From a virus: a stretch of DNA of 50,162 nt. Each line of letters starts with the position of its first letter. Positions within the stretch are counted from its first letter, which is position 1. Position numbers and translations under genes: made by a program. Of the stretch, positions 1 to 50,162 are shown piece after piece. The stretch is taken from IMG/VR virus record IMGVR_UViG_3300030101_003867, positions 1 to 50,162 of that record, one strand, 5' to 3'. The notes below the pieces were generated by a model. That model was given only the letters and a program-made list of their open reading frames with translations, did not search any database and was not told the origin of the DNA.

Positions 1-135
1 TCACATTATGAGGTAGCAAAATTACACGGTCCTTGTAAAGGAATGGGTAATAGAAGGTACAAAGTAAATCAAAAAAGTACTTTCAGAAAAGGTAAATCAT
101 ATGCTTATAATAAAAAATGGGTATATACAAACTAA
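1..135 (+). CDS. Hypothetical protein, C-terminal fragment
   Basis: An open frame enters from the left edge of the window and stops with TAA at 133-135, leaving 44 residues that end in NKKWVYTN. The tail is basic (many Lys and Arg) with one Cys. The start lies outside the window and no family is recognised. Its stop codon lies inside the first copy of the repeated ACTAAATACGAA element, so the gene and the regulatory element of the next gene are physically fused. Frame openness and the tight junction support it as real; function is unknown. Confidence 0.5.
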   Translation, partial: SHYEVAKLHGPCKGMGNRRYKVNQKSTFRKGKSYAYNKKWVYTN

Positions 136-159
136 ATACGAAACTAATTGGATAATATA
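131..159 (+). promoter_or_regulatory. Repeated promoter-like element, copy 1
   Basis: ACTAAATACGAA at 131-142, seven variable bases, then GGATAATATA at 150-159. The same two blocks with the same 7-base gap occur four more times in the window, always just before a start codon. Here the ATG (161) follows after one base, and a second in-frame ATG lies at 167. The right block resembles a bacterial -10 box (TAATAT). Promoter function is inferred from repetition and position. Confidence 0.7.
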
Positions 160-160
160 T

Positions 161-463
161 ATGAATATGAATGAGAAAATTAAACCTATAAATGAAAACA
201 TAATTGAATACAGAGGTGTTCAGTTTGAATACCATGAATGGACTACATTCGACGGTAACAAAGCAACAGGTTATCACTGCGATGACCCTAAAATACTTGA
301 TGGACTAGATACTATATCATTCGGTGCACAAACTATAACCGAAATGTGTTACAAAATTGATAAATATTTAGATAATAGAAAACAATTATTAAAAAAACAA
401 GCAGAATATAACCAAGCTGCAGCAGTATTTTATGAAAAATATGGCACAGCAAATGAATTTTAA
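161..463 (+). CDS. Hypothetical early protein (100 aa)
   Basis: Start chosen at ATG 161, just after promoter-like element copy 1. An in-frame ATG at 101 would read through that element and overlap the previous gene, so it is unlikely. The protein begins MNMNEKIKP and is soluble and mixed-charge, with Trp/Tyr/His in the N-terminal half (YHEWTTFDGN) and a helical Lys/Gln-rich C-terminal third (residues about 70-95). No signal peptide, membrane segment or known domain was seen. It heads a run of very small genes of the kind phages use early in infection; its role is unknown. Confidence 0.65.
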   Translation: MNMNEKIKPINENIIEYRGVQFEYHEWTTFDGNKATGYHCDDPKILDGLDTISFGAQTITEMCYKIDKYLDNRKQLLKKQAEYNQAAAVFYEKYGTANEF

Positions 464-466
464 ACT

Positions 467-625
467 ATGAAATACTTATTTGTACTAGATTTTTTAGACG
501 GTAGAGTCTATAAATACGACGTTAGAGACGTAAGTTACGAACACGAAGATTACCTAGTTGAATTAGGACATTCACTTAGTAATATAGAGTGGATGGTAAC
601 TGATAACGATGAAATTATAACATAA
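467..625 (+). CDS. Small hypothetical protein (52 aa)
   Basis: ATG at 467 follows the previous stop by three bases and the frame ends with TAA at 623-625. The 52-aa product (MKYLFVLDFLDGRVYKYDV...) alternates hydrophobic and charged residues at the N-terminus like two beta strands and ends acidic (TDNDEIIT). No family is recognised. It is supported by tight packing between neighbours and by gene-like composition. Confidence 0.55.
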   Translation: MKYLFVLDFLDGRVYKYDVRDVSYEHEDYLVELGHSLSNIEWMVTDNDEIIT

Positions 626-626
626 A

Positions 627-755
627 ATGAGATTTTTACAACAAGGTAATTTTAACGGATTAATATTCAGAGATGGAATGGTATTTATATCAGATATCGA
701 CCGATGGGTAACAAAAGAAGAATACGAAAAATATAAGGATAATGAGAACATTTGA
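627..755 (+). CDS. Small hypothetical protein (42 aa)
   Basis: ATG at 627 follows the previous TAA by one base; TGA stop at 753-755. The 42-aa product reads MRFLQQGNFNGLIFRDGMVF and then an acidic, Tyr-rich tail. It overlaps the start of the next gene by 14 bases, suggesting translational coupling. No known domain. It is short, so support rests on packing and reading-frame continuity. Confidence 0.5.
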   Translation: MRFLQQGNFNGLIFRDGMVFISDIDRWVTKEEYEKYKDNENI

Positions 756-933
756 TAAATATAAAGTAAATTTAAGACAAGTTGGTGACGATATATACTC
801 TTATAGTACTAAAGTCGCAACTATACACCAAGACAAATTAATACAACACGGTTGGTGGAGTGTAACAACTCAAAAACACATAAACTATGTTGCAAACGAA
901 TTAGGATTAGAAATAGATAAAAATTATGAGTAA
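742..933 (+). CDS. Small conserved phage protein (DUF8033-like, tentative)
   Basis: 63 aa, start ATG 742 within the sequence GGATAATGAG. It has a core YSTKVATI followed by a HGWWSVTTQKHINYVANELG segment; this spacing of a TKVA strand, an aromatic turn and a 'THKHINY' helix is typical of small phage proteins labelled DUF8033, a resemblance recalled rather than searched. No membrane segment or signal. It overlaps the next gene by 8 bases (ATGAGTAA), so the two are probably co-translated. Role unknown. Confidence 0.6.
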   Translation: MRTFDKYKVNLRQVGDDIYSYSTKVATIHQDKLIQHGWWSVTTQKHINYVANELGLEIDKNYE

Positions 934-1120
934 AATGAAAGAATTAGACCACATTGCAGATTGCGTGGTAGATATAGTATCAGAACATTTAGACCATAAC
1001 ATAGCTTGGGCGGTAGATGATACAATTGTAGATGAATTAGATAACGACGAATTTGTCGATGCTATACATCATATACGCAAAGCTGTAGTGCACAAACTAA
1101 ATACGAAATACAATGGATAA
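926..1120 (+). CDS. Small acidic hypothetical protein (64 aa)
   Basis: 64 aa, acidic in the middle (WAVDDTIVDELDNDEFVDAI), predicted mostly helical. The start ATG 926 lies in an ATGAGTAA overlap with the preceding gene. The last six residues (NTKYNG) are encoded by the left part of promoter-like element copy 2, and its stop codon is the TAA inside GGATAATATA. So the C-terminus was probably set by insertion of the element or co-evolved with it. No recognised domain. Confidence 0.6.
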   Translation: MSKMKELDHIADCVVDIVSEHLDHNIAWAVDDTIVDELDNDEFVDAIHHIRKAVVHKLNTKYNG

Positions 1121-1124
1121 TATA
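1096..1124 (+). promoter_or_regulatory. Repeated promoter-like element, copy 2
   Basis: ACTAAATACGAA at 1096-1107, seven bases, GGATAATATA at 1115-1124; ATG of the next gene at 1130. If the right block is a -10 box, transcription would start at about the ATG itself, giving a leaderless mRNA. The element overlaps the last codons and stop of the upstream gene. Confidence 0.7.
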
Positions 1125-1129
1125 ATTGT

Positions 1130-1318
1130 ATGAGATGCAGATGTAATAATATAATTCCGCCGGGTCGGGTAGCATTAGGTTACAATACCTGTGTTAATTG
1201 TAGTACAACACAACAATACAGTTATGTACCTATAATAGCTAACAAGCAAGTACTCGAAGTACAAATTGTGTCACCCGAAGTAAGTGCTAGCGTGCACAAG
1301 GCTTGGCGAAGAAAATAA
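1130..1318 (+). CDS. Small zinc-ribbon protein, DksA/TraR-like half
   Basis: 62 aa. The N-terminal half reads MRCRCNNIIPPGRVALGYNT followed by CVNC, giving C-x-C ... C-x2-C zinc ligands around a P-x-GR-x-ALGY-x-TC linker, as in the zinc finger of DksA/TraR proteins (CxxC-17-CxxC). The long DksA coiled coil is missing, and the C-terminus is a short strand-rich tail ending in a basic helix (KAWRRK). DksA/TraR proteins bind RNA polymerase, so a role in altering host transcription is possible, but with only the finger present this is inference. It is driven by element copy 2 and followed by the structured RNA. Confidence 0.65.
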   Translation: MRCRCNNIIPPGRVALGYNTCVNCSTTQQYSYVPIIANKQVLEVQIVSPEVSASVHKAWRRK

Positions 1319-1584
1319 AGGTGAAAAAGAAATAGGAGATGAAAGTCACACTAACTTTTTCATACAGGTGAGGTTTAAGGTTGGAAGACCAGATTAAAGG
1401 CTCGACGTCGTACCCACAAATGCGTGGTCGTTGGCGTGTAGTACCCGACGGGGTTGCAAAGAGAGGCTCGATGATGGTAAGAAAGACAGGATAAACAGAT
1501 AAAAGAGTGTAAGTCGAGGCAGCGTACACATAGTGTAAACGGGCGCATCTCTAACATTCCAGTCCTGTCCGCCTCACCTTTTTT
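1319..1584 (+). ncRNA. Candidate structured non-coding RNA of unknown family
   Basis: About 266 bases between the zinc-ribbon gene and the tRNA, with no convincing coding frame and about 50% GC in the core (1381-1500) against about 30% around it. Complementary segments found by eye: 1322-1329 with 1355-1362 (8 bp, perfect), 1367-1373 GGTGAGG with 1572-1578 CCTCACC, 1485-1491 GACAGGA with 1563-1569 TCCTGTC, 1374-1378 with 1394-1398, 1406-1410 with 1446-1450, 1507-1511 with 1525-1529. There is also a possible long-range GAGATG (1336-1341)/CATCTC (1546-1551) pairing. The closing stem is followed by six Ts (1579-1584), like an intrinsic terminator or processing site. Core motifs of RNase P, tmRNA, group I introns, SRP or hammerhead RNA were looked for and not found. 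Confidence 0.62.
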
Positions 1585-1588
1585 AAAT

Positions 1589-1661
1589 AGCGCTGTAGAG
1601 CAGTGGCCAGCTCGTCGGGCTCATAACCCGAAGGTCGTCGGTTCGAATCCGGCCAGCGCAA
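1589..1661 (+). tRNA. tRNA-fMet (CAT), initiator type
   Basis: Complete cloverleaf with anticodon CAT at 1622-1624. It shows the features of bacterial initiator tRNA: unpaired position 1 and 72 (A1 1589, A72 1660) above six pairs (1590-1595 with 1654-1659), A11:T24 in the D stem, and three stacked G:C pairs at the base of the anticodon stem (GGG 1617-1619 with CCC 1627-1629). The anticodon arm and T arm closely match E. coli tRNA-fMet. CCA is not encoded (A73 is followed by CTA). It lies between the structured RNA and a promoter-like element. Confidence 0.92.
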
Positions 1662-1670
1662 CTAATACAG

Positions 1671-1699
1671 ACTAAATACGAATTGAAACGGATAATATA
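1671..1699 (+). promoter_or_regulatory. Repeated promoter-like element, copy 3
   Basis: ACTAAATACGAA at 1671-1682, seven bases, GGATAATATA at 1690-1699, nine bases after the tRNA 3' end; ATG of the next gene at 1706. This copy has no protein gene running into it, so its conservation cannot be explained by coding constraint. That makes it the cleanest evidence for a regulatory DNA signal. Confidence 0.75.
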
Positions 1700-1705
1700 A
1701 TTGAT

Positions 1706-1939
1706 ATGAATGTAAAAACTATATACCAAAGATTAAAACCAACGATTAAAACAACGTTAAATGAAAGCGCTAGACAATACGATAGTGCTAAGAAATTAAA
1801 GTACAAATTGATGAGTTCTTCTTTATACCATGAATTAACTCTATCTGAAATTAGTGCTTTAATGTGTTACGCTGATGTCTATACATATGAAACAGATAGT
1901 GCGGATGTATTATACGGAAAAATATTTCTTGACAAATGA
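1706..1939 (+). CDS. Hypothetical early protein (77 aa)
   Basis: 77 aa, Lys/Ser/Tyr-rich, predicted helical (QRLKPTIKTTLNESARQYDS), no cysteine pair, signal or membrane segment. Start ATG 1706 lies seven bases after promoter-like element copy 3, so it is the first gene of a new transcription unit. The stop overlaps the next start as ATGA. No family recognised. Confidence 0.65.
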   Translation: MNVKTIYQRLKPTIKTTLNESARQYDSAKKLKYKLMSSSLYHELTLSEISALMCYADVYTYETDSADVLYGKIFLDK

Positions 1940-2181
1940 AACAAACTAAAGCACCAAAAAAAATACCGTACTCTGTAAACACTAGAGCATACGATAAAAT
2001 CTACGCTAAAATACAAGCGGTGATTAATGAAATTAGAGCTGATCAATTTGACTTAGATAACGGGTTGGCAACTAAATTTGTACCTAAAGAGCTGCATATC
2101 AGCGCTTTAGAATGGAAAAAAAGAGAATTAAAAACTTACGAATATATACTAAATTTAATAAATGAAAAACGAAAAACTTAA
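1936..2181 (+). CDS. Hypothetical early protein (81 aa)
   Basis: 81 aa, basic at both ends, start in an ATGA overlap with the preceding gene. The central part (IYAKIQAVINEIRADQFDLD) and C-terminal part (EWKKRELKTYEYILNLINEK) look like two amphipathic helices, suggesting a small helical binding protein. It overlaps the next gene by 20 bases. No recognised domain. Confidence 0.62.
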   Translation: MKQTKAPKKIPYSVNTRAYDKIYAKIQAVINEIRADQFDLDNGLATKFVPKELHISALEWKKRELKTYEYILNLINEKRKT

Positions 2182-2623
2182 TTGGGATGACGTCGCAGAA
2201 AAATTAGAAGCTGACGGCGTAATGCAAGAACCAGATATGAACTGGCTTCTTGAATATATTACTGTCAACTATGGTGGCAACCTAGATAATACTAGTAGCT
2301 GGGCGCAAGGTGCTGAAGGCCTACTAGTATATACTGAAACAACTGCGGATAGCTATGATGTATACGCATGTACAAGTGAACACGATGGTGTTAAAGACTT
2401 TGGTAGTGATATATATTACTACGCTGACGGCGCTGAATTTGCTGAAAGAATATTAGATACATTATGTAACAACCAAAATGTTTGGGTTGCTGAACATATA
2501 TGGGGCGAAATAGAAGACGATTTAGATTGTGAATTAGCACAGTGGTGGCAAGATGTATATGACGGCTTGCATGAAGACAAAGTTGAAGAATTAATTAACG
2601 ACGGCTACGAATACGAAGAATAA
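2162..2623 (+). CDS. Extremely acidic early protein (153 aa), possible DNA mimic
   Basis: 153 aa with about 39 Asp/Glu against about 6 Lys/Arg by hand count, so a net charge of about -33 spread over the whole chain. It is also rich in Trp and Tyr (for example CELAQWWQDVYDGLHED). No known family recognised. The charge density resembles phage DNA-mimic proteins such as T7 Ocr, which are early products that block host nucleases or DNA-binding proteins. The early position fits that, but the role is inference only. Start ATG 2162 lies inside the previous gene (20-base overlap), fitting coupled translation. Confidence 0.68.
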   Translation: MKNEKLNWDDVAEKLEADGVMQEPDMNWLLEYITVNYGGNLDNTSSWAQGAEGLLVYTETTADSYDVYACTSEHDGVKDFGSDIYYYADGAEFAERILDTLCNNQNVWVAEHIWGEIEDDLDCELAQWWQDVYDGLHEDKVEELINDGYEYEE

Positions 2624-2624
2624 T

Positions 2625-3149
2625 ATGGCTACAAGAAACTTAACAATGGTAGTGAACAGAAAACACTACGAAGATTTTACAGAAAGAATGATGGACATTA
2701 CTCCATATTCTATGACTGAATATAGTAAAGTTAATATGTATTTACACCATGACGGTTATCCTCAATGGCAAGGTATACAATTAGCAAACTGGTTACAAGC
2801 TAATCCTTCTCAAGACTCAGCAAGGGTTGCGGCAAAGTTAGTACACGACCATTATTATGACAGTTGCTATTTATATAACAACCCTAACCAAATAGACCAT
2901 CAATATACTTATATTCTATTTGTTGGTGACGGTGAAACTTTAATATTATGTTATGACCAATATTCCGACCGCGAAGTATTTTGCTATACACCACAAGAAG
3001 TTCTTAATAAATATATGGAAGATATGGATTATACAGACTTTGCCGGCGGTAAAACCAGAAGTGATGAACAAATATCACCATATACCTCTGATAAACCCGC
3101 TACGTGTAATTATAGCGGATTAAGAAGTACAAAAAGTTATACAGACTAA
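2625..3149 (+). CDS. Hypothetical early protein (174 aa)
   Basis: 174 aa, Tyr/Asp/His-rich soluble protein beginning MATRNLTMVVNRKHYED; start one base after the previous stop (TAATATG). The middle holds the strand-like segments YTYILFVGDGETLILCYDQ and EVFCYTPQEVLNKYMED, and the tail is Ser/Thr-rich and probably disordered. No catalytic motif recognised. Its TAA stop (3147-3149) lies inside promoter-like element copy 4, so it closes the transcription unit that began at 1706. Confidence 0.68.
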   Translation: MATRNLTMVVNRKHYEDFTERMMDITPYSMTEYSKVNMYLHHDGYPQWQGIQLANWLQANPSQDSARVAAKLVHDHYYDSCYLYNNPNQIDHQYTYILFVGDGETLILCYDQYSDREVFCYTPQEVLNKYMEDMDYTDFAGGKTRSDEQISPYTSDKPATCNYSGLRSTKSYTD

Positions 3150-3173
3150 ATACGAATACATATGGATAATATA
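3145..3173 (+). promoter_or_regulatory. Repeated promoter-like element, copy 4
   Basis: ACTAAATACGAA at 3145-3156, seven bases, GGATAATATA at 3164-3173; the preferred ATG is 3177. An in-frame ATG at 3162 falls inside the element and is probably not used. Precedes the UVR-motif/DNA ligase pair. Confidence 0.7.
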
Positions 3174-3176
3174 AAT

Positions 3177-3464
3177 ATGAGTGAAGAAGAATATCAAGCA
3201 TTATATAATAAAATTAAAACCGATTTATATGATGAATTTATTAATCCTGAAACAGCTACTTATGGTGCTGATGTCTTGCGACAAAAGGAAACTAAAACAT
3301 TTAGTTTAAAAGTTGCCCAAGCTGATGCAGGAGCGGAAAAAGAAATAATACAGGACGAAATAGAGCAGCTTAAATTAGTTATGAAAAGATATGAGGAAGA
3401 TGAGGAGTATGAAAAAGCTGCAGTAATAAAGAAAAGAATTAATTATTTAAATAGATATTTATGA
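3177..3464 (+). CDS. Small protein with UVR-like helical hairpin
   Basis: 95 aa from ATG 3177 (MSEEEYQALYNK); the alternative ATG 3162 lies within the promoter-like element. The C-terminus (IEQLKLVMKRYEEDEEYEKA then AVIKKRINYLN) matches the UVR motif pattern (leucine-spaced helix, E-D-x-E-x-AA, second helix with R-x-x-I-x-x-L) by which UvrB and UvrC bind each other. Phages and stress proteins (McsA, ClpC) reuse this hairpin for protein contacts. The stop overlaps the DNA ligase start (ATGA), so the two are likely made together; a DNA-repair adaptor role is an inference. Confidence 0.62.
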   Translation: MSEEEYQALYNKIKTDLYDEFINPETATYGADVLRQKETKTFSLKVAQADAGAEKEIIQDEIEQLKLVMKRYEEDEEYEKAAVIKKRINYLNRYL

Positions 3465-4321
3465 GAAAACCAATGCTAGCCCACAAGTTTGATATTAACA
3501 GAGTTGATTATGATCAACCAGATGGGTATTACATACAACCAAAATTAGATGGCATAAGATGTTTAATATATCTTGAACAAGATACTGTTGTAGCTTATTC
3601 ACGTAATAATAAACAGTTTATGAACCTAAGACATATTGAAATGGCACTTAAACCATTCTTTGAACAACACTCTGATGTAGTACTCGATGGCGAACTATAT
3701 AATCATAAGTTGAAAAACGATTTTGAAAAAATCGTATCGCTTGTACGAAAGCAAAAGCCAACCGAAGAAGACAGACGAAATGCTCAACACCTTATACAGT
3801 TTCATGTATACGACTATTATTCTATGGACAGTCACTATGAGAGCTATAAGACTAGACATTTCAATTTAATTAACTCTGATATATACAATGCAAGCGTGCA
3901 TTCTGTTCCTGCTTATAAAGTAAGAACGCATGATGACGCGTTGTATTATCATATGAATGAGTTTCTCTCTAACGGTTACGAGGGCTCTATACTACGTGAC
4001 GGTAGCGCTTTATATAAGCACGGCCGATCATACGGGTTAATGAAGTTCAAAGACTTTAGCGACGCAGAAGCAACAATTGTGGGCTACGAAATTGGTCAAG
4101 GTAAACGAACAGGCACACTTGGTAAGTTCTTAATGATGGATGATGATGGCAATAAGTTTGGTTGTCCTCCTGGCAAAGGTTATAATTATAAAGACCTTAA
4201 AAATATGCTTATAAACATACAAGACTACATCGGCCAGCGTGCAACGTTTACATACTTTCAAAGAACTAATGCGGGTAGCTATAGGCATCCGTTATTTAAA
4301 TGTATTAGAAATTATGAGTAA
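3461..4321 (+). CDS. ATP-dependent DNA ligase
   Basis: 286 aa, covering the nucleotidyltransferase and OB domains of a minimal phage ligase. Motifs in order: I KLDGIR at residues 28-33 (adenylated Lys28), III LDGELY at 75-80, IIIa FHVYDYY near 114-120, IV EGSILRDG at 174-181, V LMKFKDF at 193-199, then an OB-fold C-terminus. It seals nicks in duplex DNA using ATP through a ligase-AMP intermediate, joining Okazaki fragments and repair products of phage replication. Start ATG 3461 overlaps the UVR gene (ATGA), and the stop overlaps the next small gene (ATGAGTAA). Length is normal for small viral ligases. Confidence 0.93.
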   Translation: MRKPMLAHKFDINRVDYDQPDGYYIQPKLDGIRCLIYLEQDTVVAYSRNNKQFMNLRHIEMALKPFFEQHSDVVLDGELYNHKLKNDFEKIVSLVRKQKPTEEDRRNAQHLIQFHVYDYYSMDSHYESYKTRHFNLINSDIYNASVHSVPAYKVRTHDDALYYHMNEFLSNGYEGSILRDGSALYKHGRSYGLMKFKDFSDAEATIVGYEIGQGKRTGTLGKFLMMDDDGNKFGCPPGKGYNYKDLKNMLINIQDYIGQRATFTYFQRTNAGSYRHPLFKCIRNYE

Positions 4322-4424
4322 ATTAATATGGCAACTATATAATGATAATATGATTAGCGAAGAAGTAGCTATGATATTATTAGATAAATATTATAACAGA
4401 TTAAACAATAAAAGATATGAGTAA
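4314..4424 (+). CDS. Small hypothetical protein (36 aa)
   Basis: Preferred start ATG 4314, giving MSKLIWQLYNDNMISEEVAM and a Tyr/Asn/Lys-rich tail. It overlaps the ligase stop as ATGAGTAA. The frame stays open upstream to 4239, but that part lies wholly inside the ligase gene and looks like shadow coding. It overlaps the next gene by 8 bases in the same way. No family recognised; support is from the repeated overlap geometry. Confidence 0.5.
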   Translation: MSKLIWQLYNDNMISEEVAMILLDKYYNRLNNKRYE

Positions 4425-4695
4425 ACCTAGAGATATTATTATTGAAAAAGTAATTGAAAAAATTAGATCACGTTCAGACGTTGGTTTTAAAAAATATGGC
4501 GTTACACTTAAAGATGACTATCAACCTCTCGGTAAGTGGCTAACACATATACAAGAAGAATTAATGGACGCTGTAAATTATATTGAAAAAGTTAAAGACA
4601 TATTAGATTATAATGAAAATAAAGATGATGAAAAACTTGAAGCAATTAATAAAGCAAATGCAGAACATTATCCGGAGTATTACAAACCTGAATAA
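4417..4695 (+). CDS. Conserved phage helical protein, MazG-like features
   Basis: 92 aa. The segment RSRSDVGFKKYGVTLKDDY, then LGKWLTHIQEELMDAVNYIE, follows a pattern common in small phage proteins: R-x3-G-x2-KYG, then WL-x-H-x2-EE-x2-DA-x2-Y. The EExxDA helix recalls the metal-binding helix of all-alpha NTP pyrophosphohydrolases (EExxE...ExxD), but the second acidic motif is not evident, so enzyme activity is uncertain. Start ATG 4417 overlaps the previous gene and the stop touches the next ATG. Confidence 0.62.
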   Translation: MSKPRDIIIEKVIEKIRSRSDVGFKKYGVTLKDDYQPLGKWLTHIQEELMDAVNYIEKVKDILDYNENKDDEKLEAINKANAEHYPEYYKPE

Positions 4696-5252
4696 TGAAT
4701 ATATTTTATTTACACGAAGACCCTAAGCTTGCTGCGAGTTATGTATATGACAAGCACAAGGTTAAGATGATATTAGAGTCGGCCCAGATGTTATGCACTG
4801 CGCATCATCATTTTGGGAACGGTAATGTACCGTATAAAAAAGTACATTACAATCACCCATCAACCATTTGGGTGCGTGACAATACCCATCATTACTACTG
4901 GCTATATGAACATATGCTAGCATTAGGCGATGAGTATACTAAACGATATGGCAAACGTCATTTAACTATTACTAAATGCTCCGAGCCATTACTGCATCCA
5001 CCATCTGGTATGCCGACCAAAAAATTTCAACAACCACCGCAATGTATGCCTGACGAATATAAGCAACCATTTGCTATACACGGTTATTGGCGATATTATA
5101 TCGGTGATAAATATAAAATTTGTAATAAAAATGAAATACCATACACTATTGAAACAATTCCAACAGATGTTTTGGATAAGTACTATAGTGGTGCTGACCG
5201 CTACAATAAGTTCAGCAATCACAATGTACCATGTCTCACGCTTGCCATCTGA
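4695..5252 (+). CDS. Conserved phage protein, possible pyrimidine-dimer glycosylase-like
   Basis: 185 aa. It begins MNIFYLHEDPKLAASYVYDK and continues with KMILESAQMLCTAHH, HPSTIWVRD, and EYTKRYGKRH; later PPQCMPDEYK and an HGYWRYYIGDK segment. This ordered set (DxDP-KxA-DKHxVKM, HPSxxWVR, EYTxRYGKxH) marks a family widespread in marine phages that some databases call pyrimidine-dimer DNA glycosylase; that function is not shown here. The His-, Trp- and Cys-rich core suggests an enzyme. It sits with DNA ligase and nucleotide genes. Confidence 0.7.
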   Translation: MNIFYLHEDPKLAASYVYDKHKVKMILESAQMLCTAHHHFGNGNVPYKKVHYNHPSTIWVRDNTHHYYWLYEHMLALGDEYTKRYGKRHLTITKCSEPLLHPPSGMPTKKFQQPPQCMPDEYKQPFAIHGYWRYYIGDKYKICNKNEIPYTIETIPTDVLDKYYSGADRYNKFSNHNVPCLTLAI

Positions 5253-5265
5253 TAGTTGGAAATAT

Positions 5266-5418
5266 ATGCAAGTAGAAAACAGATGGGCTAATTGGCCTGA
5301 AAAAACTTGTTACACAAAACAAAATATTGAATTATTAATAAAAGGACCCAAAAATGAGCAACCAAAGAAAACATATATTGCATCAATTAAAAGTCAATTT
5401 ATTTGGCTTACGAGATAA
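5266..5418 (+). CDS. Small hypothetical protein (50 aa)
   Basis: Best start ATG 5266 (MQVENRWANWPEKTCYTKQN), just after the previous gene's stop; an in-frame ATG at 5224 and longer upstream frames lie inside the preceding gene and are ignored. Basic, with two Trp, no domain. It overlaps the following tiny gene by 65 bases in another frame, so one of the two may not be real. Weak support. Confidence 0.35.
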   Translation: MQVENRWANWPEKTCYTKQNIELLIKGPKNEQPKKTYIASIKSQFIWLTR

Positions 5419-5464
5419 AGTAAAGCTAATGCGCAAAAAAAGAGCGACGAGAGCTAGAAAATAA
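5354..5464 (+). CDS. Small basic protein (36 aa)
   Basis: ATG 5354 to TAA 5462-5464 gives MSNQRKHILHQLKVNLFGLR and an Arg/Lys-rich tail ending RARK. With about a third basic residues it may bind nucleic acid. It ends 17 bases before the HTH gene. It overlaps the preceding small frame by 65 bases, so only one may be used; its composition is gene-like. Function unknown. Confidence 0.4.
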   Translation: MSNQRKHILHQLKVNLFGLRDKVKLMRKKRATRARK

Positions 5465-5481
5465 TAAATAGTAATAAGCTA

Positions 5482-6111
5482 ATGTCACAAGAAAGAAATA
5501 TGGCATGGTTAAATAATAATAGGATAATATATTATAGGAATCCTATTACTGATGTACCAACCGAAAGTACTGATCTATATGATTACTACGCGGAAGGTAC
5601 GTACGAATGTTATAATTTATTTAGAAGCAAAGCAAAGATTACCACATATAAATCGCTTAAATGGCATTTATTAGTTATATATTATTTAAATTACGATGAC
5701 AATAATCCACACCCTTACCAATGGTTTAGTAAGGTAGCTAGATTTATTGCCGATAAAAAAAATGGCTTTGTTACATTTTATATTAAATGGAAAATATTAG
5801 AAGAAATGATTTTAGATGTTATATTAAATGGAGATGAGCCACCTAGAAATCGTATACGTAAAGTTATATTTAAACCGTATACATTATTAACATTAAGCGA
5901 GAAACTTAGCATTGTAGGTAAATTAATAGGCAGAGGTAAAAAAATAGTTGAAGACGATATTTATGAGTGCATGCTAAGTTTAAATAACGAAAAACAAAAA
6001 ATAACTATTAATAAGATTGCCGATTCTTTAGGTTGTTCAACAAGAACAATATATCGTAACATGGGTAATCAACTTAAACTTGAAAAAGAATTATTAAACT
6101 CTGAATTATGA
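5482..6111 (+). CDS. HTH DNA-binding protein, putative transcription regulator
   Basis: 209 aa. The C-terminus carries a clear helix-turn-helix: ITINKIADSLGCSTRTIYRN (residues about 173-192, the G-C-S turn followed by a recognition helix TRTIYRNM). The N-terminal 150 residues are aromatic-rich and helical with no known domain. It may be an activator, or a phage protein recruiting RNA polymerase. Its stop overlaps the start of the sigma-like gene (ATGA), so the two are co-expressed and may work together to switch transcription from early to late genes (inference). Confidence 0.75.
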   Translation: MSQERNMAWLNNNRIIYYRNPITDVPTESTDLYDYYAEGTYECYNLFRSKAKITTYKSLKWHLLVIYYLNYDDNNPHPYQWFSKVARFIADKKNGFVTFYIKWKILEEMILDVILNGDEPPRNRIRKVIFKPYTLLTLSEKLSIVGKLIGRGKKIVEDDIYECMLSLNNEKQKITINKIADSLGCSTRTIYRNMGNQLKLEKELLNSEL

Positions 6112-6872
6112 GAAAATATAATATAGCTAACTATGTTAGATATAAAAAAGATGTTGAAGCTCAACTTAAAAAAGTTAGAAAACCTATTGATGGTGATTAC
6201 ACGTATTTAACTGATAAAGAAATACAAATTAACTTTTTACCTTTAGTTGAAACTTTAGCAAGAAAACAATCTACATCCGATCAAGCATCAGGTGTATTAA
6301 GTATAAATGATTTATTACAGGAAGGCGCATTAGGATTATGTGCTGCTGTATCAAAACTTGATAGAGAGCTTTTAATTAAATCTGAAGACCAAGAAAAAAC
6401 TTTAAAGTCATTCTTATCCAAAAGAATTAAAGGTGCAATACGAAGAGCAGTAGATATTAATAGAGGCGATGTAAGAATACCTGAACATAAGTTAAACGAA
6501 ATAAGACGTAACCCTAAAGATGAAAAAATGGTTGCGATGTTTTTCAATAGCGTATTTTCTAGTATTGATGCAAAACCAAATGATGAAGAAAATATGGCTT
6601 ATCAAGTTATAGATAAATCAGAACCATATAATATAGCTTTACTTAATACTTATTTACTTTCATTAATGAGAACTTATTTAACACCAGTTCAATATGATGT
6701 ATTAAGAATGAGCTATGGATTAGACTGCGATAAACATTCAGCGAATGATATAGCAGCTAAAGTAGGTATCAATGTTACTACAGCACATGTGCGTATTTCT
6801 CAGATAAAACGAGATGCCATACAAGTGCTTATCGATAATGTAGATAGTTCACAAGTGCTTGATTACCTGTAA
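6108..6872 (+). CDS. RNA polymerase sigma-70 family factor
   Basis: 254 aa. Region 2 spans about residues 40-116: the polymerase-core binding segment SINDLLQEGALGL (65-77), then a FLSKRIKGAIRRAVD helix as in regions 2.3-2.4. Region 4 spans 191-243: LTPVQYDVLRMSYGLD, then an HTH SANDIAAKVGINVTTAHVRI. Sigma region 3 is short or divergent, as in group 3/4 sigma factors. It should bind host core RNA polymerase and direct it to phage promoters. The repeated ACTAAATACGAA/GGATAATATA elements and the late genes on the other strand are candidate targets. Translationally coupled to the HTH gene and followed by a hairpin. Confidence 0.9.
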   Translation: MRKYNIANYVRYKKDVEAQLKKVRKPIDGDYTYLTDKEIQINFLPLVETLARKQSTSDQASGVLSINDLLQEGALGLCAAVSKLDRELLIKSEDQEKTLKSFLSKRIKGAIRRAVDINRGDVRIPEHKLNEIRRNPKDEKMVAMFFNSVFSSIDAKPNDEENMAYQVIDKSEPYNIALLNTYLLSLMRTYLTPVQYDVLRMSYGLDCDKHSANDIAAKVGINVTTAHVRISQIKRDAIQVLIDNVDSSQVLDYL

Positions 6873-6875
6873 GTT

Positions 6876-6892
6876 ACGGTATAAAATACCGT
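6876..6892 (+). terminator. Hairpin after the sigma gene, possible terminator
   Basis: Perfect inverted repeat ACGGTAT-AAA-ATACCGT three bases after the sigma-factor stop, followed by the T-rich TTTAAGTTTAATTTAATTT. The stem has only three G:C pairs and the T run is interrupted, so termination may be partial; an operator is the alternative. Confidence 0.45.
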
Positions 6893-6926
6893 TTAAGTTT
6901 AATTTAATTTATGTAATTATATTAGT

Positions 6927-7472
6927 ATGACCATAAACCAAAAGCTAGCAACCATTCAAACAAGATTTAAATCGAAGAAGAGTAGATTTAATTCATTCGG
7001 CAAGTATTACTTCAGAAGTGCCGAAGACATTCTCGAAAGCATAAAACCCTATCTGCTAGAGTTAGGAGTTGCAGTAACAATTAATGAAGAATTAATTGAC
7101 ACTAATCCTATGCCTATAATTAAAACAACTGCAAAGTTAATTGATGATAAAGGTATGGAAGTGCAAGCTGTTGCAATAGTTGGTGTGGACCTGAATCAAA
7201 AAGGTATGCAGACTCCACAGCAATTTGGTAGTGCATCGAGTTATGGCAAGAAGTATGCGTTAGGTAATCTATTATTAATAGACGATACGCAAGATAGTGA
7301 TGCTACTAATGATCATGGCAAGAAAAAATTTACAGCTAAAAAATCAGTTAAGCCAACACTTAATGATATACAAAAAGCTATAAGTTATGTTAAAGCCGGA
7401 GGTACTATAAAAGCTATTGAAGAAAAATACGCTTTAACCGAAGATCAAGTAAACGAACTAAATACGATTTAA
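6927..7472 (+). CDS. ERF-family single-strand annealing recombinase
   Basis: 181 aa. Residues about 26-36 (GKYYFRSAEDI) and the later GSASSYGKKYALGNLLLIDD, then TQDSDATND, are the two signature blocks of the ERF (essential recombination function, phage P22 Erf) superfamily. The C-terminal 45 residues form a Lys-rich linker and a small helical domain (LNDIQKAISYVKAGGT...). ERF proteins coat and anneal complementary single strands during recombination-dependent replication and genome circularisation. It works with the exonuclease encoded directly downstream. The last three residues (NTI) are encoded by promoter-like element copy 5. Confidence 0.9.
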   Translation: MTINQKLATIQTRFKSKKSRFNSFGKYYFRSAEDILESIKPYLLELGVAVTINEELIDTNPMPIIKTTAKLIDDKGMEVQAVAIVGVDLNQKGMQTPQQFGSASSYGKKYALGNLLLIDDTQDSDATNDHGKKKFTAKKSVKPTLNDIQKAISYVKAGGTIKAIEEKYALTEDQVNELNTI

Positions 7473-7485
7473 TTCGGATAATATG
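7457..7485 (+). promoter_or_regulatory. Repeated promoter-like element, copy 5
   Basis: ACTAAATACGAT at 7457-7468, seven bases, GGATAATATG at 7476-7485; the last three bases are the ATG (7483) of the exonuclease gene. This copy differs from the others by one base in each block and overlaps both the ERF 3' end and the exonuclease start. Confidence 0.65.
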
Positions 7486-8214
7486 AACAAAGAAGCGATT
7501 ATTAAAAAGCTTAGGGAAGATGAACATTATTATGGAGATTTTGGAAAACAATATCTAAGTAATAGTGATATAAGAACTTTGCTTAATAATCCTTTAGCAC
7601 TTGGAGAACAATCAAAACCAAGCCCAGCATTTTTAGTAGGAGGTTATTTCCATACTGCAATTCTTGAACCTAACAAGTTAAAGAAATATAAGGTTATTGA
7701 AAGCAGTACTAGAAATACAAAAGCTTATAAAGAAATGTCGGGAGGAGAGTTGTGTTTATTGCAACATGAAGTAGACAAAATAGAGTTGATGACAGAAAAG
7801 ATAATGGAAAATGATATATGTCGCGGGTTGATACGTGGCATTGATGTTGAGTATGAGAAGCCAGGTATTGCAGAGCTTGAAGGAGCAATGTGGAAAGGTA
7901 AAGCTGATATTGTAAATCACGATGAAAAGCTAATCATTGATTTGAAAACTACCAAAGACATTAATTCTTTCAAGCGTTCTGCTTACCGTTGGAATTATGA
8001 TTCGCAAGCATATATTTATAGCACATTATTTGGATATGAATTTGTATTCATAGCCATTGATAAAGAAAGTCATCAAATCGCAGTTATGGATTGTTCACCT
8101 GAATTTTATGAATCAGGTAAAGACAAGGTAAAGAGAGCAGTAGAAGCTTACGATTTATTCTACAAAACCGATGGATTTGACCCATCACAATATTTTATTA
8201 ATTTAACACTTTAA
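7483..8214 (+). CDS. RecE/Cas4-like PD-(D/E)XK exonuclease
   Basis: 243 aa. Nuclease motifs in order: FLVGGYFHTAILEP (His57 of the conserved G-x-x-x-H), KADIV with Asp142, IIDLKTT with Asp153 and Lys155, and QAYIYSTLFG (motif Q-x3-Y, 175-179). These mark the PDDEXK exodeoxyribonuclease VIII-like family. It probably resects double-stranded ends 5' to 3', providing single strands for the neighbouring ERF annealase: a two-component phage recombination pair analogous to Red exo/beta or RecE/RecT. Start lies inside promoter-like element copy 5. Confidence 0.9.
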   Translation: MNKEAIIKKLREDEHYYGDFGKQYLSNSDIRTLLNNPLALGEQSKPSPAFLVGGYFHTAILEPNKLKKYKVIESSTRNTKAYKEMSGGELCLLQHEVDKIELMTEKIMENDICRGLIRGIDVEYEKPGIAELEGAMWKGKADIVNHDEKLIIDLKTTKDINSFKRSAYRWNYDSQAYIYSTLFGYEFVFIAIDKESHQIAVMDCSPEFYESGKDKVKRAVEAYDLFYKTDGFDPSQYFINLTL

Positions 8215-8221
8215 TTTTATT

Positions 8222-8389
8222 ATGCCTAGAACTAAAAAAAGAACCTGTACAGTAACAGGAATGACAACAAGTACTAACAACTTTTATAATAATCAAAATC
8301 ATGTAAAAGCTGTAGATAACTTAAGAAGAGTAACTGGCGCAACAAAAGACCAGTTATCTAGAATGTTTAATCAATTAGCAACATATTAA
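8222..8389 (+). CDS. Small basic hypothetical protein (55 aa)
   Basis: ATG 8222, seven bases after the exonuclease stop; TAA at 8387-8389, one base before the next ATG (TAATATG). 55 aa: MPRTKKRTCTVTGMTTSTNN and a helix with VKAVDNLRRVTGA, then TKDQLSRMF. N-terminus basic, Thr-rich; the C-terminal half resembles a small helical DNA-binding fold but no family is recognised. It lies between recombination and SSB-like genes, so a replication/recombination accessory is plausible. Confidence 0.65.
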   Translation: MPRTKKRTCTVTGMTTSTNNFYNNQNHVKAVDNLRRVTGATKDQLSRMFNQLATY

Positions 8390-8390
8390 T

Positions 8391-8702
8391 ATGGCAAGTA
8401 TTATAGCAACAAGTATTGACCTTACGAAAATACCGAAAGATAAAATTATTGACGGCAAAAAAGGTAAGTACTTACCAATTACAATTACTATCAATGATGA
8501 AGTTGATCAGTTTGGAAATCAAGGTCCTGTTATAGTTCAACAAACTAAAGAGGAAAGAGATGCTAAAACTGAAAAAGTTTATCTTGGTAATGTAAAAGTA
8601 GTATGGACAAATGGCGATAACGTTGATGTAGCACCTAGAGATAATGCTCCCGCTGCTATGCCACAACAAGCTCAACAACCAGTTGATGATTTACCATTTT
8701 AA
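8391..8702 (+). CDS. SSB-like single-stranded DNA-binding protein
   Basis: 103 aa. Residues about 25-75 form strand-rich segments (KYLPITITINDEVDQFGNQG; KVYLGNVKVVWTNG) consistent with one small OB fold. A Pro/Gln/Ala-rich linker then leads to the C-terminus DDLPF, which matches the acidic tip (D-D-x-P-F) that SSB proteins use to recruit partner enzymes. Shorter than typical bacterial SSB (about 150-180 aa). It lies between the recombination genes and the primase-helicase, as expected for a replisome ssDNA binder. Function is inferred from tail, size and context. Confidence 0.72.
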   Translation: MASIIATSIDLTKIPKDKIIDGKKGKYLPITITINDEVDQFGNQGPVIVQQTKEERDAKTEKVYLGNVKVVWTNGDNVDVAPRDNAPAAMPQQAQQPVDDLPF

Positions 8703-8712
8703 ATAGAAATTA

Positions 8713-10440
8713 ATGCAAGTAAACAACACGGAGATTAACGGATTTTTAATCGACCAGTTTAACCAGCACGATTTGAAGGTTGGTGCAACGCAGGGGATTT
8801 GTCCCCTGTGTTCACATAACCGCAAACCTGAAAACAGGAAAGCTAAATGTGCTAGTTACGATTGGGAGCGTGGATTAGGAACTTGTCATAACTGTGATTC
8901 AACATTTCAATTACATTCATATCAGCGTAAAGGCGAACCTAATAAAGTTTACGAAAAGCCCGATGCTATACATATCGTTGAATATAAAGAGTTAAGTGAA
9001 AATGTTTGTAAATGGTTTAAAGAACGTGGAATATCGTATGACACCTTAAATGATTTAAATATTACTGAAGGTAAAGAATATATGCCACAGACCGGACAAG
9101 TTGAGAATACTATCCAGTTTAATTATGTTATGGGCGATGAGCTTATTAACATTAAATATAGAGACGGACGAAAGAACTTTAAATTATATAAAGGTGCTGA
9201 GAAAGTCTTTTATAATATAAATAGTATTGTAAATACTGATACATGTGTTATTGTTGAAGGCGAAATGGATGTTTTAGCGTTTCATGAAGCTGGTATCAAA
9301 AACGTAGTATCTGTGCCAAATGGAGCTACTCTTAATCACAATAACTTAGATTATCTTGATAACTGTATAGATTATTTTACAGACAAAGAAAAAATTATAT
9401 TAGCAGTTGATCAAGATGAAGCTGGTGTTGCATTACAAAATGAATTAATAAGAAGGTTAGGAGCAGAAGTTTGTTACTTAACTAATTTTATTGATTGTAA
9501 AGATGCTAATGATTATTTGCTTAAATATGGTAAAGAGGACTTAGCTAATACAATAAAAGATTGCAGGCCAGTACCATTAGAGAATGTTACAACATTTAAA
9601 GATATAGAACATGAAGTTACAGACTTTGTACAAAACGGTTTCAAAAAAGGTTTTCAAATTGGCCTTAGTAATTTTGATAATATTTTCAGCACTTATACTG
9701 GTCAATTTATTACGGTTACTGGTATTCCTTCATCAGGTAAATCAGATTTTGTAGATCAAATGGTCGTAGGTTATAATAATAACTACGGTTGGAAAACGGC
9801 ATTTGCATCTCCTGAAAATGCACCTACATTTTTACATGCGCATAAACTAATGCGTAAAGTATGGCAAGATATGCCAAGAAAATCAGATATTGGTACAGCT
9901 AAATGGAAACAAGTAGCAGACCACGTTAACGATAACTTTTTCTTTATCGATATGGAAAAGTATACTCTTGAAACAGTATTACGTAAAGGTGCAGAATTAG
10001 TTAAACGTAAAGGTATTAAATGTTTAGTTATAGACCCTTTTAATAAAATTAGAGATGTAGACTGTAAGACTGAAGATGTAAATAGATATACAATGGAATA
10101 CTTAACTAAGATTGAAACATTCGCAAAGAAGTTTGATGTTTTAGTATTTATTGTTGCTCATCCAACTAAAATGTATAAGGATAGTAACGGTAAAATTGAA
10201 GAACCTACAATGTATAACATCAAAGGTGGCGGCGAATGGTATGACGCAAGTTATCATGGTATATTAGTTCACAGAGATTATGAAGCTAAAACTGTTAAAG
10301 CAAAAGTTTTAAAAGTTAAGTTTCAAAATTTAGGCGAGAACGGAGCTGAAGCTTATTTTAAATGGGATCCTCGTTCTGGTTGTTTCATTCCTCATTTTAT
10401 TGAAAATATTGAAGAGGAGCCAATGCCTTGGGAAACATAA
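8713..10440 (+). CDS. DNA primase-helicase (T7 gp4 type)
   Basis: 575 aa. Domains in order: a zinc ribbon with C30-x2-C33 and C58-x2-C61; a TOPRIM primase core with VEGEMD (181-186) and AVDQDEAG (231-238); and a RecA-like hexameric helicase with Walker A GIPSSGKS (337-344) and Walker B CLVIDPFNKI (around Asp441), followed by VFIVAHPTK. It synthesises RNA primers and unwinds DNA at the phage fork, the counterpart of T7 gp4 and DnaG/DnaB. Length and order are typical. No DNA polymerase gene accompanies it in this window; it may lie to the left. Confidence 0.95.
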   Translation: MQVNNTEINGFLIDQFNQHDLKVGATQGICPLCSHNRKPENRKAKCASYDWERGLGTCHNCDSTFQLHSYQRKGEPNKVYEKPDAIHIVEYKELSENVCKWFKERGISYDTLNDLNITEGKEYMPQTGQVENTIQFNYVMGDELINIKYRDGRKNFKLYKGAEKVFYNINSIVNTDTCVIVEGEMDVLAFHEAGIKNVVSVPNGATLNHNNLDYLDNCIDYFTDKEKIILAVDQDEAGVALQNELIRRLGAEVCYLTNFIDCKDANDYLLKYGKEDLANTIKDCRPVPLENVTTFKDIEHEVTDFVQNGFKKGFQIGLSNFDNIFSTYTGQFITVTGIPSSGKSDFVDQMVVGYNNNYGWKTAFASPENAPTFLHAHKLMRKVWQDMPRKSDIGTAKWKQVADHVNDNFFFIDMEKYTLETVLRKGAELVKRKGIKCLVIDPFNKIRDVDCKTEDVNRYTMEYLTKIETFAKKFDVLVFIVAHPTKMYKDSNGKIEEPTMYNIKGGGEWYDASYHGILVHRDYEAKTVKAKVLKVKFQNLGENGAEAYFKWDPRSGCFIPHFIENIEEEPMPWET

Positions 10441-10712
10441 TGCCTAGAAGAAAATCAAGGCCTATGCCATCGTATTTTGCTTCGCCTGAAGAAATGGAAG
10501 CGTGTTTATTCTGTAGAAGAAACAATATAAGAATAGCGCCGATGGGGATAGTAAATGACTTAGATCATTGGAAAATAACAATTAATATTGGTCCATATAA
10601 GAAAGGTGAGAAGCCACATATAGCGCCTTATATATACGATAGAAAAACTATATGGCCTGAATATTATAAAATGTGTAAATATTATTATGACAAATATAGA
10701 AAATCAATATAG
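10440..10712 (+). CDS. Small basic hypothetical protein (90 aa)
   Basis: Preferred start ATG 10440, overlapping the primase-helicase stop by one base (TAATG); an in-frame ATG 12 bases upstream lies inside that gene. 90 aa: MPRRKSRPMPSYFASPEEME, then a CLFC pair, a Trp/Lys-rich middle (DHWKITINIGPYKKGEKPH) and a Tyr-rich basic tail. The single CxxC is not enough for a zinc site alone. Ends inside the start of thymidylate synthase (26-base overlap). Function unknown. Confidence 0.6.
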   Translation: MPRRKSRPMPSYFASPEEMEACLFCRRNNIRIAPMGIVNDLDHWKITINIGPYKKGEKPHIAPYIYDRKTIWPEYYKMCKYYYDKYRKSI

Positions 10713-11532
10713 AGCTTTATTAGCAAACCTATTACATTCTGCTCCTGAAAAGAAAGATAGAACGGGTATAGGTACATATTCTTTATTCGGCAGGCAAATT
10801 GAGCATGACATGTCATTAGGTTTTCCAATGTTAGTCGGAAAGAAAATGTATTTTAACCATGTTATATCAGAATTGTTATGGATATTAAATGGCAGAACTG
10901 ATATGGGTTATTTGCATGAGAACAATGTTCATTATTGGGATGATGATTATAAAAGATCAGGTCGTAAAGATGGAACATTAGGCCCTGTATATGGTGCGCA
11001 ATGGCGTGACTTTAATGGTTATGACCAGCTAATGAACTTAATATATAATATTATTGTTGATCCATCATCGAGAAGACACATACTAAGCGCATGGAGACCA
11101 GAAAAATTAAAGAATATGGTTTTGCCTCCATGCCATTATGCTATACAAGTAAATATAAATAATGACAAAATGGATTTGATGTGGATTCAAAGGTCTGCAG
11201 ATGTATTCTTAGGTTTGCCTTATGATATTGCAATGTATGGTATATTATTAGAATTACTTTGTGTCAATACAGATTATAAACCTGGTAAATTAATAGGGCA
11301 GCTGGGGGATTGTCATTTGTATTTAAATCATAAAGAAGCAGCCACGGCATACATATATAGAAATACAGATAATATAGATTTGCCTAAATTAAAAATACAT
11401 GGCAATGGTATTGTATTTAAGGGTGGCCACAGAAGTAATCCTGGTTTAGAAATACCAAAAAAGAAAAATTTCGAATTAATTAATTATAATCCTTTGCCAG
11501 CTATACCGGCAAAATTAAATGTTGGAAAATGA
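10687..11532 (+). CDS. thyA: Thymidylate synthase
   Basis: 281 aa, full length for ThyA. Key motifs: DRTGIGTYSLFG near residues 24-35, RRHILSAW at 129-136, catalytic Cys149 in LPPCH, RSADVFLGLPYDIAMYG for dUMP/folate binding, and GDCHLYLNH. It methylates dUMP to dTMP with methylene-tetrahydrofolate, supplying thymidine for AT-rich phage DNA. Part of a nucleotide cluster with MazG and ribonucleotide reductase. Start ATG 10687 lies inside the preceding gene, and the stop overlaps the next gene as ATGA. Confidence 0.96.
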   Translation: MTNIENQYRALLANLLHSAPEKKDRTGIGTYSLFGRQIEHDMSLGFPMLVGKKMYFNHVISELLWILNGRTDMGYLHENNVHYWDDDYKRSGRKDGTLGPVYGAQWRDFNGYDQLMNLIYNIIVDPSSRRHILSAWRPEKLKNMVLPPCHYAIQVNINNDKMDLMWIQRSADVFLGLPYDIAMYGILLELLCVNTDYKPGKLIGQLGDCHLYLNHKEAATAYIYRNTDNIDLPKLKIHGNGIVFKGGHRSNPGLEIPKKKNFELINYNPLPAIPAKLNVGK

Positions 11533-12374
11533 CATATTATTTATATCACATTCCAGGTAAAAAAATTGGTGTAACACGTGATCTTAATAAGAGGGTTACG
11601 CAAGTGCAGGGTTATAAACCTGGAGAATACGAAGTTCTAGAATCTTCTACAGATATTGATTATATATCTAAGAAGGAAATAGAACTTCAAAAGTCTTTTG
11701 GATATAGAAAAGACGATAAACTTTATAAAAATTTATTTAAAATGAAAATAAACGTAACCGAACAAACCACAACTTTTCCTGTAAAAGTAACTAAGCTTAA
11801 AGAAGCTTTAGAAAATGAACCAAATTTAATTTGGAAAACAGGATTTGGTAAAATTGCTTTGTGTCCAAAATTAACAAAATGGATAATAACAAATGCACAC
11901 GAGTCGAGATATAATAGCGAAAGAAGCTATGTATATAATAAAGCTTTATGGGAAGCATTTAGTGAAATAAATAGCTTAGAAAGCTTAATTAAACATGCAG
12001 ATAAATTCAAACCTGGTTCAACTGAAAAAGTTAATCATCAGTTATCAGACTTAGACTTAAATCATTTTGATTTAATTAGAGCTTGGGCTGCTGAAAGAGG
12101 TTTGTATGAAAAAGGTAATTCCCATACACAATATGTTAAACTTCAAGAAGAAGCCGGCGAATTAGCAAAAGCTTTACTTAATAAAGATAAACCTGAAATT
12201 AAAGATGCTGTTGGTGATATGGTTGTTGTATTAACAAACCTAGCATATCTTGAAGGATTTACTATCGAAGAATGTATCGAAACTGCTTATTCAGAAATAT
12301 CAAATAGAAAAGGCAAAATGATTAACGGTACATTTGTAAAAGAACTAGAAGTTCATGAGAAAGAAGTATTATAG
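11529..12374 (+). CDS. GIY-YIG-like domain fused to MazG nucleotide pyrophosphohydrolase
   Basis: 281 aa with two recognisable ends. Residues 1-65: YYLYHIPGKKIGVTRDLNKR, then Glu50 and QKSFGYRKD, following the GIY-YIG nuclease pattern (Y-x-Y, K-I-G-x-T, Arg, Glu). Residues about 180-270: a MazG-type all-alpha domain with EEAGELAKAL (Glu207, Glu208, Glu211) and EIKDAVGDMVV (Glu223, Asp226, Asp230), preceded by RAWAAERGLYEKG. The 100-residue middle is unassigned. MazG-like enzymes hydrolyse NTPs/dNTPs or (p)ppGpp to monophosphates, suiting host nucleotide control. Catalytic competence of the GIY-YIG part is unknown. ATGA overlap with thyA. Confidence 0.82.
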   Translation: MTYYLYHIPGKKIGVTRDLNKRVTQVQGYKPGEYEVLESSTDIDYISKKEIELQKSFGYRKDDKLYKNLFKMKINVTEQTTTFPVKVTKLKEALENEPNLIWKTGFGKIALCPKLTKWIITNAHESRYNSERSYVYNKALWEAFSEINSLESLIKHADKFKPGSTEKVNHQLSDLDLNHFDLIRAWAAERGLYEKGNSHTQYVKLQEEAGELAKALLNKDKPEIKDAVGDMVVVLTNLAYLEGFTIEECIETAYSEISNRKGKMINGTFVKELEVHEKEVL

Positions 12375-12810
12375 AAAAAAGAAAAGAGGTCCTGTAGTTT
12401 CAAAAAAAGTTGAATATGATGGAATAACTTTTGCATCTGGCTTAGAAAAATATATGTACGTAGCTTTAAAAGCTGCTAATATAAAAGCTAAATACGAAGG
12501 TGAAACATTTGTGCTATTGAATGGTTTTCATTTTGAAAATGAAGCATACGAAAGACAGTCAAATAGTAAAGGGATATTTAAAAATAGAGGTAGCAAAAGA
12601 GTGTTACCTATAAAATACACGCCAGATTTTATTGGCAAAGACTTTATAATTGAAACAAAGGGTAGGCCTAACGAATCATTTCCAATGCGTTGGAAGTTAT
12701 TCAAAAGATTGGTAACACAACAGTTCCCAAACTATACTTTATTTAAACCACAAAATCAAAAAGAATGCGACCGAGTAATAGAAATACTAAAGAGTCAGCC
12801 AAGCATTTAG
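12355..12810 (+). CDS. PD-(D/E)XK endonuclease, Holliday-junction resolvase-like
   Basis: 151 aa. A basic N-terminus (MRKKYYRKKKRGP) is followed by ITFASGLEKYMYVAL (Glu31), YTPDFIGKD (Asp91) and FIIETKGRP (Glu100, Lys102), then MRWKLFKRL. Spacing E-x60-D-x8-E-x-K matches T7 endonuclease I-type and DUF1064-type phage nucleases. These cut branched DNA to clear recombination intermediates before packaging, or degrade host DNA; which applies cannot be told from sequence. Start overlaps the MazG gene by 20 bases. Confidence 0.82.
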   Translation: MRKKYYRKKKRGPVVSKKVEYDGITFASGLEKYMYVALKAANIKAKYEGETFVLLNGFHFENEAYERQSNSKGIFKNRGSKRVLPIKYTPDFIGKDFIIETKGRPNESFPMRWKLFKRLVTQQFPNYTLFKPQNQKECDRVIEILKSQPSI

Positions 12811-12938
12811 CAAGACGAAAATATAAAGAACGTAAAATCGATTCTTTTATTAAATGGTCATTAGAAACACGTGGTTATTTAAGGTGGAAAGATTTAGAGT
12901 TCATACATAATAAATATAATATAAAATGTTATGGCTAA
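12765..12938 (+). CDS. Small basic hypothetical protein (57 aa)
   Basis: ATG 12765 lies within the end of the endonuclease gene (46-base overlap); TAA at 12936-12938. 57 aa, highly basic: MRPSNRNTKESAKHLARRKY, then a Trp-containing helix (KWSLETRGYLRWKDLEFIHN). No family recognised; it may bind nucleic acid. Coding appearance and the neat 8-base overlap with the next gene (ATGGCTAA) support it. Confidence 0.55.
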   Translation: MRPSNRNTKESAKHLARRKYKERKIDSFIKWSLETRGYLRWKDLEFIHNKYNIKCYG

Positions 12939-13068
12939 AAAATTAAATTTATTTCAATATAGAAAAAAACACAAAATAAGACGCAAAGGAGTTCATGCTA
13001 AATCTAAAACGTCTAATTTAAAAACAAGTAAAAATTATGTCAAACAATATCGAGGGCAAGGAAGATAA
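12931..13068 (+). CDS. Small Lys/Arg-rich protein (45 aa)
   Basis: ATG 12931 to TAA 13066-13068. 45 aa, about 40% Lys/Arg (MAKKLNLFQYRKKHKIRRKG...), no acidic residues in the visible sequence, Gly/Arg C-terminus (YRGQGR). Probably binds nucleic acid. Overlaps both neighbours, consistent with a coupled string of small genes before ribonucleotide reductase. Confidence 0.6.
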   Translation: MAKKLNLFQYRKKHKIRRKGVHAKSKTSNLKTSKNYVKQYRGQGR

Positions 13069-13195
13069 CTGGTCAATGGCTATAGGTTTATATCCCGGAT
13101 TATTATTCGGAGTAAGAACTTATGAAGGCCCAGTTTGGTCACAGGTAGTATTTTATATACCTTTTATTGATCTTGCTATAGAATGGAAAAATTAA
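13037..13195 (+). CDS. Small conserved hydrophobic protein (52 aa)
   Basis: ATG 13037, TAA 13193-13195, one base before the nrdB start. 52 aa: a polar N-terminus (MSNNIEGKEDNW), then AIGLYPGLLFGVRTYEG and a C-terminal hydrophobic stretch VVFYIPFIDLAIEW. The YPG-(I/L)-LFG-x-RTY pattern recurs in small proteins of marine Bacteroidota phages as I recall them. It may be membrane-associated with one or two short hydrophobic segments; function unknown. Confidence 0.6.
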   Translation: MSNNIEGKEDNWSMAIGLYPGLLFGVRTYEGPVWSQVVFYIPFIDLAIEWKN

Positions 13196-13196
13196 T

Positions 13197-14183
13197 ATGA
13201 AAGCACCTATATTTACAGAAAGAATACCTTATAAACCTTTTGAATACCCTGAATATTATACAGAAGGTTGGTTGAAACAAGCTCAAGCATTTTGGTTACA
13301 TACTGAAATACCAATGAGCGGTGATGTAAAAGACTGGAATGAAAAATTAACACCAGAAGAAAAAAACTTAGTAGGTAATATACTATTAGGTTTTGCACAA
13401 ACAGAATGTGCAGTGTCAGATTATTGGACACAAAAAGTCGTATCATGGTTTCCTAAACATGAGATACAGCAAATGGCTATGATGTTCGGCTCACAAGAAA
13501 CAATACACGCTGTAGCTTATAGTTATTTAAATGAAACATTGGGACTTGAAAACTACGAAGCTTTTTTACATGAGCCAGCTACGGCTGCTCGTTTTGACAA
13601 TCTCGTTGCATATGATGGCAACGATCCCGTGGGTATCGGAAAGTCATTGGCTGTTTTTTCTGCTTTCGCAGAAGGAGTATCTTTATATAGTGCTTTTGCA
13701 GTTCTTTATTCTTTTCAGTTGCGTAACCTTCTTAAGGGTATCGGGCAACAGATGAAATGGTCTGTAAGAGATGAATCATTGCACAGTAAAATGGGATGTC
13801 AATTATTTAGACATATGTGTTCGCAGATACCAGGATTAAAGGCTGAATGTGAGCCACATATATATGAAGCAGCATTAACGATGCATAATGCCGAAATGGA
13901 TTATATCAATAAGATATTTGAAATGGGGGATATAGAAGGAATGAAAAAATATGACTTGGTACATTTTATTAAAAAGAGAGTTGGCGATAAGCTTGCAGAG
14001 CTTGGGTATACAGATAAAAAATATAAACAATGGGACTTCACGTTCTATGACAAAAAAGCAGTTGATAATATGGCTTGGTTTGATCATCTTACCGGGGGCC
14101 ATACTCATACTGATTTCTTTGCGGTTAGGCCAACTGATTATAGCAAAGCTAATGAAGGTGAAGATTTTGAAGACATATGGTAA
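13197..14183 (+). CDS. nrdB: Ribonucleotide reductase small (beta) subunit, class I
   Basis: 328 aa. Metal ligands of the di-iron ferritin-like fold are in place: Glu70 (GFAQTE), Glu101 and His104 (ETIH), Glu159, and Glu193/His196 (RDESLH). Tyr108 sits four residues after His104, the place of the radical tyrosine in classical class I enzymes. It generates the radical used by NrdA to reduce ribonucleotides to deoxyribonucleotides. Encoded two genes before the large subunit, separated only by a small membrane protein. Confidence 0.95.
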   Translation: MKAPIFTERIPYKPFEYPEYYTEGWLKQAQAFWLHTEIPMSGDVKDWNEKLTPEEKNLVGNILLGFAQTECAVSDYWTQKVVSWFPKHEIQQMAMMFGSQETIHAVAYSYLNETLGLENYEAFLHEPATAARFDNLVAYDGNDPVGIGKSLAVFSAFAEGVSLYSAFAVLYSFQLRNLLKGIGQQMKWSVRDESLHSKMGCQLFRHMCSQIPGLKAECEPHIYEAALTMHNAEMDYINKIFEMGDIEGMKKYDLVHFIKKRVGDKLAELGYTDKKYKQWDFTFYDKKAVDNMAWFDHLTGGHTHTDFFAVRPTDYSKANEGEDFEDIW

Positions 14184-14431
14184 AAAGAAGATTATTAGAG
14201 TTATTAGTAAGAACAAGAAAACTAACTCCAACGGAAAAGTTAGCTAGCAGAATAGGTTATTTTGGTGCAGGTTGTTTATTATCAGCACACTGGACATTAG
14301 AACCTAGATTATACATAGCAGGGTTTATTTGTATATTAGTTCAGGTTGCTTCAAGAAAGCAATGGAATCTAGTAGTATTAAATATAAATGGATTAGTTGC
14401 GTGGACAAAACATTTAATAAGTAATTTATAA
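14177..14431 (+). CDS. Small membrane protein between the ribonucleotide reductase genes
   Basis: 84 aa, start overlapping the nrdB end by 7 bases and the stop overlapping the nrdA start by one base. Basic N-terminus (MVKRRLLELLVRTRK), then two hydrophobic spans: about residues 26-40 (IGYFGAGCLLSAHWT) and 44-58 (LYIAGFICILVQVAS), followed by an amphipathic tail. Likely two transmembrane helices. Its position is curious but tight packing of unrelated small genes is normal here; no link to nucleotide reduction is claimed. Confidence 0.65.
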   Translation: MVKRRLLELLVRTRKLTPTEKLASRIGYFGAGCLLSAHWTLEPRLYIAGFICILVQVASRKQWNLVVLNINGLVAWTKHLISNL

Positions 14432-16152
14432 TGTGGAATAAAGATTGGAAAAAAGGTGTTGATTATCCTTCATGGGGAGACACTGATGTATATAAAAAAA
14501 CAATAGCGGGTGGTTATTTAATTAACGGTGAAACACCAAAAGATGCTTATGTAAGAGTTTGCACAACTGTAGCAAAGCGTTTAAATCGCCCAGAACTAGC
14601 TGAAACTTTTTTTGAATATATATGGAAGGGTTGGCTGTGTTTGGCATCTCCTGTGTTATCTAATACTGGCACAGATCGAGGATTGCCTATATCATGCTTT
14701 GGTATTGATGTTGCAGACAGCATACACGATATTGGTATGAAAAATTTAGAGATGATGCTACTCGCTAAGCACGGCGGTGGAGTTGGTATCGGAGTTAATA
14801 TGATTAGACCCGCCGGTGCAAAAATAACTGGAAATGGAACATCTGATGGAACTGTGCCTTTTTGTAAAATCTACGATAGCACTATACTTGCAACAAATCA
14901 AGGATCTGTCCGAAGAGGAGCTGCAAGCGTTAATATTAATATTGACCACCCCGATTTTGAAGAGTGGTTGGAAATACGAGAACCTAAAGGAGACATTAAT
15001 CGTCAATCGCTCAACCTCCACCAGTGCGCTGTGGTCGGCGATAAGTTCATGCGAAAGCTTGATGCTGGAGATAAAGAAGCAAGAAGATTATGGGGAAAGT
15101 TATTACAAAAGCGTAAAGCAACTGGAGAACCTTATATTTTATTTAAAGGAAATACAAACAAAAGTAATCCAAGAGCTTACAAAAAGCACGGATTAAAAGT
15201 GCATATGACAAATATATGTAGTGAGATTACATTACACACTGATGAATCACATTCATTTGTTTGTTGTTTATCATCGTTAAACTTAGCTAAATACGATGAA
15301 TGGAAAGGAACAAACTTAATATATGACGCCACTTGGTTTTTAGATGGCGTTTTAGAAGAATTTATACAAAAGTCAAAAGGTAAAGTTGGCTTCCACAATT
15401 CTGTTAGATCTGCTGAAAAGGGTAGAGCTTTAGGATTAGGTGTGCTTGGCTGGCATACATATTTACAGGAAAAGGGTTTACCATTTGAAGGATTATTAGC
15501 ACAATATGAAACAAGAAAAATATTTTCACAAATTAAAATCGAATCTGAAAGAGCTTCACGAGCTTTGGCTGAAATTTTTGGAGAACCTCTTTGGTGCGTC
15601 GGTACTGGTTTACGTAATACCCACCTTCGCGCTATTGCTCCTACTGTCTCTAACTCTAAGCTTAGTGGAAACGTTAGCCCAGGTATTGAGCCGTGGGCAG
15701 CAAATGTTTTCACTGAACAAAGTGCAAAAGGCACTTTCATACGTAAAAACCCAACTCTTAAAAAGATTTTAAGAAAACATAAAATAGATAATGAAATTAT
15801 ATGGAATCGAATATTAAAAGACGGAGGGTCTATACAAGGTTTAAAACAATTAGACAGTATTACACATGGGTCTCACGACATACCCGTCAAAGAAATCTTC
15901 AAAACTTTCAAAGAAATTAACCAATTAGAATTAGTAAACCAAGCTGGTATACGACAACAATATATTGATCAATCAGTTAGTTTAAACTTAGCTTTTCCTG
16001 CAATAGCAAAACCTAAATGGATTAATAAAGTCCATATGGAAGCTTGGAAGAAAGGTATTAAAACTTTATATTATATGAGAACAGAATCTGTTCTGAGAGG
16101 AGATATTGCCGAATCAGCAATGGATGAAAATTGTTTAGCGTGTGACGGATAA
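14431..16152 (+). CDS. nrdA: Ribonucleotide reductase large (alpha) subunit, class I
   Basis: 573 aa, shorter than bacterial NrdA (about 760) because the N-terminal ATP-cone is absent. Conserved blocks: LASPVLSNTGTDRGLPISCF, then G, around the first redox Cys; KHGGGVGIGVNMIRP; NICSEI with the thiyl-radical Cys; CCLSSLNLAKY with the second redox Cys; APTVSNSKLSGNVSPGIEPW; LYYMRTESV with the Tyr pair; and a C-terminal CLAC pair that re-reduces the active site. It reduces ribonucleotides to deoxyribonucleotides. Lack of an ATP cone suggests no dATP feedback inhibition. Last + strand gene, followed by a terminator. Confidence 0.95.
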   Translation: MWNKDWKKGVDYPSWGDTDVYKKTIAGGYLINGETPKDAYVRVCTTVAKRLNRPELAETFFEYIWKGWLCLASPVLSNTGTDRGLPISCFGIDVADSIHDIGMKNLEMMLLAKHGGGVGIGVNMIRPAGAKITGNGTSDGTVPFCKIYDSTILATNQGSVRRGAASVNINIDHPDFEEWLEIREPKGDINRQSLNLHQCAVVGDKFMRKLDAGDKEARRLWGKLLQKRKATGEPYILFKGNTNKSNPRAYKKHGLKVHMTNICSEITLHTDESHSFVCCLSSLNLAKYDEWKGTNLIYDATWFLDGVLEEFIQKSKGKVGFHNSVRSAEKGRALGLGVLGWHTYLQEKGLPFEGLLAQYETRKIFSQIKIESERASRALAEIFGEPLWCVGTGLRNTHLRAIAPTVSNSKLSGNVSPGIEPWAANVFTEQSAKGTFIRKNPTLKKILRKHKIDNEIIWNRILKDGGSIQGLKQLDSITHGSHDIPVKEIFKTFKEINQLELVNQAGIRQQYIDQSVSLNLAFPAIAKPKWINKVHMEAWKKGIKTLYYMRTESVLRGDIAESAMDENCLACDG

Positions 16153-16213
16153 CTAACGTTCGTTGGGTTGATCACCAACATAGGGAATGAGTGGTTAGGT
16201 GGGTGTTAGTTAT
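16149..16213 (+). other. Inverted-repeat element after nrdA
   Basis: ATAACTAAC (16149-16157) and GTTAGTTAT (16205-16213) form a perfect 9-bp inverted repeat closing a 65-base stretch. It holds an inner hairpin GTTGG (16162-16166)/CCAAC (16175-16179) and a G-rich right arm. It overlaps the nrdA stop and lies just before the terminator stem. It may be a protective 3' RNA structure or a protein-binding site; no known RNA family was recognised. Confidence 0.45.
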
Positions 16214-16220
16214 AATAATT

Positions 16221-16250
16221 AAGGGGCTTTTTTAAGGCCCCTTTTTTTAT
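16221..16250 (+). terminator. Intrinsic terminator at the convergence point
   Basis: Stem AAGGGGC (16221-16227) / GCCCCTT (16237-16243) with a 9-base loop, followed on the + strand by a T run to 16248. It ends early/middle transcription after nrdA. The A-rich left side gives a weaker T run on the - strand, so it may also slow late transcripts coming the other way. Confidence 0.88.
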
Positions 16251-16287
16251 TTACATATACATATGTTACAGAATGGGCAATTCATAT

Positions 16288-16752
16288 TTATATAGTTTTA
16301 TATTTTGTTTTGTTATTTTCATCTTTATAAGCTAATAAACATCTATTTCTATTTGCTTCTTCATTTACATAGCTTACATGAACCCAATCTGGGTTATCAG
16401 AATTTCCAAATTCCCATATCATCTGATCGAACGATAAATTATTTTTTATGTATTCAAACATTTCAGCATTAGTCATATATCCATAATTATCATCAATATC
16501 CATCGCTTGCCCTTTACAATGTTGCGAATTAGGTGACCCCCCAATTGCTTTATTTAATTCAGGTCCTCGATAAAATGAATTTATTTTTATTGGGCCGTTT
16601 GCTGCTTTCCTTAATGGTTCAAATACTTTTTCTGCTAATAACTCCATATTAGTTAAATGAGTTTTAGTAGGATTATTATTTAAACCTAATCTAAGTGCAG
16701 TTATGCTATACACACCTTCTTTATAAGTAACGTTTTCACTTATGTTTTTCAT
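16288..16752 (-). CDS. M15-type peptidase, putative endolysin
   Basis: 154 aa. Metal-binding pattern of the D-Ala-D-Ala carboxypeptidase / L-Ala-D-Glu peptidase M15 family: SQHCKGQAMD (His78, Asp85) and DWVHVS (His125), with INSFYRGPELN before. No signal peptide, so it would need a holin or similar to reach the periplasm. It cuts peptide cross-links of peptidoglycan for host lysis. Last gene of the late strand, directly after the second membrane/thioredoxin-like module, which supports that module being part of the lysis cassette. Confidence 0.88.
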   Translation of the reverse strand: MKNISENVTYKEGVYSITALRLGLNNNPTKTHLTNMELLAEKVFEPLRKAANGPIKINSFYRGPELNKAIGGSPNSQHCKGQAMDIDDNYGYMTNAEMFEYIKNNLSFDQMIWEFGNSDNPDWVHVSYVNEEANRNRCLLAYKDENNKTKYKTI

Positions 16753-16755
16753 TTA

Positions 16756-17079
16756 TTAATCTTTAAACAAAAGAAAATTAACTCTTTTTTGTATTTCTTC
16801 TAATGGAACATCTATTTTAAATGATAAATCAGCTTGCCATTGCCCTTTCGGTTTACCATCTTTTCCTATTATTACAATAGTAGGTACTGCTTTAATTTGT
16901 GATTTTAATTCTTCTTTTTGGTCTTCTAAATTTACCATTAATACTTTTGCATTACGTATTCTATCTAAATTATAATCATTTGATTGATTCCATTTTGCGT
17001 TAACATGTAATAATGTAATATCTTGTGCGCTTGCTACGAATGCAAACATTAATAATAAAATTGTAATTAAATTTTTCAT
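16756..17079 (-). CDS. Secreted cysteine-free thioredoxin-like protein, copy B
   Basis: 107 aa. Signal peptide MKNLITILLLMFAFVASAQ with cleavage before or after Gln as is common in Bacteroidota. The mature part has the thioredoxin-fold outline: strand ITLLHVNAKWN, strand KVLMVNL, a cis-proline position Pro66 in KAVPTIVIIGKDGKPKG, and a C-terminal helix. There is no cysteine anywhere, so it cannot be a redox thioredoxin; it may be a binding scaffold in the periplasm. Overlaps the membrane coiled-coil gene as ATGA. Paralogous in design to 18577-18912. Confidence 0.75.
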   Translation of the reverse strand: MKNLITILLLMFAFVASAQDITLLHVNAKWNQSNDYNLDRIRNAKVLMVNLEDQKEELKSQIKAVPTIVIIGKDGKPKGQWQADLSFKIDVPLEEIQKRVNFLLFKD

Positions 17080-17381
17080 CTTGTTATTTCGTAAATTTTA
17101 TCTGTATTTTTTTCTATTTGTTCTTTATTTTCTTGTATATCTTCTTTTAGCGTTTCAGTAGATTTTTCAATTTGTATTATTGTTGTTCTTATCAACTCAT
17201 CTTTAAGTTGAAATTCCATTTTTTTTACAAATTCTTCTGGGTTTTGTTGATTTTGCAATTCTTTAATATCACTTTGCAAAGTAAACCACATCCCCGCTAA
17301 AGCTATAGCTCCTGTAACAATTAATCCAATTGTTTTAAGGTCTAGTTGTACTTGAGTATCTTCTCCAATTTGTGTTGCCAT
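17076..17381 (-). CDS. Membrane-anchored coiled-coil protein, copy B (spanin/holin-like)
   Basis: 101 aa. N-terminus MATQIGEDTQVQLDLKTIG leads into one transmembrane helix (about residues 17-36), followed by a charged heptad-like coiled coil to the C-terminus (KSTETLKEDIQENKEQIEKN). 25 of the first 40 residues match the copy at 18912-19217. One N-terminal helix plus an exported coiled coil is the layout of inner-membrane spanins (Rz), and size also fits a holin. Neighbour of the endolysin; lysis role inferred. Confidence 0.72.
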   Translation of the reverse strand: MATQIGEDTQVQLDLKTIGLIVTGAIALAGMWFTLQSDIKELQNQQNPEEFVKKMEFQLKDELIRTTIIQIEKSTETLKEDIQENKEQIEKNTDKIYEITR

Positions 17382-17385
17382 ATTT

Positions 17386-18573
17386 TTATCTAAATGTAAA
17401 GTTTATGCCCACAGAAGAATTATAAATTTGTGAATCCCAAAATTTAGTATATTCTCCTTCAGCAAATATTCCAATTGTTTTACTAAGTTTCCAACCAAAA
17501 ATTATTCCTGCTTGGTAATCTTCCCACTGCTGTAGTTCAGCGTCTTTTTTTAATCCTCCTTTGCCCCAGTTATTTCGATTAAGATAACTTACATTTTCAT
17601 CGCCAGTTATATATTTATGATAGGGTAATAAATAGTTACCATAAGCATGAATCCAAAAGTTAGATCTATAATGGTAAAAATCAAATCCTACTATGGGTGC
17701 AACTTCACCAAAAGGATCTAATAAATCCCATTGTTCTTTATTATATAAATTCATAAGATCACCAAATATTGTATTACGGAAATCTTTATCACTCCAAGCA
17801 ACTATTTCACCATTAACATCTTTCCATATCCAATCATATCTTTCTTCACCTGTGTTTATATCTGTATATTTTGTAAAATTATCAGTATAATCATATTTAT
17901 ACCCAAGACTATACCATGGGTTTTTAGGATATTCATTGCCAAAATCATCAACTTCGGTTTCATTTAACCATATTTCTATAGGGTTATAACCATAAGGTGT
18001 TTGGTGTGTTCTATAAATTGCGCCCGCTGATAAGCTAAACTTTTTACCAATAGGTAGTCTTGCTCTAACTTCTGCAGATTGATATTTAAAACCAACATTA
18101 CCTTGCTCTCTTTGTTCTAATTTAATAATATGATATTTACCTACGTGCCTTATAAAAAATCTAGAATTAAAAAATTCTTCTCCACGATCTCTTTCTTTTT
18201 CATAATGAAATAAATATTCTAAACCCTTAACAGAAGAAGTTGGCGCTGCTAAAGATTTATTATTTTCTGTGCCATTATAAAAATTAGGTTTATTTTCATA
18301 TCCAAATCTAGCTAATTTTCTAAATCCAACACCAATCCTATAATCCATTGGATAATAATTAGTTACGTCAATTACTCTTGGTATACCATATAAATCATCA
18401 TCTGCTGGTCTTTCTACAAAATAATCTTTATATGTTTGTTCATATGCGTTTGAAGCATCACCAGCTACATAAAATGTTCCGTATTTTAAAAAGTCTTTAT
18501 ATAATTCTTTTAAAAATTGTGCATTTGAACTAAATGAAATTAATAAACAAAGTACTAATAATAGTTTTTTCAT
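17386..18573 (-). CDS. Secreted outer-membrane beta-barrel-like protein
   Basis: 395 aa. Signal peptide MKKLLLVLCLLISFSSNAQ with a Bacteroidota-style cleavage site. The mature chain is rich in Tyr, Phe, Trp and Gly with alternating polar/hydrophobic strands (FSLSAGAIYRTH; FWIHAYGNYLLPY; AGIIFGWKLSKTIGIFAEGE). It ends in SSVGINFTFR, a terminal aromatic strand typical of barrels recognised by the BAM machinery. No enzyme motif seen. It lies between two membrane/thioredoxin-like modules and is expressed late, so it may disrupt the outer membrane at lysis or block adsorption of other phages; both are inference. Confidence 0.75.
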   Translation of the reverse strand: MKKLLLVLCLLISFSSNAQFLKELYKDFLKYGTFYVAGDASNAYEQTYKDYFVERPADDDLYGIPRVIDVTNYYPMDYRIGVGFRKLARFGYENKPNFYNGTENNKSLAAPTSSVKGLEYLFHYEKERDRGEEFFNSRFFIRHVGKYHIIKLEQREQGNVGFKYQSAEVRARLPIGKKFSLSAGAIYRTHQTPYGYNPIEIWLNETEVDDFGNEYPKNPWYSLGYKYDYTDNFTKYTDINTGEERYDWIWKDVNGEIVAWSDKDFRNTIFGDLMNLYNKEQWDLLDPFGEVAPIVGFDFYHYRSNFWIHAYGNYLLPYHKYITGDENVSYLNRNNWGKGGLKKDAELQQWEDYQAGIIFGWKLSKTIGIFAEGEYTKFWDSQIYNSSVGINFTFR

Positions 18574-18576
18574 ATG

Positions 18577-18912
18577 TTAAAATTTATCGGATAGTATTTC
18601 GTCTATAGCTTTTTCTATCCTTGCTGTTGTATTTTCGGGAAGTTTTAAAGTTACACCCGATTCTATTTTTAATATTTCTTCGCCATCATGAAATAATATA
18701 ACAGTTGGTATATATATTATTTTTTCATTTGTAAAATGATCACTATGTTTACTTAAATAAAATAAATGCGTATTATGATCATTAAATTTTTTTAATGATA
18801 TTTCGTTTTCTTGTACAAATTCAGCGCTAAACTGAACAACTGATATACCATCTTTATATTGTGAATAACTTGATACTGTTAATAATAGTAATAATAATTT
18901 TAAATATTTCAT
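18577..18912 (-). CDS. Secreted cysteine-free thioredoxin-like protein, copy A
   Basis: 111 aa. Hydrophobic signal MKYLKLLLLLLTVSSYSQ, then strand GISVVQFSAEFVQEN in the place where thioredoxins have F-x-A-x-WC-x-x-C, strand HLFYLS, Pro69 in IIYIPTVILFHDGEEI (cis-Pro site), and a C-terminal helix. No cysteine remains. The same layout as 16756-17079 but only distantly similar in sequence. Start overlaps the preceding membrane gene (TAATG). Structural or binding role in the periplasm is likely; target unknown. Confidence 0.75.
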   Translation of the reverse strand: MKYLKLLLLLLTVSSYSQYKDGISVVQFSAEFVQENEISLKKFNDHNTHLFYLSKHSDHFTNEKIIYIPTVILFHDGEEILKIESGVTLKLPENTTARIEKAIDEILSDKF

Positions 18913-19217
18913 TATCGATTTTTTTGCAGATCGTATAAGCGCTCATCTAACTTTTCTAATGTTATTTTCATAGATTCTACATCGGATTTTATTGCTTCCA
19001 CATCTTTTTGCGTCAATTCAATTGTTTGACGAATCATTTTGTCTTTATACTGAAACTCAACTTCACTAACAGGCGCTTTAGGCAATTGTTTGGCTTCTTC
19101 TATATCAGCAGCCATAACAAAATACATACTCGCAAGCGATATTGCTCCGAATACAATAATTCCTATTGTTTTAAGATCTAATTTTAATTGAGTATTTTCT
19201 GAAATTTCTGTTGCCAT
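18912..19217 (-). CDS. Membrane-anchored coiled-coil protein, copy A (spanin/holin-like)
   Basis: 101 aa, MATEISENTQLKLDLKTIG, then a transmembrane helix (about 17-36, GIIVFGAISLASMYFVMAAD), then a charged coiled coil (KDVEAIKSDVESMKITLEKL). Same length and architecture as 17076-17381, with the N-terminal 40 residues 25/40 identical: a duplicated gene. Upstream leader is purely A/T (ATTATATTATAT before ATG). First gene of the envelope cassette; possible i-spanin, holin or partner of the secreted thioredoxin-like protein encoded next. Confidence 0.72.
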   Translation of the reverse strand: MATEISENTQLKLDLKTIGIIVFGAISLASMYFVMAADIEEAKQLPKAPVSEVEFQYKDKMIRQTIELTQKDVEAIKSDVESMKITLEKLDERLYDLQKNR

Positions 19218-19236
19218 ATATAATATAATTAATTAC

Positions 19237-19515
19237 CTATTTTCCTCTTCTTTTAACATTTTTTACTCTTCTTGGTTTACCTGCTGGTTGCCCTAATCTT
19301 TTTTTCTCTGCTATCTTAGCTCTTTTCTCTGCGGCTGACATTTCACCGGCCGTTTTAGGGGTTTTACTTGATATTCTTTTGCTTGGCCTGCAGTACGGCG
19401 TACCTCTTCCTTCACCTTTACGTCTTCCGCACGGCTTACCTGTTCTTACATCAATCCATTTTTCTTTAAACCAACGTTTAAGATCTAATCCTTTTTTAGT
19501 TTTTCTTACTGCCAT
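19237..19515 (-). CDS. Lys/Arg-rich small protein, DUF5872-like
   Basis: 92 aa. Contains KEKWIDVRTGKPCGRRKGEG and GTPYCRPSKR, the pattern of DUF5872 (W-x-D...PCGR...YCRPS), then a Lys/Arg/Ala-rich tail ending RRGK. Two cysteines in conserved spots could bind metal. Very basic, so probably contacts DNA or RNA. One of five consecutive small basic genes between the giant internal protein and the lysis cassette; overlaps the next upstream gene by 20 bases. Confidence 0.72.
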   Translation of the reverse strand: MAVRKTKKGLDLKRWFKEKWIDVRTGKPCGRRKGEGRGTPYCRPSKRISSKTPKTAGEMSAAEKRAKIAEKKRLGQPAGKPRRVKNVKRRGK

Positions 19516-19744
19516 TTAATAATTTTTTTACTTTATTTCTAGTACATACCATTTTTTTAGCATAACTAGGATTCTTTTTTCTATTAAAAACATATTGTTG
19601 ATTTAAACTGCCAACAATTTTACGCATATTACCTTTTCTAGATTTAATCATCCATTTAGCTAATGCTCCGCAAGATAAATTTTTAAATTTGCCTTCCGCG
19701 TCAGGGGCGTCTGAGTCTTTCCAAGTGGGTCTATTTTTTGCCAT
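19496..19744 (-). CDS. Lys/Arg-rich small protein (82 aa)
   Basis: 82 aa: MAKNRPTWKDSDAPDAEGKF, then LSCGALAKWMIKSRKGNMRK and YAKKMVCTRNKVKK. Strongly basic, with two cysteines. The composition and the 'SCGALAKWMI' helix suggest a small folded nucleic-acid-binding protein. No named family recalled. Overlaps neighbours on both sides (20 and 14 bases), so the cluster is translated as a coupled string. Confidence 0.65.
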   Translation of the reverse strand: MAKNRPTWKDSDAPDAEGKFKNLSCGALAKWMIKSRKGNMRKIVGSLNQQYVFNRKKNPSYAKKMVCTRNKVKKLLNGSKKN

Positions 19745-20012
19745 GTTTTCTTCTAACTTTATTTTTACAAGCTGTAGCTATTTTGGACTGAGCAGGTTTT
19801 TTACCATAACGAGCTCTTTGTTCCATTACAGTTAATATTTGTATTTTTCTAGCAAAAGGTTTACTAGATTTCATAACCTTAGAGCAAGTAGCAGTAGCAT
19901 CTTTTACAGTTGCATATTTTATACGCATCGTATCTTTAGGATTTTCATCCGTATATAAACGCCTGCTACTCCCTTTAGGTTTTTTTCCAGTTCCTTTTTT
20001 AGGATCAGCCAT
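19731..20012 (-). CDS. Lys/Arg-rich small protein, DUF6321-like
   Basis: 93 aa with about 28 basic residues. KKGTGKKPKGSSRRLYTDEN, then PKDTMRIKYAT and KPFARKIQILTVMEQRARYG, match a family frequent in cyanophages and other marine phages (DUF6321 as I recall it): a disordered basic head followed by a small helical domain. Probably nucleic-acid-binding and possibly packaged in the virion. Start overlaps the neighbouring small gene stop (shared base at 20012). Confidence 0.72.
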   Translation of the reverse strand: MADPKKGTGKKPKGSSRRLYTDENPKDTMRIKYATVKDATATCSKVMKSSKPFARKIQILTVMEQRARYGKKPAQSKIATACKNKVRRKHGKK

Positions 20013-20149
20013 TATTTTTTCTTCATTGGGCTATGTCCACAACCCATTTTTTTAAATTTTAAATGCGCTTCAAAAGTTTTTGCGTTTTTAACGCTTCCAT
20101 CTTTGCAATACATTTTATGCGGTTTGAATTTTTTATCCATTTTTTTCAT
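20012..20149 (-). CDS. Small Lys-rich protein (45 aa)
   Basis: ATG at 20149 down to TAA at 20012-20014: MKKMDKKFKPHKMYCKDGSV and KKMGCGHSPMKKK at the end. About one third Lys, with two Cys and three His that could form a metal site. No family recognised. Fits tightly between neighbouring basic genes, two bases from the upstream stop and one base overlapping the next start. Confidence 0.6.
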   Translation of the reverse strand: MKKMDKKFKPHKMYCKDGSVKNAKTFEAHLKFKKMGCGHSPMKKK

Positions 20150-20151
20150 AA

Positions 20152-20289
20152 CTATTTTTTCTTTTTAGATGATTTACCATAATTTGCAGCACCTACTTTT
20201 CTGCATTTTGCAATAGCTCCGCTAGCGTATGCAGAAGGAAATACTTTGTACCTTGCCTTTACTTTATAATAACATGCGTCTTTTGCCAT
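20152..20289 (-). CDS. Small conserved basic phage protein (45 aa)
   Basis: ATG at 20289 to TAG at 20152-20154. MAKDACYYKVKARYKVFPSA, then YASGAIAKCRKVGAANYG and a poly-Lys tail. The motif CY-x-KVK-x-RYKV-x-PSAYASGA-x-x-KCRK-x-GA is widely conserved in marine phages, often near structural genes, and is also found at the ends of larger proteins. Function unknown; the Cys pair and charge suggest nucleic-acid or metal binding. Two bases after the giant internal protein gene. Confidence 0.72.
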   Translation of the reverse strand: MAKDACYYKVKARYKVFPSAYASGAIAKCRKVGAANYGKSSKKKK

Positions 20290-20291
20290 AA

Positions 20292-23200
20292 TTAAAATGT
20301 TTTTCTTTGTTTTTCTCTTTTTATTGGCTTTCTATTGGACTCTCTTATATTAGAGTCCCTTACTTGTTTTTCTTTTTTATCTTTTTCATTTTCCATACCA
20401 AGTTCCCAAGTTCCCCAACCCATTAATAATGCTGTTGTTTGCCACCATTCCGCTTCGTCGCTCATTGCCGCTTCTATATTTTGTGCTTTTCTTAATGCTC
20501 TATCTAATGGAACATTTGTTGTTGCAGATATTATATTAGCTCCAGCTGATAATGCAGGGTTATCTAATTTAGGTTCAAATACATTTTCAGGCGTTACATA
20601 ACCTAATGAATATCCCGCGCCTCTTAATTTACTTGCTTTATTATGTAATGGCGGCGATATAGTTAATGCTTTCCATGCGGCATCTTGAAAATTAGGTCTA
20701 GGTCTTTTCGCTCTATCAGCAATATCAAATGCTATATTTTTTACAGCTACAACAGCATTACCTGTTAAACCAGATCCTCTTAATAATGAATCAGCCATAC
20801 CGCTAGCTACTTGACTGTACTTTTCAATCTCTTCTTCATCTTCATCTTCACCCGCGAAAGCTAAAGCAAATAAAGCTTTTTGCATAGCATTAAATAATAA
20901 GTTTTGTATTGTACTATAATATATTATTTTAGTTACTTTTTCTTTTGGGTCACCTCTTCCGTCAACTAAATCTTGAGCATTTCTTTTTATAATTCTGTTA
21001 TATTGCATTGGTGTATTAGCAAATGCTAATAGTAATCTACCAGCATTACTTGCTTGTTGCTCAGATATTCTATCTGGTCTGCTTGATTGTTGAGTTTCTT
21101 CAGTTATTGCTTTAAAGTCTAAAAATGCTTTATCTTCAGCTTCTTTTTGTGATAGCCCTTGTTTTATATATGTATTAATTCTATTTCTATACATAGGAGC
21201 ACCGCCTGATGCAATAGCAAAACTATCTGCTATTTTTGTAAATATAAATCCTTTATTCAATAGTAAACTAATTGTTCCTTGTACGCCACCTTTTTCTGCG
21301 GCTTGCGCTAATTCATTTTCATTTACATTTATTTGGTTACCACCTCTTCTTTCTTGTAAATAATCTGAATTAAATATAGTTTTAAAATCTTTCCAAAACT
21401 GTGGTTGATTTGCATAAGCTTTAGCGGCTAATAAAGGGTTGTTATCTTTAAAATTAATATAGTTTATATTAGATATTGTTTGCAACACGGCTGATCTAGT
21501 ATTTAAAAACATAATTGCACCAACAGAACCATTAACCCAATCCAAATAAGCTTGTATTGTTTTATCCCCACCCCATTTTCTGTTCATACCTGTTTTCATA
21601 CGTTCTAGAGTTTTTTCTAAATTAACCCTATAGTTTTTACCGTATGCAGCTTCTAATTTATTTAAATTTTCTTTAGTAAATATTTGATCAACATTATTTT
21701 GCCAAACTTCTAAATGTTTGGATCTTTTACTAGCATTAAATAACGCCATTAAATCAGTAGCAATATTTCCACTCAGCCAATTATTTTCAGGCTTAACATA
21801 ACCATCACTTTTAGTTATATTAATTAATTGATTTGAAAAATCTAATAATTCAGAGTCATTCTGTACTTCATTAATTAAAGCTTGTAAATCTGTTTCACTT
21901 AACCCAGGAATTTTCATTCCCTGTTTATTCCATATATAAGCTCTAACCGCATTACTAATAGTAAAATCACCACCAGATGTAAGATTTTTTAACTTATTAG
22001 GTACATTGCTTAATTTCTTTTTTAATGCTCTAAAATCATCTGTTAATGCTCTTCTTTCTCTTGTTATGCTTTCATTAGCGGCGTTAAATGGATCATATAA
22101 GTTTTCTTTATAAAACTTTAATTGTTGTTCACCAATTTTGCCTTTAGCTAATGTTCTGTGCATTAACCCACCAAAATCCTCTGCGCCCGGCGGTATAAAA
22201 TAATCACCAAATACTTTTCTTGTTTGTTTACCTCTTGCTATTGCTTTAGCTTCACTAAATACTTTTTGTGCGCCTATACCTGTAGCTTTTTCTAAAAAGT
22301 TATTAAAATCTTTATTTAAATCTTTTTCTTTGTATACTTGTTTTACTGCTTGTGTATTAATTTCATCAGCTTTAAAATCTTGTACAACTTCATTGTTAAA
22401 ATTAACTCCTTTTATACCATATCCAGCATTGTTTACCTTATAAATATCAGCAATAGTTTTTCCATTAGCCGTTACAAAATTTTCAGGCAATAGCCCACCG
22501 TCTTGTAAAGCTGTATTAATATTAAAATATCTAGCCCATATATTATCTTTAATAAACCAATTTGGAGGTGTTTTTTCAGTATAATTAAATTTTTGTCCAT
22601 TATATCCTATGCCTTTCAGTTTCTTGTCTGATTTATTAGTAAGAGCACCTTGTTGATAATTTTTAGCAACATACTTAAATGATTTTTTAATATTCCCGTC
22701 TGCGGCTTGTAAAAATAAATATTTAGCGGCCGTACTGGCTTGCATTAAATGCTCTTGAGTATATGGTACATTTTTATATCCTTTTTCGTAAAAAGTAACG
22801 GGAGCCGCTATTCTCATAAAATGCCCTTGAAAAGCACTAGTTGATGAAAGCATAGCTGCTACAAATGGAATATTTTGCTTAGGATTTTTTTTCATCAAAG
22901 ATTCAAAAGTCAAAAACAATTTTTTTACTCCTTCTAAAGAATTTTTTTGTGATTGAATAAAATCTTTATCATTTAATAAATTTTCTAAATTATCATATTG
23001 AGCTTTTGTAACCTTTTTAGTCATGTCTTTATAAACTCCTTCTTCTGCAAATTTTTTACCTTTTGCTTTCATAGAGGCTATCCAAGCTTTTGCTTCAGGA
23101 ACATTTTTAAATGGAAAATTTCCGCCATATGTTCTAAGGCTAGATCCATCTGCGGCTCTTATTGTTTTTCGCTCTTCTTTATCTAAATTTAATTCTTTTT

Positions 23201-26200
23201 TTACTTTATCAGGAATTAAACTATCGGTAGTGCCTTGAAGCGTTAGCCAAACTGATTCTGGTATTTGTTCAATAAATCCATTTTTTTCTGCTATTTCTAA
23301 AAACTTTTTTCTACCCGCTTCTGTACGCATGTTTATAGCAGGTCCAGCATCCTTTACATTTTTTACTAATAATTTCCAATCTTTAGCATTAGAAGCAAAA
23401 TCTTGAATATCAGAAGAATTTAAAATATCATTATTCATGAATAAATTTAAATCTTCTATTAATTCACTTTCCTTAAGTTTATTAAAATCGTCTATAGTTT
23501 TAATGTGATAACCTACAATTCTTTCAGCTAAAGATTTTTGTTCTTTTGTTGCGCCTTTTAAAGCTTGTTTGAATTTTTTAATAGCTTTAGATAATGCTTC
23601 ACTAAATTTAGCACCTCCTTTTATTAATGCTTTAAGAGATTTTAAAAATACTTTAGCAGCAGGGACAACTGGTATTGGTCCACCTTGCAAAGTTGTTTTA
23701 CCAAATTGATCAACAGCCTCTAAAGCTCTATCTATTTTTTCTAATAACTTTGGTATTGCATCTTGTGGTATTTCTTTACCTTGTAATTCTTGTCTTTCTA
23801 AAAATTCTTTTTGAACATTAGGATCAGCTAAAACTTCTGCTATTGCATCTTTACCTATTTCTTGTGCTAATACGCCAGCTAATCTTTTCTTTTTAGCTCT
23901 TAAACCATTTAATTTACCTTCAGTATAAAAATTAATAAATTCTTGTTTAGTAGGCGTTTTATATTCAAATACACCTTTACCAGCTTGATCACCTTCTTGC
24001 ATTGTTTCTCTACCAACTTGTTTAGCTTCAAACAAGGCTAACTTATTTTTTACGGAATTGGGGATAGCTTTAATAATAGCATCGTAGTTAACATCCATAA
24101 ATGTTGTAAACCTACTGTTTTGTTCTTGTTTATTATTAAAGTTACCACCCATTTCTTCAAGAACAGCATCAGCTATTTTAAAATCAGCAGCTTTATTTAT
24201 AGCGGTTAGTATTTCATTTTTATCTCTACCGCTTTTTTCTATTATACCAGGTAATTTACCTTTTAATATTTGCGTAGCATCTTTTTGTACAGATTCTTTT
24301 GTAATACCAGCTATATCTCTTAACTGTTCTTTTGCTTTTGACTCTGTTCTTTCAAAGGTAATATTATTTTCATCAATAATATTTTTTTCTTGAGTTATAT
24401 CTGTTTTAGTAACTATTTCTCCTTCAGGTGTAGTTTCAATTTCTGTTTTAAATATAGCTGGTAATCTTTTAGGTAAAGTTTGTTGTAAATATGCACCAAA
24501 AGGAACTTTTTCTTTTAATTTATATGTATTTATAATTTTTGCAAATTCTAAATTTATTGCAGCTCTATAATCTTGCTCTGTTAATTCTGTATCTAAATTA
24601 GGATTAAATGTGCTTTTAATAAGTTTTTCAATAAATCCTCTATTATTTTCAACTAAATCATTTTTAGCTTTTTCAATAGCAGCATCATTTTTACTTGTTT
24701 TGATAGTTTTAATTAAAGAAGCATTTTCGTCAGATATATTTTGATTTTTTATTGAAATATCAGAAAGTTTTTCGTCTAATTTTTTTCTATTAGCTTTATA
24801 TTTTTCTAATAAAGATGCTTTAGCAATTTCAAACTCTTTTAAACTAATTGTTTTATCAACTCTGAGTTTTTTATTTAGATTAGCCATGTTAGCATTAAAC
24901 TCTTGAGCTAATCCTTTAATATTATTTATTTCTTTTAAATCACTTTCAGGTATATTATTTATTTTTTCATTATCAATAGAAATAATATTTACTATTTCTT
25001 GTTGTTTATCAGCTATAGTGGCGTTAATGCTTGCTTTTATATCTTTATCTTTTACATTTATTTTTGCCTCATGCAAATCAGCTATGTCATTTGCTAATTT
25101 ATCAATGTTTTTTACATTCTGTGGTGATCTAATTTCACTAGCCGCATTTTTCATAGCAAATGGCGCCATTGTTCCAAATAATAAACCTGTTGACTCAGGA
25201 GCAACAGCAGCAGCTGTGGTAACCCCGGCAGCTATAGCTTCTTTTTTGCTTAATGTTCCACCTGTAGTTACACCAGCACCTCCAGCAAATCCTTGTAAAA
25301 AACTTTCAAAACCTTCTTTGCTTCTCATGTAATCCCAAGCGGCTTCTCCTACATTTTCATAATTTCTTTTTACCAATGGTGATTCAACAGCTTCTAATAC
25401 TCCTTGAGTATATTCTGTCACAGCTTCTCGACTTCCAGCTATAAATCTATTTGCAATTTTCTTACCAGACCCACTTTTAATTTTTCCAATTGCTTTTCCA
25501 ACTCCTTTTATACCAACTCTTTCTAAAGCACCCGCTGTGGTACCAAGAACTAGAGGTTTATAAAATTCAGCGTCTTCACTATTCATTAATTCAATAGCAT
25601 CAACACCTAATTCTTCTGCTCTTTCTTCATTCATTCTTTTATAAGAATCCGCAAAAAAATCAGTTAATATTCCACTCCCCGCTGTTGTAGCGCCTATAAC
25701 AGCCGAAGACCCAAAAGATGTTATAGCATTAAACACACCAGCCACAATCTCACCAGCATCGCCCTTTTGAAAACCAGTTGTTATTTCGCCGGTTTTACCT
25801 TGTAAAGCTTCTAATTTATTTATTTCATTTACAGCATTTTCAACATCTTGATCACTTAATCCTATCTTCCAAAAATCATTAACTTCAGGGTTTTCAACAA
25901 ATTTATCGATTGCTTCGTCACCAAATATTTTGGTAGCAACAGCCCTTGTTGCTAAAGTTAATCTATCATCAAAACCGCGTATTCTAAGAACAGCATTTTC
26001 AACAGAATTTATCATTTTGCCAAAAGTTGTTTCAGCTCTAGCGTCGGTTATTAATTTTCTTTGTTGTATTTCTTTTTCTAATGCTAATTCTCTTTCGGTT
26101 TTTTTTCTTTCATTTTCTTGTATAATGGAATCCAAAGAAAAGTTTCCCGAATTGTAATCCATATCGGGTGCTACAGTCCCCTCCACAACCGCACCCGGTG

Positions 26201-26345
26201 TTGTGGGAAGTTGAAAATCCGGCCCTACAGGATCTAACATTTTTATATTTGCTTTAGCAATATATTCTTGTAGAGATAAATTTGATTGATCAGCCGCAGC
26301 TTGAACTTCTTCTAAGCTGTACTGTTGCCCATTAAGTTCGTACAT
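20292..26345 (-). CDS. Giant internal virion protein (2017 aa)
   Basis: 2017 aa, the longest complete gene in the window. The N-terminus MYELNGQQYSLEEVQAAADQ, then SNLSLQEYI, is a motif often seen at the start of large virion proteins of marine phages. Two Ala/Gly-rich hydrophobic stretches (about residues 199-231 and 360-397) could cross a membrane during DNA ejection; several Lys/Glu-rich helical stretches and an acidic run (GEDEDEEEIEKY) follow, and the C-terminus is basic. No peptidase or lysozyme motif recognised. By size and position it is a candidate ejection/core protein (compare T7 gp15-gp16). Confidence 0.78.
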   Translation of the reverse strand: MYELNGQQYSLEEVQAAADQSNLSLQEYIAKANIKMLDPVGPDFQLPTTPGAVVEGTVAPDMDYNSGNFSLDSIIQENERKKTERELALEKEIQQRKLITDARAETTFGKMINSVENAVLRIRGFDDRLTLATRAVATKIFGDEAIDKFVENPEVNDFWKIGLSDQDVENAVNEINKLEALQGKTGEITTGFQKGDAGEIVAGVFNAITSFGSSAVIGATTAGSGILTDFFADSYKRMNEERAEELGVDAIELMNSEDAEFYKPLVLGTTAGALERVGIKGVGKAIGKIKSGSGKKIANRFIAGSREAVTEYTQGVLEAVESPLVKRNYENVGEAAWDYMRSKEGFESFLQGFAGGAGVTTGGTLSKKEAIAAGVTTAAAVAPESTGLLFGTMAPFAMKNAASEIRSPQNVKNIDKLANDIADLHEAKINVKDKDIKASINATIADKQQEIVNIISIDNEKINNIPESDLKEINNIKGLAQEFNANMANLNKKLRVDKTISLKEFEIAKASLLEKYKANRKKLDEKLSDISIKNQNISDENASLIKTIKTSKNDAAIEKAKNDLVENNRGFIEKLIKSTFNPNLDTELTEQDYRAAINLEFAKIINTYKLKEKVPFGAYLQQTLPKRLPAIFKTEIETTPEGEIVTKTDITQEKNIIDENNITFERTESKAKEQLRDIAGITKESVQKDATQILKGKLPGIIEKSGRDKNEILTAINKAADFKIADAVLEEMGGNFNNKQEQNSRFTTFMDVNYDAIIKAIPNSVKNKLALFEAKQVGRETMQEGDQAGKGVFEYKTPTKQEFINFYTEGKLNGLRAKKKRLAGVLAQEIGKDAIAEVLADPNVQKEFLERQELQGKEIPQDAIPKLLEKIDRALEAVDQFGKTTLQGGPIPVVPAAKVFLKSLKALIKGGAKFSEALSKAIKKFKQALKGATKEQKSLAERIVGYHIKTIDDFNKLKESELIEDLNLFMNNDILNSSDIQDFASNAKDWKLLVKNVKDAGPAINMRTEAGRKKFLEIAEKNGFIEQIPESVWLTLQGTTDSLIPDKVKKELNLDKEERKTIRAADGSSLRTYGGNFPFKNVPEAKAWIASMKAKGKKFAEEGVYKDMTKKVTKAQYDNLENLLNDKDFIQSQKNSLEGVKKLFLTFESLMKKNPKQNIPFVAAMLSSTSAFQGHFMRIAAPVTFYEKGYKNVPYTQEHLMQASTAAKYLFLQAADGNIKKSFKYVAKNYQQGALTNKSDKKLKGIGYNGQKFNYTEKTPPNWFIKDNIWARYFNINTALQDGGLLPENFVTANGKTIADIYKVNNAGYGIKGVNFNNEVVQDFKADEINTQAVKQVYKEKDLNKDFNNFLEKATGIGAQKVFSEAKAIARGKQTRKVFGDYFIPPGAEDFGGLMHRTLAKGKIGEQQLKFYKENLYDPFNAANESITRERRALTDDFRALKKKLSNVPNKLKNLTSGGDFTISNAVRAYIWNKQGMKIPGLSETDLQALINEVQNDSELLDFSNQLINITKSDGYVKPENNWLSGNIATDLMALFNASKRSKHLEVWQNNVDQIFTKENLNKLEAAYGKNYRVNLEKTLERMKTGMNRKWGGDKTIQAYLDWVNGSVGAIMFLNTRSAVLQTISNINYINFKDNNPLLAAKAYANQPQFWKDFKTIFNSDYLQERRGGNQINVNENELAQAAEKGGVQGTISLLLNKGFIFTKIADSFAIASGGAPMYRNRINTYIKQGLSQKEAEDKAFLDFKAITEETQQSSRPDRISEQQASNAGRLLLAFANTPMQYNRIIKRNAQDLVDGRGDPKEKVTKIIYYSTIQNLLFNAMQKALFALAFAGEDEDEEEIEKYSQVASGMADSLLRGSGLTGNAVVAVKNIAFDIADRAKRPRPNFQDAAWKALTISPPLHNKASKLRGAGYSLGYVTPENVFEPKLDNPALSAGANIISATTNVPLDRALRKAQNIEAAMSDEAEWWQTTALLMGWGTWELGMENEKDKKEKQVRDSNIRESNRKPIKREKQRKTF

Positions 26346-26348
26346 AAT

Positions 26349-27638
26349 TTAATTATTTAAAATTGGTAATTGTTTATAAACTTTAGTTAATATTGTGCTT
26401 ATTAATTTACTACTATCCCCTCTTTGCAATGCTTCTATATCCGCAGTTATGTCTGTTAAATCTTTATTAACTTTAATTCCCGTGGCTGTACTTTCTAATT
26501 GCTCAAGATTATAGCCTCCGTCATCTTTTAATACTATACGGTATTCTTTAGGATTTAATGCTTGTTGAAAATCAGAAAGTATATTTTTTATAGGTCTTTT
26601 AGGCATTTTAGGGTTGTCAGTTGTTAATACAATATTTTGCATAAACTGTCTTACTTGGTCAGCTTGGGTTTTAAGATCATCTGCATTTTTTTGATCAGTG
26701 GTTCTAGTATCAGTAATTCTAGAAGCAGCAGGCGGAGTTAGAGCTGTTTGTCTAAGTTGATTTACAACGCTTTGCTTATAATAGTCATGTACTGCATCTT
26801 CTTGCATTCTAATTAAGTCTTCTGAAGCTCCTTTTGGATATAATTCAAAACCTATTTCTTTTCTAATTGGATCATCATTTCTTATTTGTTCGTAAAATAT
26901 GGTAGCTATTTCATCATTGCTCAGCTTATTATTGTAATTACCTTTTTCATCTTTACCAAAAAATTGATTAACTAACTCATCTTTTGTAGCTTTATTATTT
27001 CTAGCATCTGCGTCAATTTTTCTTTGTAACCCATCAATATCAGCATCTATGTTTGTATTTAAAAACTTTACATCATCCGTTGCGGTAACATAAGTATTTT
27101 TAAATTTACGCATATCTCTTAATGATGTAGAATTAACGTTACCACTTTCATCAATATATGTAAACATAACATCCGTGCCGGTACTAGCAGGAGTTATTTT
27201 TACTTTGCTAGGATCAAGCTTTATTTGAGTTAGAATAGCATGCAACTCAGGATTAGCTTGAACACTTCTATTACTTAATTCGTCTGTAGGTATATTCATA
27301 AGATCTACAAAAGCAGCTGATCCCGCTTTTATATTTTGAATATTGTTTAACTCTTTTTGTTTTTCAACCGCAGACATTTCAACAAAACTTTTTGAATCAA
27401 CTAAATTATTAATTGATTGTTGCAATGCTGAATTTACACTTTCACTTACGCCTTCTAAATCACCTATGTTTTGATATTTAATTAATTCTGCTTCAACTAA
27501 ATCATCTTTTTCTTGTTGTTTTCTTATTTTTTCTCTTTCTGCTTCAAAGTTTTGAAATGTAGATTGAAAGCTACTTGTAAAACTTTTTGCAAAGGCAGTA
27601 GGGTCTGGTGCATATATTTTTGGATTTCTATAACTCAT
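26349..27638 (-). CDS. Putative internal virion protein (429 aa)
   Basis: 429 aa, soluble, highly charged, rich in Asn, Gln and Asp. Residues about 20-60 form a Glu/Lys/Gln-rich coiled coil (FEAEREKIRKQQEKDDLVEA). No enzyme motif. It sits between a Gly/Ala-rich membrane-active candidate (27652-28554) and the giant internal protein, the normal place for core/ejection proteins. Leader before ATG is A/T only. Function by context. Confidence 0.65.
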   Translation of the reverse strand: MSYRNPKIYAPDPTAFAKSFTSSFQSTFQNFEAEREKIRKQQEKDDLVEAELIKYQNIGDLEGVSESVNSALQQSINNLVDSKSFVEMSAVEKQKELNNIQNIKAGSAAFVDLMNIPTDELSNRSVQANPELHAILTQIKLDPSKVKITPASTGTDVMFTYIDESGNVNSTSLRDMRKFKNTYVTATDDVKFLNTNIDADIDGLQRKIDADARNNKATKDELVNQFFGKDEKGNYNNKLSNDEIATIFYEQIRNDDPIRKEIGFELYPKGASEDLIRMQEDAVHDYYKQSVVNQLRQTALTPPAASRITDTRTTDQKNADDLKTQADQVRQFMQNIVLTTDNPKMPKRPIKNILSDFQQALNPKEYRIVLKDDGGYNLEQLESTATGIKVNKDLTDITADIEALQRGDSSKLISTILTKVYKQLPILNN

Positions 27639-27651
27639 AATTAATTATGTT

Positions 27652-28554
27652 CTAATTGGGAAATGGATTACCGCTAAAATTTTGATTCATAAACATACTA
27701 GAGCTAGGTACATTTACATCAGTTATCCCTGTTAAATATTTACTACTATCTAAAGCGCTAGAAAAACCAGACGCCGGTGGGTTTGTCATTAAACCAGTAA
27801 TGCCTTGTGCGGGTTTACCAACACCACTTAAAGCGCCACTTAATCCAGCGCTCATTAAGGCACCTCCAATAGAGCCTATTGCTTGTCCAAACATTGAGCT
27901 TGATTGCTGCCTAGATGAAGCTGCTTGAGCCCCATATTGATCCGCTAATCCCGCAAGTCTATCCATTTGTGCCATATCTCTGCTTTCTTGAACTCCAAAT
28001 TTAAATTGTGCTCCTCTCATTTTAGCTGACTGTACTCTAGCACTTTCTTGCAATCGCATTTGTTGCATTCTTTGTTCACCTTGTGCTCTTAGCTGAGCGT
28101 TTCTAGCTTCTTGTTTTTCAATATCGGCCGCAATGCCTTGTTTACTTCTTAAAGCAGCTTGTGCTAAAGCAGTAGCGCCCGCTGAGCCCCCTCCGGTTGC
28201 TCTTATTGTATCTAATGTACTAGCTAATGATATGTCGGCCTCTTCAGCTTTTATTTCAGCGGCCTGTGTTGCAACTTGTAAATTAGCAAATGGATTTTGA
28301 ATCATACCGCTCATATCCTGTACGTTAGATGAAGGATCAATTACAGCTTGTCTATTTTTTTCAAGAGACTGCAATTGTTTTTGAAACTCTCTTTGTTTAC
28401 GCTCCATTGCTCTAGCTTGTCTTCTTGCTTTACCAGCTCCGAATAAGCCCCCAATAAGATTTATTCCAGCACCAATACCTGCAACAGCTAAAGGCCCTAA
28501 ACCTAATGTCATTCCTTCTGGTATCTCGAATAGTATTTGTAATAATTGTTCCAT
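27652..28554 (-). CDS. Putative internal/ejection protein with hydrophobic head (300 aa)
   Basis: 300 aa. Residues about 16-41 are a Gly/Ala/Leu-rich hydrophobic segment (GPLAVAGIGAGINLIGGLFG) followed by a very basic helix (KARRQARAMERKQREFQKQ). The middle is an Ala/Gln/Arg-rich coiled coil and the end is Gly/Ser/Met-rich and probably disordered. The layout resembles podovirus internal virion proteins (such as T7 gp14) that enter the cell envelope during ejection. Family not identified. Confidence 0.68.
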   Translation of the reverse strand: MEQLLQILFEIPEGMTLGLGPLAVAGIGAGINLIGGLFGAGKARRQARAMERKQREFQKQLQSLEKNRQAVIDPSSNVQDMSGMIQNPFANLQVATQAAEIKAEEADISLASTLDTIRATGGGSAGATALAQAALRSKQGIAADIEKQEARNAQLRAQGEQRMQQMRLQESARVQSAKMRGAQFKFGVQESRDMAQMDRLAGLADQYGAQAASSRQQSSSMFGQAIGSIGGALMSAGLSGALSGVGKPAQGITGLMTNPPASGFSSALDSSKYLTGITDVNVPSSSMFMNQNFSGNPFPN

Positions 28555-28576
28555 ATTTTATTATTGTTGCGTAAAA

Positions 28577-29821
28577 TTAACTTGATCTTACTATGTTATG
28601 TGAAACTGTGAATAATTCCACGTCCTGTAAACTTGTGTTGTGAGACATTTTAACTGTTGAAATAAAACCTTTTAACCCGGTAGCATCAACGCCTATAATT
28701 TGGTTTTGACCTGGTATTCCGGCTTGAGCCCTAAGGGGAGCATAATATTTATTTTCTTTTTTTATAAACTTAATTGGTATTACTCCTGCTGGAGAAGCAT
28801 TTGTATCTCCCAATATTCTAAAAGCTCTATTTTCTAAATCTGTTATTGAAGAAGCCATTTCCCAACCAGAGCTTCCCTCATAATTTATTGTATTATAATT
28901 TTTAACTACAGAGGGGCTATTGTTTACAATAAAAGTAATATTACTTTCAGAGTAATTATCATAAAAAGTATTTTTTTTGCCATCAATTTCTGTATAATGT
29001 TTCCAAATATCATTATCTTTAAATGTGAAAAACTTTTTATTTATACTAAATCCAAAATCAGGATTGTAGCTATAAAAACTAACCCATCCTCTAGATTGTT
29101 CGTCAAATGATAATGTTTTAAAAGTATCATTTTTAGGGTTTGATGGAGATATATTTTTTATGTTTAGTACATAAGAGTCAGAAACATCGTCATACATACC
29201 AATAATAGCATCAGCAGTTTTTAAATTATCTTTAAAAAAATCGCGCATACCCGCTTGAGATATTTCAGTTATGCCATCTCTTGATAGCCTTAATATTGCG
29301 CCTCTATTTTTATCTGCAAAATATTTTCTATTACCCTTTACAGCAAAGCTTTCAGGGTTTTTACTTATTCCATATTTACCAGAATAAGGAACTATTTGCC
29401 CTATAACTTTAGCACCTGAAGCTGTAAGATTACCGCCTTCTGCGGTAAATATAGCGTCTTTATCTATAAGAGCATAACTAACTTTATCTTCTTGAAATAT
29501 ATTTAAATTGGTATCTTCCGCATGTAGTTTTTGTATACTACCGTTTGCAGAATCCACTGCTCTTGTAATTTTTTCTCCAGCACTAAATACATTTGTCTTA
29601 TTAATATCAGTTCTTGAATTATAAATACCAGAATATATTAGCGCATTGCTTCTTCTATTTTCTTCATAATTTTCATTAGTAGCATAAGCTTTAGGCCCTA
29701 ATCCAGCAGGTAAACTATTAAAATCGCCTTTTATTCTTGATTCCTCAACAAATACTTTATTATTTGTAGCACTTCTAAGAATAAATGTATTAAAAAACTG
29801 TATATCAACTACGTATGCCAT
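28577..29821 (-). CDS. Tail nozzle-like protein, second part
   Basis: 414 aa, beta-rich. Ordered segments such as SNALIYSGIYNSRTDINKTN, NGSIQKLHAEDTNLNIFQED, KNPESFAVKGNRKYFADKNR and GAILRLSRDGITEIS are features I recall from the C-terminal half of tail 'stabilisation/nozzle' proteins of marine Bacteroidota phages. The repeated RG-x-x-L-R-L-S-x-DG blades suggest a beta-propeller. It follows directly on the N-terminal-half gene (29854-33564), so together they may build the tail tip. Assignment by pattern and context. Confidence 0.7.
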   Translation of the reverse strand: MAYVVDIQFFNTFILRSATNNKVFVEESRIKGDFNSLPAGLGPKAYATNENYEENRRSNALIYSGIYNSRTDINKTNVFSAGEKITRAVDSANGSIQKLHAEDTNLNIFQEDKVSYALIDKDAIFTAEGGNLTASGAKVIGQIVPYSGKYGISKNPESFAVKGNRKYFADKNRGAILRLSRDGITEISQAGMRDFFKDNLKTADAIIGMYDDVSDSYVLNIKNISPSNPKNDTFKTLSFDEQSRGWVSFYSYNPDFGFSINKKFFTFKDNDIWKHYTEIDGKKNTFYDNYSESNITFIVNNSPSVVKNYNTINYEGSSGWEMASSITDLENRAFRILGDTNASPAGVIPIKFIKKENKYYAPLRAQAGIPGQNQIIGVDATGLKGFISTVKMSHNTSLQDVELFTVSHNIVRSS

Positions 29822-29853
29822 ATTATATTATTATTACATTTTTTATACTTATT

Positions 29854-32800
29854 TTAAGCCGGCTGTTTAGACCTAACAACACCATCACTACTTGATTTAA
29901 ATGTAAATAGCGCTTGTTGAGGTCCTGCAAAATTAGGTCCATTCATAGAAAAGAATAACCCTCCAAATCCTTGATTATTACATCCCGTACTAAATGGATT
30001 AGTACCCGCAGAATCAGTGTACACGATATCGCCTTCATCCGGCGTTGGTTGAGTTTTATTTGCACCTGATTCTCTTTTAAAATATGCAACAACACCAGTT
30101 GGTTCATCACCCGCGGTTGATTGCACACTATTACCTGATTGAGCTCTATAAAAAGCAACAAGTACAGTTCCTTGTACTAATATTCTTAATGTTGTATTAG
30201 GGCTACTTAATCCTGCGCCATTTAAATCTGTAACTTTTAGCGTTAAAGTATCATCCATACCATTTGTTAATTCTACTCCAGCAGTTATTAAACCCGTTGT
30301 AGAATTTATTATATATCTTCCAGCATTAGTTTGAGACACAATAGAAAAATTAAGCCCTCTTGTTGCGTCAGCTTTACCCCCATTTATTCCTGTTATTTGT
30401 AATCCAGTTGAATTTCCTGATAACATTGCGTTTATAGTTCTACCAGTTGTATTATTAGTATTATTAGCTTGGCTAGCAAGCGGCCCAACATTTATACTGG
30501 GGGCTACATTCGTTATATTTATAGTATATGTAAAGTTTTTAGAATCTGATGTACCAACTTTTGTTGTTGTTATTGTTACAGTATAATTATCTTGCTGATT
30601 ATTTTTAAAATCAAAAGTAGACGCTGTTACAATATTTTGTCCGCTAATACTAAACGTGCCAGCTCTTGCGGCACCTGTTCCATCTACAATATTACTTACA
30701 ACATGAGTAACGCTTGAATTGCTACCTTGTCCGTCCATAGCTGTCCCCGAAGCATTTGTAGTAGCTAAAGTTCCAACTGTTGTTCCAGATGCAGCGCTTT
30801 CAGCCACAGAATTAGCGCTTAAAGTTTGATTTACAGGAACATCCCCGGCACTAGCATTTATTTGTTCATTTAAATCTGCAATTAAGCCACAAGAAGAGGT
30901 TTCAAAATATATATCTATAGCAGAAATAAAAGGAAATGTTTCAAAAACATTAAAACTAAAACCGGCCCTATTTAATCCAACGGCGCTTGCAAAATTACTA
31001 TGCGAATCCCCTACCAAAGTTCCTCCAGTATTAGATGATGTAAAAGAAATAGGGTATCTTTCAGGCAGCTGAGCTAACAAAGGGTCATTTTTAGATTTAA
31101 ATATTGCTTCTAATACTTTATTAGAATCATTGGCATTATTGCTGCTTATGTCTTGTGTAAGATTAAACTCTCTAGCCGTGCCAATTGATCCTACGTTTAT
31201 AAATTCAGGAAACCTATTTACAGCTAAACCATCAAATCTATTAGAGGGCGATTGATTAATAGTTTCATCAATAATTACTGGCAGCAGTCTAGCGTTAGAT
31301 CCTGCAATACCGGTTTCAGTACTGCTTTCATTTACATCTCTAGGCACCTTATTAATATTATCACCATTTAAATAAACATATGTTTTTTCAGGATCTAAAG
31401 TTTGGCTAGCTCTAAAAACTTGAGGAGTATAAACATTATAATAATCTTGTTCAGTTTGTTTTACAACAATTCTATATGAATACCAACCCAAGGGATTGTA
31501 ATTATTACTGTTTATATCATTATTATAAGCATCATTTAATGCTTCATTAAAGCTAAGTCTTAAACAATTATGATTCCAGTTGGTATGGCTAACATCGACA
31601 TTAGAGCTTTTTCTTTCTGAAAATGTTGTTGAATTACTTGGTAAAATAACAGGAGATTGTCTTCCATATCTATCAGATAATACAACACCTACAGAATAAG
31701 TTCTTCCTGATTTTATAGATGATAATAAATATTGTTTATTTTGAGCAGCTTGCCCGCTTGTACTAACAGCTAATTTAGAAGTATTTATAACATTATTTAT
31801 AGATCTATTTTGCAAAAAATTACCATATATAATTCTATTTCCAGAGACCTCTTGTGTTTTTGCTTTAATAGGAATAATATCAGAAACTCTAATTATATCT
31901 GCTTCTGGTAAAGTTTTTAATGGTTTTGTAGATTTATAAACGTATTGATGCTTATATCTTAATCTAGCTATTCCTAACACAGGTGATCCATCAACAATAG
32001 CTGGAGGTTTAATTACTTCAACAGTAGGCTTTATATTAAAATTACTTTGAGGTATCTTTATTCTATCAACAACTTTAATAGCAGTACTGTCAGATTCAGT
32101 ATATAATATTTCAATTTCTTTTATTTTTAATTTATTTTCCCAAGAATATTGAGGAGATGAGCCTATGTTAAAAAAATATAAATTTGTATTATCTGCAATT
32201 GTTGGAGTTATAGCTGTTGTAGTATCAAAATCACTGCTAGTTATATTACCTTCTACTGTATATAAATCATCATTGCTTGTTAATAATATGTTATTAGCAG
32301 CAATTGTTCCGGAAACGGTGTCTATAGCATGATTTTCATCTCCAGTTAACCCAGAACCATTATTAACTTTAGCGCTAGCATGATTAGTTATATTATCATC
32401 AAATGGTAAAATAATATCCAAAGTTATTTTATTAGCTTTGTTTACCATATTTTCAACAATACTTTCTTTAACAGCATTCTCCATGTCCTCATTAGTCATA
32501 ATACCAGCCATAGCAACACCTGAAGTTGAATATGTTCCGTCATTAAATGTTTGAGTAGGTTTACCAGGATGAAAAGTATGCTGTGTAAAAGGAGATATTA
32601 AAGAATATTCATTATTATGATATTTAAATCTATATGCGAATTTTACAAACTCTTCTTCTATATGTTTACTTTTTATAGTAGCGTCATATTCCATAGTAAC
32701 TTTAGGAGATGTATATGGCGCATATTGTGCTACACTTATTTTATCTTCTAAATAAATATCATCGGTGTATTCATTAGCTATTGCATCAGTTATATTTATT

Positions 32801-33564
32801 CTTCTTGGTTGATTATAATTGTCTGTCCAAAATAATAAATCATCTATTCTATTAATATTAATTATATTATGAAGAGTACTAAAATTTAATCTTTTACTAT
32901 CTATTATTGCTACGGGAGGATTGGTATTTGGATTTTTAATATTTTTATAATATATTCTACAAATAAATGTGTTATCTGCAAATTGTATAGCGCTTGAATC
33001 GTCATTTATATTATTTGGAGTAAAATTTGTTACAAAATAAAATACATCACCAGTTAATGGATCTGCATAATAACCTATTGTTTTAAGATTAAAAGAAAAG
33101 AATAAAGTATCACCTTCTTTTGCGTTGCCGCTGCCATCTTGATTTCCAACAGAATTAAATCCTGTAGGAGAAACATTTACTATAGTATTACCGCTACTAA
33201 CAGAAACTGACGTAACTCTTCTTATATCATATTTATTTTCAATATCTCCTTGACCTATACTAGCAGAATTTCTAAGCCCTCTAACAAACATATTAGGCTT
33301 TATTATTGCAGTATTATCACCAGAAATAGATATACTATTAGATGTATCTATACGCGAAGAAAAACTTACTTCACTAAATCCTAGTGAAGTTGTATATTCA
33401 GCATATTCATTACCTTTAATATTTTGAACAGTTCCTACATCTGAATTTTCAGATTTTGAAACTGTTATATTATTAGCATCTCTATATTGTCCATTAGGTA
33501 ATATTCTATCATCAAGGTCTTTGTTCATTTTACCTTGAATAAAATTATTTTTTATTTCTGGCAT
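29854..33564 (-). CDS. Tail nozzle-like protein, first part, with cadherin-like repeats
   Basis: 1236 aa. The N-terminus MPEIKNNFIQGKMNKDLDDR, then ILPNGQYRDANNI and SDVGTVQNIKGN, is a hallmark of phage tail nozzle/tubular protein B-like proteins. A long beta-rich body follows to about residue 860. Residues about 880-1130 change composition to Ser/Thr/Asn/Gly-rich cadherin-like repeats (FDFKNNQQDNYTVTI; INSTTGLITAG; LTLKVTDLNGAG), as in surface adhesion modules. The last 100 residues hold two close cysteines or isolated Cys in GCNNQGFGG. Likely a tail tip component with a host-contacting insert. Confidence 0.75.
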   Translation of the reverse strand: MPEIKNNFIQGKMNKDLDDRILPNGQYRDANNITVSKSENSDVGTVQNIKGNEYAEYTTSLGFSEVSFSSRIDTSNSISISGDNTAIIKPNMFVRGLRNSASIGQGDIENKYDIRRVTSVSVSSGNTIVNVSPTGFNSVGNQDGSGNAKEGDTLFFSFNLKTIGYYADPLTGDVFYFVTNFTPNNINDDSSAIQFADNTFICRIYYKNIKNPNTNPPVAIIDSKRLNFSTLHNIININRIDDLLFWTDNYNQPRRINITDAIANEYTDDIYLEDKISVAQYAPYTSPKVTMEYDATIKSKHIEEEFVKFAYRFKYHNNEYSLISPFTQHTFHPGKPTQTFNDGTYSTSGVAMAGIMTNEDMENAVKESIVENMVNKANKITLDIILPFDDNITNHASAKVNNGSGLTGDENHAIDTVSGTIAANNILLTSNDDLYTVEGNITSSDFDTTTAITPTIADNTNLYFFNIGSSPQYSWENKLKIKEIEILYTESDSTAIKVVDRIKIPQSNFNIKPTVEVIKPPAIVDGSPVLGIARLRYKHQYVYKSTKPLKTLPEADIIRVSDIIPIKAKTQEVSGNRIIYGNFLQNRSINNVINTSKLAVSTSGQAAQNKQYLLSSIKSGRTYSVGVVLSDRYGRQSPVILPSNSTTFSERKSSNVDVSHTNWNHNCLRLSFNEALNDAYNNDINSNNYNPLGWYSYRIVVKQTEQDYYNVYTPQVFRASQTLDPEKTYVYLNGDNINKVPRDVNESSTETGIAGSNARLLPVIIDETINQSPSNRFDGLAVNRFPEFINVGSIGTAREFNLTQDISSNNANDSNKVLEAIFKSKNDPLLAQLPERYPISFTSSNTGGTLVGDSHSNFASAVGLNRAGFSFNVFETFPFISAIDIYFETSSCGLIADLNEQINASAGDVPVNQTLSANSVAESAASGTTVGTLATTNASGTAMDGQGSNSSVTHVVSNIVDGTGAARAGTFSISGQNIVTASTFDFKNNQQDNYTVTITTTKVGTSDSKNFTYTINITNVAPSINVGPLASQANNTNNTTGRTINAMLSGNSTGLQITGINGGKADATRGLNFSIVSQTNAGRYIINSTTGLITAGVELTNGMDDTLTLKVTDLNGAGLSSPNTTLRILVQGTVLVAFYRAQSGNSVQSTAGDEPTGVVAYFKRESGANKTQPTPDEGDIVYTDSAGTNPFSTGCNNQGFGGLFFSMNGPNFAGPQQALFTFKSSSDGVVRSKQPA

Positions 33565-33567
33565 ATA

Positions 33568-34725
33568 TTATTTTATTGTTTTAGATTTACCTCTCATAAC
33601 CTGAGTAAGTTCATCTATTTTTAAACTTGATAATCTTAATTTAGCATTTCTCATCGCGGCTCTTCTTTCTTTTCTAAATCTATTTATAACAAATTCTGGA
33701 TAATTAGATTTTGAAGAAGCAATAGCATGAGTTATATATTTATATATTGCATCTTCTGCATATTTGTGAACTTGCATTTCATCATCAGTTCCTAAGCCAT
33801 CTGAAACATATTTTAATGTAATTATTTTATTTGATAAATCGCTCGAAAAACTTATTTTTCCATTTACCTCATCAATAATAAAAACTCCATTTTCCTGTGT
33901 AGTCTCGGGTTCAAGCCCATATCTTCCACCCGCCGTAAGCACTCTTTCTATAGCATCATCTGCATCATAGTTTGCTTCTAATTTTATAGGTGCGCCACTT
34001 ATTTTTTTAATATCAAACGCATCAAATCTAGTATTTGTTACAGGTGTGCCTTTTAATAATTTACCATCCGAACCAAATATATAATTATAATCATCATCTT
34101 GTAATATAGATTCTGAAGGCCTCGATGTAAATCTAGCAGGATATATTATATTTTCTATACCAGCTTCATCTATAAAAGATAATCTTACATAATGTACGTA
34201 ATCCTGAGGCATAGGCATTGATAAACTTGGCCCTAATTGAATTTCTTGTATTTTTTCTGTTCTCGATATATCGTAGCTAAACTCTTGAATACCTCTTTTA
34301 GCATGGAATAAAACATCTGTTCTTTTACAACCATATATTAATTTACCATCACCAACATAAGCCATAATATAATTATTAACTATATCTTTTAAAGATATAT
34401 ACCTATAACCACCAAATCTTTCAGCTTTACTAATTTCTTTTACTGTTATAACTAAACCAGTTTTTGGCGCTCCACCTGATTCCAAAACAGCTGCATTATT
34501 TGTATTATTTATAAATTCTACAATATTATTACTACCCGCTTTTGGATAATTATAATTAGCTATATTTATTTCTTTACCATCTACAAAAATAGCAATAGCA
34601 GATTTTGAAGCCGGTAGCGTTGGAAAACTTGCGGTTGTTAATGTAAATTCTTCAGCTGTTCCATCACCAGTAAAACCTTGTGACTGACTATAATAAGCCT
34701 GTTGTGTTACGTTTATTAGTCCCAT
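33568..34725 (-). CDS. Putative tail adaptor/tube ring protein (385 aa)
   Basis: 385 aa. The N-terminal 110 residues are a beta-rich Thr/Ala-rich domain (FTGDGTAEEFTLTTASFPTL; SAIAIFVDGKEIN). The rest is mixed, with YVGDGKLIYGCKRTDVLFHA and a basic helical C-terminus (RKERRAAMRNAKLRLSSLKI). It lies between the head-tail adaptor and nozzle genes, the normal slot for a gatekeeper/tail-tube ring (T7 gp11-like). No direct family recalled. Confidence 0.62.
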   Translation of the reverse strand: MGLINVTQQAYYSQSQGFTGDGTAEEFTLTTASFPTLPASKSAIAIFVDGKEINIANYNYPKAGSNNIVEFINNTNNAAVLESGGAPKTGLVITVKEISKAERFGGYRYISLKDIVNNYIMAYVGDGKLIYGCKRTDVLFHAKRGIQEFSYDISRTEKIQEIQLGPSLSMPMPQDYVHYVRLSFIDEAGIENIIYPARFTSRPSESILQDDDYNYIFGSDGKLLKGTPVTNTRFDAFDIKKISGAPIKLEANYDADDAIERVLTAGGRYGLEPETTQENGVFIIDEVNGKISFSSDLSNKIITLKYVSDGLGTDDEMQVHKYAEDAIYKYITHAIASSKSNYPEFVINRFRKERRAAMRNAKLRLSSLKIDELTQVMRGKSKTIK

Positions 34726-34728
34726 TTA

Positions 34729-35442
34729 TTATTGCTCTAATTGTGTTATTTTATTTTCTTCAGCCGATGCTACTTGTATAACAGCAGGATCAGAAATTAC
34801 CAGCCCTGCATATTTTAATATACCTAATATTAATTGAACTCTATCTGATTCATGCAAAGTATAGTCAACAGAGTCCGAGGGTTTATGTGTTAATGCTCCA
34901 TTAGTATCAGCCTCACTTCCCCATACCACATCATCAGGAATTTTTATATATTCTATTAATAAATCTCCTAAAGTCCAACTACCATCTGATAAAGCAGGTT
35001 CAACAATAATATCTGCTGCTCTCTGATAATATACAGGAAATGATGTTGTTGGTTTTGTTAAAGGTGAAGATAATAAGTATGATAAAGATTTTTTATCTAC
35101 TTTTTCTAATTGAATAGTTTTATTAGTTATACTAATATTTATTGTTTTATATAAATCCGTTGGCAAAGTTCCAATTCCATTTGTTAATGTAATATCTGCT
35201 TGTTTAAAAAACGGATCTATTTTTTGTTCAATTTTTTCAGGTATATTCCCATAATCTTCCACAGCTCTTCCAGCATTATGCTTTATAACTGCACGATTAT
35301 ATTCATAAAAGTTTTGATCTAGTATATCAAGCTGAACCTGAGAACCTATTTTATTAAATTCATCAGGTGTTAAAAACCCTCTAGATTCTTTATTTAGTAT
35401 TGATAATACTGTTTTGTATACTTTGTCAACTGATATTGCCAT
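34729..35442 (-). CDS. Putative head-tail adaptor protein (237 aa)
   Basis: Start chosen at ATG 35442 (MAISVDKVYKTVLSILNKES), because the longer frame to 35484 runs through a hairpin (35465-35481). 237 aa, helical N-terminus with RGFLTPDEFNKIGSQVQLDI, then a beta-rich centre. Such a 'GYLTPEEFN...A..A..D' head is frequent in small adaptor-like proteins of marine phages located between capsid and tail genes. Position supports a head completion/adaptor role. Confidence 0.65.
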   Translation of the reverse strand: MAISVDKVYKTVLSILNKESRGFLTPDEFNKIGSQVQLDILDQNFYEYNRAVIKHNAGRAVEDYGNIPEKIEQKIDPFFKQADITLTNGIGTLPTDLYKTINISITNKTIQLEKVDKKSLSYLLSSPLTKPTTSFPVYYQRAADIIVEPALSDGSWTLGDLLIEYIKIPDDVVWGSEADTNGALTHKPSDSVDYTLHESDRVQLILGILKYAGLVISDPAVIQVASAEENKITQLEQ

Positions 35443-35464
35443 ATCTTTTTTTATATAATGATTA

Positions 35465-35481
35465 AGCCGCATATAGCGGCT
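35465..35481 (-). terminator. Hairpin before the adaptor gene, possible attenuator
   Basis: AGCCGC / GCGGCT stem with a 5-base loop, in the 55-base gap between the genes at 35498-36286 and 34729-35442. On the - strand it is followed by TTAATCATTATAT rather than a clean T run, so it may act as a partial terminator or an RNA end-protecting structure. Confidence 0.45.
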
Positions 35482-35497
35482 CAACCACTATAATTAA

Positions 35498-36286
35498 CTA
35501 TTTAAGTTTTTTTTCAACCGTTTGGAAAACTTCAACACCTTCATCTGTTTTAAACCACGCAGCTAATGCTGAATATGGATTTTCATCAAATGGAACCGTC
35601 ATTAGTTTTCTCCCCGTAGAAGCCCAATTAAATGTTCTTTGATCAGATGATAAATTTATAATATTCATTTCAACAGCTTTTATGCCGATGTTTCTAATAT
35701 TTATATTTTCATCATTAACTAATTCTAAGAATAAATATGGATTTCTTTTAGCAAATAGTAATAAATCTCTTTTAAGCTCCTTAGAAGTCATCGTAGATAC
35801 CTTATTTCCCAACTCAGACCTTAATATCGCTTCAGCATGATCAATTTCTACATTTTGAGCAGCTGTTAAAGCTTCAATTTCTAATTCTATGATATCTAAT
35901 TCATCTTCTGCAATTTGAACAGCATCATATTCTTGAAAATGTGTACCGTTTTTTGGATGTAAAGCTAAAAATTTTTGTAATGTTTGTTTTTCCTTAGGAA
36001 CAAAAAGTTGACCATCTCTAAAAGCAATATGAGATAATCTTTGAACCCCTTTCATTTCATCTACAAATATTGTTTTTTGATTTTCACAATATTTTATTTC
36101 TCTTTCATAACCTTTTTCTTCATCAAAATGTAAAATTCCTCTACTATTTAATATAAACACAATGGGTGTATCATTAATAATTAATTCATATAACCTGTCT
36201 TTATATTCTGCTTTTTTTTGTTTTTTTGGTGGAGCAACCATTACTGGTTCTTCAGCAGCCACCACTGCTTTTTGTTTTTTTGCCAT
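35498..36286 (-). CDS. Virion-associated protein downstream of the capsid gene (262 aa)
   Basis: 262 aa. N-terminal 30 residues are a disordered Ala/Lys/Pro-rich tail (KKQKAVVAAEEPVMVAPPKK); then a compact beta domain (DRLYELIINDTPIVFILNSR) and a helical C-terminal half with SELGNKVSTMTSKELKRDLL, and WFKTDEGVEVFQTVEKKLK at the end. No known enzyme motif. Lies immediately after the capsid terminator and before the adaptor gene; similar genes often follow the major capsid gene in marine Bacteroidota phages. Function unknown. Confidence 0.62.
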   Translation of the reverse strand: MAKKQKAVVAAEEPVMVAPPKKQKKAEYKDRLYELIINDTPIVFILNSRGILHFDEEKGYEREIKYCENQKTIFVDEMKGVQRLSHIAFRDGQLFVPKEKQTLQKFLALHPKNGTHFQEYDAVQIAEDELDIIELEIEALTAAQNVEIDHAEAILRSELGNKVSTMTSKELKRDLLLFAKRNPYLFLELVNDENINIRNIGIKAVEMNIINLSSDQRTFNWASTGRKLMTVPFDENPYSALAAWFKTDEGVEVFQTVEKKLK

Positions 36287-36312
36287 AATATAATATAATA
36301 AAAATGTTAAAA

Positions 36313-36348
36313 TAAAGGCTCTGGGTGCCGAAGCACCCGTTACCTTTA
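36313..36348 (-). terminator. UUCG-loop terminator after the major capsid gene
   Basis: Read on the - strand: AAAGG ... GGGTGC-TTCG-GCACCC ... CCTTT followed by ATTTTAA. A C(UUCG)G tetraloop caps a 6-bp G:C-rich stem (36323-36328 with 36333-36338), and an outer AAAGG/CCTTT stem (36314-36318 with 36343-36347) extends it. It lies 8 bases after the capsid stop. Probably a partial terminator setting capsid mRNA high relative to downstream tail genes, or a stabilising 3' end. Confidence 0.82.
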
Positions 36349-36355
36349 ATAAATA

Positions 36356-37813
36356 TTAAGAATCAAATCTGATAAAGTTGTTTGCAGCTTGTACTACTAA
36401 ACATCTTTCTGATAGATAGTGAATTTCCATTTTATCAATACTGTTACTAGTTGGTCCACCAACTGATCCAGTAATCCATGTTTTCATTTTTCTATCATCA
36501 GCTTGAGAAGCTCTATATCTTACATGCAAGAATGGTCTTCTTACATTTTGAGCTAATACTTGATCATAAACTGAGCTACTACCTGCTGGAAGTAATACTC
36601 CACTTAAACCACCTACGTGACCTCTTGTAGAAGCATCATTTAGATATTTCCAGTCAGTTTTGTAGAAGTCATAAGACCCTCTTCTAAATCCTGTAAATCC
36701 AAGATTTAACGCCATGTCTTCAGAGTTATTAAATATTCCATAAGCAGTACCACCTTGAGTTCCTGCAGAAAGACCCGCTAACAAGTCATCGATATATAAA
36801 TTTGCATCTCTGTTTAGATATAACATATTTTCTTCGATAGCTCCTTGCTTGTCTAGTTCTTTTAACAACTTATCAAACTCGTCTAACTGATCTGCACCAG
36901 TTGTACCAGCATTAAATTGATCTGTTGCTACAATACCTCTGTTACCAATAGCCTCTAATAAGCCTTCTGAACCGCCAACATTATTACCCGCTAAATCATG
37001 TAATTGTGAATCAGCAGTTGCAGTGCCTGATGTTTTAACTTTTTCTGCTTCAACCATTGTCATTTCTAAATAGTCTTCAAATCTAGCTCTTGTATCACCA
37101 GAAGCTTTTAAGTACCATAAGTAACCATTTTCACCTGATTCACCAGCTACTTCAACCCACCCGATTTGAGCAGTGTCAGAGCCGTTGATTGCAAAGTGAT
37201 CTTTAATAATCATTGGTTTATTTGTAAAAGATTTGAATTTAGGCTCTATAGATTCAACCATAGTGTCTGTTCCTTTTTGAAATTCAGAACCATATACAAA
37301 AAACTTAATTGCTTGGTTATCTGTATCCGCAATACCAGCTAAATCATTAACATTTTCAGCGCCATAAGGTGCAATTGTTAATTGAGATGTTGAAGCTTCA
37401 GCGCCCGCTGTAACTAAAGCTTTAAATACTACGCTATTAACCACAGCTACTACTGTAGCATTTTTTCTAACCACGTGAGCTTCTGTTGCGCCAGAATCTA
37501 TACCCACAATAGTGTCAACAACTCCTGTAACAGGATTAATTTGACCAGTATATGCTAAATGTAGTCTACCTTGCTCAGACCAAATAACTTGATCAGATTG
37601 CATAGGCATTTCAGCACCAGCCATAGCTAAAAATCCAGCTATTGTTCTGTTGCCATATCTTTCAACTTCCTTTTCGTATAACTCAGGAAGATATTGTTTT
37701 GCCCACCCGTCATTTTGAATATCAAGGTAATTACCTTGTAATGTCATTTTTTGCTGAGCAGGTGTAACTAAACTACCGGCTGCTGGGCCAGTAAATTGTA
37801 CGTCGTTTGCCAT
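36356..37813 (-). CDS. Major capsid protein
   Basis: 485 aa. N-terminus MANDVQFTGPAAGSLVTPAQ, then a helical region with GWAKQYLPELYEKEVERYGN and AGFLAMAGAEMPMQSDQVIW. The rest alternates beta strands and loops as in HK97-fold capsids, with few Cys and more regular, higher-GC codons than neighbours, as expected of a highly expressed gene. It lies directly after a scaffold-like gene and is followed by its own terminator. Context (portal-scaffold-MCP order) makes the call strong even without a database match. Confidence 0.85.
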   Translation of the reverse strand: MANDVQFTGPAAGSLVTPAQQKMTLQGNYLDIQNDGWAKQYLPELYEKEVERYGNRTIAGFLAMAGAEMPMQSDQVIWSEQGRLHLAYTGQINPVTGVVDTIVGIDSGATEAHVVRKNATVVAVVNSVVFKALVTAGAEASTSQLTIAPYGAENVNDLAGIADTDNQAIKFFVYGSEFQKGTDTMVESIEPKFKSFTNKPMIIKDHFAINGSDTAQIGWVEVAGESGENGYLWYLKASGDTRARFEDYLEMTMVEAEKVKTSGTATADSQLHDLAGNNVGGSEGLLEAIGNRGIVATDQFNAGTTGADQLDEFDKLLKELDKQGAIEENMLYLNRDANLYIDDLLAGLSAGTQGGTAYGIFNNSEDMALNLGFTGFRRGSYDFYKTDWKYLNDASTRGHVGGLSGVLLPAGSSSVYDQVLAQNVRRPFLHVRYRASQADDRKMKTWITGSVGGPTSNSIDKMEIHYLSERCLVVQAANNFIRFDS

Positions 37814-37834
37814 TTTTAATTAATTTTTTTTAGT

Positions 37835-39091
37835 TTAATAATTTTTTAACTTTAATTTTAGCTTAGAATTATCATCACCAGAAATAGCTCTCACTTTTAT
37901 TCCACCAGATTCAACGTAGCCATCGGCAGTTTTTCTAGGATTCATATTAATGTTCTTAGCGTCTGCTGCCATTTGTTTTATAGCATCTGCTTTACCTTGT
38001 TCATAAAAATGATTAGCTATTGCATCAGAGTTTGAAGCAGCAAATAAAGCTTTATGAAAATCATTTGCTTGAGTAAGAAGATTATTCTTATCAACATATT
38101 TATCAAAAACATTTGTTAAATTTTGTGATTCTTTTACTTTATTAACATCTTTTACATTAAACCTATACTTTTTGTCTCCAACTTTAAAATTAAAACCTTT
38201 AAAATTTTCATTGAAAACGTTTTCAGTTTGTTGTTTAAAATGTTTTGTTTGCTTCTCTAATAATTGTTCAGCTGATTTTTGCTCAGTATTGTATCGATTG
38301 AAAAAGTCTACTGCTTTTTGTTGTTCAGGCAATAACTTAGAACCCAACTTGACTTCCTTGTAATATTTGTCCTTCATACTTGTTAAAAAGTTTTTTGCTT
38401 GTGCAATCTCCTCTTTACGAGCTAATTTTTTTCTTCTCACATCTCTATCTGAATCTAATTCTTCATCTATTGAAAATTTATCTTCCATTAGAAATTGAAT
38501 TTCTTCATAACTAAGATGTGGTTTTGTTTGTTTATAATATTCTACTAATAATGTTTCCTCTTCAACATTACTATAATCTGCGCTTAGTCTAACATAATCT
38601 TCTAAGCTTCCACCAGTTTCTTCCATAAATTTTACAAGATCTTGTATATTTTCTGGTAAGTTTATTTCTGGTTCTTGTGTTTTTTCTTCCGATAATACTT
38701 CTTCTTGTTCCGGTGTGGTGTTGGCAGCTTCATCGCCTCCATCCACTCCTGCTTCGTTAGTATCATCTGTTTCAGTGGTTTCATCGGTTATTTCTTCTAT
38801 TATAGGGGTTTCATTTATTTCTTCTTCCTCTTTCTCTGAGGTAGATTCTTTAGTTTCCTTTTCGGCGTTTTCTTTTTGAACTTTTCCGCTAGTTTCGGAT
38901 TCGTCGCGTACAGGAACCTCATCTGTGCTTTGCTCTTGAACGGCATCTTTTTCTTGTTTAGTTTTATTTAAATCTAATTTAATGACTTCATCTTTTTCAA
39001 ATAATGTCATTTTATCTTTTAATACTTCTTTTTCTTTTTCGGCTGGAGTTGTGATTTCATCTTCCAGCACTTTTGCTTTAATTTCTGTCAT
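37835..39091 (-). CDS. Scaffolding / capsid assembly protein
   Basis: 418 aa. Residues about 1-150 are extremely Glu/Asp/Thr-rich and low-complexity (ESTSEKEEEEINETPIIEEI); the central part is a charged helical, coiled-coil stretch (RRKKLARKEEIAQAKNFLTS; LLEKQTKHFKQQTENVF), and the C-terminus is basic (GDDNSKLKLKLKNY). Acidic-helical-basic order with a basic tail that can touch the capsid shell is typical of phage scaffolding proteins. Located between portal and major capsid gene. Leader upstream of ATG is a pure A/T run. Confidence 0.82.
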   Translation of the reverse strand: MTEIKAKVLEDEITTPAEKEKEVLKDKMTLFEKDEVIKLDLNKTKQEKDAVQEQSTDEVPVRDESETSGKVQKENAEKETKESTSEKEEEEINETPIIEEITDETTETDDTNEAGVDGGDEAANTTPEQEEVLSEEKTQEPEINLPENIQDLVKFMEETGGSLEDYVRLSADYSNVEEETLLVEYYKQTKPHLSYEEIQFLMEDKFSIDEELDSDRDVRRKKLARKEEIAQAKNFLTSMKDKYYKEVKLGSKLLPEQQKAVDFFNRYNTEQKSAEQLLEKQTKHFKQQTENVFNENFKGFNFKVGDKKYRFNVKDVNKVKESQNLTNVFDKYVDKNNLLTQANDFHKALFAASNSDAIANHFYEQGKADAIKQMAADAKNINMNPRKTADGYVESGGIKVRAISGDDNSKLKLKLKNY

Positions 39092-39119
39092 AATATAATA
39101 TTATATAATTGTTTAAAAT

Positions 39120-41537
39120 TTATCTTGGATCAAATTGCTCTAATCCAAAACCACCTAAATTATCAAATCCAGCGGATTCAAAGTTTTTTGGTGGTGCACC
39201 AGATTTTCTCTGGTCTATTAATTCACTCTGTTGAGAAGCTTGAATTTTTGTTCTTTCGTCTTTACGATCTTCTCTATACTTATCTTTATTTTTAATTACG
39301 TCTGACTCAGCTTCTTTAAGTTGCATGTTTAATTGAAATTCATATTCCATTAATTCTTTCTTAATTGCAGCCTCTCTTTCTAATTTTTGTATGTCAAACT
39401 GTGTTTGCGCTTCCGCAATTTGTACTTTAGTTTGTGCAATACCTTGTTGTTTTTGTAAATCAGCTTGAGCGGCAGCTTGTGCGGCTTGAGAATTTGATTG
39501 AGATTGTGATTGAATATTTTGTAATTGCATCTGTCTATCTCTTTCAAATTTTTGTTTTCTTCTTAATTTTAGTAATTGGTTAGCTAATTTAAGATTTTTA
39601 ATTTCTCTAACATCAATTGCGTCTTCTAATTCAATTTGTTTTTGTGTAATAGCCATTTGAATATTATTTTCAAGCAATTGTTTTTCTTCTTCGTCTGGGG
39701 CTAATTCTAAAAATATACCAAAATCATGCAAATGCAATTCTTTTATTTCTTCTAATGTACCTACATTAAATTTACCTAAAGATTGTATAAAATTATTTTT
39801 AGTATTAGAATACTCCAGTACATCAGCAATTCTTAAAGATATTGCTTCTGCTGTTTTTAATGTAAGATATAATCCACCTTGCAATATATGTCTTGTTGCT
39901 GTATTACTATTAGCCGCTGCTATTTTTTGCAAACCTACTAAAGCATTTTTATCAGGTGTACTACCATCTCTAGCCTCATTTAACCCGGTTACATCTCTAA
40001 TTAATTGTAAATAATAATTGTAACTATTTATTAAACTAGATATTTTTGTATTACCACCACCTGTTCTTAATTCTTGAATAGGTACTCTACCATTATTAAA
40101 ATCTCCATCTTGTGTCATAGACCTACCTATAACACTACCAGTTTGAAAATACATATTTAGCGCTTCCTGAGGATTGTAATTTGTCCCATTACCTAAATCC
40201 ACTTCAGCAATGCCGTCCGCATCTAAAAATACCCCGTCAGGAACCATGCGAGATAGCACTTGTTGCAATTTAAGATGCGTTATTTGAATCATATCTGCAA
40301 AAGATGTCATTCTGCCAACTAATGATTCAGGCTTTCCTTTATATATTCTTGGTGCAACTATATTATAACTCATCTGAACTTTTGTAATATCAGATTTAGG
40401 TCTAGTCATATTAACACATTTTTTCCAACCTAATAATTTTTCATGCCCAATAATTTTAGCTCCTTCATATAATACTTCAATAGATCTATTTACTTTTTCA
40501 AATCTAGCCCTAGAATCTTTAGGTGGATTAAAAGTATCATCTTTTTTTAATGCTTTATCTGCACCAGTGGAAGTTTCTTTTATTTTATAAACTTGATTTT
40601 CATATGTTTTATATTCAAAATATAATACATATAAATAACTTTTATCAGTACCGTCATCAGAATAAGATTTATTATACAGTTGTATATTACCTGAATTATA
40701 TCCTTCTAGTTTTTCTATATCTTCTTCTGTTAATTCTGGATATTGTTTTTTTAATTCAGTAATAGTTACTCTTCTTATTTCTCCTACATAATATAAATCT
40801 TCAAAATATGGAGATTCTGTATATGAATAAACTAAATCAGAGGGGTCCACATACTGTAATTTAATACCTTCCGCTGTATTAAAGCTATTTTTAACACAAC
40901 CCATTCCAATAACAGCAATATCATAATCAATTCTTTTCTTTAATAAGTCATATTTATTTATATCAAATATATTATTAACAGCTTCTTCTTCAGCAATTTC
41001 TATTGATTGCTTATAGTCTAGCTGCATGTGTAATTGTAATTCTTCGTCGCTTTCTGGTAAATTATTTTTATCAGTTTTAAATAGATCTAAATCTAATTCT
41101 GTTTTAACTGTATCTAATAACTGTTTATTTTGCATATCACTTATTATGTTTTCTACATACTTAGTTCTTTTTTCAACCGAAGCAGGGTCTTGTGAATATG
41201 CTTTTATATCATATGTTCTTTCTGTAATACCATTTACAACTATATCTACAAACTTAGGTATAATAGGTACTGGTTTCCAATCTAAATTTAAATAGCTTAA
41301 ATCTCCATTTATAGATAATTCATCTTTATATTTTTGAATACCTTGTTCCCCTCTTGCATATAGTCTTAATCTATGAAAATTATCTCTATTCGCAAAGTAA
41401 CGAGTACCTCCCGATTCTTTTCTAAACCACTCTGATTCTATTGCTTTTGCAACTTGCAAACCATATTCAGAGCTAGCTTTCTCAGCGTCAGATACTGCTT
41501 GACTTGGAAAAATACCTTTTGTAATTACTTTTGCCAT
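39120..41537 (-). CDS. Portal protein
   Basis: 805 aa. Features: a helical N-terminus with FHRLRLYARGEQGIQKYKDE, then WKPVPIIPKFVDIVVNGITE (the conserved portal wing segment), a YDIAVIGMGCVKNSF core and a stem region with RDVTGLNEARDGSTPDKNAL. A long Gln/Ala-rich coiled coil makes up the last 150 residues (SQSQSNSQAAQAAAQADLQK), as in portal barrel extensions. The dodecameric portal is the DNA entry and exit channel and docks the terminase encoded next to it. Confidence 0.88.
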   Translation of the reverse strand: MAKVITKGIFPSQAVSDAEKASSEYGLQVAKAIESEWFRKESGGTRYFANRDNFHRLRLYARGEQGIQKYKDELSINGDLSYLNLDWKPVPIIPKFVDIVVNGITERTYDIKAYSQDPASVEKRTKYVENIISDMQNKQLLDTVKTELDLDLFKTDKNNLPESDEELQLHMQLDYKQSIEIAEEEAVNNIFDINKYDLLKKRIDYDIAVIGMGCVKNSFNTAEGIKLQYVDPSDLVYSYTESPYFEDLYYVGEIRRVTITELKKQYPELTEEDIEKLEGYNSGNIQLYNKSYSDDGTDKSYLYVLYFEYKTYENQVYKIKETSTGADKALKKDDTFNPPKDSRARFEKVNRSIEVLYEGAKIIGHEKLLGWKKCVNMTRPKSDITKVQMSYNIVAPRIYKGKPESLVGRMTSFADMIQITHLKLQQVLSRMVPDGVFLDADGIAEVDLGNGTNYNPQEALNMYFQTGSVIGRSMTQDGDFNNGRVPIQELRTGGGNTKISSLINSYNYYLQLIRDVTGLNEARDGSTPDKNALVGLQKIAAANSNTATRHILQGGLYLTLKTAEAISLRIADVLEYSNTKNNFIQSLGKFNVGTLEEIKELHLHDFGIFLELAPDEEEKQLLENNIQMAITQKQIELEDAIDVREIKNLKLANQLLKLRRKQKFERDRQMQLQNIQSQSQSNSQAAQAAAQADLQKQQGIAQTKVQIAEAQTQFDIQKLEREAAIKKELMEYEFQLNMQLKEAESDVIKNKDKYREDRKDERTKIQASQQSELIDQRKSGAPPKNFESAGFDNLGGFGLEQFDPR

Positions 41538-43748
41538 TTATTGTATTATTTTTGAAAAATTTCCTTTATTGTTATATTTAGAAAAACTAAAACTAACTTT
41601 ATTTTTTATTTGTTTTTCAGGTGTAGGGGTATATAAATTTTTATTACATGCCATAATTGCTAAACCCGAACTAATCGCTGCATCAAATTTTGTTCTTTTA
41701 TTTATATCAAATTTAGCCCAATCATTTAATGTTGTATTAAAATACATATCTCCATAAGAAGTATCTTCTTTTTGACCAACATATGTATTAATATAGCTTT
41801 CTATAGCGGCTGCGTGAGCTTGTCTTATATCTTCGCTTGAGTTTGGTATACCACCTATTTCTTTTTCAGCAGCTGATAATTTATTCCAAACTTTATCAGG
41901 TCTATTCATTGAATAACCTCTGTAGCCTCTTCTTTTTAAATAGTATAATAATCTTGGTTTATTATTTTCTGCAAGTATAGGCATACCATAAAAATGCAAT
42001 GCCATTAAAATATCTTCAAAAAATATTTCTGCAGTTTGAGGCCTAGCTATATATTCTAAAAAAAACATATTTGCTGGAACTTCTTCCATGCTAAACTTAG
42101 TAAGGCCATGCAATGACCCTTTAGATCCTTTGCCGTCGGTAGTTCCTGATATATCATAGCTATCACAGCCAAAAGCGCCAATATGTTCGTTTGCGGGATA
42201 TTTAACTCCATTTTTATTTATTACTTTATTTTGTAATCTTACTGGTGGTACCCAACTAACATTAAATCTACCGTCTATATTTGGTATAAATTCTACTTGT
42301 GAATCTTTAATCCCATTTTTCCAATTAAAGCTTCCTTTAGTAACCAAAGCTTGATATTTAATTTCTTCATTGTAGTCAACCTGGTCGTAAATGCGAGCAA
42401 GATTAAATATGCTATTCCTAGTTTCATCACGGAAAGCGTGTTCTTCAGTTCTCGGAAATTGTCTGTAAAATTCATTTAATGCGTCTTGATCTCCTTTTAA
42501 ACCTTCAACTTCATTTTCCCAATGTTCGATAACTCCGACATCAATGTATTGGCCATAGTTATCTTCAATTGGCTTTTTTGGTGTATTGAATACAGGTAAT
42601 CCATAAGAATCAATGAATCCCTCGAAGTTCCATTCCATAGGTATGAACAAACTATATAGTCCCGAGCGAGTCTGTCCATTGCGGTTTCTTTTTGTAACAT
42701 TTGAGTCATTATATAGTTTTTTAAAATTACCGCCGCCTTTATCTAATGAGTTGCTTGTTGAACCCATCATGCATTTTCCTATTACTCTCGAACCAAGCCT
42801 AAGCGTGGTTTTCGTGACTCGCCAGTTGTTGAGGATGTTCTCGGGCCTCTCCCATTTTCCGGCTTCGTCGTGTACAAGGAGTGCGAGTTTTTCTCCATCA
42901 TACGAGTTGTCCCCTGTGTTTTTCCAATCAATCGTTGTGTCAAGCCCTTCGAGCTCCTCGCTCCTTTGCTTCGAGAGTAGCTTTTTCCTAGTAAACTTGG
43001 AGGCGGGTACGCGAAACGCCAGTTCGGTTTTGGGCCGGTCCATTCCATCCTGTATCGGTTTAAAAAAGAAAGGATAGTTGACTGATATTGGTACCACTTT
43101 ATCTGTGAACATTTTTTTTGCATCCCCACCAGATTTGGACAATATTCCGTATCGTGAATCTGAATTGATCGTAGCCAAATTAACTGTTTCTGATGAGGCC
43201 ATAAAACTAAATCCTGATCTACGGTTTTTAAGATAGCACATTCCATAACACCTGGTGTCTGCTTTACAAGCTTCCCAGAATATATAGAATAATCTGTTTG
43301 CTTCTCTAAACTCTGGTTTGCCAACATCAATTTTGGTCCACTGCAAGTACATGTAATGAGTGCCAGTGATATAAGTAGAAACACCTTTATTACTGAACCA
43401 ATAACCACGTTCTCTTTTATTAAATTCTTCATCTATATATTCGTGCCATTTATTTTGAAAATCTGTTGGTAAATCTCGCCATTGAAATATATTTTTTATT
43501 CTTTGAAGTTCTTTTGGGTATTCTTGAACTTCCCATTTATTATTTCCTTTAAAAACATTTTTTGCTTTTGGCAAAGCTATTTTTAAATTTTGTATGTTAT
43601 ATATTTCACCTATTTCACCTGTTTTACTTATAATTATAATATCGTGTTCTTTATTATAACCATACTGCCACTTTTTAGATTTATTAAGTCTTTTTATGGT
43701 ATTTATTTTTATAGGTTCAATAACCTTATATAAATCTTGTTTATACAT
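41538..43748 (-). CDS. Terminase large subunit
   Basis: 736 aa. ATPase part: Walker A-like CYLKNRRSGFSF (residues about 171-182, a variant lacking the classical G-K-S/T) and Walker B LALLVHDEAGKW (288-299). The nuclease part begins around IGAFGCDSYDISGT with a candidate catalytic Asp. Preceded by HYMYLQWTKID and GYWFSNKG motifs common in terminases of Bacteroidota phages. It pumps DNA into the capsid and cuts the concatemer. The DNA between about 42650 and 43330 has much higher GC (about 50%) than the rest of the gene. Confidence 0.9.
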   Translation of the reverse strand: MYKQDLYKVIEPIKINTIKRLNKSKKWQYGYNKEHDIIIISKTGEIGEIYNIQNLKIALPKAKNVFKGNNKWEVQEYPKELQRIKNIFQWRDLPTDFQNKWHEYIDEEFNKRERGYWFSNKGVSTYITGTHYMYLQWTKIDVGKPEFREANRLFYIFWEACKADTRCYGMCYLKNRRSGFSFMASSETVNLATINSDSRYGILSKSGGDAKKMFTDKVVPISVNYPFFFKPIQDGMDRPKTELAFRVPASKFTRKKLLSKQRSEELEGLDTTIDWKNTGDNSYDGEKLALLVHDEAGKWERPENILNNWRVTKTTLRLGSRVIGKCMMGSTSNSLDKGGGNFKKLYNDSNVTKRNRNGQTRSGLYSLFIPMEWNFEGFIDSYGLPVFNTPKKPIEDNYGQYIDVGVIEHWENEVEGLKGDQDALNEFYRQFPRTEEHAFRDETRNSIFNLARIYDQVDYNEEIKYQALVTKGSFNWKNGIKDSQVEFIPNIDGRFNVSWVPPVRLQNKVINKNGVKYPANEHIGAFGCDSYDISGTTDGKGSKGSLHGLTKFSMEEVPANMFFLEYIARPQTAEIFFEDILMALHFYGMPILAENNKPRLLYYLKRRGYRGYSMNRPDKVWNKLSAAEKEIGGIPNSSEDIRQAHAAAIESYINTYVGQKEDTSYGDMYFNTTLNDWAKFDINKRTKFDAAISSGLAIMACNKNLYTPTPEKQIKNKVSFSFSKYNNKGNFSKIIQ

Positions 43749-44020
43749 TACTTAGATCTTCTTTCAGCAAAACCTTTAAAAGTATCTATTTTTTTTTCTA
43801 ATGGTTTATTTTCTAAAATAGCTTTTTCTTCTTCAAGACGGTTTAATATTTCAAAAGCATCAAATATAGCTAATTTTTTAGTAGCTGCTGCATTTTTTAA
43901 TCTATCAGCTGAAACATCATCTTCTGTTTCAACAATTGGCTCTTTTGCAACTTTAATAAGCTCTTTTACAGCTTTATGTCCAGCTTGGATTATATTCTTC
44001 TTCGTTTCCTTGACGTTCAT
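43748..44020 (-). CDS. Putative small terminase subunit (90 aa)
   Basis: 90 aa, all helical, one base overlap with the large terminase gene. NVKETKKNIIQAGHKAVKEL and ADRLKNAAATKKLAIFDAFE, then ILNRLEEEKAILE, form a helical pattern that I recall directly upstream of large terminases in marine Bacteroidota phages. No HTH is obvious. Position and size suggest a DNA-recognising small terminase or a packaging helper; not proven. It overlaps the preceding gene by 47 bases. Confidence 0.6.
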   Translation of the reverse strand: MNVKETKKNIIQAGHKAVKELIKVAKEPIVETEDDVSADRLKNAAATKKLAIFDAFEILNRLEEEKAILENKPLEKKIDTFKGFAERRSK

Positions 44021-44564
44021 ATTTAATACATATTGAATTATTTAATACCCTATATAATCTTTCACCATCAATAACAAATTCGTATTCACTGCTTGGTGTA
44101 AACCCAACTAAATCTTCTTTTTCAATATGATTAAATTTTTTATCAATATATTTAGCAATACCTATAAAAGGTATTTCTTTATTATTTGAAAACATATCAT
44201 TAGATACAATTGGTTTAATAAAACAATATCCATCTGGTGCATACCATTTATTATTTCTTTTATATAAAAATATTTGATCTGGCTTGACTAAATACATATT
44301 TTCTTTAAAATAGCTTCTGCTATTTTTTTCTACTCCGTATTGGTCATACCATCTTCTAAAAACATTATGATGTAAAATTACTTCATCATTTGGTTTTATT
44401 TCGCCATTATATGACTTAGGTATTGATGTCACTATACCTGTACGACTAACATATCGATGATCAGAGATTTCTGTATTTAACAGTAACTCTGAATCATCAA
44501 TATATTTTTTATTATCGTAACGTTCGTTTTTTGGAATAATTATAAAATCAAATAGGCTTTGCAT
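43974..44564 (-). CDS. GroES-like co-chaperonin-type protein
   Basis: 196 aa. Two GroES-like strand patterns: SRTGIVTSIPKSYNGEIKPN, then DEVILHHNVFRRWYD (compare G-x-V...G-D-x-V in GroES), and a C-terminal EYEFVIDGERLYRVLNNSIC, then IKYE, like the closing strands of the GroES roll. Longer than host GroES (about 95) as is T4 gp31, which works with GroEL to fold the capsid protein. A capsid-folding role fits the late position before terminase and capsid genes, but homology is only by pattern. Confidence 0.6.
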   Translation of the reverse strand: MQSLFDFIIIPKNERYDNKKYIDDSELLLNTEISDHRYVSRTGIVTSIPKSYNGEIKPNDEVILHHNVFRRWYDQYGVEKNSRSYFKENMYLVKPDQIFLYKRNNKWYAPDGYCFIKPIVSNDMFSNNKEIPFIGIAKYIDKKFNHIEKEDLVGFTPSSEYEFVIDGERLYRVLNNSICIKYERQGNEEEYNPSWT

Positions 44565-44782
44565 TAATATTCTAAATTATATTCTACCGCGATAGCCATA
44601 TTTTTATTAAAATCTTTCCATGGTAATACTTCTTTATTTTTTTCAATATAAATAGAAAATTTATCATCTTTTTCAACAATATCACATATTTTATGACCGC
44701 CATAAACCTCTTGGCCTACAGCATAGTGCATTGCATCATTTTTATAATCTCTACCTATACTTATTTTTCTTACCAACGACAT
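44564..44782 (-). CDS. Small conserved phage protein (72 aa)
   Basis: 72 aa, beta-rich: MSLVRKISIGRDYKNDAMHY, VGQEVYGGHKICDIVEKDDK, then a strand with YIEKNKEVLPWKDFN and the C-terminus AVEYNLEY. The RxISIGxDYKxAMHYxVGQ pattern recurs in marine phages as far as I recall; its role is not known. Overlaps the GroES-like gene by one base, suggesting co-translation. Confidence 0.65.
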   Translation of the reverse strand: MSLVRKISIGRDYKNDAMHYAVGQEVYGGHKICDIVEKDDKFSIYIEKNKEVLPWKDFNKNMAIAVEYNLEY

Positions 44783-44786
44783 GATT

Positions 44787-45047
44787 CTATTTTACTTCTT
44801 CTGGTTGTACATCTTCGGGTATTTCTTGGTAAGTTCCATCTTGCATATTAACAGATACTTTACCATATGTTTCTTCTAAAGCTTTTTGCATTTCAGCCAT
44901 ATCGGATTGTAATACCTGCGAAGCATGTAACAACTGGTGTTTTTGCATTTCAATATTACCTAGTTGATTAGATGCTGTATTAAGTTTTGCAACTATTTCT
45001 TGTAGGTTTTTTAATTCTTGTTCGGTTATTTTGTTTTCTTTACTCAT
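44787..45047 (-). CDS. Small coiled-coil protein (86 aa)
   Basis: 86 aa, almost entirely helical with heptad spacing from residue 8 to 66 (ITEQELKNLQEIVAKLNTAS; QLLHASQVLQSDMAEMQKAL), then a short hydrophilic tail (EIPEDVQPEEVK). Its shape recalls prefoldin-like or chaperone-like helical hairpins. It lies next to the GroES-like gene, and both may help folding of structural proteins (inference). A/T-only leader upstream. Confidence 0.65.
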   Translation of the reverse strand: MSKENKITEQELKNLQEIVAKLNTASNQLGNIEMQKHQLLHASQVLQSDMAEMQKALEETYGKVSVNMQDGTYQEIPEDVQPEEVK

Positions 45048-45118
45048 GGTTTAATTATTATTAAATTATAAATTATTTACTTATATTTATTAATTACTTG
45101 TTTTATTGGTTTTCTAAA
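45048..45118. other. A/T-rich gap without a gene
   Basis: 71 bases between two late genes, more than 80% A+T by eye, no hairpin with a T run recognised. It may hold a late promoter for the 44787-45047 gene and those after it, but no repeated motif could be defined. Confidence 0.4.
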
Positions 45119-45442
45119 CTATTCATTAGATGCGAAAGGTGCATGATATGTTTTAGAAACGGGATTCTTTTTTAAATCTATATCTTTTTTAATATTTGCT
45201 TTTAAAGTATCTACGTCTAAATCAGCCTCTAGCCATGCAATTACATCTGACTCTTTCAAATCAGCATATTCTGTAAAATTATCTTTATCAAATTCTACAG
45301 AATGAGTTCCAATCATATTATCGCTATGATTACCCTCTGACCCATTTAAACCATAATGAATAGTATAAATAACATCAGATTTGCCTTCGTGGGATACATG
45401 AGTGTCCACTGCATATATATCCCATTTATAAGTTATTGCCAT
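45119..45442 (-). CDS. Conserved phage protein, DUF7936-like (107 aa)
   Basis: 107 aa. MAITYKWDIYAVDTHVSHEG, then DVIYTIHYGLNG and FTEYADLKESDVIAWLEADL: a beta-sandwich-like start and a D-L-x-E-x-x-V-x-x-W helix, the pattern of a family (DUF7936 as I recall it) often found after tail fibre genes in cyanophages and other marine phages. Start overlaps the fibre stop by 17 bases, so it may be a fibre accessory. Function unknown. Confidence 0.7.
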   Translation of the reverse strand: MAITYKWDIYAVDTHVSHEGKSDVIYTIHYGLNGSEGNHSDNMIGTHSVEFDKDNFTEYADLKESDVIAWLEADLDVDTLKANIKKDIDLKKNPVSKTYHAPFASNE

Positions 45443-48400
45443 TTTTTATTTGTTTTTTAAGTTGTTCTATTTCTGTTTTTAATTCTTTAACTGCTTCAAT
45501 TAGATATCCAGTTAAGTTTCCATATGCAACACTTAACGTTCCATCATTGTCAGTTACTAATTCTGGTGCTATTTTTTGTATTTCTTGCGCTATAACACCA
45601 CTACTATCTTTACCAGTATCTTTTCTAGTAAAGCTAACGCCACGCATATTATATACTTTAGAACCATCTAAAGTTTTAATATTTTCTTTTAATTTTATAT
45701 CCGAAAAAGCTACTACATCACTTGATGCTAATATAGATCCTGTAACGTGAAGTTTTTGCGATGGCAAATTTGTTCCGATTCCTACGAGACCTGATGTTGT
45801 TATAGTCATTCTTCTACCTGTATTAGTAAAAAATGACAGAGCAGAGTTTGTGTCAGTACCTATTCTCGCCTCATCGCTTTGTAGTGCTTGTAAAAATAAA
45901 ATATTGTCATTATTACCTGACCTTATTTTCATTGTTGTATGAGTAGAATCTTGTATTTCTAATTTTACTGCTGGATTTGTTAAACCAATTCCTACATTAC
46001 CACTAGAAGCAAATCTCATTACTTCAGTGCCGCCAGTTTTATCTTCGAATCTTAAATTTCCAGAAGTGTCAGCATTAAATCTCCATCTTTTACCGCTTGT
46101 ATTATGAATATCAAGCTCTACTGCTGAACCAGCTAGTGTTAATGTATTTGCTGATGCTGTAGTTGAACCTATCGATACCCTTCCATTTGAATGAATACGC
46201 ATTCTTTCATTAGTTGAACCATTTGTAGCAAAAATAATAGGTGCTGCTGCATCTGTCCTTAAAACCATACCCCCTGTTGCACCAGTACCAGCAACTAATA
46301 ATCCACTTGCAGCTATGTTTGTGCCACTAGCACCACTAAAAGAACTATTTATATAATGTAATCTGAAGAATTTACTATTTGCTGTATCTTCAGATAATGT
46401 AATCTGTGATAAACTTGTTGCTGTGCTGTTGACTAAATCTACATTACCTGCAAAAGTTGCGTTATTTGCGTTTGAAATTATCAAAGCATCACTACTAGAA
46501 GTTTCATTTCTTACAGTAAACGTTTCATTGTTTGTACCTAAACTAAAGTTCCTTGCTACACCTTGATTATCTGTTAAATTTAATTTAGGATATGTTTTAC
46601 CACCAATAGTTATATCACCTGCAAAAGTTGCACTTGTACCATCAATTTGTAAATAATTTACACTATTTGCTTGATTTCTTAGAAAAATAGTATTAGCGTT
46701 GATTGCTAATTGTCTATCAAGTAGTGATTGTATATGATTTACATTTGTAGTTGAATTATGGTAAATTTCATAGTCAGGTGCAGCACCAAACTTTAATTTT
46801 TTATTATCTCCTAAACTAACATCACCTGCAAAAGTTGCATTACCAGAACTATCTAGTTTTAATTTAGTGGTTCCGTTATAAAAGAACAATCCACCAGGAT
46901 CTACAATACTAGAACTAGAATTAGTGTCACCAACACCTACAACCCAATAACCACCACCAGATCTAGAGTTATTCATTTTAATGTGTGAACCGTTGGCGTC
47001 AGCTTCAGCAAGAGTTAATCTTTGGTTATTTGTGTTTGCAATACCCATACCAACATAACCATTACTTCCAAAACTATGTGTATCTGTGCCAGCTCCATTA
47101 ACTCTAATAAACACTCCTCTACCAGTTGCGGATGCTAAAAATAAACCATCACTAGTTCCAGTATGACCAAAAACTCTGTTGGATCCATTTGAAATACCAC
47201 CAAAACCAACAGTTCCATAACTACCACCGTATGTTCCATCTGTACTAATTTTAACAACATCAGTGTTTACGGTTACCATACCTGCAAAAGTTGCGTTTCC
47301 AGTTGTTGATATAGTTGCACTATTTAATTGACCACTAAAATAAGCATCTCTCCATTTGTTTGAAGTAGAGCCAATATCATTAACAGCATTAGCATCATTA
47401 CCATTTGAATATGTACTTACAAAAGCAACACTATCTTGTTTAAATCCTCTACCACCATCAGTTGTAAAAAATGGTGCTTTTACGTGTCCTGCAAAAGTTG
47501 CTGATAAATTTTTAGCTAATGTTAAAGATGTAGATGCAGCATTTTTAAATATAATATTTGCGTTAGTACCATTGTTGTTATCTTCAACGCTAATAGTCAT
47601 ATTATCTTCGTTAGTAAATAATTTAGCCGTTGAATCTAATCTTAAGTCGCCACCTGCTATATTTACATCACCTGCAAAAGTTGTTTGTGTTCCTGTGCCT
47701 ATAGTTATAACATCACCGCCATTATGAGTAATAACAGTTTTTAAATGTGCCCCTCTATGCTCAATAGTACCGCTTGATTTTTGACCGGGTGTACCCGTGT
47801 TGTTGTTTCCAGATATGGTTAACTTACCAGTTGTATCATTACCAGATTTATGTATTTCTACATCACCTGCAAAAGTTGCATTTCCTGTGTGAGAAAAAGC
47901 GCCTTGCGTACTTACACCTGTTTGATTAGCTACTATTCTAAAAGCACCGCTAGCTGCATCAGCTCTGAAAACTTCACCAGTTGTGGAAACGACTTCTAAT
48001 TTAGCATTAGAGCCTGCTGCAACACCAACACCCACTGCTCCTGCGAATGTTGCATTTTGTGATGCGTCTAATTCAAGCGCTTCTGTGCCAACTGTAAAAA
48101 ACTTCATAGTTGAACCAAGTGATTCTGCTCTTAATTCTACATTATCTCTATCTGAAGCATTTAATAATAGCTTGGCTCTTACTGTGCCAGCGTCTGTTAA
48201 ATGAATATTATCTTCTGCTGCAACAGTTCCTGCAAAAGTTGCGTTTTGTGATACATCAATAGTTAAACTAGTTGTGCCAGCGGTTTGTAATTGTATTGAA
48301 TCATTACCACCTGATGATACTGCATTTATTAAGTTATGTTTTATGTCTAAATAGTTTGTTGCATTATACGCAGCTCTTATTTGTGGTACATCTGAAGCGT

Positions 48401-50162
48401 TTGAATTTACTTCTAATAATCTATTAGGACTTGTTGTCCCAATTCCTAAATTTCCAGCTTGAGTTAAACGCATTTTTTCAGAACCAGCTCCGTTAAACTG
48501 TATACCATTAGCGCTTGAGCCATAAATTTTTGCATTGCTATTTCCAAAGTTTATACCATTGCCATCATTAAAAAGAACAACACCTGATAAACCAACATTG
48601 CCTGTTACACTTACACCACCTGCAAAAGTTGCATTTCCTGAACTATCTACAGTAAATTTTTCTGTACCGTTATTTCTAAATTTATAGCTCAAACCATCAG
48701 GACTGTTAAAATTAACAGCACCACCATCCATACCTATATGAACTTTTTGCGTATTAGCACTTCTTTCAATAGTTAAGCCACCATCAAAACCACTATCATC
48801 TTGTTGTTTTATAGAAATTTCTTTTGATGATATAGTTCCTGCAAAAGTTGCTGTTGTTGAATTTAAAGTTAATTCAGTAGTACCTGATACTTTAAATTGA
48901 ATATTAGGTGTGCCTGCGGTATTAGCATTTGAATCTACATTAAAAACTAAAACATCACCTACTGAATTTATATTTGATGCTATTGAATCTGTGCCTAAAG
49001 TAATATCACCACCTGTTATACTTACATCGCCAGCAACAACTAAATTATTTGTTAAATCCCATGTATCATCTGCGTCATCAAATATAAAGCTTGCTTGTGT
49101 AACGCCATCACCTCTATATACAGATATACCAGATGTACTTGCTGTAGCTGTATCTGGTGATCCTTGAGTTGTGTTTAATTGTAATATATTATCTTCAACC
49201 TCTACAGTTTGAGTATTTAAAGTTGTTGTTGTACCATTAACAGTTAAATTACCGGTAACTGTTACATCACCTGTAAAAGTTGCATCTGATGCTTGAAAAT
49301 TAAAATCACCGCTGCCTGCGTTTAATAGTTTAAATGTTTTATTACTTGATGTAGATGTTTCAAGTTTTATCGTGCTTGTATCGGGAAATATAAAATCATA
49401 ATTAGCAACACCATCATCTGTTAATCTTAACACAGGATCTGTTGCTGATGATTGAGTGATATCTAATTTACCATCTGCGCTAGTTGATCCTATCACTACA
49501 TTACCTGCTGATGTGATTCGCATTTTTTCGCCACCAATATCAAACCTAATATCACCGCCCACAGCAAACATATTAACATAATCATTTGTAGCATCCCATT
49601 GAACTCCACCTCTTTTATTTGATGCTTCATAAAACTCAATTGTTGGGTCAGTAGTAACTCTAATTCTACCAGCTACCTCAAGTTTTTGTCCAGGAATTGT
49701 TGTCCCGATCCCTACGTTTGCTCCATTGTTAAAGTAGTTGTCTGCACCTGAATCTGCTGAAATTTTAACATATTGAGTTCCATCCCTGTACATGTTAAGG
49801 GTTGCTTCTCCGCCTGTACCATCTGAATTAAACTCAAACACAGGGTCGCCGGTTTCCGCTATCATCTTTAAAAAATCTCCACCCGCTGCTGTGCTTTCTA
49901 TACGCATTATATAAGCCGTATCGGATGATTTTAAATGTAATAAACTTGACGGGCTTGTTGTTCCGATTCCTATCTTATTTGGTTGTGAAAATATTACATT
50001 ACCTGTACTACCATCTAAATAAAAATAAGTTGTTAATCCACCACTCTGGTCATCTCCCCTAAATAAAATATCTTTATCATTTGCTTGTTGTTGAATCTGT
50101 AAATCTCCTGTAAAATTTTGTATAAAGCCGTGAGAATTATGAACTAATCTTAAATCATCTCC
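45426..50162 (-). CDS. Long tail fibre/spike with S74 intramolecular chaperone, N-terminus outside the window
   Basis: At least 1578 aa; the frame is open to the right edge (an internal ATG at 49907 is not a convincing start). The body is a repetitive beta-rich shaft with about twelve NATFAG(D/T/N)V units about 55-80 residues apart, interspersed with TSPS/TVGIGTTSP blocks typical of phage fibres. The last 92 residues form a peptidase S74 domain: SDIKLKENI, SSGVIAQEIQKIAPELV, LSVAYGNLTGYLIEAVK, then a coiled coil (LKTEIEQLKKQI). Such domains trimerise fibres and cut themselves off, usually just before S-D-x-x-LK. It should bind the host surface. Confidence 0.88.
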   Translation of the reverse strand, partial: GDDLRLVHNSHGFIQNFTGDLQIQQQANDKDILFRGDDQSGGLTTYFYLDGSTGNVIFSQPNKIGIGTTSPSSLLHLKSSDTAYIMRIESTAAGGDFLKMIAETGDPVFEFNSDGTGGEATLNMYRDGTQYVKISADSGADNYFNNGANVGIGTTIPGQKLEVAGRIRVTTDPTIEFYEASNKRGGVQWDATNDYVNMFAVGGDIRFDIGGEKMRITSAGNVVIGSTSADGKLDITQSSATDPVLRLTDDGVANYDFIFPDTSTIKLETSTSSNKTFKLLNAGSGDFNFQASDATFTGDVTVTGNLTVNGTTTTLNTQTVEVEDNILQLNTTQGSPDTATASTSGISVYRGDGVTQASFIFDDADDTWDLTNNLVVAGDVSITGGDITLGTDSIASNINSVGDVLVFNVDSNANTAGTPNIQFKVSGTTELTLNSTTATFAGTISSKEISIKQQDDSGFDGGLTIERSANTQKVHIGMDGGAVNFNSPDGLSYKFRNNGTEKFTVDSSGNATFAGGVSVTGNVGLSGVVLFNDGNGINFGNSNAKIYGSSANGIQFNGAGSEKMRLTQAGNLGIGTTSPNRLLEVNSNASDVPQIRAAYNATNYLDIKHNLINAVSSGGNDSIQLQTAGTTSLTIDVSQNATFAGTVAAEDNIHLTDAGTVRAKLLLNASDRDNVELRAESLGSTMKFFTVGTEALELDASQNATFAGAVGVGVAAGSNAKLEVVSTTGEVFRADAASGAFRIVANQTGVSTQGAFSHTGNATFAGDVEIHKSGNDTTGKLTISGNNNTGTPGQKSSGTIEHRGAHLKTVITHNGGDVITIGTGTQTTFAGDVNIAGGDLRLDSTAKLFTNEDNMTISVEDNNNGTNANIIFKNAASTSLTLAKNLSATFAGHVKAPFFTTDGGRGFKQDSVAFVSTYSNGNDANAVNDIGSTSNKWRDAYFSGQLNSATISTTGNATFAGMVTVNTDVVKISTDGTYGGSYGTVGFGGISNGSNRVFGHTGTSDGLFLASATGRGVFIRVNGAGTDTHSFGSNGYVGMGIANTNNQRLTLAEADANGSHIKMNNSRSGGGYWVVGVGDTNSSSSIVDPGGLFFYNGTTKLKLDSSGNATFAGDVSLGDNKKLKFGAAPDYEIYHNSTTNVNHIQSLLDRQLAINANTIFLRNQANSVNYLQIDGTSATFAGDITIGGKTYPKLNLTDNQGVARNFSLGTNNETFTVRNETSSSDALIISNANNATFAGNVDLVNSTATSLSQITLSEDTANSKFFRLHYINSSFSGASGTNIAASGLLVAGTGATGGMVLRTDAAAPIIFATNGSTNERMRIHSNGRVSIGSTTASANTLTLAGSAVELDIHNTSGKRWRFNADTSGNLRFEDKTGGTEVMRFASSGNVGIGLTNPAVKLEIQDSTHTTMKIRSGNNDNILFLQALQSDEARIGTDTNSALSFFTNTGRRMTITTSGLVGIGTNLPSQKLHVTGSILASSDVVAFSDIKLKENIKTLDGSKVYNMRGVSFTRKDTGKDSSGVIAQEIQKIAPELVTDNDGTLSVAYGNLTGYLIEAVKELKTEIEQLKKQIKNGNNL
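46447..49283 (-). repeat. Dispersed 13-14 bp direct repeat within the fibre gene
   Basis: CCTGCAAAAGTTGC (coding ATFAG on the - strand) appears about twelve times: near 46447, 46618, 46825, 47281, 47488, 47671, 47866, 48039 (variant), 48229, 48619, 48838 and 49270 (variant). Most copies are identical over 13-14 bases although the sequence between them varies. This points to repeat expansion or recombination between units. Confidence 0.85.

Follow-up and report, generated by a model that had tools for sequence, protein, structure and literature searches.

The locus described here raises the question of what a candidate outer-membrane barrel, two membrane-anchored coils and two thioredoxin-like (Trx-like) proteins do beside the endolysin of a phage. 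In known systems the outer-membrane step of lysis falls to spanins, in which a lipoprotein forms the outer-membrane end; a survey of spanins left open the possibility that an outer-membrane protein could act as the o-spanin, and about 13% of the phages surveyed had no recognisable spanin (PMC6139136). We analysed a 50,162-base virus record (IMGVR_UViG_3300030101_003867, positions 1-50,162), the whole of which is called the window below. An earlier note on this DNA had judged that no described lysis system has the composition of the cassette, and we likewise found none in the open-access literature.

Results

The cassette comprises six genes, all on the minus strand, whose ORFs lie at the positions and in the order first reported: coil A (101 aa, 18912-19217), Trx-like A (111 aa, 18577-18912), the barrel (395 aa, 17386-18573), coil B (101 aa, 17076-17381), Trx-like B (107 aa, 16756-17079) and an M15 peptidase endolysin (154 aa, 16288-16752; PF08291, E=2.7e-13; phrog_894 endolysin, E=2.7e-28). 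The starts overlap within each coil/Trx pair, as had been noticed, by 1 base in pair A (18912) and by 4 bases in pair B (17076-17079). Conservation over about 100 contigs and dN/dS values that stay below 1 in each of the six genes (0.05-0.5 in comparisons with four relatives) exclude chance as the source of the cassette. Three small, strongly basic proteins (19237-20012, minus strand; net charge +18 to +26), one of them a DUF5872 protein (PF19197, E=5e-15), are encoded between the cassette and a 2017-aa protein.

Because its portal matches phrog_6547 (E=1e-157) and the product of 28577-29821 (minus strand) matches the Crassvirus muzzle (PF25731), we take the window to be a phage of the crAss-like group or one related to it. 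The annotated relatives nearest by portal are an uncultured spring phage (54%), Maribacter phage Panino (47%) and the Flavobacterium elemo phages (44%). The muzzle-type protein appears to be split in the window, as the adjacent genes at 28577-29821 and 29854-33564 (minus strand) each match a separate portion of phrog_14478, a virion family of 1474 positions. Elsewhere in the window, the gene at 11529-12374 (plus strand) joins a MazG pyrophosphohydrolase domain to an N-terminal part that weakly matches T5orf172 (E=0.0013).

Each coil begins with a short hydrophilic N-terminus, followed by a single hydrophobic segment and a charged, heptad-patterned tail, from which we strongly predict a transmembrane segment in the inner membrane and a periplasmic coiled coil. 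By hydropathy and heptads this would be the architecture of an i-spanin, and coil B has a weak match to the Rz-like spanin family phrog_1152 (E=0.0037). The two coils are homologues, with 46% of residues identical over 101 aa (E=8e-30); counting by eye from the translations, we found the same 25 identical residues among the 40 N-terminal ones as had been reported. Cysteine is absent from both coils and from the mature barrel of the window, as it is from 144 of 164 coils and 110 of 124 barrels overall.

The protein between the two pairs had been put forward as an outer-membrane candidate, and three lines of evidence agree with this. It carries a signal peptide; an AF2 model built on a 74-sequence alignment is barrel-shaped, with 12 long strands (mean pLDDT 84, pTM 0.75; an earlier, weak model had reached pLDDT 68, and the rise came with the 74-row alignment); and Foldseek matched the model mostly to outer-membrane barrels, for example NanC. 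A beta-barrel with an even number of amphipathic, antiparallel strands is strongly predicted from the model. Between strands 7 and 8, residues 191-287 form a confidently folded insertion of 97 residues. The barrel sequence had no significant match in Pfam or PHROG and no match in a PDB sequence search; its top match in the viral library was A0A516LKJ4 (E=5e-24, 28% identity). In an alignment, podo-type barrels (L069:4202-5266, L054:4479-5540 and relatives) show an acidic loop insertion containing a DLN(D/E/N)NGxID stretch, which we take to resemble a calcium-binding loop. At L003:6001-7191 two ORFs of 177 and 122 aa take the place of a single barrel gene between intact neighbours, owing to a frameshift or an assembly error.

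Both Trx-like proteins carry signal peptides. Compared directly, they are only weakly similar (20%, E=0.006), and iterated profiles started from either one gather the same 83 proteins, which makes them one family. A profile of the family (21 rows) matched solved thioredoxins in the PDB (best E=3.2e-5), and the family member at L080 scores above the cut-off of PF00085, the Pfam thioredoxin family. The proteins thus have the thioredoxin fold, with a proline at the cis-Pro position. They differ from the thioredoxin superfamily in being secreted and in lacking the CXXC active site, which was found in none of the 102 family members; Trx-like A has no cysteine at all. A redox role was rejected for want of CXXC. 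At the active-site position all 56 downstream-type members have [F/W]NxxN, and Trx-like B of the window has WNQSN in place of the WCGPC of thioredoxin. The loss of CXXC is, together with the secreted topology, strongly predicted.

The earlier note had called the module duplicated. The homology of A and B stands, and a recent event does not: the Trx tree parts members encoded upstream of the barrel (as Trx-like A) cleanly from those encoded downstream (as Trx-like B) with one change, placing the two in old position-specific clades and ruling out a recent tandem duplication. For coils A and B, likewise of the upstream and downstream type, the coil tree needs three changes for the same split. Taken together, the trees make pairs A and B old paralogues. 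Both Trx types hold crAss-like and sipho-type members, which makes it probable that the module has passed from one phage group to another.

The module is widespread in marine phages and is not a local oddity. An alignment-based scan of IMG/VR gave at least 567 loci encoding barrel relatives, of which 80 were kept, and eight further barrel loci lay on contigs assigned to marine MAGs, some archaeal in name; L083, L084 and L087 bear such names (Woesearchaeota, Nitrosopelagicus). The MAG-assigned contigs look like wrongly binned phage contigs. The main group held 106 loci after removal of repeat contigs, and linkage was counted over 56 well-flanked loci with at least three genes on each side, related loci being counted individually. 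In 55 of the 56 the barrel has a coil no more than two genes away, a figure to be read with the fact that, while most loci were retrieved by the barrel query, some came from a coil query, which biases toward coil linkage. A Trx-like gene lies within three genes, also in 55 of 56, and 23 of the loci have at least two coils. The same cassette had been proposed to lie next to endolysins in other phages, and so it does: an M15 or amidase_2 endolysin is found within five genes of the barrel in 46 of the 56 loci (82%), compared with about 22.5% of genes being equally close to an M15 peptidase or amidase in seven such records. An amidase_2 lies just downstream in two further loci (L086, L117), and an M15 peptidase a few genes farther off in three (L122, L133, L161). 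A conserved module linked to endolysins is, on these counts, strongly predicted.

Two observations had been named as capable of overturning the proposal. Occurrence of the modules away from lysis genes was seen in part, as five of the 56 loci (L139, L144, L157, L158 and L160) have no wall hydrolase nearby. L139 stops at the contig edge, L144 has the module among tail genes, and L157, L158 and L160 form one lineage, in which it stands among unidentified genes; a T4-like identity for these three is not supported. The other, homologues shown to be virion proteins, did not materialise, none being annotated as such. A structural role in the virion was rejected given the signal peptides of the barrel and Trx-like proteins and the lack of a match to any annotated virion family.

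Gene order varies between carriers. Sipho-type phages have coil-Trx-barrel-endolysin followed by a holin with three transmembrane segments (3TM, GTA-type), crAss-like phages have barrel-coil-Trx-endolysin, frequently with a lipoprotein, and the double-flank order coil-Trx-barrel-coil-Trx-endolysin occurs in the window's clade and in a set of sipho-type phages. The carriers are not close kin, as the neck, tape-measure and portal families of the sipho-type phages differ from those of the window, and the endolysin partner varies (M15, amidase_2 or, in a long-coil group, T4-type lysozyme) around a constant module. A third group (L053-L079) has coil and barrel with no Trx-like protein, its barrels being 27-29% identical to that of the window. 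Coils in this group are 154-162 residues long, as against 92-106 elsewhere, and form one clade, hence one event. A T4-type lysozyme lies near L067 and L072, and in L069 and L071 a protein with a weak SLT match is encoded between coil and barrel. A search of the podo-type records found PF00959 only in the record of L067, an SLT-like match only in L069 and L071, and amidase_2 in none; with matches so sparse, the linkage to lysis is weaker in the podo-type branch.

Barrel, coil and Trx queries run with tblastn gave only weak matches (E 0.4-0.6) and brought up no cultured phage that carries the module. Module profiles likewise found no module in phages P2559S and P2559Y or in stretches of elemo, Panino and ctfjg026. 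Among 399 bacterial genomes in the family of the L085 genome, the only carrier was a contig already known.

Within the longest-ORF set of the window nothing resembles a lipoprotein, and nothing matches LipoA. A lipoprotein-like ORF lies within six genes in only one of 31 sipho-type loci, and with none near the other 30 the barrel is left as the obvious outer-membrane protein there. Of seven more records that are complete or nearly so, five, a 55-kb sister record included, also have none, and the other two, G421 and G422, have one short, low-quality candidate each. A lipoprotein-like ORF is also encoded near 16 of 25 usable crAss-like loci, where it might be the real o-spanin. In six crAss-like records, possibly incomplete, in which the barrel was not found, a lipoprotein precedes coil B (in L032 it comes straight after the endolysin), giving the order lipoprotein, then coil-coil-Trx.

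No clear holin other than the coils was seen in the window, so that one coil may act as holin there; the separate 3TM holin of the sipho-type cassettes means that the coils are not needed for this purpose in those phages. Croceibacter phages P2559S and P2559Y are listed as spanin-less (PMC6139136). These two (L166:27508-28065 and L167:22998-23621) and elemo (L058:1724-2278) encode near the endolysin a similarly built protein, in which a hydrophobic segment at the N-terminus is followed by a middle part and, toward the C-terminus, by a few beta-like stretches ending in F or W. By its layout this protein could be a one-piece anchor in both membranes.

Discussion

In the sipho-type cassette, with the inner membrane and the wall assigned to holin and endolysin, what is left is a barrel, an i-spanin-like coil and a secreted adaptor, which favours a spanin-like complex. 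We therefore read the module as a lysis complex that spans the envelope and has, at the outer membrane, an integral beta-barrel and not a lipoprotein, a reading to which we give slightly less than an even chance. The coils would be anchored in the inner membrane and extend their coiled-coil part into the periplasm, the redox-dead Trx-like proteins would serve as periplasmic adaptors, and the barrel would be seated in the outer membrane. After the action of holin on the inner membrane and of endolysin on the wall, the linked parts would bring the two membranes closer to each other or tug at the barrel, and the outer membrane would open. Action late in infection, binding of coil, Trx-like protein and barrel to each other, and disruption of the outer membrane are what we infer. 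Rather more tentatively, the module may be a new class of machine for disrupting the outer membrane, in which a barrel coupled via an NxxN redox-dead thioredoxin to an inner-membrane coil replaces or complements the lipoprotein o-spanin. A bridge would fit the apparent exchange of barrel and lipoprotein as well as the greater coil length in the group lacking the Trx-like protein.

Two-component spanins (lambda Rz/Rz1, T4 PseT.3/PseT.2) resemble the module in having an inner-membrane protein with an N-terminal transmembrane segment and a periplasmic coiled coil, in standing beside the endolysin, in the overlaps with the next gene and in the presence of an outer-membrane partner in the cassette. 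The module differs in that this partner is an integral barrel instead of a lipoprotein, in its third, thioredoxin-like part, in its cysteine-free coils and in showing no significant sequence relation. Both a lipoprotein and the periplasmic cysteine that is near-universal in known spanins were looked for and are lacking from the window's cassette; we do not claim membership of the spanin family. Like the unimolecular spanins (T1 gp11), the module would link both membranes, yet it consists of several proteins, in none of which a lipobox or a C-terminal transmembrane segment was seen. The barrel model shares strand number and, by Foldseek, overall fold with 12-stranded outer-membrane barrels (NanC/KdgM, autotransporter beta-domains), from which it differs in sequence (<10% identity), in its big folded insertion and in being found only in phages within our searches.

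Some observations weigh against the spanin-like reading, namely the five loci with no nearby hydrolase, the mostly cysteine-free coils and barrels, the lipoprotein-like ORF near many crAss-like loci and the want of another clear holin in the window. The greater coil length in the Trx-less group is, moreover, a single event. By the usual topology the modelled 97-residue insertion would sit in an outward-facing loop, and a simple bridge needs none. The conserved insertion would suit a barrel displayed late, placed by coil and Trx-like protein, that remodels the outer membrane and stops phages from adsorbing to the dying cell or its debris, and the few loci away from hydrolases are compatible with such superinfection exclusion. 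Phages do encode adsorption-blocking porins near their lysis genes, as in the Lc porin of phage PA-2. Exclusion nevertheless leaves unexplained why a coil and a redox-dead periplasmic protein are kept with the barrel in nearly every well-flanked locus, and why coil-coil-Trx occurs barrel-less next to a lipoprotein; we consider it unlikely.

The T4 class III holin T is a protein with one transmembrane segment and a periplasmic domain, and its antiholin RI is a periplasmic partner. By analogy the coil could be a T-kind holin and the Trx-like protein its periplasmic regulator, both setting lysis timing, with the barrel separate; one coil of the podo-type has a weak match to a holin family in PHROG (E=1.8e-4), and the overlap of coil and Trx genes and the want of another clear holin in the window point the same way. 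This we regard as quite improbable, since no sequence relation to T or RI was found, the constant third part of the module is a barrel, sipho-type cassettes have their own holin and the long-coil group keeps the barrel with no Trx-like protein at all. The module may also serve outside lysis, for example in take-over of the host envelope or in nutrient uptake, and lie in the late region by mere position. The placement of L144 among tail genes and of L157, L158 and L160 with no hydrolase nearby would agree with this, but the repeated linkage to several endolysin families and to a holin makes such a role quite improbable too.

The idea of an outer-membrane protein acting as o-spanin is already published (PMC6139136); what is new is a conserved candidate system with a pseudo-thioredoxin, the conserved motif of which is open to mutation. 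The spanin-like complex proposed here gives that idea a concrete, recurrent candidate, present in hundreds of uncultured marine phage contigs. If the proposal is true, it would account for how at least some phages that have no recognisable spanin achieve lysis and, if confirmed, the module would represent a third way of breaking the outer membrane.
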